Position numbers and translations under genes: made by a program. The notes beneath the pieces were generated by a model. The model had not been told where the DNA came from. It worked only from the letters and a program-made list of their open reading frames with translations, and searched no databases. Of a stretch of DNA of 58,613 nucleotides, positions 1 to 58,613 are shown one piece after another. The DNA comes from a virus. The stretch is from the IMG/VR virus record IMGVR_UViG_3300030102_005973, positions 1-58,613 of that record; one strand, 5' to 3'. The stretch's first letter is position 1, and every line of letters begins with the position of its first letter.

Positions 1-98
1 CTAATGTAAAAAATGACTTTCAGACATTTGTAAACAATATCTCAAACAAAGAAGAAAAACGAACAACAACTTTGGAATCTACATTAGGCTATCTCATG
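1..98. repeat. Terminal redundancy, left copy (identical to 58515-58612)
   Basis: The first 98 bases are repeated exactly at the right end. The next base differs (C at 99, A at 58613). A short exact overlap inside a coding frame that is open on both sides is what a circular assembly cut at a k-mer overlap looks like. Confidence 0.95.
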
Positions 99-986
99 CA
101 GGCTCACAAGAACATATCTTACTGCCCTGCAGTTATATTAAATGATGAGAATATTTCCGATACAGCAAACGGCGGTACCGGTAAGGGTATCTTTATGCAG
201 GCCGTTGGTCACATGAAGAAGCTTGTGATGATAGATGGAAAATCTTTTGCTTTTGAAAAATCATTTCCGTATCAATTAGTTTCTGCCGATACTCAAGTAT
301 TGGTGTTTGATGATGTAAAAAAATATTTTGATTTTGAGAGACTATTTAGTGTAGTCACGGAAGGTCTAACACTTGAAAAGAAAAATAAAGATGCTATTAA
401 GATACCTTTTTCAAAATCACCGAAAGTTGTTATAACTACTAATTATACTATCAAGGGGTCAGGCACTTCATTTGCACGAAGAAGATGGGAACTTGAACTA
501 GCATCGCATTATACTGACAAGTTTACGCCAATGAATGACTTTGGTAGATTTATTTTTGGAGAGGAATGGGATGAAGAGGACTGGTGTAAGTTTGATAATT
601 ATATGATACAGAACTTACAACTTTATCTTACAGAAGGATTGATACCTAGTGAGTCCATAAACGGTGAGATGAAAAGATTAATTATGAAGACCAATGGAGA
701 CTTTTGCGAATGGTGTGGCCTTACAGATGCCTCACAAGCTAATCCATTGTTGGAGGTAAATACAAGAATTCATTTAAATCAGATCTACTATGATTTTGTT
801 AACAGTTACCCTGACTACGCAAAAGGATCAAAATTTTCAGTTTCACATTTTAAATTTAAAAATTGGATTGTAGCTTACGCTATGTACAAAGAAGGCTTAG
901 AGCCTGAGATCGGAAGGGATAATGCCGGTAAGTGGATACGTATAAAACCTCGAACTGAAGCTGACATACAACAAAAGCTTATATGA
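1..986 (+). CDS. Primase-helicase, C-terminal part (SF3-type ATPase), continued from the right end of the window
   Basis: This frame is open from base 3 and is the same frame as the gene starting at 57086, so it is the C-terminal 327 residues of one protein of about 804 residues broken by linearisation. It shows a Walker A loop NGGTGKG (about residues 533-539 of the joined protein), a Walker B strand VLVFDDV and a sensor-like strand KVVITTNYT. These are the order and spacing of the superfamily 3 helicase core fused to phage primases. The role is unwinding at the phage replication fork. A TTG at 72 could be mistaken for a start, but it lies inside the frame. The stop overlaps the next gene by 4 bp (ATGA), so translation is probably coupled. 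Confidence 0.88.
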   Translation, partial: NVKNDFQTFVNNISNKEEKRTTTLESTLGYLMQAHKNISYCPAVILNDENISDTANGGTGKGIFMQAVGHMKKLVMIDGKSFAFEKSFPYQLVSADTQVLVFDDVKKYFDFERLFSVVTEGLTLEKKNKDAIKIPFSKSPKVVITTNYTIKGSGTSFARRRWELELASHYTDKFTPMNDFGRFIFGEEWDEEDWCKFDNYMIQNLQLYLTEGLIPSESINGEMKRLIMKTNGDFCEWCGLTDASQANPLLEVNTRIHLNQIYYDFVNSYPDYAKGSKFSVSHFKFKNWIVAYAMYKEGLEPEIGRDNAGKWIRIKPRTEADIQQKLI

Positions 987-2209
987 AATTTCGAGACTAT
1001 CAACAGAACATTATTAACAAAGGCTCAAGCGTGGTTGATAAACATGGATTTGTTTATTTAGCTATGGAAGTTAGAACAGGAAAAACTCTTACTAGCCTTG
1101 GTATTGCTAAAGAATTAGGTGTTTCCAAGGTGTTGTTTATAACTAAGAAAAAAGCAATCAGTTCTATTCAAGACGACTATAATAAGTTGGATAGCAACTT
1201 TGAGATCGATATAATTAATTACGAAAGCCTCCACAAAATAGAAGGAAGCTATGATCTTGTTGTTTTAGATGAGGCACACTCTTTAGGAGCCTTTCCTAAA
1301 CCTAGCAAGCGAGCAAAGCAGGTAAAAATTATAATCCAGAAAAACAATCCTCTTGTTATTTTACTTTCAGGTACACCCACGCCCGAGTCCTTTAGCCAAA
1401 TGTATCACCAGATTTATGCAATACCTAGCAACCCTTTTAAAAGGTTTATTAACTTTTATAAATTTTGTCATGAGTATGTTAAGGTGACCGAGAAAAAAAT
1501 AAATGGCTTAAACATTAGAGATTACTCAGATGGTTTACCCACAATTATGGACGCCATGAAGCCTTATTTTATTTCTTATAGCCAAAAAGAAGCAGGGTTT
1601 AAAACTGAAACAAAAGAAAATGTTATGCATGTGGATATGTCTTCACTAACTTACAACCTAGCAAACAAGCTAAAAAAAGATTTAGTGGTACAAGGTAAAA
1701 GCGAAGTAATACTTGCAGACACTCCGGTAAAGCTTATGATGAAATTACACCAGATCTATTCAGGAACTATAAAGTTTGAAAGTGGAGCATCTACTGTCCT
1801 TGATCTTACCAAGGCTAAGTTTATATTGAATCAGTTTTGTGATAAGAAAATAGCTATATTCTACAAATTCAAGCAGGAGCTCCAGGCTTTGAAGAAAGTT
1901 TTTCAGGATAAATTAACCACTGAATTAAATGAGTTCACGTCAACAGATAAAAACATAGCACTACAGATAGTTAGCGGTAGAGAAGGAATTAGTTTGCGAC
2001 AAGCTCAATGTCTTGTTTATTACAACATAGATTTTAGTGCGACTAGCTATTGGCAATCTAGAGATCGCATGACTACCAAAAATAGATTGAAGAACGATGT
2101 TTACTGGATATTCTCCAGGGGCGGTATTGAAGATCAGATATACAAAGCAGTTATTGGAAAGAAAGATTATACACTTAAACATTTTAAAAAAGACCTTTTG
2201 AGTTTATGA
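983..2209 (+). CDS. SNF2/DEAH-type superfamily 2 helicase
   Basis: A 408-residue protein with clear SF2 motifs in order: motif I VRTGKT (about residues 31-36), motif II DEAH (about 96-99), motif III SGTPTP (about 129-134), then in the second RecA-like domain SGREGISL and a motif VI-like segment YWQSRDRM (about 357-364). The layout and short length match phage SNF2-like helicases used in replication or recombination. The first nucleotides overlap the primase-helicase stop (ATGA) and its own stop overlaps the next gene in the same way, so it belongs to the replication operon. Whether it translocates on double-stranded DNA or unwinds forks cannot be told from sequence. Confidence 0.9.
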   Translation: MKFRDYQQNIINKGSSVVDKHGFVYLAMEVRTGKTLTSLGIAKELGVSKVLFITKKKAISSIQDDYNKLDSNFEIDIINYESLHKIEGSYDLVVLDEAHSLGAFPKPSKRAKQVKIIIQKNNPLVILLSGTPTPESFSQMYHQIYAIPSNPFKRFINFYKFCHEYVKVTEKKINGLNIRDYSDGLPTIMDAMKPYFISYSQKEAGFKTETKENVMHVDMSSLTYNLANKLKKDLVVQGKSEVILADTPVKLMMKLHQIYSGTIKFESGASTVLDLTKAKFILNQFCDKKIAIFYKFKQELQALKKVFQDKLTTELNEFTSTDKNIALQIVSGREGISLRQAQCLVYYNIDFSATSYWQSRDRMTTKNRLKNDVYWIFSRGGIEDQIYKAVIGKKDYTLKHFKKDLLSL

Positions 2210-3000
2210 TTCATAGCCCAACTATTGTTACAGCTCTATTTGATATTGGACGTGATAAATGGAAATCTTTTAATGTTTCATATTTTACTTATTTAAGCTG
2301 GATGATAAACACTTTATCCCTTAAATGTAATAAGGTTGTTTACACAGAAAAAAAATTTTATGATGAAGTATTAAAAATATCAAAACTTTTTGATCCTGAT
2401 TTGTCACAAACAAAAATTATACAAATGAGTATTGAATCCTTATCTTGTTTTATTAAATATAACAATAGATTAGAATCTTTATTATACTCTATTGAATTTA
2501 AAAATAAAATGTTGTTCGATGTACCTGAGATGACTCAGCCCCTCTATAACGTTGTTATGTTTAATAAATTGGATTTTATAAAAGATTCTTTGGAACAAGA
2601 ATATTTTGAAACAGATTTATTTATATGGATGGATGCTGGAGGCATAAGAGATAATACAATTAATTATAGAAATAGTGTGTGGCCAAACTTAGAAAGATTA
2701 AACTTTTTTACTAATTCAAAAAAGGTTACTTTTTTTTCTCATAAAAAAGATTTTGATATTGAAAGTAATGAACATCATAGTTTATCTCAAGTAAGATATA
2801 TTCAAGGTACTTGTATATTGTGCCCTTCGACACAATTAAATAAACTTCATAAATCTTTTAACGAAACTATTGAAGAATCATTATATAATAAATATATTGG
2901 TAGCGACGAAAAAATATTTGATATAACTTACCAAAAAAACAAAACTAATTATAATATAATTACCTGTGACTGGCGTGAATATTATGACATCTTTAAATAG
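2206..3000 (+). CDS. HtrL/YibB-family protein, putative glycosyltransferase
   Basis: A 264-residue protein beginning with PTIVTALFDIGRDKW and carrying FIWMDAGGIRDN (about residues 139-150). Both resemble the HtrL_YibB family of LPS-region and nucleotide-sugar-transferase-like proteins; the match is from memory of the family pattern. The DxD-like acidic pair expected of a GT-A fold could be the D of WMDAG plus a nearby acidic residue, but this is not certain. It overlaps the helicase by 4 bp yet is visibly more AT-rich than its neighbours and has no obvious replication role. It therefore looks like a cargo (moron) gene inserted into the replication operon. Possible targets are host surface glycans, virion proteins or DNA. 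Confidence 0.6.
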   Translation: MIHSPTIVTALFDIGRDKWKSFNVSYFTYLSWMINTLSLKCNKVVYTEKKFYDEVLKISKLFDPDLSQTKIIQMSIESLSCFIKYNNRLESLLYSIEFKNKMLFDVPEMTQPLYNVVMFNKLDFIKDSLEQEYFETDLFIWMDAGGIRDNTINYRNSVWPNLERLNFFTNSKKVTFFSHKKDFDIESNEHHSLSQVRYIQGTCILCPSTQLNKLHKSFNETIEESLYNKYIGSDEKIFDITYQKNKTNYNIITCDWREYYDIFK

Positions 3001-3006
3001 CATACA

Positions 3007-3246
3007 ATGACAGAGCAAAAGATTCAAGCCAAAAGAATAAAACAGCTTGAAGCTGAAGGATACTTTGTCATAAAACTTGTCAAAACTAATAAGAACGGAA
3101 TACCAGATTTACTAGCTCTTCACCCAGATAAGCCTATACTCTTTGTAGAAGTCAAAACAAAAAACGGAAAGATATCTAAGCTCCAGGAGTATCGTATACA
3201 AGAGCTTGAAACCCATGGATTTACTTGTGAAATATTTAGAGGGTAG
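3007..3246 (+). CDS. VRR-NUC domain nuclease
   Basis: A 79-residue single-domain protein. The core GIPDLLAL (about residues 31-38), then FVEVKTKNGK (about 46-55) and a following KLQ make the D...ExK active-site pattern of VRR-NUC nucleases within the PD-(D/E)XK superfamily. The size is normal for stand-alone phage VRR-NUC proteins, which are often encoded next to SNF2 helicases, as here. Likely substrates are branched or flapped DNA intermediates of replication and recombination. The start lies 6 bp after the previous stop. Confidence 0.9.
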   Translation: MTEQKIQAKRIKQLEAEGYFVIKLVKTNKNGIPDLLALHPDKPILFVEVKTKNGKISKLQEYRIQELETHGFTCEIFRG

Positions 3247-3289
3247 TGTTATTTTAAAATATTAAAAAAAATTTTATAATTTAGTGTTC

Positions 3290-3481
3290 ATGGATGGATT
3301 AACACCAGTTGAAAATAAACGTATACGAAATATAAATTTTGTAATGGCTGATCTACATTCTTCACTGAACACAATATACGAACATCTTATCGACAAAGAA
3401 TATGTCCCACTCAGAGGTGAGGTTAATAATCTAACGAAAAAATTACGTAGCGTTGGCGATTCAGTTACCGATGAAGTTTGA
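3290..3481 (+). CDS. Small hypothetical protein
   Basis: A 63-residue protein starting MDGLTPVENK, predicted mostly helical and amphipathic, with no family I recognise. I chose the ATG at 3290; an in-frame GTG at 3284 would add two residues. The preceding 43 bp is strongly AT-rich, which fits a Bacteroidetes-type translation initiation region. The gene is near the 3' end of the replication operon and overlaps the next tiny gene by 11 bp. Confidence 0.6.
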   Translation: MDGLTPVENKRIRNINFVMADLHSSLNTIYEHLIDKEYVPLRGEVNNLTKKLRSVGDSVTDEV

Positions 3482-3557
3482 TCCCGATTATGATTTTATA
3501 GCAGCAACAGCTATCTCAGCGATAGTCATGTATATTCTTTTTTTGCTTATCTTCTAA
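3471..3557 (+). CDS. Tiny single-pass membrane peptide
   Basis: A 28-residue frame starting MKFDPDYDF followed by a hydrophobic stretch (IAATAISAIVMYILFLLIF, about residues 10-28) long enough for one membrane span, ending right after it. It overlaps the preceding gene by 11 bp, as many small genes here do, and its last 11 bp overlap the convergent gene ending at 3547. It could be a membrane toxin, a lysis accessory or a host-takeover peptide; nothing in sequence decides. It is the last plus-strand gene before the convergent late block. Confidence 0.5.
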   Translation: MKFDPDYDFIAATAISAIVMYILFLLIF

Positions 3558-3720
3558 GACCTCTTCTCCTTCTTCTTTGCGAAATTATTGATGGCCTTTT
3601 CTTTTTTGGATGTATTCTTTTTGGCAGTGTACCCGATGTAGTTTCACGTTCCCATTTTTCTGCAATCTCAGGCAGATTCTTATACATGTAGGCTCTCTGG
3701 GCTTGACTTCTAAATGGCAT
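3547..3720 (-). CDS. Conserved small basic phage protein (MPFxSQAQRxYMY type)
   Basis: A 57-residue protein. Its N-terminus reads MPFRSQAQRAYMYKNLPEIA followed by KWERET, a pattern I recognise as a very widespread small phage protein of unknown function. The C-terminus is strongly basic with runs of arginine. It starts 2 bp downstream of the giant virion gene stop and is the last gene of the late operon. Its end overlaps the convergent membrane peptide by 11 bp. The basic tail suggests nucleic-acid contact or packaging in the virion, but that is inference. Confidence 0.8.
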   Translation of the reverse strand: MPFRSQAQRAYMYKNLPEIAEKWERETTSGTLPKRIHPKKKRPSIISQRRRRRGLRR

Positions 3721-3722
3721 AA

Positions 3723-6700
3723 TTACTTGTATAAATCTTCGAGAAGTTCTTTCTCAATATCTTTAATTTCTTTTTCTAACTTTTTTATTTCTGGATCCTG
3801 CTCTTCTGCTTTTATTTCATCATATAAGTCTGGAAACAGCATCTTTAGTTCTTTATCAGCAACCCTTGAACTTCTTTGTCTTTTTTTCCTGCCCTTGATA
3901 GCATACTCAGAGAAGTTAAATAACCTGAGAATAGCCTCACCCATATCTTTTGAATCTAAAACCTTACTGTAGTTATTAACTAACTTTTTTACTGTTAATA
4001 AAGGCAGTCCAGAAGCTTGAGCCAACTCAAGGTAAAAGTCATTCATGTACTGAGCTTTCAACCGAGGATCTTTGGTACGTTCGGCTTTATTAAACTTCTC
4101 TGTCACCGCTTTTGCAATAGCCAAAATACCAACATCTTTACTTGCCGTCCATGGTTTACCAGTAAGTTTATCTCCTAAAGTAGTAAAAACTTGTCCCCAA
4201 ATAAATATAGCATTTAGATTTCCTATTATAGCTGCTCTCCACAAGTCTTCGTCATCATCATCTCTAAACTCTCTTAAAAGCCCAGGAAGTCCTAGGGTTA
4301 CATATTGGAATAACACAGGCATAAATATGTGATACATAACAAATGTACGTATGTTTTCGCCTATAGTTCCTTTGCCAGCCTGGCGATCCCAAGCTAAAAG
4401 CTTTCTATTCAAGGCCCTAACAGCTTGGATTTCCTTTCTAAAATATTGTTTTGGTGTTGTTAAGAACATGTTAGCGGCTCTTGTAAGCGGTCCTTTTGTT
4501 TGATAAAAGTCCTTATCTTGAAGGTCGCTCGACTGCTGGGTTCTTTTTGTATCCCTTTCAAACTTTATAATTGCATGATCAATGGCTTCTTGTTCAGTTG
4601 CGTTAGGATTATTCTTTTTAAACTGATCTTTGTAATAAGAATAGTTTGGAGCTCCCCCTAACATTATCGCTGTCCGGTCACCCACTATAACTTGTGCCAT
4701 TAAAAAGTTTACAATCCAATCTTTAGTTCTTGCACCTAGTGGTAAAACTTTGTTGGCTTCGTTTTCACTATAGTTCTCTATTTGTCTTAATATGGAATTG
4801 TTGTTTCTATCCTGCATGTATACAGAATTATCCCTAATTTCTTTGAACACCTGGAGTTGTTGGCTTTTATTTTTAGCAGCATATTTAAGCCAATTAGCTA
4901 TGCCTATGTCATTAGCATATGTAAATAATGAGGTTAACTGCTTGATCATAATCACCGGAGAAATACCCAGTCTTGAAATCAAAAAGGCTGTATTCAAACC
5001 ATCTAAAAGAGGTGTGTAATAACTTTTTTCCCTACCTCGGCTCGCAATCTTTTTAATGGCATCGTCTATTAAACTATTTATTCTCTGCCCATGTATATTT
5101 CTTATTGCATCTTTGATATACTGGTTGGTGAATAGTTTGTTTATATCTCTAATAGCAGAAGAATATGCAGCAAAATACTCCATGTCATCAATGTAATTTG
5201 TAAGTGCAGTAGTTCCGTCCGTATAAATTATTTTCTTATTATTTCTGCTCCTAGCTTTAGTGGAAGCCGAACCAACCGCAGTTTGCATAATTCCTTGATC
5301 ACCAAGTAAATCTAACTCATTAGGAGCAGTTCCTTCTCTTACTAAATAACCTGCATAATATTTATTCATCGGCAGGTCAGTTCTATATATTTTCTTATAA
5401 GCTTCGTTGTAATGAGTGTATAAGGTTGGATATAAAACATTGACTTGCCAGTCGGCAAACCTTTTTAGGTCAGGATCAATGTAGTTTTCAATCTCTTCCA
5501 TGATCCTATCAGTTTGTTCTCCATACATAGCTTCAAAAGCACCCCTGTTAGCAGGATCTTTAAACTGATTGTACATGTAGTACAGTTGATTTTGAGACTG
5601 ATATATTTCCTCTTCGTCTATAATGTTATCAACCTTCTGTTTCTTATCTACACTTGTAGGGTCTTTTTCATATTCTTGTTGCGCCTTAGCAACTCTCTCT
5701 GGGTTTTTATATATACCTGTTGCTTCAAGTTGACTAAACTGTTTGTTTCTTTTTCTCCAGTTAGCACCTAAATAGTTGGCCATTTCTTTATCCAGCAACG
5801 TAGACAATACCAGTCTTCTTTTTTTAAACTCTCTTGAAGCTGCATCTATTTTATCAGTCACCAATACTTGAGCTCTACCACCAAACAGCTCCCCTGGTAA
5901 AGAAGATATTCTATCCATCAAGCCATCTAAAGCCTCCTGCGATCCAAAGAAAAAATTATCAATCTCTCGCATAATATTTCTTACTAATGTGGCTGCCCTG
6001 TTCTTAACTTTTCTTCGGTTAGTTGCATTGTTACGCGCAAACTTTTCGTTTTCAAGCTGTTCATTTAAGTCTGGGTCGTCCAGATTTAATTTATTGCCTG
6101 TTATGTCGTAGTAAAGTTCAGCAAATTGTCTTCGATATTCTTGCGCTTGAGATTCAATCTGGGCTTTGAGAACCGATCGACCAAACTGAACCATACCAGA
6201 TAAGGCATCAAAAGCCTGATCTAACATCAACGTTTTGTTTGCATCTGTGTTTTCTAGAAGGGAAGCATTGTTTAGATTTATAGCTATTTGAAGATCTACC
6301 ATCTTGTTAACAACAAAAGGGTCTTGATTAGGGTCTTGAGCTAACTCTAAAAACTCTCTGTTCAAAGCTTCGTTCTTATCAGATATTTCCTCCTCTGTAG
6401 CTGTCGGTGGCAGAACATTATTAGTTATAGCTTCTATCCTTTTTCTAGTGTCTAGATCAATTTTTATAGCTTTTTTTCTGCCACTTACTAAAACCTCATA
6501 TTTACCGGTAAGGATTTTATTGATTTGATTTTGTAGAGCAACGTTATTCTTAGCCGTGGCTAAGTCTATAACCTCCTCCATTATGTTTTCAATATTAGCA
6601 TTGGTAGCCTGCTCAATCTTTTGAACTAGTTGCAACGCCTCCTTTTTGGTAAATATCGCAGGTGGTAAAGTCTTTCGCATGAAGTTACGCAGCTCTCTCT

Positions 6701-9700
6701 TGACCTTTTGCAAATCCCTTTGACCCTTTGATCTAGCTCTGACAAGAGCTCTGGCGGCTCTAATTTTAATTGCTATGTCTTTAGTTGGCCTCTGGTTTAG
6801 TGTCTTTTGCAGATCTGAAAGCATCAATGCCTGTTGTGTAGACAAAGTTTTTCTGGCTTTTGCTTCACCTTTTACCTTATACGTATCGGCTTCGTTTTTA
6901 TATTCGACTTGATTCTCTAAAAACGCAACAGCCTTATCCATGATTTGGGCGTCGGTCAATTTATTTTTTCGTCGATTGTTTAAGTTATTTTCTTTTTTGA
7001 TCAACGATTCTATCTTGTTGAAGAGTTTTAGACCAGCTTTAGCCCCTCCTTTTATATTTTTAAAACTCTCTGGCAGGGCTCCCAGTATCTCTGAGTCTAA
7101 CCCCATGAGCTCTTTTATATCTTTAACACGAAGCTTTTGTACACGTTTAAGATAATCAACAATCAATTCATCTCTAAAGCCAGCTTCTCTTCCTTCACGA
7201 ATATAATCAGCCGGCGTTCTTTGTTGTCTTCTTCTAGTGGTCTGAGCAAACGGGTTGAACTTTCTTCCATCACGTACAAGAAACAATCCTCCTCCTCTAC
7301 CAAACTGATCTTCTCTAGCTCGTCTTGCTTCTAACCCGAATGGAGCTACAGCTTTACGCAACTGTGACAGGTTCGCGGTCTTGGGTATAAAGCCTTGGTT
7401 GTCCATATTATACTGCTGGGCCACCTGCTCTATTGTCCTTTGTTGTCTTCTTTGAGTTTTGTACGAATCAATGTTGAGATTTAAAAGAATAATTTCACTA
7501 GTAGTTCCGTCATCAAATTGAGTAACTATTCCATCGTATCCATCAGCTTTTAAAGATTCCGTTAATTGTATCCCTTTTTGGTTATTATATTTTTTAGACA
7601 AATTTCGTTTATATTCTATAAGAGTATCGTCAGTAATTTTAATAACTAAGGGGTTTTTTATTTCAATTTGACCTGATTCAAATCCTTGCGGTATAAATCC
7701 CTCCTGAACCTCTGTGACATAAATACCTGCAGGTTCAACGTCTTGCCCAAACTCTGACCCTCTATCTAAAGCTTTTTCTGTATTTCTTTTATAAGTAAAA
7801 TTAAAAGGTTTACCAGTTTGAATTTTTTGCTGTCTTCTTTGTCTTGGAGATATTTCTCGAATACCTGAACCATATGGAGCTACTGCCTGAGACTTTTCTT
7901 GTTGTGTAAGTTGTTTTTTATACTTATCAACCATCTCTTGAGGCATAATGTCAAAAGCATCTACCTTGACATCTGGCACTCCTAACACCTCTCCTAAAAC
8001 TTCATTGTTATATGTAGAATGCTGTGAACCATCTCGAGCTGAAGTGGGTTTAATAACTAGCATTACATCATTTATGTTAAAATCATTTGCCTTATAAAAT
8101 CCATCGCGTAAATCGTTCGGGTTTATAAAACCATCTTTTGATTTTATAAGTTTGTGGAACTCCGTATTTGGCGTACCCTGTTGGTCAACCACAGCGTTTA
8201 AAAATGCTTTTCTTTGTGGACTATCTCTGAGAGCTTCCCAGCTATCAAAATTATTTAAGACGTCTCGTATAGCTTTTACAGGGTTTGTAGCCAATGCATC
8301 AGCCTTAAATGTATCATAATCTCCAAGTTTACTTATAAATACATCGTAAACTTTTTTATTAAACAGCAGGCTACGTTCAGGAGAACCACTTATAATAAAC
8401 AAATAATCTGCGAGATTTATATTTTTTTCAATAGACTTTGTAGATTTTGAGCTTGCCCATACCGCCTCACCATCGAAAGCATAGCTTGGACCAGCGTCAA
8501 GTTGGATGCCTTCAAACTCTCCTAAACCTAACTGATCAGCTACCCAAAACCAAACCTTTTCTTTTTTTGCGTTGATGTCCTCTATTAAAGACATGATATC
8601 AATTCTTTTGTCGGGGGTGACAAGTGACAACGGATATGACTCCTCAAACTCAATTTGCTGCCTTGGCTTTGGCACTCTTATTTCTGTAGGGTCTCCTACC
8701 GGATTTGTGCCATCTTCTAAAATCTCAACATCACCCTCAGTAATCTCTTCTCCTGTCGTAACTTTTGTTGATAAAGTATTTAATAAATCAATTACATCGT
8801 TGTCGGTTTTTGTAAACTCTGTTAGATTAAGATCAACACCTAAAGTTCTAGCCAAGTCCTCTATAAATTTTATAACAATATTCTTTTGCGGTTTGGTCAG
8901 TGTCTGATACTCAGAAGCCATTATTCCAATAAGCTCTGCAAGCCTCTCTTCGTTCTGCAACTCGCTTACATCCTGGTATGATTCTGCAAACGTGTCTATC
9001 CTTCTAGCCAGTTCGCTATCGTTAGATAAAGTTTTGCGAACAGACATCATCATTTTTTCAGCAACCTGAGCTGCTTTAGGATCTGTCTTAATTTTACTTA
9101 AAAATACAGCGTGAAAAACCTCGTGGGGAACAGTGGTCCCAGTGGCTTTTGACAGATTTATATGTATGGTATCGCCAATAAGTTCACCTCTTCCTGGAGC
9201 AGCAAACTTTAAGTATTCCGATTCATTCTCATGTATTACAATTCGAGTGTTAGGTAGGAGATTTTTTATAGCACTTGCCGCTGTTCTGGCTATTTTAGTG
9301 ACGTTGTTTTCTCTTTGTATTTGTTCTGCACCTTTTTCAACTGTTTCACCTGCTCTATTTACACTTAGATTAGACTCCACTGTTTCGGTGGTCTCTTCTA
9401 CTTCTTCTCCAAAAAATGCATCAATATCTTGTTGTTCCTCCGTAAGCTGAGTCTCTGTCTCTACTTCCTGCTCTTGCTCTTCAACAAAGTCTGGAATAGG
9501 TTCTTCAACCGTCTGCTCCTTAGTCAAGACTTGTTCTATTTGATTGTCAATCTGTTGTATTTGTTGATCAATATTACCAACAGTTGCTGGGTCTTTGTCT
9601 GCTTTTTCATTTTGTAATTCTTGCTTACTTGCTAAAAGACCTAATATTTGTTGTTGCTTTTCAAGACTTATGTCTGTTGGTATTTGATTGGCTAAACCAG

Positions 9701-11630
9701 CTGCCTTGTCAAAGTTTTCTAATTCATTTTGTGCCTCTTCCTTTGTAAGCTCACCCTTTTCAATCCTTTGTTTCTGCTGTTGGACAAATGCTTTTTTGGT
9801 AAATCTATCATTTCGAATGTTTAAAAACATTTTTAAAACCTCCTTATCAACCCTAGTGAAATCTTTTTGAGCATAAGCATCACTGATAGCTGGCAAGGTT
9901 CCCAGCACAAACCCGCCTACAGCCTCTTGACCAGCTGCATAGGCTATCTCACTTAATATCTCAGTTACACCTTCAGGTGTTTGAAAAAGATCTTTTCCTT
10001 TTAAAGATTCAAACAATTCTTTTCCACCTATGTCTGCAGCCTCTTGAAAAGCTCCTGTTTCTGCTTCAGCTAAAGCAGCAGTGGTAAATCTGGATCCAGC
10101 CCTTCCCAGTTTGCTTTTTATTTCATTTCTAATAAAATCATTTAACACTGATGCATTTGCATTTGTTGGAACTTTTTTAGCTACATTAAATAATAATCTT
10201 TTTACTAAGGAACTATTACCTAAAACGTTTCTAAAACCAAAATTTTCTAATTGTGCTATAACAAGTGATAAAGGCACCTTTAACAACGCCTTTTCATCTT
10301 CTGTTAAATCAAGGTCCTTGAACTCCTCTTGGTATTGTGAATTGACTTGAGCAAATAATGCTGGTATCCTAACAAATTTACCTCCTGGAGCAAGTAAAGC
10401 TGGTAAGCTACGGGCTAATCCTAAAAAGGCACCAGGAAAAAACTTCTGCTGTTGGGCCATCATCCATTGTTCAGAAACATCTTTACCTCCAAATGTTTCA
10501 ACAAAAAACTCTCTTATCGGAGGCAACACTTTTTCTTTAAACTCTTTTTTTCTTTTATCAGAGGCTATTTTTTCTTCTTCCGTCATTTCACGTCTTGGAA
10601 CTTTACCCCCTATGTCTATTGCTAAATCAACTATACCGGCTGGTATTTCTCCTACACCTCTTAAAAAACTATCAACAAGCCCAGCCGCCATTGATCCTTG
10701 GCTTCTTTTCATGTCGTAGTATTCGCCAACAGCGGCATTTAATTGCTTTTCTCTAAACTCAAAGTCTTTATAATAGTTTTGTATTTGCTGATAACTCTTG
10801 TTAAGACGGATCATTTCTTGATTATACTTATCTATACGATCCTTTTGCGCCCTTCGTTGCTGTTCAGATAATGCCTGTAAAGCCTTGCCTTCCTCTTCCA
10901 AAACACTTTGTTCATATAGATAATTGTTTAGATTTTTTGAAAAGGAATTAGCTTCTTCATTCAAAGCATCCATTCTTTCTTGAATCTCCTTTTCGTTCTC
11001 AAAAATCATCTTTTTGTAATCGTACTTCTCAATAGCTTTGTTTATCTGAAGCGTGTCTTGCTTGTTGGCATCGATAAACTTATTGAGCCTATCCCTTTCT
11101 TCCCTGTTTTGAGCTGTTGTAAATGCATCAAGACCTATTGTAATGGTTTCGTTGTTAGGCGCAGTAACCTTTACATTGTCAGTAAGGCCTGTTTCTTCAA
11201 AAACAAAACCATCATTTTTAAATTTATAGTTGAGTTTAGGAAGAATAAACTCTTCATCCTTGCTTATTTCCTCTAAAGTAACAGGTAAATCGGGATCTTC
11301 TTCTGGAATTATCTCGGTTGTTTCAACTACAGTTTGAGTTTCAACCTCAGGTTGGGTATCAATTTTTGGGGCTTGGATCGTAGGTTGCGCCAAAGAACCA
11401 TCCACCAATTGTAATTCCGTATCTTCTTTTTTTTTTGGAGGCTCTACGATACCCATCAGGGATTGAAAGTCTTGTAGGGTGCCGCCATATCCATCATTCT
11501 TAAACAAGCCATAAGAGTATTCCACAGCCTCTGGATTCTCTTTTAATAAAGCGCTGTATTGATCTTTACTTCCAGTGTATCCGTCGTTTTGAAATAGTCC
11601 AAAAGAATATTCTAAAGCCTCGTCTTCCAT
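3723..11630 (-). CDS. Giant polyvalent internal virion protein (2,635 residues)
   Basis: By position it corresponds to T7 gp16: last of a GNAT, small internal protein, middle protein, giant protein series. Visible parts are two N-terminal repeats of the type YSxGLFxNDGYxG (residues about 7-20 and 38-51) and Pro/Thr/Glu linkers. A hydrophobic stretch lies at about 310-440. An HEVFH zincin-like motif sits at residues 836-840. A segment at about 1260-1395 (GIYVTEV ... GYDGIV ... EIILLN) resembles ADP-ribosyltransferase-like domains of phage polyvalent proteins. The C-terminal half is long and helical, with hydrophobic segments around 2290-2370. Recurrent RRQQ-type basic linkers separate domains. 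Known polyvalent proteins are injected with DNA and act against host defences; that role is inferred here. The stop is 2 bp before the next gene. Confidence 0.82.
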   Translation of the reverse strand: MEDEALEYSFGLFQNDGYTGSKDQYSALLKENPEAVEYSYGLFKNDGYGGTLQDFQSLMGIVEPPKKKEDTELQLVDGSLAQPTIQAPKIDTQPEVETQTVVETTEIIPEEDPDLPVTLEEISKDEEFILPKLNYKFKNDGFVFEETGLTDNVKVTAPNNETITIGLDAFTTAQNREERDRLNKFIDANKQDTLQINKAIEKYDYKKMIFENEKEIQERMDALNEEANSFSKNLNNYLYEQSVLEEEGKALQALSEQQRRAQKDRIDKYNQEMIRLNKSYQQIQNYYKDFEFREKQLNAAVGEYYDMKRSQGSMAAGLVDSFLRGVGEIPAGIVDLAIDIGGKVPRREMTEEEKIASDKRKKEFKEKVLPPIREFFVETFGGKDVSEQWMMAQQQKFFPGAFLGLARSLPALLAPGGKFVRIPALFAQVNSQYQEEFKDLDLTEDEKALLKVPLSLVIAQLENFGFRNVLGNSSLVKRLLFNVAKKVPTNANASVLNDFIRNEIKSKLGRAGSRFTTAALAEAETGAFQEAADIGGKELFESLKGKDLFQTPEGVTEILSEIAYAAGQEAVGGFVLGTLPAISDAYAQKDFTRVDKEVLKMFLNIRNDRFTKKAFVQQQKQRIEKGELTKEEAQNELENFDKAAGLANQIPTDISLEKQQQILGLLASKQELQNEKADKDPATVGNIDQQIQQIDNQIEQVLTKEQTVEEPIPDFVEEQEQEVETETQLTEEQQDIDAFFGEEVEETTETVESNLSVNRAGETVEKGAEQIQRENNVTKIARTAASAIKNLLPNTRIVIHENESEYLKFAAPGRGELIGDTIHINLSKATGTTVPHEVFHAVFLSKIKTDPKAAQVAEKMMMSVRKTLSNDSELARRIDTFAESYQDVSELQNEERLAELIGIMASEYQTLTKPQKNIVIKFIEDLARTLGVDLNLTEFTKTDNDVIDLLNTLSTKVTTGEEITEGDVEILEDGTNPVGDPTEIRVPKPRQQIEFEESYPLSLVTPDKRIDIMSLIEDINAKKEKVWFWVADQLGLGEFEGIQLDAGPSYAFDGEAVWASSKSTKSIEKNINLADYLFIISGSPERSLLFNKKVYDVFISKLGDYDTFKADALATNPVKAIRDVLNNFDSWEALRDSPQRKAFLNAVVDQQGTPNTEFHKLIKSKDGFINPNDLRDGFYKANDFNINDVMLVIKPTSARDGSQHSTYNNEVLGEVLGVPDVKVDAFDIMPQEMVDKYKKQLTQQEKSQAVAPYGSGIREISPRQRRQQKIQTGKPFNFTYKRNTEKALDRGSEFGQDVEPAGIYVTEVQEGFIPQGFESGQIEIKNPLVIKITDDTLIEYKRNLSKKYNNQKGIQLTESLKADGYDGIVTQFDDGTTSEIILLNLNIDSYKTQRRQQRTIEQVAQQYNMDNQGFIPKTANLSQLRKAVAPFGLEARRAREDQFGRGGGLFLVRDGRKFNPFAQTTRRRQQRTPADYIREGREAGFRDELIVDYLKRVQKLRVKDIKELMGLDSEILGALPESFKNIKGGAKAGLKLFNKIESLIKKENNLNNRRKNKLTDAQIMDKAVAFLENQVEYKNEADTYKVKGEAKARKTLSTQQALMLSDLQKTLNQRPTKDIAIKIRAARALVRARSKGQRDLQKVKRELRNFMRKTLPPAIFTKKEALQLVQKIEQATNANIENIMEEVIDLATAKNNVALQNQINKILTGKYEVLVSGRKKAIKIDLDTRKRIEAITNNVLPPTATEEEISDKNEALNREFLELAQDPNQDPFVVNKMVDLQIAINLNNASLLENTDANKTLMLDQAFDALSGMVQFGRSVLKAQIESQAQEYRRQFAELYYDITGNKLNLDDPDLNEQLENEKFARNNATNRRKVKNRAATLVRNIMREIDNFFFGSQEALDGLMDRISSLPGELFGGRAQVLVTDKIDAASREFKKRRLVLSTLLDKEMANYLGANWRKRNKQFSQLEATGIYKNPERVAKAQQEYEKDPTSVDKKQKVDNIIDEEEIYQSQNQLYYMYNQFKDPANRGAFEAMYGEQTDRIMEEIENYIDPDLKRFADWQVNVLYPTLYTHYNEAYKKIYRTDLPMNKYYAGYLVREGTAPNELDLLGDQGIMQTAVGSASTKARSRNNKKIIYTDGTTALTNYIDDMEYFAAYSSAIRDINKLFTNQYIKDAIRNIHGQRINSLIDDAIKKIASRGREKSYYTPLLDGLNTAFLISRLGISPVIMIKQLTSLFTYANDIGIANWLKYAAKNKSQQLQVFKEIRDNSVYMQDRNNNSILRQIENYSENEANKVLPLGARTKDWIVNFLMAQVIVGDRTAIMLGGAPNYSYYKDQFKKNNPNATEQEAIDHAIIKFERDTKRTQQSSDLQDKDFYQTKGPLTRAANMFLTTPKQYFRKEIQAVRALNRKLLAWDRQAGKGTIGENIRTFVMYHIFMPVLFQYVTLGLPGLLREFRDDDDEDLWRAAIIGNLNAIFIWGQVFTTLGDKLTGKPWTASKDVGILAIAKAVTEKFNKAERTKDPRLKAQYMNDFYLELAQASGLPLLTVKKLVNNYSKVLDSKDMGEAILRLFNFSEYAIKGRKKRQRSSRVADKELKMLFPDLYDEIKAEEQDPEIKKLEKEIKDIEKELLEDLYK

Positions 11631-13177
11631 TATTGTGTGTTTGTTGGATTAAACCTTGAGGCTCCTCCTGTGTTGTTTTGAGTGCTTGTTTGTCCTTGAC
11701 CTTGTAACTTTTCTTTTAGTGAACCTAAAGTTTTAAGTTTTACATTGTTAAGAATGAATTGAATTATCCTCTCTTTTGAAGCTTCCGCTGAAGGTCGATC
11801 TTTGCCAAAATCAATTGCTGCCTCACTAGGCAAGAATATTTCTTCACTGATTTCATTCCCCTTATCATCTACCTGTGTTAATAATAAACTTTGTCCGTCT
11901 ATAAGATTTATCGGGTTTCCTATTTGAATACCAAATTCAGCAACTATATCATTTATGGAGGCGATTACATCCACATCATCTTCTTGCCGTATATCGCTTA
12001 AAGAGATATTGTCTTCCAAATATTTACGTGCGTCAGTTAAGATAGTTGATTTCTCTTCAGTATCTTCACCACGTTCAGCTAAATTTAAACGCCGCTCTGC
12101 CAAATCAAGCCTTCTTCTGGCAAGCTCATTCTCTATTCTTTCTTGCTCAGTCATCTCTTGAGGCTCAGTGACACTACCGGCAAGCCCCGCTTCAAATCTA
12201 GCACTTGCATATTTTTTAACAGCTTCCATTTGTTTTTTGCCATTAGCTGTACTAAAATCATTAGTTCCATCTGGATTGACTAAAATTAAATTTGGATTCT
12301 TTGCCGCTTCATCTTTGTCATACGTAAAATCATATGCAAGACCATTCCCAGCCACACCAATGTTTTCAGTTAATATACTTGAAACATTGTTAGGATCAAC
12401 AGTAAAAGCATCAACCATATTTTTTTTAGCCTCATCTAATAATGCTTGCTCCTCTTTTCCTAGTTTCCCTTTTTGAAGAGCTTGAAAAAATTGTTTTGTT
12501 GTTCTACCACTAGCCTCTTTAATTAGCCTAAGACCCAAGCCCTTGACAGCCGTAGTAACAGCTGCATCCAAATCAAATCGATTATATTTAGCAGAAGCTT
12601 GCTGAACAAGCTCAGAAGCATTTGCATAGTCTCCTGGTTTAGTAGATATTTCACCAGTAACCTTATCTCTTCTAGCTACGTTGACCTCACCTGTCAGTGG
12701 ATTAATATACGCACCGTTGTTAGCAAAATTCATAAAGCCCTCTGTCTGCTGACGCATCCAGTTTTCTTTGGCTTGACTTTTTCCTTCTGCGTAACGATTC
12801 ATTGACTCATCGTATCCCTCGTTGAAAACCTTTGCAGCGGTAAACATTAGGTCAGTACCTTGATTGGCGTTTGCTCTAAACTTGTAAAAATCTCTTTCTG
12901 ATATAGCTCCGCTTTTTAGCTTGCGTTCTGCCTCTCTCATGGCGTCTGCCGCGTCTGAAGTAAAATCACCCATGAAACGGTTTACCTCTGCGTTTAAACC
13001 TTGTGGTTGATTTAATAGGTTTTTATTGTACTCTGTAAGCTGTTTCTCTATATCAGCCTTTCTCGCCTCCCTATCAGCAATTTCAGACTCAATCGCTGTT
13101 GACATTTTCTCACCAACGTCTTGCCAATTTATTTGCATTGGCTTTGCATCCCTAACGTAACCGAATCCTAATGCCAT
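11630..13177 (-). CDS. Internal virion protein, T7 gp15-like by position
   Basis: A 515-residue, highly charged, mostly helical protein with long coiled-coil-like stretches. Examples are the segment around residues 345-375, rich in RR-L-LAERR repeats, and an N-terminal helix-rich region. The C-terminus is Gln/Asn/Thr-rich. I see no catalytic motif. It lies between the small and giant internal virion proteins and overlaps the giant gene by 1 bp (TAATG). That supports a role in the internal core or ejection apparatus, by analogy with the T7 gp14-gp15-gp16 series. Sequence similarity to gp15 itself cannot be claimed from reading alone. Confidence 0.65.
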   Translation of the reverse strand: MALGFGYVRDAKPMQINWQDVGEKMSTAIESEIADREARKADIEKQLTEYNKNLLNQPQGLNAEVNRFMGDFTSDAADAMREAERKLKSGAISERDFYKFRANANQGTDLMFTAAKVFNEGYDESMNRYAEGKSQAKENWMRQQTEGFMNFANNGAYINPLTGEVNVARRDKVTGEISTKPGDYANASELVQQASAKYNRFDLDAAVTTAVKGLGLRLIKEASGRTTKQFFQALQKGKLGKEEQALLDEAKKNMVDAFTVDPNNVSSILTENIGVAGNGLAYDFTYDKDEAAKNPNLILVNPDGTNDFSTANGKKQMEAVKKYASARFEAGLAGSVTEPQEMTEQERIENELARRRLDLAERRLNLAERGEDTEEKSTILTDARKYLEDNISLSDIRQEDDVDVIASINDIVAEFGIQIGNPINLIDGQSLLLTQVDDKGNEISEEIFLPSEAAIDFGKDRPSAEASKERIIQFILNNVKLKTLGSLKEKLQGQGQTSTQNNTGGASRFNPTNTQ

Positions 13178-13180
13178 AAT

Positions 13181-13924
13181 CTATTGTATTACAATTGGAT
13201 CTAGATCAAATTCTTCAACTGGAACTTTGGTGGGATCAAAATTAGGATTAAATATAGCATCACTTCGCAAAGCTCTATCCAGACTAGTTTGCTCCACATC
13301 ACCAAATACATTTTGAAACTCAGCAAATGGATCCCCGACTGTTAAATTTTTAGCGCTTACAGTATCGTCGCCATATAAAGATGGTATTTTCATTGCCTGT
13401 TGGCCTGCGCTTACAAGACCTTCAACTCCCTGCTGGAGCGCCGCTGTTCTAGCTGCTCTTGCGTCTGCAGCTCTTCGCTGCTGTCCACTTACTTCAGCAA
13501 GGTTTATATTTACAAGAGCGTCTCTATTTCTTGCATCTTCTCTAGCAGCTAACTCTTGCAATCTTTGCAATTCTTGACCTTGAGCCATTCTACTTTGTGC
13601 TTGAGCTTGCTGATTGAAAAGGGCTGCTCTACCGGCTGAAACTGCTGCACCTCGCTCTTCGCCCTCTTGACCCGCCTGTACAATTGTAGACAAGCCGCTT
13701 AAAATGTTTTCTCTTTCTTCTTCAAACTTTTCCTTTTGTATGCCTAAACCTTCATAAAAATTTTGATCAAGCCTACCTTTGGCCTCCTGCATAGCTTTTT
13801 GAGCATCCCTCTCAGCAGCCTCAATTTTTTTCTTTTGTTTTCCTGCTTGCACAAAACTAGCTGTTGCTGTACCAGCTGAAATAGCTAATCCTGCTGCAGT
13901 TGCAATTGTTGTAAATGCTGCCAT
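13181..13924 (-). CDS. Internal virion protein, T7 gp14-like
   Basis: A 247-residue protein with an N-terminal hydrophobic Ala/Gly-rich helix (AAFTTIATAAGLAISAGTAT, about residues 2-21). A long Ala/Gln/Glu/Arg-rich helical region follows (about 30-175), and then a short acidic tail. This composition is typical of podovirus internal core proteins of the gp14 class, which insert in the host membrane during ejection. It ends in TAG, with the next ATG 6 nt downstream in the same frame. The gene is 1 bp downstream of the GNAT-like gene. Confidence 0.7.
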   Translation of the reverse strand: MAAFTTIATAAGLAISAGTATASFVQAGKQKKKIEAAERDAQKAMQEAKGRLDQNFYEGLGIQKEKFEEERENILSGLSTIVQAGQEGEERGAAVSAGRAALFNQQAQAQSRMAQGQELQRLQELAAREDARNRDALVNINLAEVSGQQRRAADARAARTAALQQGVEGLVSAGQQAMKIPSLYGDDTVSAKNLTVGDPFAEFQNVFGDVEQTSLDRALRSDAIFNPNFDPTKVPVEEFDLDPIVIQ

Positions 13925-13925
13925 A

Positions 13926-14336
13926 TTATAATACTTTTATCATTTCTTGTGTGTAGTTATCTCCTTGCGTGTAACCTAAATTTTTATAAGTGTTTATAAG
14001 TCCTTTATGTTTTATCAATGCATAAGCATACTTATTTCCACTTATTTGTGATGCATTCGTAAGCGAGTCAACTAGCTTATTAACAGCTAAATGTTTTGCT
14101 CTTTTGTTCTGGTAACTTTTATTAGATATAATCCAATCCACCCAACTTACTTTTGAATTTGTTATATATATAAATCCTGCACAAACAGGAATATCTTTAT
14201 CTAACACCATCAAACCTCCTTCTCCGTCTTCTGGCAAAAAATCTTTTTGTGGAGGTTCCCATCCCCAGTCTTTCCACCAGTCAACTAATATATCGTCATA
14301 ATCTGAAGAATTTAGTTTTCTAATATTAAATTCCAT
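13926..14336 (-). CDS. GNAT-fold acetyltransferase-like protein (T7 gp13-like position)
   Basis: A 136-residue protein whose pattern fits the GNAT fold. It starts with IRKLNSSDYDDI, a central strand GGLMVLDKDIPVCAGFIYI, then a weak acetyl-CoA loop region (KRAKHLAVNKLVDSL, about residues 78-92) and a closing YKNLGYTQGD motif. Phage GNAT-like proteins at the head of the internal-virion gene string are known from T7-like phages (gp13), where the role is assembly rather than proven acetylation. The acetyl-CoA loop here lacks a clean Q/RxxGxG/A, so catalytic activity is doubtful. Confidence 0.7.
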   Translation of the reverse strand: MEFNIRKLNSSDYDDILVDWWKDWGWEPPQKDFLPEDGEGGLMVLDKDIPVCAGFIYITNSKVSWVDWIISNKSYQNKRAKHLAVNKLVDSLTNASQISGNKYAYALIKHKGLINTYKNLGYTQGDNYTQEMIKVL

Positions 14337-14343
14337 ACACTAA

Positions 14344-14351
14344 CAAAGATA
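14344..14351 (-). promoter_or_regulatory. Bacteroidetes-type -7 element upstream of the GNAT/internal virion genes
   Basis: On the minus strand the bases read TATCTTTG, matching the Bacteroidetes -7 consensus TAnnTTTG, 8 bp before the start at 14336. I do not see a good TTTG -33 element 19-20 bp further upstream, so this is a partial match. The same octamer occurs before two other minus-strand genes (25987, 49676). Confidence 0.4.
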
Positions 14352-14357
14352 CTAATT

Positions 14358-15758
14358 TTACGGATAGCTTTTCATGATCTCAGCCTGCACAGCAAAGAGC
14401 TCAGTTGGTGACGGACCTTTGTTGACAATCTGGAATCTACAGAAATGTCCAAGCAAACCATACGATTCAGCTGTATTATTTTTCACACTCAACACATATG
14501 GGTTTCCAATAGTTGGATCCTCTGCTCCGTTTATAGAGGCATCAACAATAATATTATTGATATTGTTTTTTAAATTTATATTTACTTGTGTTACTTGTCC
14601 TGCTAAATGTGGAGTGTTAGATACTTCATTATTAAAATACAGAAAGTCTCCCACACTTATTATTGAACCTATTTCTATTGTCGGACTCGATAAAAAATCA
14701 AACTGTCGCGCTGAAGCTAATCCACTGAATCCACTGCTTCGACCAATACCATTAATTGATCTTGAAGCAAAATTTGAAATAACTGTAGGCGTTTGGGTGG
14801 TATTTTTTATATCCGCATACCATGACCCTTCTTTAAGTTCAAACCATTCGTTGCTAATAAAACCACCGCCTTGTATATCGGTACTTAATGTTATTGTCCA
14901 TGGTTCGTCCGACTGCAAGTTTATGGTTTTAAACAGTTTTGTTACGATTGGTAATTCGTTAATAACACTGGTTAAAGAAGAGTTGTACTGCTCTCCATAA
15001 TAATTATTCCTTAGTTCGTTAGTGTTATGTCTATATAAATCTCCACCTTTAAATGAATAAAAGAAATTATTCATACCCACCATAAAGTCAGGATTGTATG
15101 AATAAAAAGATGGCCACCCTTTCGATTTATCACTATATGTTAACGTATACTGTGGTCCTAAAGGAACTATTGGCTTCGGAACTGGATTATCAGGAATAGT
15201 TGTAGGCCTAGGTGTTGGCGTTGGATCTGGAACAGGAGTTGCTGTTGGTGGACCAGGCGTTGGTGGTACGGGTGTAGGTAAAAATGTAACTGGTGGAACA
15301 GGAGGAGTTGTTGCAACTTCTTCGCCTACAATACATATTTGTCCATTTCCAAAAGCTATATTTCCTGGATCACCTATTTCAAAAGTTATTATGTCATAGT
15401 CTCCCGCTGGTAAAGTATCACCTACTGTTGAACTATAAAGTGTTACATTAGTATCATTCAGGTTAGCGGTTGCCCCTTTAAACTCAGGGTAAAATCTAAT
15501 TACTTCAATACCGTTAGAGTCTATAACAACTCCCATGGCAAGTATTCGACCCGTTTGATTAAAACCGCCGGGCTGATCTTTACCAGACTCCATTTCAGCA
15601 TTAATAAACGGCCTGTTTTGGACTGTAAAGCTTAGACCGACTGGTATATTAACAGAGGTTCTGTCACCTATTGAGTACCTACCTATAGACGATTCGTAAA
15701 ACTCGCCAGTATTGATAGGATTAGTTATTCTTTGACCGCAGTATTGTCGTACACCCAT
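14358..15758 (-). CDS. Virion-associated tail/appendage protein with Pro-Thr linker
   Basis: A 466-residue protein. The N-terminal third (about 1-145) is beta-rich. A proline/threonine linker (about 148-200) follows, then a C-terminal domain starting YTLTYSDKSKGWPSFYSY and including MVGMNNFFYSFKGGDLYRHN. I recognise that module as a conserved structural domain in many uncultured marine phages. The position between the tail proteins and the internal virion genes fits a tail component or appendage. The linker resembles the one in the 17019-18134 gene, so the two proteins may form one structure. No enzymatic motif is seen. Confidence 0.65.
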   Translation of the reverse strand: MGVRQYCGQRITNPINTGEFYESSIGRYSIGDRTSVNIPVGLSFTVQNRPFINAEMESGKDQPGGFNQTGRILAMGVVIDSNGIEVIRFYPEFKGATANLNDTNVTLYSSTVGDTLPAGDYDIITFEIGDPGNIAFGNGQICIVGEEVATTPPVPPVTFLPTPVPPTPGPPTATPVPDPTPTPRPTTIPDNPVPKPIVPLGPQYTLTYSDKSKGWPSFYSYNPDFMVGMNNFFYSFKGGDLYRHNTNELRNNYYGEQYNSSLTSVINELPIVTKLFKTINLQSDEPWTITLSTDIQGGGFISNEWFELKEGSWYADIKNTTQTPTVISNFASRSINGIGRSSGFSGLASARQFDFLSSPTIEIGSIISVGDFLYFNNEVSNTPHLAGQVTQVNINLKNNINNIIVDASINGAEDPTIGNPYVLSVKNNTAESYGLLGHFCRFQIVNKGPSPTELFAVQAEIMKSYP

Positions 15759-15763
15759 GTCAG

Positions 15764-15771
15764 CAAAATTA
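15764..15771 (-). promoter_or_regulatory. Possible -7 element (TAATTTTG) at the start of the 14358-15758 gene
   Basis: The minus strand reads TAATTTTG, a full match to TAnnTTTG, only 5 bp before the ATG at 15758. A transcript from here would be almost leaderless, and no -33 element is apparent, so a chance match is quite possible. Confidence 0.2.
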
Positions 15772-15791
15772 CGATTTTATTTTTTATATTT

Positions 15792-17003
15792 TTAAACAAC
15801 GCCATCCAAGCGTTCTGCCCACTCAGCTGTTTCTGAATATGCCCAAAGTATCCAGTATTTAGGAGTTGAAATATTTACATTAACCTCAATAATTGGATTA
15901 TTAATCATATCCTTAAAGTTGTGGTAATCTTTTCTATACACCTCAAAACCTTTAGCATCTTTAAGTATAAACGCAGCAAACCTGTAATCTTTGAGTTTAA
16001 AGTTATTTGGATCAAAACGAAAAACTTGTTTGAAATTTGGCAAAAAAGCATCTTCTTTAGATCCAGGAGGCAAGATGTTATTAGAACAAGCTTCTGTTAT
16101 AGATCTATCTGTAAATCTTATACCCGCATATGTTTCATAATCTTTTAACGTTCTTGTTGTTCCAAGATTATAACCATTTAAACTTTTTTCATTACAAGGT
16201 GTGCAAGCAGCTCCATCTACACCTAACAAAAGTCTAGTTCTTGCATGTGCTAAATCGTTTTTGTATGTCCAGCTTTTATGATCATCCCAATGTTTAGATC
16301 TTCCCTCTCTTGTATATTCGTGCCAGGCAATAATTTTGTGAGGGTGAAACAGATCGTAACCGTGAGTGTATGCTCTTACTGCTATTGTTATTTCTTCACC
16401 ATGAAAGTAAATATTGGGATCGTGTTGTACTTCTTTACAAAATTCTCCAATGGTAAAAGCAAAATGTGCAGAATAAAACCTTGCTTTTATTGGCTCATCA
16501 ACTTTATTATCCATATGTTGCGGTATAAAAAAAACAATTCCCTCGGGCGTAAATTTATCAAACGACATTCCCCATGGCGTTTTTTGTCTATCTTCAGGAT
16601 CGTTTTTTGGGTTATAGGAGGATATATAACTTGTAAGTAAAGGCTTGTCATGTCCTTTTGATTTTAAACCTTCAAGCATATCAATGCAAATAGTATCCCA
16701 TCCTTTTACAAACCGATGATGAGAATCTAGCTGAAGGGTGTATTTTTCTCCATTGTAATGTTGTTGTATTTGGTTTCTCGCCCAGCAAGCACCTTGAGAC
16801 TCCGTATGAGGAATATCTATTATTATAAACCTTCCATCATCAGCATACTTATCTAACGTATCCCACTTATCTTCCTTACTATGCTGATGAGCAATACAAA
16901 TAGTTAGCGCATCTGGATTATCGGCATTTGATATAAGATCATCAATTGTGGGTATAAGCTCTGGATCGCGATAACTTGCGATTTGAATAAATATTGATTG
17001 CAT
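15792..17003 (-). CDS. GlcNAc-transferase-like glycosyltransferase
   Basis: A 403-residue protein starting QSIFIQIASYRDPEL. It has an SQGACWARN segment (about residues 69-77), then YTLQLDSHHRFVKGWD (about 88-103), in which DSH is the DxD-like metal/sugar-nucleotide motif. Further on are YFHGEEI and WHEY. This series is characteristic of the GlcNAc transferase family related to the Skp1 glycosyltransferase. Within a phage tail module it may glycosylate virion fibres or alter host surface sugars; which one is not visible. The upstream leader contains the AAATCAAATGAAATCTAAT-type sequence shared with other late genes. Confidence 0.85.
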   Translation of the reverse strand: MQSIFIQIASYRDPELIPTIDDLISNADNPDALTICIAHQHSKEDKWDTLDKYADDGRFIIIDIPHTESQGACWARNQIQQHYNGEKYTLQLDSHHRFVKGWDTICIDMLEGLKSKGHDKPLLTSYISSYNPKNDPEDRQKTPWGMSFDKFTPEGIVFFIPQHMDNKVDEPIKARFYSAHFAFTIGEFCKEVQHDPNIYFHGEEITIAVRAYTHGYDLFHPHKIIAWHEYTREGRSKHWDDHKSWTYKNDLAHARTRLLLGVDGAACTPCNEKSLNGYNLGTTRTLKDYETYAGIRFTDRSITEACSNNILPPGSKEDAFLPNFKQVFRFDPNNFKLKDYRFAAFILKDAKGFEVYRKDYHNFKDMINNPIIEVNVNISTPKYWILWAYSETAEWAERLDGVV

Positions 17004-17018
17004 TAGATTTCATTTGAT

Positions 17019-18134
17019 TTAATTTCCTTGAAAGTTTATAATACTATTTGGCATGTCTAAACCAGAGTCTGGCTCTTCAAAATTGGTACATTCATAACAG
17101 CTTTGCATTCTTCTAGAATCATTTAGACTTATTTGAGGCAAATTATTAGTACCTAATATTTCAGCTCCTATGCGGTAACACTTTCCGGTGCTTTCAGCAT
17201 AAACAATATCACCCGTTACATATCCGAAAGGACTAGCTTCTAAAGTTTGTTTAGTTTCTAATGATATTTGAAAGGATGTAGTGGTTTCATTGCATCTTAC
17301 TAATACAAAATAGCTTTGATTGTCAGGACAATTTCTTGCACATCCACTAAAGTTTGGATCGTCTTGTGATCTGCCATCCTCATCCACACATACTAACCCT
17401 GTTATTGTTGGGTGTTGTGTTGTGTCGGTAGTTTCCCCTATGACTAAATATGTGTCAGTTGAGCCAGTCTGTTGTAATCTAACAAAATTATTATATTCTA
17501 CAGTTGTTGTAAATATAGACTTAACATTTGTAGAACATTTAGAAACAATATAATTAAATGTGGGTAATCCTGTTGCAACTGGTGGACATTGTGTTTCTCC
17601 TGGCAATTCAGTGGGTGTAATAATTAAATTATTGTTAACAGACACCAGAGGAGGATAGCTTGCGTCTTGTGTGTATGTATAATAACAATTAGTTTGTGGC
17701 TCTAAATACCTTTGGTTATTTGTAGGCTCACTCAATGCGAATATATATCTCACCTCAGTTGTATTACAAGGAGCACACGGTACTAATCTATAATAGAAGC
17801 CAGCTACAGGCTCAGATGCTGGAGGTGGCGGAGGGGTTACTGGAGTACCCGCTGGTGTTGTAACTACAGGACTTGGTGGAGCTGGTGGGTTAGGTGCAAC
17901 AGTTGTAACTACCGGTTGAGATGGTGGGGGTGGAGCAGGTGTTGTAACTACAGGAGCTGGACTAGAGCAATCACAAGTTTCGGCTACTTGAAGCTTACCG
18001 TTAAGTTGCTCTCTAACTATAGTATCGTCAGAATAGAAACCATCGGGTGCAAGCACCTGTAAGGTTTCGTCTGCATACACTGCCTGAGCATTACCAAAAG
18101 TTGCTGTATCAAAAAAATATGTCCCAACTGCCAT
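17019..18134 (-). CDS. Virion-associated protein with proline-rich linker
   Basis: A 371-residue protein. A short N-terminal domain (about 1-58) ends at a CDCSSP motif. A proline/threonine/valine linker with repeated VVTT and APPPP units (about 60-112) follows, then a cysteine-containing beta-rich domain with repeated units of the type RLVPCAPCNTTEVRYI, IVSKCSTN and VLVRCNETT. The three units look like tandem copies of one small domain with conserved cysteines. The shape suggests a stalk with repeated binding modules on the tail. No family was recognised. Confidence 0.55.
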   Translation of the reverse strand: MAVGTYFFDTATFGNAQAVYADETLQVLAPDGFYSDDTIVREQLNGKLQVAETCDCSSPAPVVTTPAPPPPSQPVVTTVAPNPPAPPSPVVTTPAGTPVTPPPPPASEPVAGFYYRLVPCAPCNTTEVRYIFALSEPTNNQRYLEPQTNCYYTYTQDASYPPLVSVNNNLIITPTELPGETQCPPVATGLPTFNYIVSKCSTNVKSIFTTTVEYNNFVRLQQTGSTDTYLVIGETTDTTQHPTITGLVCVDEDGRSQDDPNFSGCARNCPDNQSYFVLVRCNETTTSFQISLETKQTLEASPFGYVTGDIVYAESTGKCYRIGAEILGTNNLPQISLNDSRRMQSCYECTNFEEPDSGLDMPNSIINFQGN

Positions 18135-18139
18135 AAGCT

Positions 18140-18385
18140 TTATTTTTGTTTGCTTTTATTTCTAGCTTCTAGATAACCTCTCTCGTACTCTAATTTTTTT
18201 TCTATATCAAGTAACCTACTTTGTATACGGTCAATTATTATTATTTTTTCATCTAGTCTATCGTGTACTAAGTTTATTTCGTCTTTTAGAGCAGTAAATT
18301 CTGAAAATATCCCACCCGCAGCAAATACTGTTGCTACAAAAGTAACAACAATTGACAAATTATTTTTTATAAACGATTCTGCCAT
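18140..18385 (-). CDS. Small membrane protein with coiled coil
   Basis: An 81-residue protein: an N-terminal hydrophobic span (LSIVVTFVATVFAAGGIF, about residues 10-27), followed by a charged helix to the C-terminus with heptad-like spacing (DEINLVHDRLDEK ... IQSRLLDIEKKL). One span plus a coiled coil is seen in spanin-like and tail-associated membrane proteins. Here it lies between tail genes, not with the lysis cassette at 35-36 kb. The function is unknown. Confidence 0.55.
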   Translation of the reverse strand: MAESFIKNNLSIVVTFVATVFAAGGIFSEFTALKDEINLVHDRLDEKIIIIDRIQSRLLDIEKKLEYERGYLEARNKSKQK

Positions 18386-18396
18386 AACTATTTATT

Positions 18397-21300
18397 TTAT
18401 ACTGGACACGATACAGTACAACTCCAAGATGTTCCAGGTAAAGGCGCAAAGACCTTTAATGTAGCTGTCGTCGTTGATGTCGTTTTATTAAAGGTTGCGG
18501 TTCCCTGTCCAATACCTTGTATTGTTTCTGGGGGCAATCCTCTATCTGCTAAAGCTGTATTTAGTTGACCTTGCTTATTTGCTGAACCTCGATAACCTGT
18601 ATTAATCACTTCAGATCCGTCAAATTCAATGATAAACTTGTCAGGCACACTTATGGCATTAAATGTTAATGTTACTACACCCGTAGTTGCCCCTAACTCA
18701 ATAACTTGCACGTCTGGGAAAGCGGAACCACCGCTGTAAGACGTTCCTGTATCACATGGTACCACTGGTCCCACCGGCACTACTCCACAACAAGCATTTC
18801 TAGCTGAAGTTGTATCGTAATTTAACAAAGCTAATGTTGGTTTACGGTAATCCCATATTAAGTATAAATTATTTCCTACAATATTAGGCATTATAAATTG
18901 AGCGTAATTTTTATCTCCTTCAGTAATAATAGGTGTTGCTTCGCTAGAAAGAGCCATTATTGATGAAATATCCGTAGGGTTGTTTCCGTAATCGTCTGCT
19001 GTTCTTAAATATCTAAACTTATTTTTAGTTGCGTCAAATACATAATTATCATTGACTAGTTTATTGCTAATTATATTGATATTAGCGCCTTCACTTGGTA
19101 TTATACCTGCTCCTATTGGTCCAGATACTTGTAAGAATTGTGAAACAATAGGATCATTAGTTGTATCTGATGAGAATGTAATTTGATTAGAATGTAAAGG
19201 CGATGAGAACGTTGAGTCCGTCCAGGAATATTGATTATGTATAAACTGTCCAGCCTCATTATTACTTGTAAGCGCTATGTTATAAATTGTCAAAATATTT
19301 TGTATTGGACAAGAGGTTGTAATTTGTATAGTGTCAGGTGTTATTGAAGTTGTAGTTACTATAATAGTAACTTCTGTTACATCAACATTATTCTTAGCTA
19401 TGTCAATAAAACCACTAACGAATACTACACCAGTGGTATATCTTACATTATTATATATTACCTCAATCACATAACCTACTCCTGAACTTGTACGCTCGGT
19501 AACTAGCTCTAAGCCCTGTTCTGTAACAACCTCTTGAAGGCCAGTTCCAGCGCCGGGGGTATTGGCTTCTGTTATTATATCGCTTTCTTCTGCATTTGGT
19601 ATGACATAGTCTATTCGTACTGTACCCACCTCTTGTGTTACGTTAACACAATAGATAGTCTCTTCTCCAGGGCGTACTAAAACATTTTCTGTAACACCAC
19701 ACAATAAACAGTTTTGAAAACCTGGGATTGTTTCTCCATTTGATGCCAATACATACTCATTCATGTATGGATCGTAAGCTCCAAGTTTTTGATTACCAAT
19801 GGTATCAATAAAAAAATCTCTAAACCATGAGCGCATACCTGCTTCAGATATAACTGATAATATTTCAGGACCAGTTTCTCCTCCCCTAAGTCTTAATACT
19901 GCCCCTCTTTTGGCATCAGTAAAAAACTTATCAGCACCATATACAGCAAAACTTTCAGGATTATTGCTAATACCAAACTCTTCATCTCTTGCAATTTGTT
20001 GGCCTAAAACTGTAGGAACTGAGGTCAAAGCCCCACCACCACCAGCGTCTGTTAACAAATCTTTTCCTTGTAATACATATGATATTTTGTCTTCCTGAAG
20101 AGTAAGGATGTCAGTTCTCCTAGCGTGAAGCCTCTCAATTGGCCCATAGAGGTCTTCTAAGGGCTTAAAATTAGCCAACCCAAGGTTGAACTCATTTAAT
20201 TTATTTACGTTCGACTCATCGTTAAATACGCCGCTATAAGTTAAATCAGCAAACCGATGAGCCCTTTTGTAAATTTGAGATGATGTTGTACTAACTCTAT
20301 TTCCAAAATTTATTGTTTTACCCGTGATTGAATCTCTTATCTTAAAGCTTTCAACGCCATTTCCAAATGATATACAATTTGAAAAACCAGTGTTGATTAT
20401 TGCATCCTGCGGAGTAATTGGTTGTAAAGAGTTTTGAAAATTAATTACTTGACTCTGAACATCTCCTGAGTGTTGCCCCAATGCATCAATAGAAAAAGAT
20501 AAATCATTTTCATACCATACATCTGGTAATGCATCTAAAGGTGTAGATTCAAAAACAATATTCGTTTCTGCTCTTATTACTTCTATTTGTAGTGTAACAA
20601 AAGACTTTCTGTTTTTTGCATTACCCGCACTTAAAGTTCCTGTAGCCATTAGAAACTCTTCACCGGTAGCAGTGTTTTTTGCAAATCTCCAAAAATTAGT
20701 AAATTGACCTGTGCTGATTTGTGAATTTGGAAATGTGCCATTGCTGCTACTAACAGTTAGTGGATCTGAAGACGATGTAAAAAGCGAATTATCATAGCTG
20801 TTTGTAGTATCAGTAGCATTACAAGCACCCCTTGGAAAACCATTACAAGAAAACCCATCTCCGTTTAGTCTATCAATAACGTTTTCACCTTCAAAAAATG
20901 CTTGAAAATCTGCATAATCGTTAGATGCAACTATTTCCGCTTGGTAATCATACAGATGTTGCTCTGTTCTTGCGCTAGTTCCGTTTCTTCTGTGTGTATA
21001 ATTAAAAAATACTCTAGTGCCTGCGGGTAAAGTATACTTTACATTAGCACTTGGACCACTACCACCCGGATCCGGTACTGTAACTGGAAAACTAACGCAG
21101 GGATAAGTTCCACTTGGTCTAGCTATTACAGTCCTCATTGGATAGGTTACAAAATTACCCCCTGCATCTTGATCGTTATTAACAATAAAATTGTTTGGGT
21201 TGAGCTTCATGTAAGTACCGGCTGGTATAGGCAGATTTTTAGTAGGATCAAGAGGATTAGGCAAGGTTAAAAAGTCGGCTTCTTTACTGCCTTTTTCTAA

Positions 21301-22893
21301 TACCGTAGTAAATGTGCAGTTTTGAGTTGGACCATTTGCATCTGATTTAACTATCAATCTATCTCCCTCTTCTATTTTGTTAGCATTCTCTCCCTCTAAC
21401 AAAAAGAAGACAAAATTACTATCATCATCCTCAAAATATATATTGGTATAAATAGTATTGTAAGTTGTTTTGTCAGGCTTAATAACAAACTTAAATCGTG
21501 TTGCCCAGAATGGAGCAATTTGTGGCGGGGTAGTACCTCCGCCTGGTATTGTAACTTGTATAGAATTTTTAAACTCTGATAAACCACATTTTACATGTAC
21601 AGTATTATTAGGACTTACAAGCGCAGTTGAAGACCTATTAAACTCATCCATGTAAACGATACCTATTTCATATCCTCGGTTACTATGTAAAGAAAAATTA
21701 TTTGAAACTTTTGTAAACTGTATGTCAGCAAAATTTATTGTGTAATATTCATAGAATGTTTGTGTAGGTGTATTTATATCATCTACAAACTGCATTGATG
21801 GAAACTGAAACCCAATAAGATTACTGTTAGGCGCAGAGGTAACTAGTATAGGTTGATCTATTGCACTAATACCACTGGCTTTCTTGAAATAAGAATCTAA
21901 TTGATTTGGTATTGCACAATTAAATATGTCAGTAAAAGTGGCACCGTCGCATGATGTAGATACAGGCTGTATATTAGAAGATGATCCTATTTTAGCTACA
22001 AAATCTGCACTTTGTGATAATTCATACACAGATGAATATGCCTTGGTTAATACATAAGTAAATCCTAACTGAGTATTTACTGTAGTTTCCGTAGGGAAGG
22101 GTGTCTGACCCTGAAAAGCGTAATGCTCTATTTGCACATCTATATTAATTGATGCACCTGCCACAAGCTCCGTTGGATCAAGCTCTATTGAAATAATAGC
22201 ATCGGGAATCGATATAAATCCACCTAAATCATAACCACCAAATGTCTTTGTTTCGGATATTGTCGTTAAACCTATGTCTTGAGACAAAAGAGATGTAGAA
22301 AAATTAAACTGGATTGGATTATTAAATCGATCCACTAGGTTATAACCCTCAATGTAATTACCATATACAAGTCGGTTACCCATTAAAGTTTGAGCTTTGG
22401 CTAACAGTGGTACATTATCATATAATCTTAATATTTCGTTTTCGGGTAATACAGTGAATATTTTTTGATTTTCAAACGTGTAAACTGATGTATCATTATC
22501 AGCAAGTCCTAAATCAAGTTTGTTCAAAGTCTCAATAACTTTAATTGTACCATCATCAAACTCTTTAAAAAGTAATTGTATAGATTTTACTAATGGACCG
22601 CCGGTATTAAAACTGATGTTTACTGCATTTGAAGAGTTTAACATTCCGTTATTCAGATAGCTATCAACACTAAACTTAAATGCTTTTGCTGTAAATGCTG
22701 GTGCACTAAACTGTGATGTTGCTGAAAACTCACCATCCGCATATTGGTATCTGTAGGCAAAACACACAAACCGATCCTCCAAAAAGTTATTGTCAGAACT
22801 ATTTTTAAATGGAACTATAGTAGGCGCTGCTACTGGTGGCTTTTTTATTACCAGTAAAGATTCAGCAGAAAATTGATCTATGTAAGCAGCCAT
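18397..22893 (-). CDS. Large tail/stabilisation-type structural protein (1,498 residues)
   Basis: The start region IDQFSAESLLVIKKPP, then NNFLEDRFVCFAYRYQYADG and PENEILRLYDNVPLLAKAQTLMGNRLVYGNY, are blocks I recognise from very large structural proteins of uncultured marine phages. There they normally follow, in the same polypeptide, the N-terminal region here encoded separately at 22897-23931. The rest is beta-rich with many Thr/Ser and a cysteine-containing C-terminus. It is probably part of the tail hub or neck stabilisation complex. The ATG at 22893 lies 6 nt after an in-frame TAG. The split could be gene fission or a readthrough site (see findings). Confidence 0.75.
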   Translation of the reverse strand: MAAYIDQFSAESLLVIKKPPVAAPTIVPFKNSSDNNFLEDRFVCFAYRYQYADGEFSATSQFSAPAFTAKAFKFSVDSYLNNGMLNSSNAVNISFNTGGPLVKSIQLLFKEFDDGTIKVIETLNKLDLGLADNDTSVYTFENQKIFTVLPENEILRLYDNVPLLAKAQTLMGNRLVYGNYIEGYNLVDRFNNPIQFNFSTSLLSQDIGLTTISETKTFGGYDLGGFISIPDAIISIELDPTELVAGASINIDVQIEHYAFQGQTPFPTETTVNTQLGFTYVLTKAYSSVYELSQSADFVAKIGSSSNIQPVSTSCDGATFTDIFNCAIPNQLDSYFKKASGISAIDQPILVTSAPNSNLIGFQFPSMQFVDDINTPTQTFYEYYTINFADIQFTKVSNNFSLHSNRGYEIGIVYMDEFNRSSTALVSPNNTVHVKCGLSEFKNSIQVTIPGGGTTPPQIAPFWATRFKFVIKPDKTTYNTIYTNIYFEDDDSNFVFFLLEGENANKIEEGDRLIVKSDANGPTQNCTFTTVLEKGSKEADFLTLPNPLDPTKNLPIPAGTYMKLNPNNFIVNNDQDAGGNFVTYPMRTVIARPSGTYPCVSFPVTVPDPGGSGPSANVKYTLPAGTRVFFNYTHRRNGTSARTEQHLYDYQAEIVASNDYADFQAFFEGENVIDRLNGDGFSCNGFPRGACNATDTTNSYDNSLFTSSSDPLTVSSSNGTFPNSQISTGQFTNFWRFAKNTATGEEFLMATGTLSAGNAKNRKSFVTLQIEVIRAETNIVFESTPLDALPDVWYENDLSFSIDALGQHSGDVQSQVINFQNSLQPITPQDAIINTGFSNCISFGNGVESFKIRDSITGKTINFGNRVSTTSSQIYKRAHRFADLTYSGVFNDESNVNKLNEFNLGLANFKPLEDLYGPIERLHARRTDILTLQEDKISYVLQGKDLLTDAGGGGALTSVPTVLGQQIARDEEFGISNNPESFAVYGADKFFTDAKRGAVLRLRGGETGPEILSVISEAGMRSWFRDFFIDTIGNQKLGAYDPYMNEYVLASNGETIPGFQNCLLCGVTENVLVRPGEETIYCVNVTQEVGTVRIDYVIPNAEESDIITEANTPGAGTGLQEVVTEQGLELVTERTSSGVGYVIEVIYNNVRYTTGVVFVSGFIDIAKNNVDVTEVTIIVTTTSITPDTIQITTSCPIQNILTIYNIALTSNNEAGQFIHNQYSWTDSTFSSPLHSNQITFSSDTTNDPIVSQFLQVSGPIGAGIIPSEGANINIISNKLVNDNYVFDATKNKFRYLRTADDYGNNPTDISSIMALSSEATPIITEGDKNYAQFIMPNIVGNNLYLIWDYRKPTLALLNYDTTSARNACCGVVPVGPVVPCDTGTSYSGGSAFPDVQVIELGATTGVVTLTFNAISVPDKFIIEFDGSEVINTGYRGSANKQGQLNTALADRGLPPETIQGIGQGTATFNKTTSTTTATLKVFAPLPGTSWSCTVSCPV

Positions 22894-22896
22894 AAT

Positions 22897-23931
22897 CTAT
22901 GTAAGTGTATATGTTACGTTTTCTGTTAAAGTTATTCCGTTTAGTGTTACCGTACCAGTCGATTCAGGTTGCTGAGTATCTCCATTGCCATCCGTGTATG
23001 CGGTTGATACAGAGTAGTTTGCTGTATATGTTCCAGAATTACCATCATCACCACTAATAGACCCTGATATTGATGAGGTCCCTGGGTTGGATAATGTATT
23101 TGAGTTAATTAAGCCAATGGTGGTAACTCCAGAATTAACATCTGTAGAAAACTGTGTTAAAGCCAAACCATTAGCTGTATTTGCACCTTGAATACCATAT
23201 CCTTTAGTAACAGTTGTAGAGGCTGTGTAGCAATCAACACCGGGTAAGGGAATTTGTGTGGTCGTTGGTGTAATCCCAATCCCAAAAGCTGGTAAACTTG
23301 TAGGGCATCCAGATAAAGTCCCCTGGTGAAAACCAACAATTTCATCGGGACCAACTAATATTTTTTGAGCTTTGAACTTAAATAATGCGGTGGAGCTTGT
23401 CGGAGGAACACCATTCAACAAAGGCTCGGGGTAACTATTATTTACATTTATAAACCTCGGGGGGTTAAAATTATCAGTAAAATATAAAAAATCTCCTACC
23501 CTATTTATTGCAGTTATTAAATTAGTTGGGCTAAAATTCAAAGTAGTAAGTACACCCCCACCATCATCAGTGCTGACAACATGATAATTAACATTAGTGG
23601 TAGTAGTATTGAAAGAACAAATCATATCACATTTACCAGTATCTGATAATGTAAATGCAGGGTCGTGTACAAACCAATATATAGTTTCGTTTGGGCTATC
23701 TTCATAAGCTCCTATACATCGTGCCTTTAAACTTAATGGTTGTATGTCAAGAAAAAACAATTGCGTAAGCCTTGTATTCCCTTTTGAATTTTCTACAGAT
23801 CCTATTTCAGACGCCTCAGTTGAACCTAATCTAACATTAAGTGCGTCTTCATATTCGCCATTTGGTATAAGCCTTTCATCAAGGCTTTTATTCATACGGC
23901 CTGCAATAAAATTCCGTTGTGTTCTAGCCAT
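22897..23931 (-). CDS. Tail/stabilisation-type structural protein, N-terminal part
   Basis: 344 residues. The N-terminus contains NFIAGRMNKSLDERLIPNGE, GSVENSKGN, ETIYWFVHDP and DFLYFTDNFNPPRFINV. These are the hallmark blocks of a family of large virion proteins in marine Bacteroidetes phages and crAss-like relatives. After about residue 180 an atypical low-complexity region follows and then an Ig-like beta segment (about 290-344). The frame ends in TAG and resumes in frame at the next gene. In the relatives I remember, the blocks of both genes are on one chain. Confidence 0.75.
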   Translation of the reverse strand: MARTQRNFIAGRMNKSLDERLIPNGEYEDALNVRLGSTEASEIGSVENSKGNTRLTQLFFLDIQPLSLKARCIGAYEDSPNETIYWFVHDPAFTLSDTGKCDMICSFNTTTTNVNYHVVSTDDGGGVLTTLNFSPTNLITAINRVGDFLYFTDNFNPPRFINVNNSYPEPLLNGVPPTSSTALFKFKAQKILVGPDEIVGFHQGTLSGCPTSLPAFGIGITPTTTQIPLPGVDCYTASTTVTKGYGIQGANTANGLALTQFSTDVNSGVTTIGLINSNTLSNPGTSSISGSISGDDGNSGTYTANYSVSTAYTDGNGDTQQPESTGTVTLNGITLTENVTYTLT

Positions 23932-23932
23932 T

Positions 23933-24850
23933 TTATTTCAACCACTTATTTTCTCCCCTTAGATTCATTAATAATCTGCCAGGATGAATATTACTCAAGC
24001 GTATTTTAGCGTTACGAAGTAGTGCAGTTTTATCTTTTCTAGCTCTATTAACTATGTATTCTTGAACTCCAAACTTGCTATTTAAAATTGCATACTTTAT
24101 ATAAGCATATATATACTCTTCAAACAATTTGTTTACGGTAATTAAAGAATCGTCGCCCCCTTCCATTCCGTCCGAGATATACTCTAAAATACATTGCTCA
24201 TTAGCCATGGTTGAATTAAAGTTTATAACTCCAGCTTTTTTGTCAATTGTAAAAGTTGGATTCATATTAGCAGTCTCAGTATTTAAACCATAACGAGCAC
24301 CTATATTCGTGTCATAAAAATCTTCATTAAAAGGCAGATTGTTGTTTTGTTGGTCTAAATTAGCTTGATTGAGATATATTGTATTTAAAGAACCATCTGT
24401 ACGTGCGGTATCAAGACTTGAAGTTTGTGTTTCAACATTGTCATCAGAGTCGTATGTAAACGAAGCAGTAGCTGTTTGGACGTAAGATAAAGCTGATTGT
24501 ACTTGAATATTTTCAACAAGTGGTCTTATAGTATTGTCTTTAAATAAAGATATTCTAATCCAGTTTACATAATCTGAAGGCAGAACAAATCTTAAATCTG
24601 AATATACAGTCAACTGTAAAGATTTAATTTCTTTAAAAGCGTCGTAGTTTAATTCTTGAATACCACGTTTAGCATGAAACAATATTTTAAATCTATTTAC
24701 GTTGTTTATCATCGAATGATTTCCCGAGTACATCAATAGAAAATTATTGACTATATCAGATAATGTTACAAATTGATAGGACCCCCAGTTTAAATTGGTT
24801 GGATTGGCACCATCATTTGTATAATATTTTTTTTGATCTATATATGACAT
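23933..24850 (-). CDS. Neck/ring-type structural protein
   Basis: A 305-residue protein. It has an N-terminal TLSDIVNNFLLMYSG segment and RFKILFHAKRGIQELNYDAF (about residues 54-73), then LRFVLPSDYVNWIRI and a C-terminal helical region with EYIVNRARKDKTALLRNAKI. Proteins with this order follow the capsid genes in Bacteroidetes podoviruses, and by analogy with crAss-like virions they form portal-proximal rings or the gp11-like tail tube. The exact ring position is inference. It is 1 bp from the next gene and 2 bp from the upstream one. Confidence 0.65.
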   Translation of the reverse strand: MSYIDQKKYYTNDGANPTNLNWGSYQFVTLSDIVNNFLLMYSGNHSMINNVNRFKILFHAKRGIQELNYDAFKEIKSLQLTVYSDLRFVLPSDYVNWIRISLFKDNTIRPLVENIQVQSALSYVQTATASFTYDSDDNVETQTSSLDTARTDGSLNTIYLNQANLDQQNNNLPFNEDFYDTNIGARYGLNTETANMNPTFTIDKKAGVINFNSTMANEQCILEYISDGMEGGDDSLITVNKLFEEYIYAYIKYAILNSKFGVQEYIVNRARKDKTALLRNAKIRLSNIHPGRLLMNLRGENKWLK

Positions 24851-24852
24851 AA

Positions 24853-25581
24853 CTATTGTTCTTGATTTTGCATTTGTTCTTCAACTTGACCAAACTTAAA
24901 TACATCTGCTTCCCTAATTGATATACCAGCGTATTGTAAAATTTTAGATACTAAATCATTTCCATCATCCAAGGGTAGTTCAAAATCCTGAAAGTCAGGC
25001 TGACTCTGATCAAATACAGGCTCACCATTTGATATTGTTCTATAGGTCCACTTTGGATCAACTGGATATCTTATGTACTGGGAGGTTATGTCAGTTGCGC
25101 CATTAAATGAACTAGGATAAATAGTAATTGAACCAGCTTCTTGAGTATAGGCTGGAAAGCTTACGGTTGGTGCTGTAAGTTTAGAGTTGTTTAGCAATGT
25201 TATTTTGTTGTTTGAAACTAATTCAGCTATTCCTTTAAATACTCCACCTGAAGAGCATCTCACTTCATTTATTAAATAATAATCTGATCCTGTAGTTGCT
25301 GCTGTAGGTAAAAAATATACATTTGCTGCGTTTTGTGTAAGGGTACTTGTAACTGAAAAAGTGTCTATCACTTCTTCATAACCTTTTTTAATATCTGCAT
25401 AGCCAGTCCCAGAAAGTCTTGCGTTCTCTTCATTTATTTGTTGATTGTATTGAAAAAAATATTCATCAAACAAATCTAATTGAGCTTGTTTAGCAAATAA
25501 ATTAAAATCATTAGGAGATAAATAACCGTAATTGTTTTTGTTGATTATTGCTAAAACTGTATTTCTTACAGAATTTATCAT
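24853..25581 (-). CDS. Neck/ring-type structural protein
   Basis: 242 residues from the ATG at 25581. A frame-extending ATG at 25599 adds six residues but sits inside the A-rich leader. It starts MINSVRNTVLAIINKNNYGY and LSPNDFNLFAKQAQLDLFDE, a helical N-terminus typical of head-tail connector/ring proteins. A beta-rich middle with IRYPVDPKWTYRTI and a helical C-terminus rich in Gln/Glu follow. It is paired with the gene at 23933-24850, which suggests the two stack as rings under the portal. A terminator hairpin at 25617-25640 lies just upstream, so it may have its own promoter or be expressed by readthrough. Confidence 0.65.
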   Translation of the reverse strand: MINSVRNTVLAIINKNNYGYLSPNDFNLFAKQAQLDLFDEYFFQYNQQINEENARLSGTGYADIKKGYEEVIDTFSVTSTLTQNAANVYFLPTAATTGSDYYLINEVRCSSGGVFKGIAELVSNNKITLLNNSKLTAPTVSFPAYTQEAGSITIYPSSFNGATDITSQYIRYPVDPKWTYRTISNGEPVFDQSQPDFQDFELPLDDGNDLVSKILQYAGISIREADVFKFGQVEEQMQNQEQ

Positions 25582-25607
25582 TGCATTTCTTTTACACAAA
25601 GATAAGT

Positions 25608-25640
25608 AAAAAAAAAAGAGGTCAAATTTCTCTGACCTCT
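25608..25640 (-). terminator. Rho-independent terminator after the small structural gene
   Basis: A perfect 8-bp stem (AGAGGTCA at 25617-25624 against TGACCTCT at 25633-25640) with an 8-nt loop. On the minus strand it is followed by a run of about ten T. It would stop or reduce transcription coming from the capsid genes before the neck genes. Confidence 0.85.
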
Positions 25641-25669
25641 ACTCAAAAACGAAAAAACAATTCTCTTTT

Positions 25670-25957
25670 TTAAGAGAATACTGTTACAGCTATACTAGTA
25701 ACTGTTTGTCCTGAAGGTAACTCTACAGGTATTACTGCGTTTGTCCAACTTGTTTGAGCTGCTTTTTCTAAAGCTGCATTGATAGCAGTAACCATTGCAA
25801 AAGTGCTTCCAACAGTAACTAATGCATAATGATGTGAAAATGTAGCTCCGCTGTAGATTCTCATCGCAGTTGCGCTAGTTCTTTCCACAAAAAGACCTCC
25901 GCTTATTGGGACTAATTCATCTCCTGATCCGGTTGTAATTTGAATATATTTTGCCAT
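25670..25957 (-). CDS. Small structural protein, possible head decoration
   Basis: A 95-residue, mildly hydrophobic, beta-rich protein (AKYIQITTGSGDELVPI ... SGATFSHHYALVTV ... VTSIAVTVFS). It has its own upstream -7-like element (25987-25994) and a terminator just downstream, which fits a highly expressed virion protein. The position after the capsid gene suggests a decoration or minor head protein; no family is recognised. A small inverted repeat (ATTCTCTT/AAGAGAAT) covers its stop codon. Confidence 0.55.
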   Translation of the reverse strand: MAKYIQITTGSGDELVPISGGLFVERTSATAMRIYSGATFSHHYALVTVGSTFAMVTAINAALEKAAQTSWTNAVIPVELPSGQTVTSIAVTVFS

Positions 25958-25986
25958 GTTAAAAAATTTATGGGTTAAACAAAAAA

Positions 25987-25994
25987 CAAAGATA
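25987..25994 (-). promoter_or_regulatory. Bacteroidetes-type -7 element upstream of the small structural gene
   Basis: The minus strand reads TATCTTTG, a full TAnnTTTG match, 29 bp before the ATG at 25957. The spacer and -33 position are T-rich without a clean TTTG. The gene is flanked by a terminator downstream, consistent with a separate transcript. Confidence 0.45.
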
Positions 25995-26015
25995 CAAAAA
26001 ATAAAACCGCACTTT

Positions 26016-26768
26016 TTACATGTTCTTAGCTAGAGTAGACAAATGTTTTAATGCCTCTAAACCTTCATCTGACTGGAAATGAGATGATATTATGTAAAAC
26101 GGATCTTCTTTATATGGTATATTTAACATCTTCTTTTTATTGGAAGGTGTATTAAACCATACCTCTTTATTTTCATTTCTAAATTGTAACAGGTTTTTGT
26201 CAAAAAACAGTTGAATTTTAGAATTTAGTTTCAAAGCTGGATCTTTCAAAAGAAGTAAAAAATCCCTAGGTTGATTCTTAGCAAAGACTAAAATATCTCG
26301 GCGTAGTTCTGCTGTAGTAACAGTTGTAACGTCTCTCTGGAACAATACCCTAGCTATGTTTTCAACCTGATCAACTGATAGCTGTCTAGCTTCAATTAAC
26401 GCATCTACCTCTGCATTAAGTTCTTCAACTATATCTGTTGCCTCTTTAGCTTTGTCAACTTCCACATATACACGGCCTTTGCCTGGATGATACTCTAAAA
26501 ACTTTTGTAAAACTTGATTGGTTTTCGGAACTGTCAAAAATCCATTTTCAAAAACAATAGGCTCCAATATAGCGTTGTCATCTTGCTCATCTTGAAATGG
26601 AGAGTTTTGATTTCTTGCATATCTTAAAGCTTTGTTTGTTCCGGTTTTTTCATCAAACCAAAGCAAAGGAAATCTTTGGGTATGTCTAGACGCTAAGATT
26701 AAAGATAAAGGTGCGGTATCGCGGGTTAGTTTGTAGATTTTATCTACAAATTTCTGTGTAGTTTTCAT
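26016..26768 (-). CDS. Conserved capsid-adjacent structural protein
   Basis: 250 residues. It has a recognisable N-terminal region PLSLILASRHTQRFPLLWFD, KALRYARNQNSPFQDEQDD, then PIVFENGFLTVPKTNQVLQKF and LEYHPGKG. I recall this block from proteins encoded immediately after the major capsid gene in many marine phages. It is probably a capsid-associated or head-completion protein. The upstream leader (AAATTTAAATCTAATCAAAT directly before ATG) is a shared late-gene leader. A strong hairpin separates it from the capsid gene. Confidence 0.6.
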   Translation of the reverse strand: MKTTQKFVDKIYKLTRDTAPLSLILASRHTQRFPLLWFDEKTGTNKALRYARNQNSPFQDEQDDNAILEPIVFENGFLTVPKTNQVLQKFLEYHPGKGRVYVEVDKAKEATDIVEELNAEVDALIEARQLSVDQVENIARVLFQRDVTTVTTAELRRDILVFAKNQPRDFLLLLKDPALKLNSKIQLFFDKNLLQFRNENKEVWFNTPSNKKKMLNIPYKEDPFYIISSHFQSDEGLEALKHLSTLAKNM

Positions 26769-26789
26769 TTGATTAGATTTAAATTTTAT

Positions 26790-26822
26790 AATAAAAATAA
26801 TGGGGGCTTTTACACCCCCATT
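26790..26822 (-). terminator. Intercistronic hairpin/terminator after the major capsid gene
   Basis: A perfect 8-bp stem (AATGGGGG at 26799-26806 against CCCCCATT at 26815-26822) with an 8-nt loop, followed on the minus strand by ATTATTTTTATT. The T tract is interrupted, so it may act as a partial terminator that keeps capsid transcripts in excess, or as a 3' stabiliser of the capsid mRNA. Confidence 0.7.
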
Positions 26823-26833
26823 AAAACAATATA

Positions 26834-28297
26834 TTACTCTTGGAATATAAAGAAGTTGTTAGCACCTAAAGTACAAACAGCTCTTTCAGACAAGAAGTTT
26901 ACTTGCATGTTATCCACGTCAGTAGTTCTTGCACCACCAGCGGAACCAGTAATCCAAGTTTTATAACGTCTGTCTTCAGTTTCAGAAGCTCTATATCTAA
27001 CATGTAAGAATGGTCTTTTAGCGTTTTTACCAAGAATTTGATCATAAACACTTGTTGATCCTGCTGGTACTAGAAGTCCGTTTACACGTCCTGAACCTGC
27101 ACCTGTAGGTAATCCACCTCTCATTGTAGGATCATTTAAGTATTTCCAGTCTGTTTTGTAGAAGTCATATCCTCTACGGAAACCAGAGAAACCTAAATTT
27201 AAAGCCATTTCTTCATCATTGTCAAACAATCCGTAAGATGTACCACCTGCTCCATAAGCATTTTGTGCTGCTAACATATCATCAATGTCAAAAGCAAACT
27301 GTCTGTCTACAAATAATACATTTTCTTCAATCGCTCCTTGCTTGTCAAGACGACTGATTACATTATCAAAGTCAGCTAACACTGTTGGGTTTCCACCGTC
27401 CCAGATGTTACCTCTTTGTTGAACAGCATAGAAAATACCATCTGATCCAGCTCCAGGATCTGCTGCAGCTCCTGAACTACCTAAAATTGCGGCAGCTCCC
27501 GAGTTTTGCTCTGCAGGTACAGCTTCAATCATAGCAGTTTCTAGATAGTCGTCAAAACGTAATCTTGTTTCGTGCTCTGATTTTAGATACCATAGATATC
27601 CAGTTCCACCATCTTCAGTTGTGATTTCAATCCAACCAATTTGAGCCATATCAGATCCATTTACATTATAAGTATCTTTAATGATAATAGGCTTATTACT
27701 GAAGATAAAGTCGTTAGACTCAAGTGAACCTTGCATCCCAGCAGTTCCTTTTTTAAATTCTGATCCATAGATAAATACTGTTACATCCGCATTTCCAATA
27801 CCAGATCCACCAGTAAATCCAGCAGCTTCATAAAAGTCGGCTGTAAACCTACCTCTACCACCGGCAGCGTTATCAACAGCACTTACGACTGCTTTGTTTG
27901 ATCCAGACCCATCATTTTTTACAACAACGATAGTTTGACCAACTCTAATAACTTGCTCTGCAGCAGTTGGATCTAATGTGTCATTAACCTGAAATACAAC
28001 TTGATCAGCATTAGTCTGACCTGCTGCGCATCCAACTGATGTGTATTTAGTGTGTAATCTACCTTGCTCTGCCCATTTGATAAGGTCAGAGTTAGTAGGC
28101 ATTTCAGCTCCTACCATACGTAGGAAAGAAGAAATAGTTCTGTTACCATAACGCTCAAATTCTTTTTCATAAGTGTCAGGTAAATATTGATTTAAGAAAT
28201 TAAAATCTGCATTTGTTAAATAATTCTGTGCTGTGGGCGTCCTTTCCGAGCTTGGCGTTAGCGAAAACGTCGGTGTGGATTTTACTTGTCCAGGCAT
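26834..28297 (-). CDS. Major capsid protein
   Basis: 487 residues, between an acidic scaffold gene and head-completion genes. The N-terminus has TAQNYLTNADFNFLNQYLPD and YEKEFERYGNRTISSFLRMV, followed by a beta-rich body with an aromatic/charged C-terminal third (DYLETAMIEAVP, FRRGYDFYKTDWKYLNDP). These fit major capsid proteins of Bacteroidetes podoviruses, expected to have the HK97 fold. The order terminase, portal, scaffold, capsid is strong support. The terminator-like hairpin downstream fits very high expression. The fold itself is inferred, not read directly. Confidence 0.88.
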   Translation of the reverse strand: MPGQVKSTPTFSLTPSSERTPTAQNYLTNADFNFLNQYLPDTYEKEFERYGNRTISSFLRMVGAEMPTNSDLIKWAEQGRLHTKYTSVGCAAGQTNADQVVFQVNDTLDPTAAEQVIRVGQTIVVVKNDGSGSNKAVVSAVDNAAGGRGRFTADFYEAAGFTGGSGIGNADVTVFIYGSEFKKGTAGMQGSLESNDFIFSNKPIIIKDTYNVNGSDMAQIGWIEITTEDGGTGYLWYLKSEHETRLRFDDYLETAMIEAVPAEQNSGAAAILGSSGAAADPGAGSDGIFYAVQQRGNIWDGGNPTVLADFDNVISRLDKQGAIEENVLFVDRQFAFDIDDMLAAQNAYGAGGTSYGLFDNDEEMALNLGFSGFRRGYDFYKTDWKYLNDPTMRGGLPTGAGSGRVNGLLVPAGSTSVYDQILGKNAKRPFLHVRYRASETEDRRYKTWITGSAGGARTTDVDNMQVNFLSERAVCTLGANNFFIFQE

Positions 28298-28321
28298 AAT
28301 AATAAATTTTTAAAATTAATA

Positions 28322-29482
28322 CTAAGTTCTTTTTATACTTTTAATTCTCAGTCCACTGCTTGATGGCGATGAAACTGATTTTACTTGGAACCCAGATTTT
28401 ACAACTGTTTCAGGAGAAGAACGCTCAGACATGTTTATATTTTTTGTCTTACGCATAACATCTTCTGTTGCACTTGACTTTCCTTGCTCATAAAAAAATC
28501 GAGCAAATTTATCAGGGTTCATTGCGATAGCTAAAGATCTGTGATATCCTTCTGCATCTTTTAAAAGACCTTGATCATCCAAAAACTTTTTTACAAAATT
28601 CATTGGAGTTTCTTGCATCTTTTTCAATTCAGAAGCACTTCCAGGTGAAAAGTATACCTCGCTTTCGTCTAAATTGAACTTAAAACCTTTAAATTCATTA
28701 TTGAATACCTCATCTGTTTTTTTAACAAAGTATTCGCCTTTGCGTTTTGCTTCTTCCTGTTGACTTTGAGCCGATTGAACATATTGCTTATAAGCCTTAT
28801 ATTCTTCAGTATCATTGAACGAGTTTTCTCTTGACTCAAGAGGAACCTTGTATTGTTCTTGTTGATCCTTAAAAAATCTTTTTGCTTTAGCAATAATTTT
28901 TTTCTTTGCTAATTTAGTTTTCTTGATTACTGATTCATCGTCTACTTCCTCATCATATTCATAGTCCTCCATTAGAGAATTAATATCTTCCGGATCTAAA
29001 CCTTCCTCAGTAATTGTTAAATACTCTCTTACCAAAGCATCGGAATTAAGATTAGAATAATCTTTTTGTAATCTAACAAAATCTTCTAAACTTCGTCCCG
29101 TTTCTTTTTTATATTTAAAGTAAGCCGCAACATCTTCAGGCAATTTAGGTGCCTCTTCTCTTGCGCTAATTAATTCATCAATAGAATTAATTTCCTTACC
29201 ATATCTACTTCCAATAAACGAAAGAACTTCTTCTTCAGATAATTCTTTTGGCTGTGGAGTTTCTTCAACTGGCTCCTCTACTTTTTCACTAGCTTCTTCA
29301 GTTGTCTCCTGCGCTTGAGATTTATCTTCCTGTTCTACGACAGGCTCTTCTTTAGAATCTTTGTTTGAAGTCTCTTCAAACTTTAATTCTTGTTGGGCTT
29401 GATGTTTGTCGAGTAATTCTTGTTCAACTTCTTGTACTGATTTCTCTTCAACATCAGTAAGCTCTCTTACTTTGATTTCCAT
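28322..29482 (-). CDS. Capsid scaffolding protein
   Basis: 386 residues, extremely acidic in the first third (Glu-rich with repeated EEP and EET units), helical throughout, and with a basic C-terminal tail (VKSGFQVKSVSS ... RIKSIKRT). An acidic coiled-coil body and a basic C-terminus that binds the capsid shell is the standard scaffold design. The position between portal and capsid genes confirms the role. The leader before ATG contains AAAATCTAATTTAAATCTA, and a -7-like element lies at 29508-29515. Confidence 0.85.
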   Translation of the reverse strand: MEIKVRELTDVEEKSVQEVEQELLDKHQAQQELKFEETSNKDSKEEPVVEQEDKSQAQETTEEASEKVEEPVEETPQPKELSEEEVLSFIGSRYGKEINSIDELISAREEAPKLPEDVAAYFKYKKETGRSLEDFVRLQKDYSNLNSDALVREYLTITEEGLDPEDINSLMEDYEYDEEVDDESVIKKTKLAKKKIIAKAKRFFKDQQEQYKVPLESRENSFNDTEEYKAYKQYVQSAQSQQEEAKRKGEYFVKKTDEVFNNEFKGFKFNLDESEVYFSPGSASELKKMQETPMNFVKKFLDDQGLLKDAEGYHRSLAIAMNPDKFARFFYEQGKSSATEDVMRKTKNINMSERSSPETVVKSGFQVKSVSSPSSSGLRIKSIKRT

Positions 29483-29507
29483 TAGATTTAAATTAGATTT
29501 TATTTTA

Positions 29508-29515
29508 CAAAGTTA
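29508..29515 (-). promoter_or_regulatory. Bacteroidetes-type -7 element upstream of scaffold and capsid genes
   Basis: The minus strand reads TAACTTTG (TAnnTTTG), 25 bp before the scaffold ATG. No clear TTTG is found at the -33 position. The gap between portal and scaffold (29483-29541) is otherwise AT-rich and empty, which supports a promoter for the capsid genes. Confidence 0.45.
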
Positions 29516-29541
29516 TATAAAAAAAATATATGTTTTTTGGC

Positions 29542-31977
29542 CTATCTGGGCTCAAACTCGGCAAGATCAAAACCATCTAAACTGTCTTCATTTGACTCAA
29601 AGTTTTGTGGAGGTAAGTTGTTTTTTCTTTGATTGATTAGTTTTGATTGTTCACTGTTTTGCTGACTTATCCTTTGGCTTTTGGCTTTTTCGCGAGACTC
29701 TTCTCTTTGTGCTAATGCCATTCCATCCATGTTTCTAAGTCGTAAATTATATTGAAACTCCTGCTCCATCAGCTGGCTTTTGAGCTGGGCTTCTGCTTTG
29801 TTTCGCTCAATTTCAAGCTGCATCTCGCCTTGTTTGTATTTTAATTTACCTTGAGTTTCTAATTCAATTTTTTGAACTGCTACTTGTGCAGCAAGCTCTT
29901 GTGACTTTAACTGTTGTTGAGAAATCATAGCTTGCTTTTGCATCTCCCTTTGTTCGTCTTGCTCTTGCTTAGCTTTTCTTTTTACTTTCAGTAGTTGATT
30001 AGCTAACTTTATGTTTTTTATTTCACGGATGTCTATAGCGTCCTCTAGATTAATATCTCCTTTTGATAGAGCCATTTGAATATTCTGCTCTAACATTGCT
30101 TTTTGTTCTTCATCAGGCGAAAGTTCAATAAACACCCCAAAATCATATAAATACAGCTCAGATATCTCTCCCAATATACTAACATTGTATTTTCCAATCT
30201 TGTTTATAAAGTCGTCTTTAAAATCAGAATACTCTAAAATATCAGCTACCCTATACGTTAGCGCTTCCGCTAAGGTTCGATATATGTAAAGACTTCCATC
30301 TAATATATGTCGGGTAGCTGTATTTGAGCTTAGTGCTGCTAATTTTTGTACCCCAACAAGCGCATCTGGATTAGGCGTCGAACCGTCTCTAGCCTCATTT
30401 AAACCAGTAACTGACCTAATCATGTCTAAATAATGGTTGTAATTAGCAATCAACATTTGTGTTTTTGAAGCACCTGAGTTGCTAGTTAGTTGTTGAATAG
30501 GAACCCTTCCTTGGTTAAACTCACCTTCTTGGGTATAACTTCTACCAATTACACTACCCGTTTGGAAATATAATCTCAATGCGTCTTCAGGATTATACGC
30601 TGCTCCTGTACCTAAATCAACTTCATTTAATCCATCGGCGTCAATATATACACCATCCGGTACTGTTCTAGCAATAACTTGCTGAAGTTTTAAGTGCGTC
30701 ATTTGAATTAAATCAGCAAATGGTATCATTCTTCTTACCAAAGACTCTATCACACCTTTGTACATTCTTGGTGCAGCTGCTACATAATTAGGCATAGCGT
30801 GTTGAGAAGATGACTTGGGTCTAACCATGTTTTTGGCAAGCTCCCATTTTAATATAATGTTTGTTCCCATAACCATAACTCCGTCATACCAAACATCAAT
30901 AGTTTTTTCAATCTTTTCAAAGTTGCCTTCTTCAAGCATTTCTTCTGGGGGATTGAAAGAATCATCTTTTTCAATCATACGAGACGACCCATTATCATTG
31001 ATCTTTTTCTTATAGACCATCTTTTTGGTTGTCTTGTAATTAAAATACATTAGCGTACAAGTGTCTCGATAAAATATATCATTCTCATAATATTGAGCTG
31101 TGTTAAAATAATCATACCAGCTTTGGCTATATTGAGATATTTGTTCTAAATCTTCAGTGGTTAAAGTAGGGTCAATTTTATTCAATTCAGTGATTGAAAC
31201 GGTTTTTATTTCTCCCCAATAAAAACAATCTTTAAAAAATGGATCCTCTGTATAACTATAAACTACATTAGCAGGGTCTACATATGAAACCTTTACACCG
31301 CTGCCGGGCAAAAACTCATGTTTTGCCATACCAACCCCTACAACCATTTGATCATAATCTATACGCTTACGAGTATCTTCATAATGGTTTTCGGAAAACA
31401 TAGTGTCAATCGCCTCTTCTTCTGCTATCTCTATAGCGGGCTTATAATTGAGGTTCATGTATAGTGAAAGCTCCTCATCTGTAGCAGGAAGCTCATCTGG
31501 ATTCATTATAAAAGGATCAAATCCTGTATTTTCTTGTACTGTTGTTAAGATGTTTTTGGCGGCCATCTGACCCTCAATCATGTCTTGGTACTTGCTTCTT
31601 TTAGCTTGAGACAAGGCATCTTGTGCATAGGCTTTTACCTTAAACAGCCTATCTTGCATACCATTGACAACTATGTCCACAAATTTCGGAAGAATAGGAA
31701 CTGGAGTCCAATCTAAGTTTAAATATGAAAGATCACCATCAACAGCTAATTCATTTTTATACTTAGCTACAGACTGCTCCCCTCTAGCGTAAAGTCTTAA
31801 TCTGTTGAAGTCTCTCCATTGGCTGTAGTATCTACATCCATTAGAATCTTTTCTAAACCACTCATATTGTATCGCTTGTCCTATCTGTAAACCAAATTCC
31901 TTGGTTGCCTTTTCTGAGTCTGATACAAACTGACTTGGAAAACCTACAGATGAAATATTAATTTTTACGTCTTCCAT
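29542..31977 (-). CDS. Portal protein
   Basis: 811 residues directly after the terminase. The N-terminal region has WRDFNRLRLYARGEQSVAKY (about residues 53-72), followed by LDWTPVPILPKFVDIVVNGM (about 88-107), the typical start of large portal proteins in Bacteroidetes podoviruses and crAss-like phages. The centre has a helix-rich stem (SLVRRMIPFADLIQMTHLKL) and VTGLNEARDGSTPNPDALVG. The C-terminal 200 residues are Gln/Lys/Glu-rich coiled coil, a barrel or internal extension. The ATG follows the terminase TAG with no gap. Confidence 0.88.
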   Translation of the reverse strand: MEDVKINISSVGFPSQFVSDSEKATKEFGLQIGQAIQYEWFRKDSNGCRYYSQWRDFNRLRLYARGEQSVAKYKNELAVDGDLSYLNLDWTPVPILPKFVDIVVNGMQDRLFKVKAYAQDALSQAKRSKYQDMIEGQMAAKNILTTVQENTGFDPFIMNPDELPATDEELSLYMNLNYKPAIEIAEEEAIDTMFSENHYEDTRKRIDYDQMVVGVGMAKHEFLPGSGVKVSYVDPANVVYSYTEDPFFKDCFYWGEIKTVSITELNKIDPTLTTEDLEQISQYSQSWYDYFNTAQYYENDIFYRDTCTLMYFNYKTTKKMVYKKKINDNGSSRMIEKDDSFNPPEEMLEEGNFEKIEKTIDVWYDGVMVMGTNIILKWELAKNMVRPKSSSQHAMPNYVAAAPRMYKGVIESLVRRMIPFADLIQMTHLKLQQVIARTVPDGVYIDADGLNEVDLGTGAAYNPEDALRLYFQTGSVIGRSYTQEGEFNQGRVPIQQLTSNSGASKTQMLIANYNHYLDMIRSVTGLNEARDGSTPNPDALVGVQKLAALSSNTATRHILDGSLYIYRTLAEALTYRVADILEYSDFKDDFINKIGKYNVSILGEISELYLYDFGVFIELSPDEEQKAMLEQNIQMALSKGDINLEDAIDIREIKNIKLANQLLKVKRKAKQEQDEQREMQKQAMISQQQLKSQELAAQVAVQKIELETQGKLKYKQGEMQLEIERNKAEAQLKSQLMEQEFQYNLRLRNMDGMALAQREESREKAKSQRISQQNSEQSKLINQRKNNLPPQNFESNEDSLDGFDLAEFEPR

Positions 31978-34254
31978 CTATTTGATTAATTCACTATATA
32001 TTCCTTTGTTACTATACCTTGCAAAGTTAAGATTTATTTTGTTTTGTTTTTGTTCGGGTAGATACAGGTTTTTTTGGTTGGCCATGATGGCTAAACCTGA
32101 GCTAATACTGGCATCAAACTTTGTTCTGTTATTAATATCAAATCGTGCCCACTCTTCTAATGTTCTAGTAAAATACATAGTCCCCATCTGATTTGCATCT
32201 CGATATGCACCAGTCAAATCAAGGCCAATGTGTTTTTCTATATATGACTCTATTGCAGAAGCATGGGACTGCTTTACATCTTCAGAAGTATTTGGTATAC
32301 CACCCAGCTCTCTTTCTGTTTTTGAAAGTTTATTAAAATGTTTATCTGGTCTATTCATACAAAAGCCACGGTACCCTCTGTTTTTGAAATGATAAAGTAG
32401 CCTTGGCTTATTGTTCTCAATCAGTATCGGCATGCTATAAAATATACAAGCCATCAAAACTTCTTCAAAAAATATCTCAGCTGTTTGTGGCCGGGCTACA
32501 TATTCAAGGAAAAACTCATTGCTTGGTGCTTCTTCCATATTAAATTTAGTCAAGCCATGCAACGCTCCATTAGATCCCCTGCCTACAACCGTTCCAGATA
32601 TGTCGTAAGAGTCACAGCCAAATGCTCCAATGTGTTCATTAGCCGGAAAATAATGACCGTGTTTTTTTAACTTTTTGTTTGTTATGTTTTTGTTGGGCAT
32701 CCATGAAACCTTGAATCGACCTTTTGGATCGGGAGAGAATATTACTCTTGAGTCCTGTATTCCGTTTTCCCAATAAAAACGTCCTCTTGTTACGTGATGT
32801 TCAATTATCAAAGAATCATTGTAATCAATCTGTTGATATATTTTTGTAAGGTTAAAAAGAGATGACTTGCTTTCATCTCTAAAGGCGTGAGATTCAGTTC
32901 TGGGAAACTGTCTGTAAAATTCATTCAAAGCATCAGGATCTTTTTTTAATGAATCTACTTCTGCTTGCCAATAATCTACTGCACCGTTACTAATATACTC
33001 GTTATCTACACCGAGCACAGACTGTTTAGGTTTATGAAAAACAGGCATACCATATTTATCAATAAATCCTTCCATGTTCCACTCCATAGGTATAAATAAT
33101 GAATACATGCCGCTTTTAGTTTGGCCGTTGGTGTTTCTTGTCTCAATATTTGAGTCCTCATATAGTTTCTTAAAATTATCTCCTCCTTTGCTAAGTGAGT
33201 TGGATGTGGAACCCATCATACACTTTCCAATAATTTTACTACCCAATCTTAAACAAGTTTTGGTTACACGCCAGTTATTTAAAATATTATTTGGCTTTAT
33301 CCACTTACCGCTTTCATCATGTACCAACAACAAAAGCTTTTCACCATCATATGAGTTCTCGTCTGTATTCTTCCAGTCTATTGTTGTATCCAAACCAAAT
33401 AGTTCCTCATCTACAGAATCATACATATTTTTTTTAGTAATCTTAGAAGCAGGAACTCGGAAAGCAAGTTCTGTTTTCGGCTTGTCCATACCATCTTGTA
33501 TGGGCTTGAAGAAAAAAGGTAGTCTGTTTGCAATTGGGACAACTTTATCAGTAAACATTTTTTTGGCGTCTGAACCTGTTTTGGACAGGATCCCAACCCT
33601 AGAATCTTTGACAAGGGTACCTGTATTAACGCACTCTGATGAACCCATAAATGAAAACCCTGATCTACGAATCTTCAGATATACTAAACCAAAAGATCTT
33701 TTATCTGCCTTACATGCTTCCCAAAAAATAAAAAATATTCTATTGGCTTCTCTAAAATCTGGATAGCCCACATCTATACTGGTCCACTGTAAATACATAT
33801 AATGTGATCCAGTCATATATATTGGCTTTCCATTATTGTAAAACCAAAATCCTTCTTCTCTTCTGTCAAACTCCTCTTCTATATAATTAACCCACTTATT
33901 TTTAAATACACTGGGCATCTCATTCCATTGGAATATAGTAGGAATACGGGACAGCTCCTTTGGTAATTCTTTACGTTCCCAATATTGTTGTGAGGTTGTC
34001 TCTGATCTTTTATGTATTTTGTTGGGAGCAGGGGGCAAAGCAATATTTAGTCCGTTAATATTTACTATATCCCCTATCTGTCCTGTCTTAGATATTACAA
34101 CAAGGTCATACTTTTCATTATATCCATAAGTCCACGTTTTAGCTCTATTCTTGTTAGAAAGAACAGTTTTAGTTACTAAATTTTTTACTACAAAAAAAAG
34201 TCTATTTTGATCTTCTCTCTGCAAATCCTTGTTTAGTTTGGACGCTGTTTCCAT
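31978..34254 (-). CDS. Terminase large subunit
   Basis: 758 residues. The ATPase domain has FWFYNNGKPIYMTGSHYMYL and WEACKADKRSFGLVYLKIRR followed by SGFSFMGSS, which stands where Walker A should be but lacks the classical GK[ST]. The Walker B-like strand EKLLLLVHDESGKW is near residue 310. The nuclease domain has acidic residues in IGAFGCDSYD, PILIENN and a late SHASAIESY. The set matches large terminases of Bacteroidetes podoviruses. It packages DNA through the portal encoded next. It overlaps the preceding small gene by 53 bp, so the true start could be somewhat downstream. Confidence 0.87.
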   Translation of the reverse strand: METASKLNKDLQREDQNRLFFVVKNLVTKTVLSNKNRAKTWTYGYNEKYDLVVISKTGQIGDIVNINGLNIALPPAPNKIHKRSETTSQQYWERKELPKELSRIPTIFQWNEMPSVFKNKWVNYIEEEFDRREEGFWFYNNGKPIYMTGSHYMYLQWTSIDVGYPDFREANRIFFIFWEACKADKRSFGLVYLKIRRSGFSFMGSSECVNTGTLVKDSRVGILSKTGSDAKKMFTDKVVPIANRLPFFFKPIQDGMDKPKTELAFRVPASKITKKNMYDSVDEELFGLDTTIDWKNTDENSYDGEKLLLLVHDESGKWIKPNNILNNWRVTKTCLRLGSKIIGKCMMGSTSNSLSKGGDNFKKLYEDSNIETRNTNGQTKSGMYSLFIPMEWNMEGFIDKYGMPVFHKPKQSVLGVDNEYISNGAVDYWQAEVDSLKKDPDALNEFYRQFPRTESHAFRDESKSSLFNLTKIYQQIDYNDSLIIEHHVTRGRFYWENGIQDSRVIFSPDPKGRFKVSWMPNKNITNKKLKKHGHYFPANEHIGAFGCDSYDISGTVVGRGSNGALHGLTKFNMEEAPSNEFFLEYVARPQTAEIFFEEVLMACIFYSMPILIENNKPRLLYHFKNRGYRGFCMNRPDKHFNKLSKTERELGGIPNTSEDVKQSHASAIESYIEKHIGLDLTGAYRDANQMGTMYFTRTLEEWARFDINNRTKFDASISSGLAIMANQKNLYLPEQKQNKINLNFARYSNKGIYSELIK

Positions 34255-34483
34255 TTTTTTGACTTACTGTTATGTTTTCTTGCTCTTGGTCTATTTTACT
34301 TAATATATCAAAAGCATCGAATATGGCAAGCTTTTTTGTAGCTGCGGCGTTTTTTAACCTATCAGCTGCCAGCTCATCTTCAGGATCAGGTTTGATAATA
34401 TCTTCTTTTGCAACTTTTATTAATTGCTCTACCGCCTTTTTACCTGCTTGTATAATTTGTAATTTCAAAAGTTCTGAACTCAT
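34202..34483 (-). CDS. Candidate small terminase subunit
   Basis: 93 residues, helical, with ADRLKNAAATKKLAIFDAFD (about residues 39-58) preceded by AVEQLIKVAKEDIIKPD. It directly precedes and overlaps the terminase large subunit, the normal place for the small subunit, which binds the packaging site. I recognise this pattern as a frequent neighbour of TerL in marine phages but cannot see a clear helix-turn-helix. The assignment is mainly positional. Confidence 0.5.
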   Translation of the reverse strand: MSSELLKLQIIQAGKKAVEQLIKVAKEDIIKPDPEDELAADRLKNAAATKKLAIFDAFDILSKIDQEQENITVSQKNGNSVQTKQGFAERRSK

Positions 34484-35043
34484 AAGGCTAAAGTAATTTG
34501 GTGGTCATACATTCTATAAAGCTTTTTGCCATCGACCGTAAAAGGATATTCACTCTCAGGTTTAAAACTCACTCTAGTACCTGAAGACACACCTTGAGAT
34601 TGAAGATACTCATTCGGGTATACCATTTCTCCAAGTAATGGCTCTTCTGTGCCTCGTTTATATATAATTGATTTTTCTTTTTCAACTGGTGATACAAAAC
34701 AATACCGGTCGTGACTATGCCACGTGTCTTTACTTTTGTAAAGAAAGAATTGATCCGTATCTACAAAAAACAAATCATCTTTAAAAAAACTTTTACCACT
34801 TTGTTGCCTACCTTTCATGTCGTTATAGAATTTAAAAACATTGTGATGAACTAACAGAGTGTCACCAACTTTAATAGGTCCATCATAATTTAAAGGCAAT
34901 GCTTGAACTTTGGCTTCTCTATTTGAAACGGTATAATCTTCTTCAGAAGAGCTTACTATAAACTCTAAGTTTTCAATCATCTTAGTGTTATTATACCTTT
35001 TGCCATTTACTGGTTTAACAATAAAATAAAATGGAGACCTCAT
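34480..35043 (-). CDS. Hypothetical protein, possible GroES-like beta-barrel
   Basis: 187 residues. The segment VQALPLNYDGPIKVGDTLLV followed by HHNVFKFYNDMKGR and KDDLFFVDTDQFFLY looks like the beta-barrel core of GroES-like proteins (a G-I-K-V-G-D-x-V-L-V type strand and turn). The rest, including a 40-residue C-terminal extension with GTRVSFKPESEYPF, is different. It could be a co-chaperonin-like assembly factor or an unrelated barrel. It overlaps both neighbours by a few bases in the terminase-side cluster. Confidence 0.45.
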   Translation of the reverse strand: MRSPFYFIVKPVNGKRYNNTKMIENLEFIVSSSEEDYTVSNREAKVQALPLNYDGPIKVGDTLLVHHNVFKFYNDMKGRQQSGKSFFKDDLFFVDTDQFFLYKSKDTWHSHDRYCFVSPVEKEKSIIYKRGTEEPLLGEMVYPNEYLQSQGVSSGTRVSFKPESEYPFTVDGKKLYRMYDHQITLAL

Positions 35044-35267
35044 TAAAAATTAATATTATATTCGATTGAAACAGGAACTTGGGATCTAAATTCTTTCCAT
35101 AGAAGTATTTCGTCTTTTCTTTGAATCCAAATTTTTATTGAATCAGAATCAGAATCGTATTGTATAAGATGAATAAAATATTTTCCATTTAAAATCTCTT
35201 GACCTACCAAATAGTGCATGGCACCTGATTTGTAATCTGGACCAACAGATATTTTTCTTATATCCAT
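35043..35267 (-). CDS. Small hypothetical protein
   Basis: 74 residues with an alternating beta pattern (MHYLVGQEILNGKYFIHLIQ, IKIWIQRKDEILLWKEF). It ends overlapping the next gene by 1 bp (TAATG). A TATCTTTA -7-like element lies 22 bp upstream at 35290-35297, suggesting that a transcript for the terminase/portal genes starts here. No family is recognised. Confidence 0.6.
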   Translation of the reverse strand: MDIRKISVGPDYKSGAMHYLVGQEILNGKYFIHLIQYDSDSDSIKIWIQRKDEILLWKEFRSQVPVSIEYNINF

Positions 35268-35305
35268 TTAATTAAATTTGATTTGGATATAAAGATACAA
35301 ATATT

Positions 35306-35431
35306 TTAACGGCCTTGTCCTCGGTATAGTTTACGGTAGTTTTTTGAACTTTTGAGCGAAGAGCTTTTAGTTTTGGAGTGAACTCCGGGTCTTTTAACTT
35401 TGGACTTAATGCTAGTTGAATTAAAATTCAT
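35306..35431 (-). CDS. Conserved small basic phage protein (SKNYRKxYRGQGR type)
   Basis: 41 residues: SIKSKVKRPGVHSKTKSSSL followed by KSSKNYRKLYRGQGR. I recognise this as a widespread marine phage small protein of unknown function. It is highly basic and probably unstructured or nucleic-acid binding. It overlaps the 3' end of the holin-like gene by 11 bp. Confidence 0.8.
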   Translation of the reverse strand: MNFNSTSIKSKVKRPGVHSKTKSSSLKSSKNYRKLYRGQGR

Positions 35432-35918
35432 TTACACTGTTGTTATTCATTATATCAGTCTTTTGTTTACTGCCTGCTGATGATCCAAAATAATATCCTA
35501 TTACCTGTGTAAAAGCAGCTACCACCGCACCAAATCCCATGTCAAACAAACGCTGTGATTCCTCTGGTATTTGCCATAAACCTATAGCTCCAGCTACCAC
35601 ACCCACAAAACAAATAGTTATCCCCCAACCAACTGTTTTAAAAAGTACATCATTTGATCCTGCAGCTAATGCAGCCATTTCTCTTTGCCTGGCTGAAGCT
35701 CTATCTGCTACCTCTGCTTCATAGGCTTCAAGAACCATTTCTTGAGCTCTAATCTTATCTTCTGGCGGTGCATCTGAATTTTTAATAGAGTCTACAACTT
35801 GTTCAACTGACATATCTCCTTGGACTAATTTTCCCAAGGTTGGATTTATCAGTCCAATTGAAGCTTTTAATATTCGTCCTACAGTAGTCTGTCCAAACTT
35901 TTTTTTAGGCTTGCTCAT
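35421..35918 (-). CDS. Holin-like membrane protein (3-TM GTA-holin type)
   Basis: 165 residues from the ATG at 35918; the longer frame to 36032 overlaps the endolysin gene and is rejected. An N-terminal helical cytoplasmic part contains EVADRASARQREMAALAAGS. Two clear spans follow (FKTVGWGITICFVGVVAGAI and FGAVVAAFTQVIGYYFGSSA) and a short polar tail (KQKTDIMNNNS). The ending VIGYYFGSSAGSK is typical of holins of the three-TM gene-transfer-release family. It lies next to the M15 peptidase and overlaps it by 14 bp. Confidence 0.8.
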   Translation of the reverse strand: MSKPKKKFGQTTVGRILKASIGLINPTLGKLVQGDMSVEQVVDSIKNSDAPPEDKIRAQEMVLEAYEAEVADRASARQREMAALAAGSNDVLFKTVGWGITICFVGVVAGAIGLWQIPEESQRLFDMGFGAVVAAFTQVIGYYFGSSAGSKQKTDIMNNNSVNEF

Positions 35919-36375
35919 ATACTTTATATTGTGTTCTTCCGTCTTGTTTGTATGCACGAAGTATCCTCCCCCTGTTTTCATCTTTGGATATATAACTGAC
36001 ATGTACCCAATCAGGGTTCTTATCGTTTCCAAACTCCCATATCATCTGATCAAAGTTTAATTCGTTTTTTATAAAATTAAACATTTCTGCATTTGTTTTA
36101 TGACCAAAAGTATCATCCAGATCCATTGCTCTGCCCTCACAATGCTGTGAACGTTTACTGCCTCCAATAGCAGTGTTTAAGTCTTCGCATCTATAAAATG
36201 AATTTATTTTGATTGGTCCGCCTACGTAACGTCTAAGTGGTTCAAATACATTTATAGCAACTGCAGTCATGTTGCTAAGGGCATAGGGTGTAGGAGTATT
36301 GTCTATGTCAAGCCTTGTAGCAGTATTAGATTTGGTTGCTTCTTTATATGAAACATGGTTACTTATTCTTTCCAT
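35905..36375 (-). CDS. Peptidase M15 family endolysin (D-Ala-D-Ala carboxypeptidase-like)
   Basis: 156 residues. It has INSFYRCEDLNTAIGGSKRS, then SQHCEGRAMDLDD (about residues 81-93), giving the SxHxxGxAxD zinc motif, and WVHVSYI near residue 129 providing the third histidine. These are all the zinc ligands of M15A peptidases, which cut peptidoglycan cross-links. There is no signal peptide, so a holin is needed; candidates lie on both sides (35421-35918 and 36359-36532). Confidence 0.92.
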   Translation of the reverse strand: MERISNHVSYKEATKSNTATRLDIDNTPTPYALSNMTAVAINVFEPLRRYVGGPIKINSFYRCEDLNTAIGGSKRSQHCEGRAMDLDDTFGHKTNAEMFNFIKNELNFDQMIWEFGNDKNPDWVHVSYISKDENRGRILRAYKQDGRTQYKVYEQA

Positions 36376-36532
36376 ACATTATAAACCATTTATGAACAGT
36401 ATAGCCGATGGCTATTAAAGTTGCAATGATCTTCAAAGCAACATCTATATCAGTCATAGAGGTAGCAACAGCCGCTATGTTTAAACCATAGATTTTTATA
36501 TCAGTCAATGTTTCGGTCTTTAGATTTAACAT
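36359..36532 (-). CDS. Small membrane protein, candidate holin
   Basis: 57 residues: MLNLKTETLTDIKIYGLNIA with a hydrophobic first segment (IYGLNIAAVATS) and a clear second span (ALKIIATLIAIGYTVHKWFI). It ends in a basic tail and overlaps the endolysin start by 17 bp, an arrangement typical of holin-endolysin pairs. The gene is short, but coding is supported by the overlap and by the two hydrophobic stretches. Confidence 0.65.
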   Translation of the reverse strand: MLNLKTETLTDIKIYGLNIAAVATSMTDIDVALKIIATLIAIGYTVHKWFIMYGKNK

Positions 36533-36583
36533 AAACGTATTTTATTTTTATATCTCCTCCAGTATGTGAACAAGTATACATAT

Positions 36584-36883
36584 TTATTTTTTTGTGGGTT
36601 TTTTACCTGCTCTATTTCCGCCTTTTAACGCTTTGGGCACGTGGCTAATTTGATTGCCCACTTCTTTTATAGCCTTAGAAACGTCTCTAAGCTCTTCTCC
36701 TACACGATCTACCTTGTTAGATACATCAGCCTTCATCTCGGCAAACTTTTCCTCTAAGATGTCAGGAATCATGTTATTATTCTCATCTTTAGTAAATCCT
36801 TTCTTAGTAAGCCAAATTGCTGCTACTATGTTAAAGATTATCAAAGATATTACTAGTATTACAATTAGTGTTATTACATCCAT
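36584..36883 (-). CDS. Membrane-anchored coiled-coil protein
   Basis: 99 residues. An N-terminal span (VITLIVILVISLIIFNIVAAI, about residues 3-23) is followed by a charged helix (ILEEKFAEMKADVSNKVDRV) and a basic tail ending GKKPTKK. One TM plus a coiled coil within the lysis cassette suggests a spanin-like or holin-regulator role, but no lipobox or partner is visible, so this is inference. Confidence 0.55.
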   Translation of the reverse strand: MDVITLIVILVISLIIFNIVAAIWLTKKGFTKDENNNMIPDILEEKFAEMKADVSNKVDRVGEELRDVSKAIKEVGNQISHVPKALKGGNRAGKKPTKK

Positions 36884-36891
36884 AATTTTAT

Positions 36892-39066
36892 TTATTCTAC
36901 AAAAAGTTGTGTTACTTCAAATGAGCTAATTGCTTCATTAAAAATTCTGACCTGGTCTATTTCACCTATTATATTTTGTGTATTATTATAATATGCTCCA
37001 ATAAAAGCGTTGTAGATTGAATCTCCCGATGTCCAATTACCTGTTTGTGCACTACCTGAGCCATCAAGGCTATTATCTACATATATATAAGTGTTTGTTC
37101 CTGATACATTTAAATCCCAAGTTAAAACTAGATGATGCCAATCACCATCAGCATATGAAGAAGATGATGACAAGTCAATGGCGTGAGTACCGCTAGTTCC
37201 TTGATTAATAGTCACTCTAATTTTTCCATCAGTTTTCATCATTAAGTTTGTACCTAAATTTACTGTCCCATATCCTGAAGCTACTAATGGACTATTTACG
37301 GATGGGTTAGAATCAACATTAAACCACAACGAAAAAGTACCCTTATTTTGTGTCTTTAAGTTAGTATCTACATTGCTACTACCATTAAAACTCGCAGCTT
37401 TATCAAAATATCCACCAACATAAGCTTCAGTGCCTGTCCAGGTTCCATTGTATGTCGAGGAGTCTGTTGAGTTAGCATTATTTTCAAACTGATAAAGGGC
37501 TACTCCTGTGCTGCCGCCAAACACATCGAGAGTGCTTATAGTATTACAATACACCTCACTGTAAAGCTCTGAAACTTGATTATTTGAAAGTGCAGTTGAA
37601 AATATACGTACTTGGTCTACACATCCTCTTAACGGATGTGCGCTTAATAATGTGTTACTCGAATTTCTATATCGCCAAACACCTACTCTCCACTCCCCAC
37701 TTGAATCAAATGTTTGTGTAACAGTTGGTAAGCTTTGCTCTTCCCCATTAACCGAAACTTTAGTTAAAGTTCCGTTATTTCCACTCCAACAAACGTGATA
37801 CCACGTATCAACTTGTATTGTAGGCCCAAAACCAACGTATCCCTCGCTGCTTTGAAATGAAAATTTGTTTAAATTATAATCCCCTCTATAATATAAATTA
37901 AAATTCTTATCATTAGGGTGTGATGGTTCTATACTGTTTCCGATTATAAATTGAGCAGTAGTTCCAAGTTCATTTAATTTTACCCATACAGAACAAGAGA
38001 AAATACTTGTTGATAAAACTGATAAATCTAACCAATTAGAGGAATTATTTGTAAATTTTGAAGCTAGACCAAATGGCCCAGGTGTATATTGTGCTGTTCC
38101 AATCCACGTACCGTTATTAGCGTTAGCAGTAGAGTCATAAGCATTGCCATCAAGTTTATAATAACCTTCTGTACTTGTGTTGGTAGTTGAGCCAATTGCA
38201 TCTACTGAGTATCCAATTGTGTTAGTTGTACAAGGACATTGCACCTCACTGTAAAGTTCGGTTACTTGGTCAGAATCTAAAGCAGTTGAAAATATGCGTA
38301 TTTGGTCATATGATCCCCCTCCATAGTTTGTAAGATAATGACCTACTGTTAAAGTGCTTTTCCCGCTAATTGCTGTTGTGGAAGATAAGGTATTAAAAAG
38401 ACTTCCATCAACATAAACAAGTTTTTGTGTAGAAGTAGATACAAATACAAAATGATGCCAATTACCATCTCTCCATCCAGAGGGAGTTGTTCCAGTCATT
38501 CTTCCCCCCGAATTACTGCCAAAATCAAAATAGTAATTCCCGTTTTGGTGTAAAGCAAATCGCAAATTATTTGTAGCGGCAAGTGAGGAAGGGTCAGATG
38601 CAAAAAACGGAAAATTATTTACATTATCTATTTTAACCCAAATTGAAAATGAATAAGTATCTGTAAACCCAGTTAAAACATTAGGCAAGTCAATTCTACT
38701 ACTACTTCCATTAAATACAGCTGCTTGACTGTATGGAGAACCATTTACGTATGTAATATCAGTGGTAGTTCCGTCATAATTATTTGATGACTCATCTCTA
38801 GCAGAATAGTCAAGTTTGTAGTAAGCCACCACTGTTGAGCCAGGGGGATAATTTACGGTATCAGTTGTACACCCAGGTTCAGTTTGTATCTGTCTCCAAG
38901 TGCTTCCATCATAGTATTCAACATATTTTAATGTAGTATTATATCTCCATTGACCAGTTGAAGGATTCGCAGGTCTTGATGCTGTATCTCCAGTGGGAAG
39001 TTTTAAAGACGTATTTGTAGCGCCTAAATCAAATAGTTCCGGTGTATTTATTTTTGTTATTGCCAT
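36892..39066 (-). CDS. Tail fibre/adhesin with three LamG-type lectin repeats
   Basis: 724 residues. The N-terminal anchor (ITKINTPELFDLG ... TASRPANPSTGQWRYNT ... YYDGSTWRQ, residues 1-60) is shared with neighbouring fibres. Three concanavalin-A/LamG-like repeats of about 210 residues follow, each with FNGSSSxxD or FTNNSSNW, WVK/W, DGNWHHFVF or TWYHVCW, and a closing DQVRIFSTAL then ELYSEV. The repeats bind carbohydrate in known proteins, so this is a likely receptor-binding fibre. Repeat boundaries near residues 283 and 508 have CPCTTNT and CNTISTLD cysteine segments. Repeated DNA could recombine to change copy number. Confidence 0.85.
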   Translation of the reverse strand: MAITKINTPELFDLGATNTSLKLPTGDTASRPANPSTGQWRYNTTLKYVEYYDGSTWRQIQTEPGCTTDTVNYPPGSTVVAYYKLDYSARDESSNNYDGTTTDITYVNGSPYSQAAVFNGSSSRIDLPNVLTGFTDTYSFSIWVKIDNVNNFPFFASDPSSLAATNNLRFALHQNGNYYFDFGSNSGGRMTGTTPSGWRDGNWHHFVFVSTSTQKLVYVDGSLFNTLSSTTAISGKSTLTVGHYLTNYGGGSYDQIRIFSTALDSDQVTELYSEVQCPCTTNTIGYSVDAIGSTTNTSTEGYYKLDGNAYDSTANANNGTWIGTAQYTPGPFGLASKFTNNSSNWLDLSVLSTSIFSCSVWVKLNELGTTAQFIIGNSIEPSHPNDKNFNLYYRGDYNLNKFSFQSSEGYVGFGPTIQVDTWYHVCWSGNNGTLTKVSVNGEEQSLPTVTQTFDSSGEWRVGVWRYRNSSNTLLSAHPLRGCVDQVRIFSTALSNNQVSELYSEVYCNTISTLDVFGGSTGVALYQFENNANSTDSSTYNGTWTGTEAYVGGYFDKAASFNGSSNVDTNLKTQNKGTFSLWFNVDSNPSVNSPLVASGYGTVNLGTNLMMKTDGKIRVTINQGTSGTHAIDLSSSSSYADGDWHHLVLTWDLNVSGTNTYIYVDNSLDGSGSAQTGNWTSGDSIYNAFIGAYYNNTQNIIGEIDQVRIFNEAISSFEVTQLFVE

Positions 39067-39068
39067 AT

Positions 39069-40109
39069 TTATGCTGTAAGCGTTCCGCCTGTTTTATAAA
39101 CTAAAATTTTATAACTGCCATCGTCATATACATCAGGAGAACCGGTTGTTAAGCCTGAATAATCTGTTGCTAATATTTTAATAATAACTACTCCAGAACC
39201 ACCGTTTCCTCCCCTTACTGGACTTCCGTTAAATGCAGACCCGCCGCCGCCGCCAGTATTTGCGCTCGCATCGTTAGGACTTGCTGCGGCATCAGTGCCG
39301 CCGCCTAATCCTCCGCTTCCAAATACAGTTCTATTATCTCCGCCACCTCCACCGGCAAAATATAAATTACCTCCAGAAACTTCTCCAACTAAGGAAGAAG
39401 TTGCATCGGCTGTGGATATAATAGTAGTAGTGAGACCTACACCTCCGTTGGCTCCAGATGCGCTACCATTTTGTCCTGCGGCGCCAGCACCACCACCACC
39501 GCCACCACGACCATTACTTGCGGCAGAGGCAGTTCCTCCCGCATTACCTTGACCAGCAGTTCCAGCTCCTCCAGTTTTTGTTCCGCTACCACCAGCTCCA
39601 CCACCACCAGATCCACCGCTTGCGGCAACAACAACATTATTATCTGATGATCCACCGCCGCCGCCGACAGCGGTAATAGTTGTTGACCCGTACACAATAG
39701 TGCTATCTTCTCCGCTGCTAACTACTGGTGGATTTTTTGTTCCACCAGCTGCTCCAGCGCCTACTGTAAAATATAAAACAGTCCCTTTATTTATTGAACT
39801 AATGGTGCTAGTTAAAAAGCCGCCGCCGCCGCCGCCGCCGCCATCTTGATAACCGCCGCCGCCGCCGCCAGCTACTAATAGATATTCAACACTTATAGAA
39901 ACATCTACATTAACAAAGTTCTTCCAGGCGCTACCATCGTAGTGTTGCATTGTGCTAGTCGAACCTCCTGAAGACTCTGCAGTGTCGTTTCTCATCATGC
40001 CTTCAACTGGCGTGCCAGAAAATGCAGTGCCCGTTGGCATTTTTAATCCATTTTCACTGTCTGTTATATTTAAATCTAAGCTTTCCGACTTAACTTTGGT
40101 TAGTGCCAT
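39069..40109 (-). CDS. Glycine-rich tail fibre
   Basis: 346 residues. The N-terminal anchor (ALTKVKSESLDL ... GMMRNDT ... HYDGSAWKNFV, residues 1-67) is followed by VEYLLVAGGGGGG and long glycine-rich repeats (GGGGG, GAGGSG) to about residue 310, then a small C-terminal tip with VVIIKILATDYSG. Glycine-rich repeats of this kind form polyglycine-II sandwich tips in T-even adhesins, so a receptor-contact role is likely. The coding DNA holds GCC/CCG triplet microsatellites (39820-39842, 39853-39869). It is paralogous to the gene at 41074-42153. Confidence 0.8.
   Translation of the reverse strand: MALTKVKSESLDLNITDSENGLKMPTGTAFSGTPVEGMMRNDTAESSGGSTSTMQHYDGSAWKNFVNVDVSISVEYLLVAGGGGGGYQDGGGGGGGGFLTSTISSINKGTVLYFTVGAGAAGGTKNPPVVSSGEDSTIVYGSTTITAVGGGGGSSDNNVVVAASGGSGGGGAGGSGTKTGGAGTAGQGNAGGTASAASNGRGGGGGGAGAAGQNGSASGANGGVGLTTTIISTADATSSLVGEVSGGNLYFAGGGGGDNRTVFGSGGLGGGTDAAASPNDASANTGGGGGSAFNGSPVRGGNGGSGVVIIKILATDYSGLTTGSPDVYDDGSYKILVYKTGGTLTA
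39820..39842. repeat. CCG triplet microsatellite (polyglycine-coding)
   Basis: Nearly eight perfect CCG units on the plus strand, encoding glycines of the 39069-40109 fibre on the minus strand. A second run of almost six units lies at 39853-39869. GC-only triplet runs stand out in this AT-rich genome and are candidates for replication slippage in steps of one glycine. Confidence 0.85.
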
Positions 40110-40112
40110 AAT

Positions 40113-41072
40113 TTATTTCTCTTTCCAGTTTTTAATATCTTCATCCCAAACTAACATCGGCTCTTTTGGAGGATCATCGGGATAAGGTACAGGTGGAATC
40201 CAATCAACGCCATCATACGTCCAGCTCGGAAAAGGTTGTTCACTAGCTGGTTCTTGCCAATAATAATCCACCCATTCTTGTGTATCTTCTTTCCAATACC
40301 ACGTTCCCTCTTCAGGTCTTGGTGTTGAGGGCTCCCAATTACATGTAGACTCATTAAGGGTCCAACTTGGATAAGGCTGTGGAATATAAAATGCGTCTCT
40401 TACAGGATCATATAAGTATCCCTTACCTGCATAGTTTTTTCGAAAAGGTGTTCCTCCGTATATATGTACACCTTCAACGGTATTGTAAGATGTTCTTTTA
40501 ACGCCTTGAGCCTTTGTTTGTAGCTTATACATATTTTCAATCCAAGATGTGTTGTCATATGTTTCGGTGGGTAGAGCTGCAATTTGCTCAGGGGTAAGAT
40601 CCATTATGTCTCCAACTGGACGCTCTTCTATTGTTTCGTCTATTCCAGTAATAACCCTTTCAACTATGGAAGGCTTGTTTTCTATTTCAGTATTTTTAGC
40701 TGCAATCTGATCATTTACAGTCTCAGTGCCTTCATTCTGCATTGTTTGCATCTGTGCCATTAGGTCATCCTGTTGACTTTTTAAGTTAGCCTTTTCAGCA
40801 TCAATAGCATTTATTATAGGATCTACTTCATCGGCTGTCGGTAAATCTTCCATGTTCAAAGGGTCCTCGGGATAAAGCGATTGAAGCTGTGATTCTAATT
40901 CCTCTAAAGTAGAGCTAGTGTTTTTAGAATTATAGTCGGCTAGTAACGCTTGATATTCTGCGGTATTTATATTAGCCGCAATAATATCTTGTTTAGTTTG
41001 ATATAGAACCTCTAACTCCTGACGCTCATTAACTGTCGTTGTTAAATTTGATATTAATGCGTAATGTCCCAT
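40113..41072 (-). CDS. Fibre-associated structural protein with Trp-rich C-terminal repeats
   Basis: 319 residues. The N-terminal half is helical and acidic (coiled-coil-like, about residues 15-160). The C-terminal third has repeated units of the type PYPSWTLNESTCNWEPSTP, TWYWKEDTQEWVDYYW and PFPSWTYDGVDWIPPVPYP. These tryptophan/proline repeats are familiar from structural proteins of marine phages. Being between two glycine-rich fibres, it may be a hinge or connector. No catalytic motif is seen. Confidence 0.6.
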   Translation of the reverse strand: MGHYALISNLTTTVNERQELEVLYQTKQDIIAANINTAEYQALLADYNSKNTSSTLEELESQLQSLYPEDPLNMEDLPTADEVDPIINAIDAEKANLKSQQDDLMAQMQTMQNEGTETVNDQIAAKNTEIENKPSIVERVITGIDETIEERPVGDIMDLTPEQIAALPTETYDNTSWIENMYKLQTKAQGVKRTSYNTVEGVHIYGGTPFRKNYAGKGYLYDPVRDAFYIPQPYPSWTLNESTCNWEPSTPRPEEGTWYWKEDTQEWVDYYWQEPASEQPFPSWTYDGVDWIPPVPYPDDPPKEPMLVWDEDIKNWKEK

Positions 41073-41073
41073 G

Positions 41074-42153
41074 TTAGCTAAATGTTACTGTTCCAGTTCC
41101 TGTTGTAAAAGTTATAGAAGAGAATGCCCCGTCTACTACGGGCGTTGGAGTGTTCAAAGTTCCTGTAACTGAAAAACTAGACACATCTGCTGTTGTATAC
41201 CGTACAATAACAACTCCTGATCCACCAGCACCGCCATTTCTTGAACCGCCACCCGATGAACGTTTAGCAGCACCACCACCTCCGCCAGTATTAACTGTTC
41301 CAGCTACTCCGGTACCATTACTACCGCTTGGGCATTCACCACCGCCTCCAGATCCTCCAGGCACTGATGATGTTGATCCAAAATATCCTCCGCCGCCTCC
41401 TCCGGCATAAAATACAGCTGATCCTGTTATTGAAACTTCTATACCATCTCCTCCATGCCCTTGGCCGTCAGTGTTACCAGTCTCTCCAGCACCACCTCCG
41501 CCGCCTCCACGTTTATTAGGACTTACTACAGAAGCACCACCAGCATATCCTTGCACTGGATTATTTACCGCTGCTGTGGATGGTCTTGTTGAAGAACTCG
41601 ATCCGGTTCCAGACCCGCCTGCAGATCCACCAGTTTTTCCTTGATCATCACTTGCTGAGCTTTCTGATGTTCCGCCGCCACCACCGCCTGTTGCAATTAT
41701 TGTGTGAAATACAGAATTTTCGCCATTACTACCATAGTTCCTTCCGACTCCACCTGCTCCACCTGCTCCAATAGTGACGGTATATTCTGTTTCCTTATAT
41801 AAATTTAATGCTGGATCTGAACTCGCACCTCCTCCAGAATTACTTCCGGATGATGTTAATAACCCACCTGCACCTCCGCCGCCAGGAGCATCTGAACTAG
41901 TTCCTCCGCCACCACCGCCTCCGGCTACAACTAAAAAGTCAACTTGAAAAGAAGTATTGGTTTGTTTTAGATTTCTCCACTTTGCTGTACCTGTTTCGTT
42001 AGTATATATTTCAGTCTTTTTTGTACTTGTATTTTCACGTAGCTCTCCCAAGGTGCCCGCTGGTCTCTCTGAGGTTGTTCCTTTAACCCAGGTAAGCCCG
42101 CCAGTGTTACCGCTCATGTCTATTACGTCCGTAGAGACCTTGGTTGTTGCCAT
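41074..42153 (-). CDS. Glycine-rich tail fibre
   Basis: 359 residues. The N-terminal anchor (TTKVSTDVIDMSG ... TTSERPAGTLGELRENT ... TAKWRNLKQ, residues 1-66) is like those of the other fibres. It is followed by VDFLVVAGGGGGG, long glycine/serine-rich repeats, and a C-terminal tip with VVIVRYTTADVSSFSVTG. It is a paralogue of 39069-40109. It probably forms part of an adhesin cluster; the tip residues VVIV/VVII are conserved between the two. Confidence 0.8.
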   Translation of the reverse strand: MATTKVSTDVIDMSGNTGGLTWVKGTTSERPAGTLGELRENTSTKKTEIYTNETGTAKWRNLKQTNTSFQVDFLVVAGGGGGGGTSSDAPGGGGAGGLLTSSGSNSGGGASSDPALNLYKETEYTVTIGAGGAGGVGRNYGSNGENSVFHTIIATGGGGGGTSESSASDDQGKTGGSAGGSGTGSSSSTRPSTAAVNNPVQGYAGGASVVSPNKRGGGGGGAGETGNTDGQGHGGDGIEVSITGSAVFYAGGGGGGYFGSTSSVPGGSGGGGECPSGSNGTGVAGTVNTGGGGGAAKRSSGGGSRNGGAGGSGVVIVRYTTADVSSFSVTGTLNTPTPVVDGAFSSITFTTGTGTVTFS

Positions 42154-42162
42154 CCTTTTAAA

Positions 42163-43557
42163 TTAAGTTGTAGTTACTGCCTCTACTGTAGACCCGTTAG
42201 GGAAATTACCAGACGCTAGGGTTAGTGTTTTTCCTGACAAGGCATTAAAATTTGATTTTGCTTGATATACACCATTTATGTATACATCTATATAATCTTT
42301 GCTTGTTGGATCAGTTGACGATGTAACTGTTATACTATTAGTGCTAGCATTGCTTATGGTAAGAGAGTCTACGGTTTTAGTTACGCCTGCTCCACCTCCG
42401 TATGTAATACTACCGCCCATACCTGAGTGGATAGAACAATAGTAATAAAGTGTAGGAGAATTTTGTGTAATTCTTAACCGCACTCTTCTAGTAGCGTAGC
42501 TATTGAAGTTTGTTGTGTTGGAATAATCTGCTTGTGAAATAGCTGTAAGAGTGTTAGCAGATGTGCTTCCATAATATTGTATTCCTGTAGCGTAAGGCGT
42601 ACTTCCATCTAATACTTCACCAATTTCTAACGGGTGTCCATCGTTAGTTGCTGCATCTTGATTGAACTCATATGTAAAACCAGGTGTTAGATTTATAGAT
42701 GCTTGATAAGCTCCATCTATATACAGTAGATTTCCTGACCCTGGATTTACAACAGTAACAGTCATTTCTGATGTCTGATCCAAAAGTAAATTGTCAGTAT
42801 TGGAAGCAGTAGTAACCACACCACCTCCTACTTGAACACTGTTTACTGTTACTGTAGTGTTTTCTTTAAACGTAGTTACATTACCATCTGCAATAGCCTG
42901 TTGTGTCCCTTGGTCACCTTCAAGCTTCCAATCTGTATATGCACCTGCGGGAGTCGCCCACGCTCCTGTATAATCTAAAAATTGACCAGCTGAGCCTCCG
43001 CTAATACCTAAAGTCAAGGTTCCAGAGCCTGTTATTGGTGAGCCACTTACTGAAAAAGCCGAAAAGGCAGTAGCGTCTAACGCTACAGAAGTCACGGTTC
43101 CTCCTCCACCTCCAGAACCTGTTATGGTGATTGTTCCACTAGATGAGGTTACACCTACAGTACCTGAGCCAATGATATTAACTGTATCAGTTCCTGAGTC
43201 TCCTCCACCTGTTCCTGTCAATACTACAGGTGTATTTTGAGCAGGGTCAGCATTATCTGTTGCTGATAAGGCATATGCAGTGCTTGCTATGGTTATCTCA
43301 TCAGTGCCTGCAGTAAGTGCTATTGCATTACTTGCAGTAAACTGCAAATCTTCAGTAGAGTCTGGTGATCCTGTCTTTGTACCGGTAAGTCTAAGTATTA
43401 CATTATTGCTAGCTTGGCTGGTTTCTAAATTATAGGTTGTATCAAGGTTGGCTGGTGGTATTTGAATATTTAAATCCCCAGTCGCCGTATATCCAACTAA
43501 TCTAGTAACATTTGCTGCTACTGTTTCTTGGGTGAATTGTGAAAATTTTACTGACAT
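42163..43557 (-). CDS. Tail fibre protein with cupredoxin-like His/Met segment
   Basis: 464 residues. A beta-repetitive N-terminal half (SVSGSPITGSGTLTLGISGG, then FLDYTGAW) of tail-fibre type is followed by segments LYIDGAYQASINLTPGFTYE and FNQDAATNDGHPLEIGE. LYYYCSIHSGMGGSI has the C...H...M spacing of the copper site in cupredoxin-like domains often seen in marine phage fibres. The C-terminal region has a second DVYINGVYQAKSNF repeat. The function is a likely distal tail component; metal binding is inference. Confidence 0.7.
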   Translation of the reverse strand: MSVKFSQFTQETVAANVTRLVGYTATGDLNIQIPPANLDTTYNLETSQASNNVILRLTGTKTGSPDSTEDLQFTASNAIALTAGTDEITIASTAYALSATDNADPAQNTPVVLTGTGGGDSGTDTVNIIGSGTVGVTSSSGTITITGSGGGGGTVTSVALDATAFSAFSVSGSPITGSGTLTLGISGGSAGQFLDYTGAWATPAGAYTDWKLEGDQGTQQAIADGNVTTFKENTTVTVNSVQVGGGVVTTASNTDNLLLDQTSEMTVTVVNPGSGNLLYIDGAYQASINLTPGFTYEFNQDAATNDGHPLEIGEVLDGSTPYATGIQYYGSTSANTLTAISQADYSNTTNFNSYATRRVRLRITQNSPTLYYYCSIHSGMGGSITYGGGAGVTKTVDSLTISNASTNSITVTSSTDPTSKDYIDVYINGVYQAKSNFNALSGKTLTLASGNFPNGSTVEAVTTT

Positions 43558-43567
43558 TTTATTTCTT

Positions 43568-43708
43568 TTATTCTGTTATTATGTTTTGACTAGTTGCTTC
43601 TGTTACAATTTGATCAGATGCCTCCGTTATAATATTTTGCACACCTCCTGACCCGCTCAATGGAAAAAGGCTACCTATTGAATTTGCTATAGCTATGTAA
43701 CTAATCAT
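43568..43708 (-). CDS. Small conserved fibre-adjacent peptide
   Basis: 46 residues: hydrophobic start ISYIAIANSIGSLFPLSGSG, then two short repeats VQNIITEASDQIVTEATSQN and IITE. The NIITE repeat type is seen in small proteins next to fibre genes of marine phages. The start lies 22 bp downstream of the preceding stop, and the gene ends 10 bp before the next fibre gene. Confidence 0.55.
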   Translation of the reverse strand: MISYIAIANSIGSLFPLSGSGGVQNIITEASDQIVTEATSQNIITE

Positions 43709-43730
43709 TATATAATAATGCCAATTACAA

Positions 43731-44234
43731 TCACCACAAAGCCATAATGCTAGTTGCAGTTGTAGAAGTATTGAAAACTTTTACAACTTGAACAGGGAAA
43801 AATGTACCTGCTTGTATTCCTACAAAAATTACGTCATCTCCGCCTGCTGTAGTTACACGTATATTTCCTGCACCACCAATATAAAGAACTGCTCCTTCTT
43901 GGGCACCACCATAAATAGCATATGATTTACCTGTGTTTGTAAATATATTATTTTCAACGTTTAATGTGGTTCCGTCAACAACACTTTTAACTGTGGTCTG
44001 AGTACCATCGGTGGTATTTACTATTATCATCCCTGGCTTTATTCCAGCTAGTAAAAAGCTAAGAGTTACCATATTGTCGGGATCTTCACCAGTTCTTGAT
44101 GCGTCAATAAGTTGAGTTGCGCTTCCAGTTGTAGTCGTTCCAGTTGCACCACCCACTCCTATATCTGGAATGTTTGTATTATCACTTGGATATACTGACC
44201 ATGCTTTTCCTGCTTGTAATTTTTGATATGCCAT
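43731..44234 (-). CDS. Virion structural protein (MAYQKLQ...PSDNTNIP type)
   Basis: 167 residues, beta-rich, Gly/Thr-rich. The N-terminus QKLQAGKAWSVYPSDNTNIP and C-terminal region VIFVGIQAGTFFPVQVVKVF match a structural protein family common in marine phages. It is probably a minor head or tail protein. It follows the previous gene stop by 3 bp. Confidence 0.65.
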   Translation of the reverse strand: MAYQKLQAGKAWSVYPSDNTNIPDIGVGGATGTTTTGSATQLIDASRTGEDPDNMVTLSFLLAGIKPGMIIVNTTDGTQTTVKSVVDGTTLNVENNIFTNTGKSYAIYGGAQEGAVLYIGGAGNIRVTTAGGDDVIFVGIQAGTFFPVQVVKVFNTSTTATSIMALW

Positions 44235-44237
44235 TTT

Positions 44238-44393
44238 TTATCTTTTATAAGGAAATACTCGATTTAAAGTGTCGCGTCTTTCATCGCATCCGCAGTCGGT
44301 GTTAGTTGCCTGAGCTACTTTATCAACTACATATTTGATTCCAGTGGCTTTTGTAAATTTTGCGACGCTATCTCCAAGACCTTTTGATTTCAT
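44238..44393 (-). CDS. Conserved small phage protein with CGCDxR motif
   Basis: 51 residues: GLGDSVAKFTKATGIKYVVD followed by KVAQATNTDCGCDERRDTLN and RVFPYKR. The CGCDxRxxxLNxxFPY motif is widespread in marine phages; its function is unknown. The paired cysteines may bind metal. It is part of the run of tiny virion-region genes and is separated from its neighbours by only 2-3 bp. Confidence 0.8.
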   Translation of the reverse strand: MKSKGLGDSVAKFTKATGIKYVVDKVAQATNTDCGCDERRDTLNRVFPYKR

Positions 44394-44395
44394 AT

Positions 44396-44602
44396 TTATC
44401 TTTTACATCCAAAATTGTTAGCATAGTTCGCCATGGCAACTACACTCTTTGAATATTTTTTTGTGTTTTTCATAACAGCGGCAGCAGCACCACATGTACT
44501 TTTACCTGGCATATTTCTTTCAGCCCATCTGGTAAACTTACCTTGATTTTTTTCTTTGATCTGTGGAAACGCTCCCGCTTTTGTTCTGCCTCGTGCAGCC
44601 AT
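44396..44602 (-). CDS. Small basic protein of the cascade
   Basis: 68 residues, net positive (KAGAFPQIKEKNQGKFTRWA, CGAAAAVMKNTKKYSKSVVA), with two cysteines. It overlaps the preceding gene by 1 bp (TAATG). No family recognised. Likely a minor virion or DNA-condensing protein given its neighbours. Confidence 0.65.
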   Translation of the reverse strand: MAARGRTKAGAFPQIKEKNQGKFTRWAERNMPGKSTCGAAAAVMKNTKKYSKSVVAMANYANNFGCKR

Positions 44603-44829
44603 TACTTTCTAATTAAAGAAGATAAATGTCCTTTAACACTTCCTTTTTCACCATGAGATTCGTATGCCATGGAGTGATCTCCACCATAAGCATGACCATA
44701 TAATTTTTTTGACATAGCTTTGCTTTCATCTCTTCTAGCTTTCATGCTTTGAGATTTTTTTCCGTCCTTCATACCAATAGACTCATCGAGTCTGGCATTG
44801 TATCCTTGAGAATATTTTACTGTAGGCAT
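44602..44829 (-). CDS. Small basic protein of the cascade
   Basis: 75 residues, rich in Lys, Gly, Ser, Met and His (VKYSQGYNARLDESIGMKDG, AYGGDHSMAYESHGEKGSVK). It starts after a 36-bp AT-rich gap that follows the gene at 44866-45156. No recognised family; the charge suggests DNA or virion association. Confidence 0.65.
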   Translation of the reverse strand: MPTVKYSQGYNARLDESIGMKDGKKSQSMKARRDESKAMSKKLYGHAYGGDHSMAYESHGEKGSVKGHLSSLIRK

Positions 44830-44865
44830 TTTTAAAAATTTTTAATTAAACATATTACAAATATA

Positions 44866-45156
44866 CTAATATTTTCCTTGCCTATTTTTGGGAGAACTTT
44901 TTGTAGATCCTCCTGGACCAGCCCATAATTTTTTACAGGACCAATATCTTGCCGTTAGCTTAGATTTTGCTGTGCCACATTTATGTCTAGCCCTAAATGA
45001 TTTTCTCGCTGCCGAGGAATAATTATGACCATAACCCGTTGCGCCAAAATGAATAAGCTTTTCTTTACCCCCCTCGCAGGCTTTTACCATTTTTTTCTTA
45101 CCTGCCCGGTCGCTTTTCATCACGACATTGCATTTCATTTTAGATTTATCAGCCAT
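44866..45156 (-). CDS. Conserved small basic viral protein (IHFGATGYGHN type)
   Basis: 96 residues. It has CNVVMKSDRAGKKKMVKACE, then KLIHFGATGYGHNYSSAARK, SFRARHKCGTAKSKLTARYW and SCKKLWAGPGGSTKSSPKNR. This resembles a small protein family shared by phages and giant viruses (DUF5754-like by memory) with a conserved RARHxC...YWSCKKLW region. The cysteines (four to five) suggest a metal or redox site. It overlaps its upstream neighbour by 1 bp. Confidence 0.75.
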   Translation of the reverse strand: MADKSKMKCNVVMKSDRAGKKKMVKACEGGKEKLIHFGATGYGHNYSSAARKSFRARHKCGTAKSKLTARYWSCKKLWAGPGGSTKSSPKNRQGKY

Positions 45157-45398
45157 TATGCATTTCTTACTTTTGCCGCTCTAGTATTTGATACAACTGT
45201 TTTGCCTCTGGAACCTTCTCGCTTTTTTTTGCGAGCGGTAGCTGCAAGTTGACGTTTTGATAAACGCCTGGCTTTGGCTAAGGGTAAACATCTGTCAGGG
45301 TTCTTTTTGTCTTTGCTAGTTCCACACGGACCTTTGATAGTTCCGTCTGTGCCTATTCGAACCCATTTTTGTTCTCGCCATTTTTTTAATTCACCCAT
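45156..45398 (-). CDS. Conserved small basic viral protein (DUF5872-like)
   Basis: 80 residues: KKWREQKWVRIGTDGTIKGP, then CGTSKDKKNPDRCLPLAKAR and a lysine/arginine-rich second half. The pattern WVRIGTxGxIxGPCGTSKxxxxPxRCLP matches the DUF5872-type proteins found in phages and large DNA viruses. The function is unknown, with probable DNA or virion association. It starts 1 bp after the previous stop. Confidence 0.75.
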   Translation of the reverse strand: MGELKKWREQKWVRIGTDGTIKGPCGTSKDKKNPDRCLPLAKARRLSKRQLAATARKKKREGSRGKTVVSNTRAAKVRNA

Positions 45399-45533
45399 TT
45401 ACTTATTCATTGTTGCACCAGCTATTCTGTCAGCTTGAGTTGGGTTTGGGTTGTTGTCAATGCCAGCTTTCACGCTGAGCATGCCAAAAGAAACTCTTTT
45501 TTTCTTTCGACTTTTTTTATCCATTTTACTCAT
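45399..45533 (-). CDS. Tiny basic protein of the cascade
   Basis: 44 residues: DKKSRKKKRVSFGMLSVKAG followed by IDNNPNPTQADRIAGATMNK. A basic N-terminus and a small polar C-terminus. It overlaps the upstream CDGSH-like gene by 4 bp (ATGA). The IDxNPxPTxADRIAGA type C-terminus looks conserved among phages, but I cannot name a family. Confidence 0.65.
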   Translation of the reverse strand: MSKMDKKSRKKKRVSFGMLSVKAGIDNNPNPTQADRIAGATMNK

Positions 45534-45616
45534 AACAATTTATTTAAGTGCGATCCATCACAAAAGCCATCTGTATTAGATGTATTTCCGCATGCGCACA
45601 TCGGTTTCTTTTTCAT
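45530..45616 (-). CDS. 28-residue CDGSH-like iron-sulfur or zinc mini-protein
   Basis: MKKKPMCACGNTSNTDGFCD then GSHLNKLL. Cysteines 7, 9 and 19 and histidine 23 reproduce the three-Cys one-His ligand set and the literal CDGSH signature of the CDGSH 2Fe-2S family. There is one extra residue between the second and third cysteine compared with the usual spacing of eight. At 28 residues it is essentially just the metal loop. It overlaps both neighbours by 4 bp (ATGA), which supports that it is translated. Cofactor binding is inferred. Confidence 0.65.
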   Translation of the reverse strand: MKKKPMCACGNTSNTDGFCDGSHLNKLL

Positions 45617-45735
45617 TTCTTTTTACTTTTATTCATTGATTTTAGCATTCTGTCTATTTTAACCGCTTGGCCTTTGTGCATAGCAGAAGCCTTCTTTAGT
45701 TGAGAAGCTATTTCTCTTAATTTTTTTGCGTCCAT
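45613..45735 (-). CDS. Tiny basic helical protein of the cascade
   Basis: 40 residues: DAKKLREIASQLKKASAMHK then GQAVKIDRMLKSMNKSKKK. An amphipathic lysine-rich helix of the kind seen in small phage virion or DNA-binding peptides. The start overlaps the upstream stop by 1 bp (TAATG) and the end overlaps the CDGSH-like start by 4 bp. Confidence 0.65.
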   Translation of the reverse strand: MDAKKLREIASQLKKASAMHKGQAVKIDRMLKSMNKSKKK

Positions 45736-45890
45736 TATCTTTTACTTTTTTTTGCGTAGTTAGGGTCTTTACAATACTTGCTTGCAGCCATATTCGCATA
45801 GGCTGATGGATATGTGTCAAAGGTACGCTTTGCCCAGGCAATTCCTGCTGGGCAAATTTTATTACCTTTTGTGCGTCCTTTCTTAGCCAT
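45735..45890 (-). CDS. Small basic protein of the cascade with paired cysteines
   Basis: 51 residues: KKGRTKGNKICPAGIAWAKR, TFDTYPSAYANMAASKYCKD, then a lysine-rich tail. The pattern KICPAGIAWAKRTFDxYPSAYAN is familiar from small phage proteins of unknown function. Two cysteines lie about 27 residues apart. It is coupled on both sides through TAATG overlaps. Confidence 0.75.
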   Translation of the reverse strand: MAKKGRTKGNKICPAGIAWAKRTFDTYPSAYANMAASKYCKDPNYAKKSKR

Positions 45891-46042
45891 TAGTATCCAG
45901 ACTTTGTTTTTTTCTCCATTCCATAACCCGGATTGTATGAAATTTTTCCTTTCATCATTTTTGAAAATGAATCGGCTTGTGCTTTCCCTACAGCATTGTA
46001 AGGAAATACTCTTGTCATGTTTTTAGTTTTTACTGTCGGCAT
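45890..46042 (-). CDS. Small basic protein of the cascade
   Basis: 50 residues: VKTKNMTRVFPYNAVGKAQA then DSFSKMMKGKISYNPGYGME. Basic, Gly- and Tyr-containing; no family recognised. It shares its TAA/ATG junction with the next gene. The MTRVFPYNAVGKAQAD pattern may be a conserved small virion protein. Confidence 0.65.
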   Translation of the reverse strand: MPTVKTKNMTRVFPYNAVGKAQADSFSKMMKGKISYNPGYGMEKKTKSGY

Positions 46043-46053
46043 GATTAAAATAT

Positions 46054-46170
46054 TTAAAGGTTAACAATTTCCCATCGCTCTCCCGTCCAAACTCTTTTTG
46101 TTTTTGGGGGTGATGGTTTTTCTTTTTTAGGTGCAGCTTTTTTTGGTGCTGCTTTTTTAGCTTTAGCCAT
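46054..46170 (-). CDS. Histone-H1-like lysine/alanine/proline-rich peptide
   Basis: 38 residues: AKAKKAAPKKAAPKKEKPSP then PKTKRVWTGERWEIVNL. The repeated AAPKK units resemble histone H1/HU C-terminal tails, while the last 15 residues are a small folded-looking W...RWE element. This suggests DNA condensation or a linker that tethers the C-terminal element to DNA. It is first in the tiny-gene cascade. Confidence 0.65.
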   Translation of the reverse strand: MAKAKKAAPKKAAPKKEKPSPPKTKRVWTGERWEIVNL

Positions 46171-46203
46171 AATTATTGATTTAAATTAGAATTATATTGT
46201 TTG

Positions 46204-46599
46204 TTACTTTTGTTCTTTCTTTTTGTTTTTCAATTCAAAGTATATGCCAGCAATTGAAAGCTTGTCCACTATTTCTTTCTGCATCTCAATAAGCATCCCT
46301 TCTAGTTCATCTTTCTGACGTATCAGTTGATGTACCTGACCATTCAGCTTTTCATTTGCGCTTTTCAACTCTTGTACTTCATTAGGGTTCCTTCCAATTA
46401 TCGTAAATAGAATTACAGATAAAGATCCTGAGATTACACCTACAATCGAAACAAACAAATCTTTGTTTTCAGTAGGTATTTGATGAAAGGACAAAAAGAA
46501 AAGAAGTCCTATCACCACTATGAATATCCCAAGAGCCCCAACGTAATTTCTAATTTCTTTGGCAATATCTTTTTGCATGGGTATAAATTTTTTCCACAT
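46204..46599 (-). CDS. Two-span membrane protein with C-terminal coiled coil
   Basis: 131 residues. Spans are at about 22-41 (GALGIFIVVIGLLFFLSF) and 48-68 (FVSIVGVISGSLSVILFTII), followed by a coiled coil (LKSANEKLNGQVHQLIRQKD) to the C-terminus with a lysine-rich end. It could be a holin-like or superinfection-exclusion protein. It lies between the GroES gene and the tiny-gene cascade. A TAACTTTG -7-like element lies about 20 bp upstream at 46617-46624. Confidence 0.55.
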   Translation of the reverse strand: MWKKFIPMQKDIAKEIRNYVGALGIFIVVIGLLFFLSFHQIPTENKDLFVSIVGVISGSLSVILFTIIGRNPNEVQELKSANEKLNGQVHQLIRQKDELEGMLIEMQKEIVDKLSIAGIYFELKNKKKEQK

Positions 46600-46616
46600 T
46601 AATAAATATCTTTATA

Positions 46617-46624
46617 CAAAGTTA
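46617..46624 (-). promoter_or_regulatory. Possible -7 element upstream of the two-span membrane gene
   Basis: The minus strand reads TAACTTTG, matching TAnnTTTG, 17 bp before the ATG at 46599. A TTG occurs 24 bp further upstream (46649-46651), slightly far for the -33 element. It lies in the gap between two diverging genes. Confidence 0.35.
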
Positions 46625-46638
46625 TAAAATTAAATCTA

Positions 46639-47088
46639 ATGAATATTTCAAGGCAAAGAGACTTCCTCAAATACTGGAGAGTCATACGATACTTCGTAAT
46701 GAGAAAGTACAATGTAAACACCCAGGAGCTTGACATGCTCCTGTTTTTGTATAGCGAAGAATACTTTAATGTCGACAAGTTCAAAGAGTTCAACTCAGTG
46801 CTAGGGTGGAATAAGAATCGTTTTAACAAACTAAAGAAGGAGGGTTGGATTGAAACAATAAAACCTTACCGGTTCGGTGGCCCAAAGGCTTTGTATGGCC
46901 TTTCATATAAAACACTAAGAATGATTGGATCTATATATGATTTACTAGAAGGGAAACCAATACCAACGTCAAAGTCAAAGAACCCTATCTTTTTGGCCAA
47001 GGCTGGATACTCAGATAAAGTTTACAGAAAACAAATTTTAAAAATGAACGAGGCTATACGACAACGACAATATCCGATTCCCGAATAA
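46639..47088 (+). CDS. Winged-helix-type DNA-binding protein
   Basis: 149 residues and the only plus-strand gene inside the late block. It starts ISRQRDFLKYWRVIRYFVMR and continues with QELDMLLFLYSEEYFN, NSVLGWNKNRFNKLKKEGWI and LYGLSYKTLRMIGSIYDLL, a helix-turn-helix plus wing layout like MarR/PadR-type regulators. I recall similar proteins in marine flavophages. It is a plausible switch regulator for the adjacent late genes. Its leader ATTAAATCTAAT before ATG is the shared leader. The last 35 bp overlap the convergent groES-like gene. Confidence 0.75.
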   Translation: MNISRQRDFLKYWRVIRYFVMRKYNVNTQELDMLLFLYSEEYFNVDKFKEFNSVLGWNKNRFNKLKKEGWIETIKPYRFGGPKALYGLSYKTLRMIGSIYDLLEGKPIPTSKSKNPIFLAKAGYSDKVYRKQILKMNEAIRQRQYPIPE

Positions 47089-47311
47089 TAGTAAATGGTT
47101 CATCATGTATAAGCATAGTATAACCCGCGCGTTTGTCGTAGTATATCTCACTATCTTTCTCGATAGCTACAACTTCAGTACCTATTGCAACGATCCTTCC
47201 CTTCTTATAGCGAAGTTGGTTGGCGTCTTCAGCAGAAAGCAAAAGTCCCGATGAGGTTTTAAGCTCCTCATCAATAGTTTTTATTACTACATATTTACCG
47301 ATTGGTTTCAT
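47054..47311 (-). CDS. groES: GroES-like co-chaperonin
   Basis: 85 residues. It starts KPIGKYVVIKTIDEELKTSS and continues GLLLSAEDANQLRYKKGRIV, then VVAIEKDSEIYYDKRAGYTM and a C-terminal ESDIVVVV. The barrel strands and the mobile-loop position (SSGLLLSAED) of Cpn10 are recognisable. It is shorter than the host protein by about 10 residues. It follows groEL with a 4-bp ATGA overlap and probably caps the phage-encoded chaperonin during capsid assembly. Confidence 0.85.
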   Translation of the reverse strand: MKPIGKYVVIKTIDEELKTSSGLLLSAEDANQLRYKKGRIVAIGTEVVAIEKDSEIYYDKRAGYTMLIHDEPFTIIRESDIVVVV

Positions 47312-48900
47312 TGGCTATCATATGTACGCGCCATAGTTACAATGGCGTTGGTTGATAATATTGAAACTGCCACAGATACAGCATTTTGAAGGGCAGTACG
47401 TGTAACTTTAAGCGGGTCTATAATTCCCATCTCAATCATATCGCCGGTTTTCCCAGTTTTTACATCAAGCCCGTGGCCTGTTTTATCTAAGAAATCAGGC
47501 GAAAAATCACTTCCAGCGTTTTGCAGTATCTGAGTCATAGGCGCTTGCAGCGCCTCCATCATGATCGCGTAAGCGATCGATTTTTTATTTTGATATTTTA
47601 TATCCTCAGCGGCCTCCCATAGTGCAAGCCCACCACCTGGCAGGATACCCTCAAGTAGTGCTGAACGAACCGCGCATACCGCATCATCAACCCGATCATA
47701 TAGCTCTTTCTGTTCTAGGTCAGTGTTACCACCTACGTTTATTACACCTATTCCACCGGTTAGTGACGCTATTCTAGACATAATAAAATCTTTGTCAGCC
47801 TTTTTAGTAGTTATCTTATGTGCATCCCACAGTTCTTCAACTCTTTTGTCAATGTCATCTTGACGAACTTTGTCCTCATTTTTTAGAATTATAGTGCTAT
47901 CTTTCCCCACTATTACCTTTGATGCTCTACCGAGATCTTTGAAAGTCATAAGACTTAGGTCATCACCTGTACTTTCAGAAAAATAAGTAGCACCTACCGA
48001 AAGAGCGATGTCATGCATCAGCTCGTGGCGTTTGTAACCAAAATTGGGAGGTATAATGGTACAAAGTTTCAGATTGTTCTTCATGACGTTTGCCGCCAAC
48101 GTGTTTGTTACGTTTTGAGAACACGGTGCTACTATTAATAGTTTTTTGTTCTCAGCGATTATTGGCTTTAGAACATTCTCAATCGATAGAATATTATTTA
48201 TATCAGAGTCAGATACCAAGACATAGGCGTCCTCAAGTATACACTCATCCTTTTTGTGGTTGTTTATAAACAGGTGGCTTGAGTATCCGCGATCAACTTT
48301 TATACCCTGGGTAGTCTCAAATGTGGTATCAGAAGTTTGGCTTTTCTCAACCGTTACAATACCGTTCTTGCCAACTGACTTGTAAGTGTCCGCTATAATT
48401 TTCCCTATCTCACTGTCATTGTTTGATGATATGGTCGCCACATCCAAAAGCTTCTTCTCACTTACAGGCTTTGACTTTTTACGAAGTTTGTCAACCACCT
48501 TCTCAGTGACTTTGACTAGCTCTCTCAATATCTCAGTCTTGTTATCTTTTGGCCCGATCATCTGAGTACCATGATCGACAAGTGCCCTGGTAAGTACAAT
48601 AGCTGTTGTGGTGCCATCACCCGCAATACTAGCGGTTCGCTCCGCAGCCTCCTTCATCATTTGCACCGACAGGTTCTCAACTGGATCAAGAAGCTGGATG
48701 CTTTTAGCTACTGTTACACCGTCTTTGGTAACAGTAATCCCATGGGTGTGATTAGGTGACTCAATCAAAACAGTATTTCCCATTGGACCTAATGTACTGC
48801 CAACTGCGCTTGCTAATTTATTTATACCTGATGTAAGTTTGTCTCTGCCGTCTTTGCCAAAGTGCAGATCCTTTGGTGAATATCCTCCCGTTTCATTCAT
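47308..48900 (-). CDS. groEL: GroEL-like chaperonin
   Basis: 530 residues. It has GINKLASAVGSTLGPMGNTV, the ATP-binding loop TKDGVTVAK and AGDGTTTA (about residues 93-100). The chain continues with ISSNNDSEIGKI, GKNGIVTVEKSQ, LTGGIGVINVGGNTD and GILPGGGLALWEA, then FLDKTGHGLDVKTGK. These are the equatorial and apical blocks of group I chaperonins. The Gly-Gly-Met tail of host GroEL is absent. It probably folds capsid or tail proteins, as with other phage chaperonins. It has a good promoter upstream (48931-48962). Confidence 0.95.
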   Translation of the reverse strand: MNETGGYSPKDLHFGKDGRDKLTSGINKLASAVGSTLGPMGNTVLIESPNHTHGITVTKDGVTVAKSIQLLDPVENLSVQMMKEAAERTASIAGDGTTTAIVLTRALVDHGTQMIGPKDNKTEILRELVKVTEKVVDKLRKKSKPVSEKKLLDVATISSNNDSEIGKIIADTYKSVGKNGIVTVEKSQTSDTTFETTQGIKVDRGYSSHLFINNHKKDECILEDAYVLVSDSDINNILSIENVLKPIIAENKKLLIVAPCSQNVTNTLAANVMKNNLKLCTIIPPNFGYKRHELMHDIALSVGATYFSESTGDDLSLMTFKDLGRASKVIVGKDSTIILKNEDKVRQDDIDKRVEELWDAHKITTKKADKDFIMSRIASLTGGIGVINVGGNTDLEQKELYDRVDDAVCAVRSALLEGILPGGGLALWEAAEDIKYQNKKSIAYAIMMEALQAPMTQILQNAGSDFSPDFLDKTGHGLDVKTGKTGDMIEMGIIDPLKVTRTALQNAVSVAVSILSTNAIVTMARTYDSQ

Positions 48901-48930
48901 AAAATTTAATTTGATTAGATTAGATTACCA

Positions 48931-48962
48931 CAAATATAAAAACTAAGTTGAGATTTTGCAAA
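48931..48962 (-). promoter_or_regulatory. Bacteroidetes-type promoter of groEL and the late block
   Basis: On the minus strand a -33 element TTTG (48959-48962) is followed by a 20-bp spacer and a -7 element TATATTTG (48931-48938), both full matches to the Bacteroidetes primary sigma consensus TTTG-N19/20-TAnnTTTG. The groEL ATG lies about 30 bp downstream after an AATCTAATCTAATCAAAT leader. Confidence 0.75.
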
Positions 48963-49252
48963 TGACAAAAATGTTGGTTTCTATCCGCTATACTTGATAT
49001 ATATATTTTCTTATTTTATTTATATTTTACTTTTCTCACGCGAGGATAATTAACATTTTCAACACTAACATTGATAATCAGTAAGTTAGATATAAAAAAA
49101 CAACACGTATTCAACACTGTTTGTGTTAATTATCAACACAACTACCTGTTTTGCCAATCAATAAACCAAATGAAAAAAATTATGATTAAGGTGATGTAAT
49201 AATCTTCTAGATGAAAATCCATATTTTCGACACTTTAGTGTTAATTTATGTA
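48963..49252. repeat. Intergenic region with three TTC(A/G)ACACT operator- or iteron-like repeats
   Basis: The region between the groEL promoter and the 49313 gene terminator holds no gene. It contains TTCAACACT at 49058-49066, 49110-49118 and, as TTCGACACT, at 49226-49234, each followed within 5 bp by a TGATAAT or TGTTAAT half. Two copies contain inverted repeats: TTGTGTT/AACACAA (49121-49141, 7-bp arms) and ACACT-TT-AGTGT (49230-49241). Related TTCGACAC and TTCAACA words recur at about 56925-57030. Possible operators of a regulator or iterons of an origin. Confidence 0.55.
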
Positions 49253-49281
49253 ACAAAAAAAAGGCTACAATTAAGTAGCCT
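49253..49281 (-). terminator. Rho-independent terminator of the 49313-49531 gene
   Basis: A perfect 7-bp stem (AGGCTAC at 49262-49268 against GTAGCCT at 49275-49281) with a 6-nt loop. It is followed on the minus strand by eight T, about 30 bp after the stop codon of the gene at 49313. Confidence 0.85.
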
Positions 49282-49312
49282 CTTTCTCAAGATAATTAAC
49301 CAACTAAAAAAA

Positions 49313-49531
49313 TTATCCAAACAAATCTCTTATTTCATCACGCATCTTTGCGCGCTCGATACCATCAGATATCATTTGTACTGCCTGATCTTGCTTCATC
49401 CTCTTCTTCGTTACAGCAGCCATCTCCAATCCAGTCATCGCATTTGGACGATCATTAATTAATCTTCCATTCATAACATATAGTCCCTCGACCATGTCAC
49501 TCTTTTTTCTGTCTCTACTTAATTTTTTCAT
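49313..49531 (-). CDS. Small regulatory-region protein
   Basis: 72 residues, basic N-terminus (KKLSRDRKKSDMVEGLYVMN) and an amphipathic helical C-terminus (AAVTKKRMKQDQAVQMISDG, then IERAKMRDEIRDLF). It is a single-gene transcript with its own terminator, in the gap between early and late blocks. This is a typical place for a small transcription regulator, but no helix-turn-helix is clear. Confidence 0.65.
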   Translation of the reverse strand: MKKLSRDRKKSDMVEGLYVMNGRLINDRPNAMTGLEMAAVTKKRMKQDQAVQMISDGIERAKMRDEIRDLFG

Positions 49532-50062
49532 AACCTTTTATTGTTATACTTATTAATCCAATATAAATAACTAGCTCTGACCAGTTGTGATACTTATCCC
49601 TTTCGAAATACGACCAGCCTAAAGCAAATCCTACTCTGAGCCTGTTGTATAATTCTAGAGTATAAGTCATTACCCCAAAGATACAAATTATTTAGATACA
49701 CGGAACCATTGTATTATACTACGTGTGTCAGGCAAACTGCACAAAAAAAAACTCAAAATTTTTTCGGGGGGTGGGGGTCGCATTGCGTCTCGCATCTCAG
49801 ATTTTTTGTCGTTTTATCTGCAACCTTCCCCTGCCAACCAAGGGTCGACCAGTACAGGATCAAACGTTTTACGTTTATTCCTCGCAAAGTTTAAGAAAAA
49901 ACGAACGCTCACTTCGTTCGCGTAATCCCTCCAGAAAGCAAATCAAAGTCTAATTAAAATAGGAAAAATCGAATCAAGGGATCCCTTGTTCCCTCCGTAG
50001 GGGATCCCATGTTCAGATTGGGAACAAAAACTATCCCCAACAAACAAATATTTTCATGAGCA
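49532..50062. other. Noncoding region with GC-rich tracts and inverted repeats
   Basis: No convincing gene. It holds a TATCTTTG -7-like element on the minus strand at 49676-49683. Two G runs follow (49766-49771 and 49773-49777). Inverted repeats are AAACGT-TTT-ACGTTT (49862-49876) and CGAACG-N7-CGTTCG (49902-49920). A perfect 14-bp palindrome with GGGATCCC at its core lies at 49975-49988, with GGGATCCC again at 50001-50008. Overlapping short frames around 49709-49953 exist in all three phases, so they are not credible genes. Candidate origin, packaging site or small RNA locus. Confidence 0.5.
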
Positions 50063-50098
50063 TTTGATGATATTCTCATTATTATTTCATATATTTAC
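50063..50098 (+). promoter_or_regulatory. Possible Bacteroidetes promoter of the plus-strand operon
   Basis: TTTG at 50063-50066 and TATATTTA at 50090-50097, separated by 23 bp, slightly longer than the usual 19-20. The octamer differs from TAnnTTTG at the last base. A start about 6 bp downstream would give a leader of about 75 nt before the ATG at 50180, carrying the hairpin at 50133-50159. Confidence 0.4.
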
Positions 50099-50132
50099 AC
50101 CATGAGAGACAAACAACATACTGAAATCAAAC

Positions 50133-50159
50133 GTAACTCACTCACTCTCAGTGAGTTAC
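50133..50159 (+). promoter_or_regulatory. Perfect 10-bp leader hairpin before the first early gene
   Basis: GTAACTCACT (50133-50142) pairs perfectly with AGTGAGTTAC (50150-50159) around a 7-nt loop. It ends 20 nt before the ATG at 50180. It has no T tract, so it is not a terminator; it could control translation or protect the mRNA 5' end. If translation starts at 50102 instead, it would be inside the coding region. Confidence 0.6.
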
Positions 50160-50179
50160 CTAACTTAAACCCTATAAAA

Positions 50180-50491
50180 ATGAAAGCAAAGTATTACTAC
50201 ATTGATTATTCAAGTGAAACCAAAACTTATGACGTCATAGATTGTACTGATCCAGTTGACCAACCAATTGTTGGAAGTTTTGCTTATGAGGAAAATGCAA
50301 TCAAATTCCACCAAAAATTAAGACGCAATGAAGTATGGAAAAGAATGATATCAAAGATGTCAACAGAAGAAATTCAAACAAGATGCATTTTAGTTACAGC
50401 GTCACAAAAACAAGGTTTAGGTGATTCGGAAGAAAACGATACTTTTTACAATTTGTTAAATCACGAATATCACCTTAGACTTGAAGATTAA
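50180..50491 (+). CDS. Hypothetical protein, first gene of the ribozyme-containing operon
   Basis: 103 residues from the ATG at 50180 (KAKYYYIDYSSETKTYDVID). An upstream in-frame ATG at 50102 would add 26 polar residues but would place a perfect hairpin inside the gene, so I prefer 50180. It has a mixed alpha/beta pattern with a helical middle (AIKFHQKLRRNEVWKRMISK) and an acidic C-terminus. No family recognised. Its last codon and stop (GAT TAA) form the 5' strand of stem I of the hammerhead ribozyme at 50486-50539. Confidence 0.65.
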   Translation: MKAKYYYIDYSSETKTYDVIDCTDPVDQPIVGSFAYEENAIKFHQKLRRNEVWKRMISKMSTEEIQTRCILVTASQKQGLGDSEENDTFYNLLNHEYHLRLED

Positions 50492-50539
50492 CTGATGAGG
50501 ATTCAATATCCGAAACTATCCGAAAGGATAGTCTTAATC
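50486..50539 (+). ncRNA. Type I hammerhead self-cleaving ribozyme
   Basis: All parts are present in order. Stem I 5' strand GATTAA (50486-50491); core CTGATGA (50492-50498); stem II GGAT/ATCC with loop TCAAT (50499-50511); core GAAA (50512-50515). Stem III is ACTATCC/GGATAGT capped by a GAAA tetraloop (50515-50532). Then C17 at 50533 and stem I 3' strand TTAATC (50534-50539). The A15.1-U16.1 pair and G10.1-C11.1 pair are present. The predicted cut is after C50533, leaving a 5'-OH RNA that starts 23 nt before the ArdC-like ATG. Stem I is open to the transcript, so this is type I. Confidence 0.9.
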
Positions 50540-50556
50540 AACAAAAATTATTAATT

Positions 50557-51510
50557 ATGAATAATCAAGACAAAATTTACAAAAAGGTAAATGACATCGT
50601 CCTAAAGGGACTGAAAAAAGACGGAATGAAATGGTTCATGCCATGGAAATCGGGTGATGAAAATCAACCCATGAATTATAACTACAAAACCTACTATCGT
50701 GGTTTCAATGTGTTTATGCTTAACGCAGTTATGATGGAGCAAGGATACGAGCATAACCAATGGATCACACTAAAGAAATGTAAAGAGATTGGTGGATCGA
50801 TCAAGGATGGTCAGTTTGGCAAAACTACTGATGTGTTCAAATGGAACGTAGGTTATTATGATATCAAGAAAAAATGCTATGTGCCAACCAAGGATTATAA
50901 GAAGATCAATAAATCAGAGGAAATTGTAATTGATGGTAAAATCCAAAAACGTTACAGAACTACATTCTCTATTAGATATTGGCAAGTCTATAACATTGGG
51001 CAATGCAATGGCATTGAGCCAATCGTATTTGATCAGTCTGAGATCACCAAGGTGAATGAGCCAATCAAGGATGCTGATGATCTTGCGAAAAGCTATGTAG
51101 ATCGAGATGGTAAGCTAAGACTTGAACATCTACGTGATGGTGCATTTTACAATGTAGCTAAAGACATGGTCAATATGCCTAAACTTGAAACGTTTGTGGA
51201 CTCTGATTCGTACTACAAAGTGCTTTTCCATGAGCTAGCCCATTCAACTGGACACAATGATCGAATGGATCGTAAAAGTCTTACAGAAGTCTCCTATTGG
51301 GGTGATAACACCTATGCCAAGGAGGAACTGGTCGCTGAGATATCTGCGATGTACATCTCAGGGATGTTGGGACTTGATCCGAAAGACTCTGATCAGAATA
51401 GTGTGGCCTATATCAAAGGATGGTGTAAACACCTAAGCGATAAGCCGAAAGAATGCCTATACGCCATGCAACAAGCTACCAAAGTGGTTGCCTACATCCA
51501 AGGTAAATAA
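50557..51510 (+). CDS. ArdC-like antirestriction protein with zincin domain
   Basis: 317 residues. The N-terminal domain (about 1-150) has KKDGMKWFMPWKSGDENQPM and YYRGFNVFMLNAV, typical of the ArdC N-terminal single-strand DNA-binding domain. The C-terminal domain has FHELAHSTGHNDRMDR, giving HExxH at residues 225-229 and a third ligand area in KEELVAEISAMY. ArdC-type proteins protect incoming DNA from restriction; an early position in the operon fits. It is translated from an A-rich leader directly downstream of the ribozyme cut. Confidence 0.9.
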   Translation: MNNQDKIYKKVNDIVLKGLKKDGMKWFMPWKSGDENQPMNYNYKTYYRGFNVFMLNAVMMEQGYEHNQWITLKKCKEIGGSIKDGQFGKTTDVFKWNVGYYDIKKKCYVPTKDYKKINKSEEIVIDGKIQKRYRTTFSIRYWQVYNIGQCNGIEPIVFDQSEITKVNEPIKDADDLAKSYVDRDGKLRLEHLRDGAFYNVAKDMVNMPKLETFVDSDSYYKVLFHELAHSTGHNDRMDRKSLTEVSYWGDNTYAKEELVAEISAMYISGMLGLDPKDSDQNSVAYIKGWCKHLSDKPKECLYAMQQATKVVAYIQGK

Positions 51511-51567
51511 ATCCGGGATTGGATCATGGAGGGGATCGTTTCCCCTCCCCGGATCGACAATATTGTC
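51511..51567 (+). ncRNA. Structured intercistronic RNA element between the two ribozyme sites
   Basis: Directly after the ArdC stop. Outer stem ATCCGG/CCGGAT (51511-51516, 51549-51554), an 11-nt one-sided bulge, an inner stem GGAGGGGA/TCCCCTCC (51528-51535, 51541-51548) with loop TCGTT, then the palindrome GACAATATTGTC (51556-51567). It has no hammerhead core and no T tract. It is GC-rich against the AT-rich surroundings and lies in the same place relative to the shared leader as both ribozymes. It could be an mRNA stabiliser, an RNase site or an unrecognised ribozyme. Confidence 0.6.
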
Positions 51568-51568
51568 A

Positions 51569-51597
51569 TTAACTAACAACAAAAATTATTAATTATT
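51569..51597 (+). repeat. Shared A-rich translation leader (copy before 51598)
   Basis: The 20-mer TTAACTAACAACAAAAATTA occurs here and again at 52410-52429 before the 52429 gene. A closely related copy (CAACAAAAATTATTAATTAT) is at 50539-50558 before the ArdC-like gene. It replaces a Shine-Dalgarno sequence and is repeated only in this part of the operon, each time downstream of an RNA structure. Confidence 0.75.
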
Positions 51598-52083
51598 ATG
51601 AAAATCAATTTTATTAAGTATGAACATTCCCACGGTGGTAGGGAAAAGTATTTTCCAGTCGGTAAGAAGAAAGATGGAGTTGGCGATTGTGTAATAAGAG
51701 CAGTCGCACTATCATTGGAAATGGATTACATGGAGGCTTTTAAAGATTTAATGGATGTCGCAGTTGAGAAAGGGATTCCTTACGCTAATAGTCAAAGGGT
51801 TTATGAGTCTTACCTAGATAACAAAGGATGGACTAAAAAATCCTTGAAACAAGGTAAGAGTTGGTTACCAATGTGGAAACATAAAAGGTTTTTAGATGTT
51901 AACAAAAACTATATTTTTTATGTTAGAGTTGGATTTAGGACACATCTTACATCAGTTGTAAAGGGTATTAATAAAGACACATGGTTATGTCAAGAAAGCA
52001 TGGCATATGCAATGTATGAAAGTCCATGTTTAAAGGGTCATCCTGAAACGCTTGATTGCGAATGTAAAAACGAGAGATCATGA
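51598..52083 (+). CDS. Predicted papain-like cysteine-protease-fold protein
   Basis: 161 residues. GDCVIRAVALSLEMDYMEAF (residues 29-48) has the DC-x-xRA nucleophile region with Cys31. RTHLTSVVKGINKDTW (115-130) gives His116 and Asp127. This pattern fits a widespread family of small phage proteins predicted to have a papain-like fold. Catalytic function is unproven. It is the first gene after the structured element at 51511-51567 and overlaps the next gene by 4 bp. Confidence 0.6.
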   Translation: MKINFIKYEHSHGGREKYFPVGKKKDGVGDCVIRAVALSLEMDYMEAFKDLMDVAVEKGIPYANSQRVYESYLDNKGWTKKSLKQGKSWLPMWKHKRFLDVNKNYIFYVRVGFRTHLTSVVKGINKDTWLCQESMAYAMYESPCLKGHPETLDCECKNERS

Positions 52084-52328
52084 AACAGAGACTATTGAAA
52101 TTTATTTGGAACACCTTGTCTAAAATGGACAAGGGAAGGATATGGGATTATGAATCTGCACCATATTGTGGTCATCATCATCAGGGATTTGAAAACAAGT
52201 ACATCTCAGAAAGCTATCTCGAAGGTGAAGGTGGAGGATTCTCAAAAGTCTCATTGTTGGGTTACATCATTGAGATGGACAATGTCTTCCAGTCGGGAAC
52301 AATGTATCATTTAGTTAAAAAGAAGTAA
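52080..52328 (+). CDS. Small hypothetical protein
   Basis: 82 residues, KQRLLKFIWNTLSKMDKGRI, then DYESAPYCGHHHQGFENKYI. A Cys-Gly-His-His-His cluster near residue 30 could bind metal. No family recognised. It ends 9 bp before a hairpin that abuts the second ribozyme. Confidence 0.6.
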   Translation: MKQRLLKFIWNTLSKMDKGRIWDYESAPYCGHHHQGFENKYISESYLEGEGGGFSKVSLLGYIIEMDNVFQSGTMYHLVKKK

Positions 52329-52337
52329 CCGATGTCA

Positions 52338-52355
52338 GGGAGGAGTAATCCTCCC
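52338..52355 (+). other. Hairpin abutting the type III ribozyme
   Basis: GGGAGGA (52338-52344) pairs with TCCTCCC (52349-52355) around a GTAA tetraloop, with no gap to the ribozyme stem III strand. After cleavage at 52361 this hairpin would be near the 3' end of the upstream mRNA and could shield it from 3' exonucleases. Confidence 0.7.
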
Positions 52356-52406
52356 TCTGTCGATAGGTGTGTGCCTATCCTGATGAGATCAAAAGGTCGA
52401 AACAGA
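52356..52406 (+). ncRNA. Type III hammerhead self-cleaving ribozyme
   Basis: Order of parts: stem III strand TCTGT (52356-52360), C17 at 52361 (cut site), stem I GATAGG/CCTATC with loop TGTGTG (52362-52379). Then core CTGATGA (52380-52386), stem II GATC/GGTC with loop AAAA (52387-52398), core GAA (52399-52401) and stem III strand ACAGA (52402-52406), pairing with 52356-52360. The G10.1-C11.1 and A15.1-U16.1 pairs are present. Stem III is open to the transcript, so this is a type III permutation, different from the type I copy 1.9 kb upstream. It lies 3 bp before the shared leader and 22 bp before the ATG at 52429. Confidence 0.9.
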
Positions 52407-52428
52407 TTATTAACTAACAACAAAAATT

Positions 52429-52710
52429 ATGTTACATTCAAAATTCAGTTTATCATTTGATACAGATAATCAGATGGTATCGATTTACATTGGCTATGAA
52501 GATAAGTATGGAAAATCTTTCATTGCACCAACCTTTCATTTCAATGACTATGGTAAATTAATTATTCCTCCCAACACCGAGAGAGGATACAACAGGTCAA
52601 CCTTTAGCTATTTAGCAAGACACGTAAAAACTAAGGTAGCTGATTTCAAAAAACATATTGAAGATGAATATCTTCAAGAACTGATTATTAAGTTAGAACA
52701 ACAGATATGA
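52429..52710 (+). CDS. Small hypothetical protein
   Basis: 93 residues, LHSKFSLSFDTDNQMVSIYI then a charged helix at the end (VKTKVADFKKHIEDEYLQEL). Mixed beta and helix; no family recognised. It is the first gene after the type III ribozyme and overlaps the next by 4 bp (ATGA). Confidence 0.65.
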   Translation: MLHSKFSLSFDTDNQMVSIYIGYEDKYGKSFIAPTFHFNDYGKLIIPPNTERGYNRSTFSYLARHVKTKVADFKKHIEDEYLQELIIKLEQQI

Positions 52711-52949
52711 AAACAATCGTAGACACAAAAGTGATTGAAAAAGCTATCTCCTATAAAGGGGATAGCTATATGGTATGGGAGTATACCAATGACAAGAGGA
52801 ACAAAGAGATAGCGATCATGGATTCGACAGGATATGATGTAAGTCTAATGACCAAAGTCATCGAGGATGGCGATGTGGAAACGGAGGTACATTTACATTG
52901 TCCTGATCCTGAAGAATACATACATGAACAATTTATAAACTTTAAATAA
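52707..52949 (+). CDS. Small acidic hypothetical protein
   Basis: 80 residues, net acidic, beta-rich (SYMVWEYTNDKRNKEIAIMD, VIEDGDVETEVHLHCPDPEE). No family recognised. Its stop is 1 bp before the next tiny gene. Confidence 0.6.
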   Translation: MKTIVDTKVIEKAISYKGDSYMVWEYTNDKRNKEIAIMDSTGYDVSLMTKVIEDGDVETEVHLHCPDPEEYIHEQFINFK

Positions 52950-52950
52950 A

Positions 52951-53118
52951 ATGAAAGAAATAGAATTAGCGTTAAAATGGTTTGAAATGAATGACATTTC
53001 AGCATACATTACAGATAAAAATTTATATGTGGAAGTAAACCATGACACAACTATTCATATATCAAATGCTGAAATAAGTTATCGAGCAGGCTTGTATAAA
53101 ATACACTATGAAAATTAA
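52951..53118 (+). CDS. Tiny hypothetical protein
   Basis: 55 residues: KEIELALKWFEMNDISAYIT then DKNLYVEVNHDTTIHISNAE and SYRAGLYKIHYEN. It fits tightly, 1 bp after the previous stop, and overlaps the next start by 11 bp. It has a mixed helix-then-strand pattern and no known family. Confidence 0.6.
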   Translation: MKEIELALKWFEMNDISAYITDKNLYVEVNHDTTIHISNAEISYRAGLYKIHYEN

Positions 53119-53296
53119 TTTAAAAATGAAAAACAATAACAACACTCCTGATGAGAATATCAGGGAAGAAAACGAAGAAAACAACTCAAAAATTGTATGG
53201 TATGATTTGTTTGTAGACTTTGTCTATGCAAAGAATCCAAGGATTTACAACGATGCGTGTGAGTACGCTGATGAGCAGATTAATATGTTTAAATAA
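53108..53296 (+). CDS. Tiny acidic hypothetical protein
   Basis: 62 residues, Asn/Glu-rich N-terminus (NNNNTPDENIREENEENN) and an aromatic C-terminal half (WYDLFVDFVYAKNPRIYNDA). A second in-frame ATG at 53126 lies closer to the typical A-rich context and may be the real start. Function unknown. Confidence 0.5.
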   Translation: MKINLKMKNNNNTPDENIREENEENNSKIVWYDLFVDFVYAKNPRIYNDACEYADEQINMFK

Positions 53297-53303
53297 TAAT
53301 TTT

Positions 53304-53522
53304 ATGACTTTAATAGAATTACAAGAACTTGGGGAGTCGGGGGATCAAATCCTTCAACTCCTAAATGAAATCAAAACACTATCTTTGAAAGAGATCAAAG
53401 GTGAGGATTGGGATTTAGATTATATCGAAGATCAAGATGATAAGGAAGATTACCTCTCTGATACCTTTGATATGATAATCCAACTATTACCTAAACTAAA
53501 AGCAAAAGAGTATGTGTATTGA
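53304..53522 (+). CDS. Small acidic helical protein
   Basis: 72 residues from the ATG at 53304; the longer frame upstream overlaps another gene. TLIELQELGESGDQILQLLN and a very acidic middle (DWDLDYIEDQDDKEDYLSDT). Such acidic small proteins are often DNA mimics or inhibitors in phages, but there is no direct evidence here. Confidence 0.6.
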   Translation: MTLIELQELGESGDQILQLLNEIKTLSLKEIKGEDWDLDYIEDQDDKEDYLSDTFDMIIQLLPKLKAKEYVY

Positions 53523-53586
53523 TAAAGATTGGTATACCATAGACAAGGATGGCAATCCTATCTATATTCATCCAAGAGCCATATGA
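53512..53586 (+). CDS. Possible 24-residue peptide bridging two genes
   Basis: CIDKDWYTIDKDGNPIYIHP followed by RAI. It overlaps the upstream stop by 11 bp and the downstream start by 4 bp (ATGA), like many genes in this operon. It could be translated separately, or be the remnant 5' part of the next gene displaced by a frameshift, because it looks like a real N-terminal strand pair. Confidence 0.35.
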   Translation: MCIDKDWYTIDKDGNPIYIHPRAI

Positions 53587-53846
53587 GACTTGTAGAAAGT
53601 TTTGGAGTCCGAAATGGCTATTGTAATGAACGCCATGTAGCTTTTATTATCTTTACTCTTTATAAACGAAGGGGAGGAGTTTATCTTGACATCTTTGTTG
53701 AGTCAACGATTGATGAAAAAGGCATTTGTAATATCACGCTCAGAGAGGATGGTACAAACAACTACCTGAACATTGAACACATCAACAAATATGATCTTTA
53801 TGAACTTATAATAAAAGAACTAAATAAAGAGACATGGTACAATTAA
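53583..53846 (+). CDS. Small hypothetical protein
   Basis: 87 residues from the ATG at 53583, RLVESFGVRNGYCNERHVAF then IIFTLYKRRGGVYLDIFVES. A beta-rich body with a helical end (HINKYDLYELIIKELNKE). No family recognised. Upstream frame extension to 53529 is not preferred, because 53583 gives an ATGA coupling. It overlaps the next gene by 13 bp. Confidence 0.55.
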   Translation: MRLVESFGVRNGYCNERHVAFIIFTLYKRRGGVYLDIFVESTIDEKGICNITLREDGTNNYLNIEHINKYDLYELIIKELNKETWYN

Positions 53847-54085
53847 TTCAACAATTCAAAGAGTACAGAAGTGAAAGAAAAGCTGAAAGAGATAAGAAAA
53901 ATAAACTTTGGAAACAACTTATCTCTTATGACAACAAATGCCGTAGATTAAGGTTACAACTTGCCAAAGCCAATGTAAAGGCAGACACCAGAGATGACTA
54001 CCAGATCAACGAGCATAAGGTTAAGCAGTTAATATTCTTTAGCTTACAACAACTTAAAATTAGAAACAAATTAAATTATGATTAA
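53834..54085 (+). CDS. Small basic coiled-coil protein
   Basis: 83 residues, almost fully helical, strongly charged (FKEYRSERKAERDKKNKLWK, LRLQLAKANVKADTRDDYQI). No known family. It overlaps both neighbours. Confidence 0.6.
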   Translation: MVQLIQQFKEYRSERKAERDKKNKLWKQLISYDNKCRRLRLQLAKANVKADTRDDYQINEHKVKQLIFFSLQQLKIRNKLNYD

Positions 54086-54221
54086 AATAGTAGACCCATG
54101 TGTGTCCAATCCTAATGACATTGGATACCTAAAGCAGAGCAACGCAACTTTAAGATTAAAACTTTTCGATACAAGAAAAAAACTTAATTTAGCCAAAGAA
54201 AGGCTCCGCAAAAGAAATTAA
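54078..54221 (+). CDS. Tiny basic helical protein
   Basis: 47 residues: IKIVDPCVSNPNDIGYLKQS then NATLRLKLFDTRKKLNLAKE and a basic end. It overlaps the previous gene by 8 bp and is the last gene before a terminator. It has a leucine-spaced helix like its upstream neighbour, so the two may be paralogous fragments. Confidence 0.55.
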   Translation: MIKIVDPCVSNPNDIGYLKQSNATLRLKLFDTRKKLNLAKERLRKRN

Positions 54222-54254
54222 AAAAACTATTTTTAGTTTTTGTTGTTTGTTGAG

Positions 54255-54283
54255 GGAGGGGCAGAAATGTTCCTCCTTTTTTT
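54255..54283 (+). terminator. Rho-independent terminator closing the ribozyme-containing operon
   Basis: An 8-bp stem GGAGGGGC (54255-54262) with GTTCCTCC (54269-54276), including two G-U pairs. The loop is AGAAAT and is followed by seven T, about 35 bp after the last stop of the small-gene run. Confidence 0.8.
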
Positions 54284-54306
54284 ATTTTTATTTACCCAAA
54301 AAAAAA

Positions 54307-54337
54307 TTGCATTCATCAAATATTTATAATACTTTTA
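54307..54337 (+). promoter_or_regulatory. Possible promoter of the recombination/replication genes
   Basis: TTG (54307-54309) followed by 20 bp and TACTTTTA (54330-54337), a one-mismatch version of TAnnTTTG. It lies between the terminator at 54283 and the gene at 54367, where a new promoter is expected. The leader AATTAAAATCTAATTT before ATG resembles the shared leader. Confidence 0.45.
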
Positions 54338-54366
54338 TATAAATTTAATTAAAATCTAATTTTTTT

Positions 54367-54540
54367 ATGACATTAACCAACGACCCAAACTTTGACAAAT
54401 TCGTCGACGACGAATATCAATCCAAACAATTCATTCAAAAGGCAGAACGTGATCGAAGGCAAAAGCCTATTCTTACTATTGGTAAAGCCATTAGTGAGGA
54501 TAAGAACGTTCATCCTTTATTTAAAAATCTTTTCAAATGA
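54367..54540 (+). CDS. Tiny hypothetical protein
   Basis: 57 residues: TLTNDPNFDKFVDDEYQSKQ then FIQKAERDRRQKPILTIGKA. Mixed charged. It overlaps the next start by 4 bp (ATGA) and is first in the second plus-strand transcript. No family recognised. Confidence 0.6.
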   Translation: MTLTNDPNFDKFVDDEYQSKQFIQKAERDRRQKPILTIGKAISEDKNVHPLFKNLFK

Positions 54541-54836
54541 AACAATATATTATAGATCAGTTTGTTGAAAACATAATTCAGCATACTGGTTTTACTCGTG
54601 AGCAACTATTTGCCAATAGTCGTAAAAGTGATGTTTCTGATGCAAGAAAATTTCTTTTTCGTTTGTGCAAGGATAGAGGCATATCAAATAAAGCTATTGA
54701 AAACTACATGGCTGAGAATGGGTATGTGTGTTATTCTAATACAATACCACAAGCCATAGCCAAATTAGATGAGCAGATAGCCAACGATCCTGACTACGAG
54801 GTTATTCTTCAAAAATTATCTAACGTTGAAGCCTAA
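54537..54836 (+). CDS. DnaA-domain-IV-like DNA-binding protein
   Basis: 99 residues. The run SDARKFLFRLCKDRGISNKA (about residues 33-52) followed by IENYMAENGYVCYSNTIPQA and a C-terminal helix IAKLDEQIANDPDYEVILQK matches the layout of DnaA domain IV: basic loop, helix-turn-helix, then a signature helix leading to a paired helix. It has no ATPase domain. Such stand-alone proteins occur in Bacteroidetes mobile elements and may bind an origin or repress host initiation. Inference. Confidence 0.55.
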   Translation: MKQYIIDQFVENIIQHTGFTREQLFANSRKSDVSDARKFLFRLCKDRGISNKAIENYMAENGYVCYSNTIPQAIAKLDEQIANDPDYEVILQKLSNVEA

Positions 54837-55215
54837 TTTGGAGAATATATTTAACCAAGCAAAGGCTGATCCATCATCTACTAATCTTGATGGCAAAGGT
54901 TATCAATCAAGAATGATGCATGGGGTACAGATAATAAGAGATGATCAATCAGAAGAGATTAAAATATTCAACCCAAGGGGTAAAGATTATTACGAAGAAC
55001 TTACTACCTCTGAGTACGCTTACTTTAATGAAGGATGGCGAAAAGGGGTGTTTAATTTAGTCTTGGAGGTTTATCGTAAACGTTTAGATGTGATTGAAAA
55101 AAAGATTCCTCAGTTACTTAATAACCAAAAAAGTCTACTGGCACTCAAAGAAAGGCGAACGGGATTATTAAAAAAGTATTATAAAATAACTCAAAAACTC
55201 AACCAACTATTATGA
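54826..55215 (+). CDS. Hypothetical helical protein in the recombination operon
   Basis: 129 residues if started at the TTG at 54826; the alternative TTG at 54838 lies right after the previous stop, and no ATG is available near the N-terminus. Helical C-terminus (LVLEVYRKRLDVIEKKIPQL then KKYYKITQKLNQLL). No family recognised. It overlaps the ERF gene start by 4 bp, suggesting translational coupling. Confidence 0.55.
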   Translation: MKPNLENIFNQAKADPSSTNLDGKGYQSRMMHGVQIIRDDQSEEIKIFNPRGKDYYEELTTSEYAYFNEGWRKGVFNLVLEVYRKRLDVIEKKIPQLLNNQKSLLALKERRTGLLKKYYKITQKLNQLL

Positions 55216-55817
55216 AAAATTATTACAAAGCATTGGCAGGATTCCAACAAGAATGCCCTGTCTTATTAAAGGATACCGATGGGTATAACTACAAGTACAT
55301 TGATCTTCCTAAGATCATCCACACAATTAATCCACTAATGAAAAAGTACGGATTAGGATTTACACAAAAATTAGGGACTAACAAACAAACGCAACAACCA
55401 TGTCTAACCACAACTATCTTTCATGTTGATAGTGGGGAGTTTGATACAGATACTGTTGACATTCCTTTGGTAGAGATAAAGAGCCAAAATTTATATCAAT
55501 CTCTTGGTTCTGGTACTACATATTTTAGAAGGTATGCACTATCTTGTCAACTCGGTATTGTAAGTGACAAAGACCTTGATGCATATGGCGAACAAGTAAA
55601 ACCTGTGGCTAAAAAACAATTAGACTTGGGTGTTCCAAAAAAGAAAGGTAGTGTTCCTACTGGCGATGTGTTTGAAGATTTAATTACCATAAAAAAAGGC
55701 ATTGACAATGGTAAGGATTTAGAAAAAGATATTGTTCCATGGCTTAGAAAGACATATGATGATGTAACAATTGAAGAAATTAAAACTAAAATAGATGGCA
55801 AAGAAAAAGTTAAGTAA
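55212..55817 (+). CDS. ERF-family single-strand annealing protein
   Basis: 201 residues. YKYIDLPKIIHTINPLMKKY (about 27-46) and GSGTTYFRRYALSCQLGIVS (about 98-117) followed by DKDLDAYG are the signature blocks of ERF recombinases. The C-terminal third is a linker and a small helical tail. It works with the exonuclease encoded next, which overlaps it by 23 bp, as in phage recombination pairs. Confidence 0.9.
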   Translation: MKNYYKALAGFQQECPVLLKDTDGYNYKYIDLPKIIHTINPLMKKYGLGFTQKLGTNKQTQQPCLTTTIFHVDSGEFDTDTVDIPLVEIKSQNLYQSLGSGTTYFRRYALSCQLGIVSDKDLDAYGEQVKPVAKKQLDLGVPKKKGSVPTGDVFEDLITIKKGIDNGKDLEKDIVPWLRKTYDDVTIEEIKTKIDGKEKVK

Positions 55818-56610
55818 CAAAGAAATTATTAAAAGGCTTCGTAACGATGATGATTATTACGGAGAGTTTGGAAAGCAATGGCTTTCTAATTCTAACATCA
55901 AAGACTTGCAACCAAAAACATTCAAGCAGTTTGGTCAGGTGATGGAAGACAATGAAAACTTTATCAAAGGAAGGTACTTTCATCAACTAATTTTAGAGCC
56001 TGAGAAAGCAAAAAACTTTCCCATTTTTACTGAAACCAAAACAAGGGGAGTTAAGTATGAAGAGTATCTCAAGGCAAACAAAATTTCATCTGCAATATTA
56101 GAGCACGAGGCCATACTTATGGAGGAACTGCGTGATGAACTCCTGAATGTCAAAGGCTATGGGGGTGCCAAGCAACAGATAGCTGATCTCATTTTAGACA
56201 AGGATGCCGAGTATGAGGTGCCTATTGTTGGTGAAATATTTGGCCATCCTTTCAAAGCAAAGGCTGACATAATAAGTAAGGGTGTGGTTATTGATTTAAA
56301 AACAACAACGGCCAAGCACGATGAGGAGTTTAGGTGGCTTGGAAAAAACAAATACTTCTATGACACTCAGGCTTACATCTATCAAACGTTGTTTGATAAG
56401 CCGATGACTTTTATCGCAATAGATAAAAATCAAAAGGTATATGGGGACACTGGCGAAACCTATCATGAAATTTATGTCTGCCCGGTAAGTGAGGATACGG
56501 CACTTGAAGGGAAAAAAAAGGTGGAGTCGGCCATTCAACTCTATGAATACTATCATGGAAAGAATAAAAAAGAAGACATAAGAAACGTAATATATAATCT
56601 TAAATTTTAA
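55795..56610 (+). CDS. PD-(D/E)XK exonuclease (RecB/YqaJ-like)
   Basis: 271 residues. GHPFKAKADIISKGVVIDLK followed by TTTAK (about 142-166) gives the D...(D/E)xK catalytic strand pair. KYFYDTQAYIYQTLF (about 182-196) is the conserved QxxxY-type helix of RecB-like and DUF3799-type nucleases. It probably resects double-strand ends for the ERF annealing protein encoded upstream. The length is normal for the family. Confidence 0.88.
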   Translation: MAKKKLSNKEIIKRLRNDDDYYGEFGKQWLSNSNIKDLQPKTFKQFGQVMEDNENFIKGRYFHQLILEPEKAKNFPIFTETKTRGVKYEEYLKANKISSAILEHEAILMEELRDELLNVKGYGGAKQQIADLILDKDAEYEVPIVGEIFGHPFKAKADIISKGVVIDLKTTTAKHDEEFRWLGKNKYFYDTQAYIYQTLFDKPMTFIAIDKNQKVYGDTGETYHEIYVCPVSEDTALEGKKKVESAIQLYEYYHGKNKKEDIRNVIYNLKF

Positions 56611-56613
56611 ACT

Positions 56614-56877
56614 ATGAGTGAATTTGTGCATCAACCTGGCAGAGCAAGTATCTTTGCAAACAAAGACAAACAAGGCAAACAGCCTGACTACACCGGCAAA
56701 GGAAAAGATATTGAAGGAAGAGATATTGAGATCGCCGCTTGGGTAGCAACAAGTGAAAAGGGAAACAAGTATCTTTCTATGAAAATGCAATATCCTAAAA
56801 CAGAAGAAGACATGGCTCCAAAGAAAGCACCTGAGCCAATAAAAGAAGAGCAAGAAGACCCGGATTTGCCTTTTTAG
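56614..56877 (+). CDS. SSB-like small protein with acidic DPDLPF tail
   Basis: 87 residues: FVHQPGRASIFANKDKQGKQ then IEGRDIEIAAWVATSEKGNK and a C-terminus ending EQEDPDLPF. The short beta-rich body resembles a DUF736-type or truncated OB fold. The tail D-P-D-L-P-F is like the SSB tip that recruits replication proteins. It is last in the operon, 3 bp after the exonuclease, with a terminator right behind. The OB fold is inferred from context. Confidence 0.65.
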   Translation: MSEFVHQPGRASIFANKDKQGKQPDYTGKGKDIEGRDIEIAAWVATSEKGNKYLSMKMQYPKTEEDMAPKKAPEPIKEEQEDPDLPF

Positions 56878-56894
56878 GCAACCCCAATCAAATT

Positions 56895-56923
56895 AGGGGG
56901 AGTACAACTCCCCCTTTTTTTTT
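56895..56923 (+). terminator. Strong rho-independent terminator after the SSB-like gene
   Basis: A 9-bp stem AGGGGGAGT (56895-56903) with ACTCCCCCT (56907-56915), loop ACA, then nine T in a row (56915-56923). An upstream CCCC run (56882-56885) could pair with the GGGGG and form a competing structure. Confidence 0.9.
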
Positions 56924-57085
56924 GTGTCGAATGTTGATTTTATTTTAGCTTACTGAAATATATATTTTTATATTTATAATCTGTTTTTTTAAATTTAAAA
57001 TCATATTTAATTTCAACATTTTTAACACAACCCCCGCCAACTAAAAGATTTAAAGATAATAACCAACACAAAACCAACATTATTC
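56924..57085. other. AT-rich leader region of the primase-helicase gene
   Basis: 162 bp without a gene, very AT-rich, with TTAGCTTACTG, TATATATTTTTATATTTATA and the words TTTGTGTCGAATGTTGA and TTTCAACATTTTTAACACAA. These resemble the TTC(A/G)ACAC repeats at 49.06-49.24 kb. It must contain the promoter of the primase gene but shows no clean TAnnTTTG. A binding site for the same regulator or replication initiator is possible. Confidence 0.4.
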
Positions 57086-58613
57086 ATGTCAAACATCGTA
57101 ACAATATTTAAAAATATTAACACAACAACCTCGCCTTTTTTTAGAGATGTTGAAGTTATACTGAAAAGAATAAAGGAAGGTGCTTCTAAAGAGTTAGTAA
57201 AATCAATTCGAAAAGAGCAAGATAAAGCGAAACGCAATGAGCTAAAAAAAGAGCTTCCGTCAATATGTTTTAGCGGTAAGTTTAACAAGAGGTCTGATGT
57301 TTCATTATTAGAGCATAGCGGACTTATATGTCTTGACTTTGATGGCTATAGTAAAAAGCAAGAACTACTTAATGACAAAGCAAAGTTTGCCAAGAATAAA
57401 TATGTATACTCGGTTTTTATATCACCCTCTGGAAAGGGATTGAAAGTATTAGTGAGGATACCACCCAAAGCTGATAATCATGTTGGATACTTTGTGGCTT
57501 TAGAAAAGTATTTTAAATCACAATACTTTGACAAAACATCCAAAAATCTAAGCAGGGTTTGTTATGAATCCTATGATCCTTTAATTGAGATTAACAATGA
57601 CTCAAAGGTTTGGGAATCTGCTGAGGATTTACAATACAAAGAGGTAAACAAAACACATGGAGTAAAAACAATACCTATTACTGATGAGAATAAAATTGTA
57701 GATATTCTTGTTAAGTGGTGGCAAAAGAAATATCCAATGTCAGAAGGCCAAAGAAATCAAAACGCCTTTGTATTGGCCATGGCATTTAACGACTTTGGAA
57801 TACCTCAATCAACTGCATCATTAGTTCTGAGTCAATACCAAAGTAGAACGTTTAACTCAACTGAGATAAATAACACCATCAACTCTGCATACTCAAATAA
57901 AAAAAACTTTAACACTAAGTATTACGAGGATGAGGAAAAGATAAATGAGATACAACAAAGATTAAGACGCGGAGAATCAAAAAAAGCAATTCGCCAACAC
58001 TTAGAGGAGTCGAGTTTGGCGACAGATGTAATTGACTCCGTACTTGAAAAGGCAGAAGAAGACAACTCAGTCAAATTTTGGACCATGAGTTCAAAAGGTG
58101 TTGTCAAGGCTATACCTCTGATATTTAAAAGATTTCTTGAAACAAATGGTTACTTTAAATTTTGTCCTGAAGGCCAAAAGAACTATGTATTTGTAAAGGT
58201 TACTAACAATCTTATAGATCATACAACTGAAAAGGATATCAAAGACTTTATTTTAAACCATCTGCATGACTTGGAGGACATGGCTATATATAATTACTTT
58301 GCTGATCAAACAAGGCTTTTCAAGGAAGACTTTTTGTCATTGCTTGGTACTATAGATATATATTTTATTGAGGACACATTAGATACATCGTACTTATACT
58401 ATGAGAATTGTGCAGTGAAGATTACCAAAGACAAGGTTGAGGCCATTGATTATCTTGATTTGGATGGATACGTTTGGAAAGATCATATTATAAACAGAAA
58501 ATATTCAAGATGTACTAATGTAAAAAATGACTTTCAGACATTTGTAAACAATATCTCAAACAAAGAAGAAAAACGAACAACAACTTTGGAATCTACATTA
58601 GGCTATCTCATGA
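57086..58613 (+). CDS. Primase-helicase, N-terminal part (BT4734/VirE-N type PrimPol domain), continuing at base 1
   Basis: The ATG at 57086 opens a frame that runs off the right end and continues at base 3 in the same phase, giving about 804 residues. The N-terminal domain has HSGLICLDFDGYSKK with D84 and D86 as catalytic metal ligands and ISPSGKGLKVLVRIPP (about 112-127), then KNLSRVCYESYDP. This order is that of the BT4734-like/VirE N-terminal primase domain found in Bacteroidetes elements. A helical linker (about 240-330) leads to the SF3-type ATPase encoded at bases 1-986. It is the main replication protein of the phage. Confidence 0.88.
   Translation, partial: MSNIVTIFKNINTTTSPFFRDVEVILKRIKEGASKELVKSIRKEQDKAKRNELKKELPSICFSGKFNKRSDVSLLEHSGLICLDFDGYSKKQELLNDKAKFAKNKYVYSVFISPSGKGLKVLVRIPPKADNHVGYFVALEKYFKSQYFDKTSKNLSRVCYESYDPLIEINNDSKVWESAEDLQYKEVNKTHGVKTIPITDENKIVDILVKWWQKKYPMSEGQRNQNAFVLAMAFNDFGIPQSTASLVLSQYQSRTFNSTEINNTINSAYSNKKNFNTKYYEDEEKINEIQQRLRRGESKKAIRQHLEESSLATDVIDSVLEKAEEDNSVKFWTMSSKGVVKAIPLIFKRFLETNGYFKFCPEGQKNYVFVKVTNNLIDHTTEKDIKDFILNHLHDLEDMAIYNYFADQTRLFKEDFLSLLGTIDIYFIEDTLDTSYLYYENCAVKITKDKVEAIDYLDLDGYVWKDHIINRKYSRCTNVKNDFQTFVNNISNKEEKRTTTLESTLGYLM
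58515..58612. repeat. Terminal redundancy, right copy
   Basis: Exact copy of bases 1-98. Removing it gives a circular unit of about 58,514 bp with an uninterrupted primase-helicase frame. Confidence 0.95.

Follow-up and report, generated by a model that had tools for sequence, protein, structure and literature searches.

Interchangeable cleavage signals placed between genes probably cut one long operon RNA at its gene junctions in the phage described here, judging from its sequence and from those of related phages. The window, by which we mean the whole analysed stretch of 58,613 nucleotides of the IMG/VR record IMGVR_UViG_3300030102_005973, carries three different RNA cutting signals in the same operon, namely two hammerhead ribozymes and a stripped-down tRNA look-alike, around an ArdC-like antirestriction gene. 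The operon has the following features, all on the plus strand.

50102..50491 (+): 129-aa ORF of unknown function, without a match in Pfam or PHROG (ORF list); its TAA stop lies within hammerhead stem I
50486..50539 (+): type I hammerhead ribozyme (sequence, fold, descriptor with shuffled controls, independent covariance model)
50534..50556 (+): unstructured, A/U-rich ArdC leader of 23 nt with a predicted 5'-OH end after cleavage (sequence)
50557..51510 (+): ArdC-like antirestriction gene (Pfam PF08401 and PF18818; phrog_7245, anti-restriction protein)
51512..51553 (+): mini tRNA-like element of 42 nt (covariance model R1, class covariation)
51555..51567 (+): small hairpin CGACAAUAUUGUC, directly 3' of the tRNA-like element (sequence)
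51598..52083 (+): 161-aa ORF of unknown function, phrog_3754, 3' of the tRNA-like element (ORF list, PHROG)
52338..52355 (+): hairpin GGGAGGA-GUAA-UCCUCCC, immediately 5' of the type III hammerhead (sequence; kept in locus L001)
52356..52406 (+): type III hammerhead UCUGUC^GAUAGG...CUGAUGA-GAUC-AAAA-GGUC-GAAACAGA (descriptor)
52429..52710 (+): 93-aa ORF, directly 3' of the type III hammerhead (ORF list)
54252..54289 (+): intrinsic terminator, a 12-bp hairpin followed by a T-run, the probable end of the operon

Both of the domains by which ArdC is recognised, ArdcN and MPTase-PolyVal (a zincin-like metallopeptidase), were found in the product of the ArdC-like gene. By its terminase, the phage lies close to Flavobacterium phage elemo and to the Cellulophaga and Tenacibaculum phages, and the phages concerned are probably phages of Bacteroidota. 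Neither the window region nor three loci rich in elements had a DNA-level relative among deposited phages. The source of the window is described as a marine phage. Upstream of the operon, the window has a GroEL-like chaperonin gene (phrog_5725, 47054-48900, minus strand) adjoined by a small ORF of GroES size; the related record MW202828 has an annotated pair of groEL and a 10-kDa chaperonin.

Hammerhead ribozymes in the operon and in other phages

By sequence and fold, positions 50486-50539 are a genuine and complete type I hammerhead for which self-cleavage is predicted. Stem I (GAUUAA/UUAAUC, 6 bp) has the open end, stem II (GGAU/AUCC, 4 bp) includes the G10.1-C11.1 pair and is closed by loop II of the sequence UCAAU, and stem III (ACUAUCC/GGAUAGU, 7 bp) includes the A15.1-U16.1 pair (U50532) and is capped by a GAAA tetraloop. 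The core consists of CUGAUGA and of GAA 3' of stem II, and C17 satisfies the H at position 17. Read directly from the sequence, the predicted cut falls between C50533 (C17) and U50534, 23 nt upstream of the ArdC ATG at 50557. The upstream small gene ends within stem I, its TAA stop codon (50489-50491) being immediately next to the core. The minimum free energy fold of the segment is exactly the hammerhead structure (-12.9 kcal/mol, z -2.5). A sequence-only reading of this DNA had already claimed a complete type I hammerhead with these invariants, boundaries and helix lengths, a GNRA loop on stem III, a cut at C50533 that lies 23 nt before the start codon (leader 50534-50556), and a place between a small gene and an ArdC-like gene, all of which is borne out by the letters themselves and, for the two genes, by the 129-aa ORF and the ArdC domains. 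It had missed the stop-codon overlap, the type III hammerhead, the tRNA-like element and the replacement of the hammerhead in relatives.

A descriptor covering both hammerhead types (I and III) matched twice in the whole window, at the two elements listed above, and gave 0 matches in 40 shuffled windows on both strands and 0 matches in 8.45 Mb of shuffled phage loci. The search of the window with Rfam at the gathering score returned no match; the best Rfam score for the type I copy came from RAGATH-1-hammerhead (RF03152), which gave 22 bits where 56 are required, and RF00163 (Hammerhead_1) gave no match to it. In contrast, an independent covariance model trained on 14 other phage type I hammerheads, with the window excluded, scored 50486-50539 at 63.6 bits (E 1.2e-14) and found no other match in the window. 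The silence of Rfam lies with its model and does not mean that the hammerhead is absent; the gathering score is a threshold of the library and no chemical feature that defines a hammerhead.

The type III hammerhead at 52356-52406 has the core and three helices, with stem III open, and its predicted cut lies after C52361. Its copy in L001 has a change from G-U to A-U in stem II, and the unrelated loci L052, L060 and L062 share the type III architecture with different stems; the changes in these copies and in that of L001 are compensating. Once this ribozyme cuts, the hairpin at 52338-52355 would form the 3' end of the upstream message.

We searched viral contigs for the type I class with patterns in which the core and a few bases beside it are prescribed and the remaining stem pairs are free. 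Full hammerheads made up 15 of the 17 matches of the first core pattern, and among the matches listed 121 of 132 non-redundant ones fold as full hammerheads. An alignment of nine type I sequences has 98.6% of its cells paired, compared with 74% when shuffled and 27-41% when slid, and 11 of its 16 pairs have changes on both sides. The placement of these ribozymes is strict: among the matches listed, 96 of 117 hammerheads have the end of a long upstream ORF at -17 to +4 relative to the core, compared with 50 of 585 random positions, and an ATG follows 15-45 nt past the cut in 111 of 117, at a median of 22 nt. In the same listed set, the stop codon is a UAA immediately followed by CUGAUGA in 33 of 117 and lies inside C-UGA-UGA in 19 of 117. 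The window copy fits this class, because its stop codon lies inside stem I and its leader has 23 nt, next to the class median. As many as nine type I hammerheads occur on one contig, L132 has six that are nearly all intergenic, and the L089 hammerhead exceeds the RF00163 threshold. Hairpins 3' of type I hammerheads are not enriched (17 of 115 versus 14 shuffled).

Loop II is mostly UNARU across the type I class, and in about 90% of its members stem I is flanked by an A on both sides; the window conforms in both, and these features may point to a contact of loop II with stem I that is non-canonical. Across the class there was no support for a pseudoknot in which loop II pairs with the flanks of stem I by Watson-Crick pairs, and the UUGA/UCAA match in the window, considered as such a pseudoknot, was rejected as not above expectation class-wide.

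Two cultured phages hold unannotated type I hammerheads at gene junctions. One is Cellulophaga phage phi18:3 (KC821620, 21904-21958, minus strand), at about 0.9 kb from an ArdA gene. Its host is Cellulophaga baltica #18. The other is Flavobacterium phage elemoA_7-9A (NC_055852, 17290-17347, minus strand; host Flavobacterium sp. BAL314), whose copy has one A-A mismatch in stem III and is overlain on the opposite strand by an annotated ORF of 35 codons.

A minimal tRNA-like element

The stop codon of ArdC abuts the tRNA-like element, which starts at 51512. An acceptor stem of 6 bp (UCCGGG/CCCGGA) and a T-arm of 6 bp with a 7-nt loop (GAGGGG-AUCGUUU-CCCCUC) form a continuous stack of 12 bp, and a linker of 11 nt, AUUGGAUCAUG, replaces the D-arm, the anticodon arm and the variable loop. 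Across the class the linker has 10-11 nt with no D-stem or anticodon arm, and the elements have no encoded CCA, the tail being mostly N-C-U/A-A. The covariance model R1, whose 46 training sequences include the window copy, finds it at 51.2 bits (E 2.8e-11) as the sole match in the window; neither ARAGORN nor Rfam calls the element.

The 46 examples have 97.4% of cells paired, versus 56.8% when shuffled and 46-54% when slid, and 11 of the 12 pairs change on both sides, with a covariation score of 1.01 versus 0.20. As a control for circularity, the acceptor register was tested on pattern matches that did not demand an acceptor stem: an acceptor of at least 5 bp was present in the exact register in 39 of 52 such matches, compared with 0-2 in slid registers. 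GG occupies one fixed place in all 52 of the elements with other linkers, where shuffled linkers would give 56%. Most class members have the T-loop UUCGAUU; the copies at L001 2885-2929 and L034 2979-3025 are regarded as typical elements. The copies of the window and L001 have the variant AUCGUUU, which departs from the canonical UUCRANN and may weaken recognition of the window element. A hairpin follows 55 of 161 elements versus 17 shuffled, and the mean minimum free energy after the elements is -4.1 versus -2.0 kcal/mol shuffled. Whole contigs hold up to ten of them, and L292 has eight, nearly all intergenic.

The elbow of tRNA is made by GG in the D-loop and UUCGA in the T-loop. RNase P and RNase Z are described as reading the stack of acceptor and T-arm together with the region of D-loop and T-loop contact (PMC4919913, PMC12630138). 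With its 12-bp stack, which is as long as that of a tRNA, its GG and its T-type loop, the element thus retains what these enzymes read and drops the rest. Its covariation indicates that it is a real RNA; it is apparently not a working tRNA.

To look for the element in prophages, a strict pattern for one linker type was run over 84,980 bacterial and archaeal species; it returned only one structured case, on a 4-kb contig. The element was absent from five phage records related through the terminase and so does not track the terminase lineage. Variants were seen in L034 (1285-1330, 1805-1851 and 3895-3940); their T-loop is altered, and the GG linker is either changed as well or has given way to a small hairpin. 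L023 has a dense run of about nine tRNA-like elements at 7380-9037 with linkers of 12-17 nt, in a stretch that holds few ORFs; this may be a tRNA array in decay or a class of its own.

Exchange at gene junctions and its explanation

The junction 5' of ArdC is occupied by the type I hammerhead in the window and by a tRNA-like element in L001, L002, L003 and L008; the ArdC proteins of L001-L003 are 75-77% identical to that of the window, that of L008 55% and that of L010 51%. L010 has a pistol ribozyme (RF02679, 67.5 bits, 2788-2854) one small ORF upstream of ArdC. The junction 3' of ArdC has tRNA-like elements in the window, L001-L003 and L010, and L003 has a type III hammerhead in addition. 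The sequence-only reading had named decay of the core or helices in homologues as evidence against it, and here the outcome was mixed: at this junction the hammerhead is absent from the closest relatives, L001-L003, which have the tRNA-like element there instead, and a decayed type I hammerhead lies at another junction of L003 (4584-4627, core CUAAUGA, stem III lost, 22.8 bits), its stem and loop II identical to the window copy. As the hammerhead itself is not kept in the closest relatives, no single element is essential. Hammerheads and tRNA-like elements occur together in 32 loci that form 12 clusters with no nucleotide similarity between clusters, and L264 has type III, type I and tRNA-like elements at three successive junctions. 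Not all hammerhead phages have the tRNA-like element, as it was absent from 14 contigs found with the first type I core pattern.

We propose that the operon at 50.1-54.3 kb is read as one long RNA that is cut at gene junctions by its built-in signals. The type I hammerhead would cleave itself after C50533, so that the ArdC message would begin with a 5'-OH end and a leader of 23 nt, and the message upstream would end in a folded ribozyme. The tRNA-like element 3' of ArdC would be cut by host RNase P and RNase Z, on which its cleavage probably depends, since it mimics the part of a pre-tRNA that these enzymes measure, and the type III hammerhead at 52356 would cut the third junction. The effect may be separate, more stable or separately translated messages. 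Hammerheads would leave a 5'-OH and a 2',3'-cyclic phosphate, and RNase P and RNase Z leave a 5' phosphate; the presence of a hairpin 3' of tRNA-like but not of type I elements would fit a need to shield the 5'-phosphate end and not the 5'-OH end. Because related phages swap kinds of element at the same junction, the conserved thing seems to be intergenic cleavage and not any one RNA. That unrelated RNAs sharing only cleavage replace each other, in sense orientation and between stop and start, is most simply read as selection for cleavage.

Other explanations were weighed as well. The stop codon that abuts or enters the ribozyme in 33 and 19 of the 117 listed hammerheads would bring a terminating ribosome onto the core and mask it, as expected if the hammerhead were a control device whose cleavage destabilises a flanking message or is tuned by upstream translation for differential dosage. 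However, the overlap could arise merely from close packing of the genes, no ligand-type domain is seen in the tRNA-like elements that take the hammerhead's place and the downstream genes differ, and we regard a control device as unlikely. It is less probable still that the elements are mainly structural, providing stable 3' or 5' ends that stop exonucleases or aid end formation, with cleavage unimportant and the tRNA-like elements being decoys or degenerate tRNAs. The excess of hairpins after tRNA-like elements (55 of 161 versus 17) and the hairpin preceding the type III hammerhead would suit such a role, but a plain stable hairpin needs neither the core bases nor the GG linker and T-type loop, which are kept while the stems vary freely, and self-cleavage is the sole property common to both hammerhead types and pistol.

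The patchy distribution, the differing elements at one junction and the decayed hammerhead in L003 might instead be the traces of cassettes that are selfish or tied to recombination, for example attachment sites or short repeats by which early genes are shuffled, with no RNA function. Compensatory changes in nearly all variable pairs, the sense orientation and the fixed spacing to the ATG are properties of an RNA and not of a DNA site, which makes this explanation very improbable. Finally, the type I and type III hammerheads flank the stretch from ArdC to ORF82 in the window, as they would if paired hammerheads freed internal segments to be ligated into circular RNAs. Mixed pairs of hammerhead and tRNA-like element could not ligate into circles, and circular products of clustered hammerheads were sought and not found by Perreault et al. 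(PMC3088659); we give this possibility hardly any weight. Intercistronic cleavage is the explanation that we prefer as the probable one.

A further element was observed in relatives, where it occupies ArdC junctions that have no hammerhead or tRNA-like element. It consists of CACC(A/U)A..., a variable hairpin of 7-10 bp and UUUUGGUGGUARAAA, appears to covary and stands about 20-35 nt before an ATG (L009 ~2900-2965 and ~3945-4005; L005 ~3935-3995 and ~6455-6515; L004 3950-4008; L008 1860-1912; also L054, L138, L177, L180 and L184). Rfam matched nothing in L009 at E<=2. Scanning with a pattern for the GGTGGTAGAAA element gave matches contaminated by coding sequence (FGGRK), and only about 13 of the 105 resemble the structured element. 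We consider it a candidate for a new processing element or ribozyme.

Relation to known systems

Previously, Perreault et al. 2011 described hammerheads flanking prophage genes, some of them next to ardA, demonstrated cleavage in vitro and for one array also in E. coli, and suggested that hammerheads process long phage transcripts (PMC3088659). The precise intergenic placement asserted by the sequence-only reading is supported here, and programmed mRNA processing is our best reading too; the idea itself is not new (PMC3088659). Like the window copy, the prophage hammerheads by ardA in Agrobacterium tumefaciens and Legionella are intergenic in polycistronic RNA near an antirestriction gene (PMC3088659). 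Unlike those prophages, the window has ArdC and not ArdA and belongs to probable Bacteroidota phages, and here one conserved type I subclass sits at the stop/start junction, is mixed with type III and is interchangeable with tRNA-like elements. The Rfam families RF00163 and RF03152 have the same three-helix core as the window copy, which falls below their thresholds. Pistol (RF02679), whose fold is unrelated, is likewise self-cleaving and lies in this region of the operon in L010; it is absent from the window.

RNase P is known to cut substrates other than tRNA, including the phage M3 and C4 RNAs, the T4 gene 32 mRNA, a polycistronic mRNA and minimal hairpin substrates (PMC11143913, PMC12710915). 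These phage and mRNA substrates are single cases, whereas here a covarying element recurs at many junctions in many phages. In the literature searched, which did not extend to preprints and many subscription journals, neither a minimal tRNA mimic that recurs between the genes of phages nor its exchange with ribozymes was found described. The tRNA-like punctuation and the swapping appear, provisionally, to be new; hammerheads between prophage genes and their role in mRNA processing had already been proposed.

Hammerheads were recognised in phages by 2011 at the latest, but their purpose is unproven; their interchange with a tRNA mimic at the same junction turns this into a sharp hypothesis, that the shared function is intergenic cutting. 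The widespread covarying element that Rfam and ARAGORN do not call is possibly a new kind of natural substrate for RNase P and RNase Z, and the cultured phages phi18:3 and elemoA are places where cleavage at junctions is testable.

A further parallel is the punctuation of mitochondrial transcripts, in which RNase P and RNase Z cut out the tRNAs between genes and so release the mRNAs. There, as here, tRNA shapes stand between genes; the phage element has about 42 nt and no D-stem or anticodon arm, and its processing is predicted. Unlike mitochondrial tRNAs, it alternates with ribozymes. We lean, by a small measure, towards a still broader view, in which the phages, probably of Bacteroidota, punctuate polycistronic mRNA with analogous but unrelated cutters that are freely exchanged, as a bacterial-virus counterpart of mitochondrial tRNA punctuation. 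The cutters would be hammerheads of types I and III, pistol, a minimal tRNA mimic that is reduced to the elbow and processed by RNase P and RNase Z of the host, and perhaps the undescribed GGUGGUAGAAA hairpin element.
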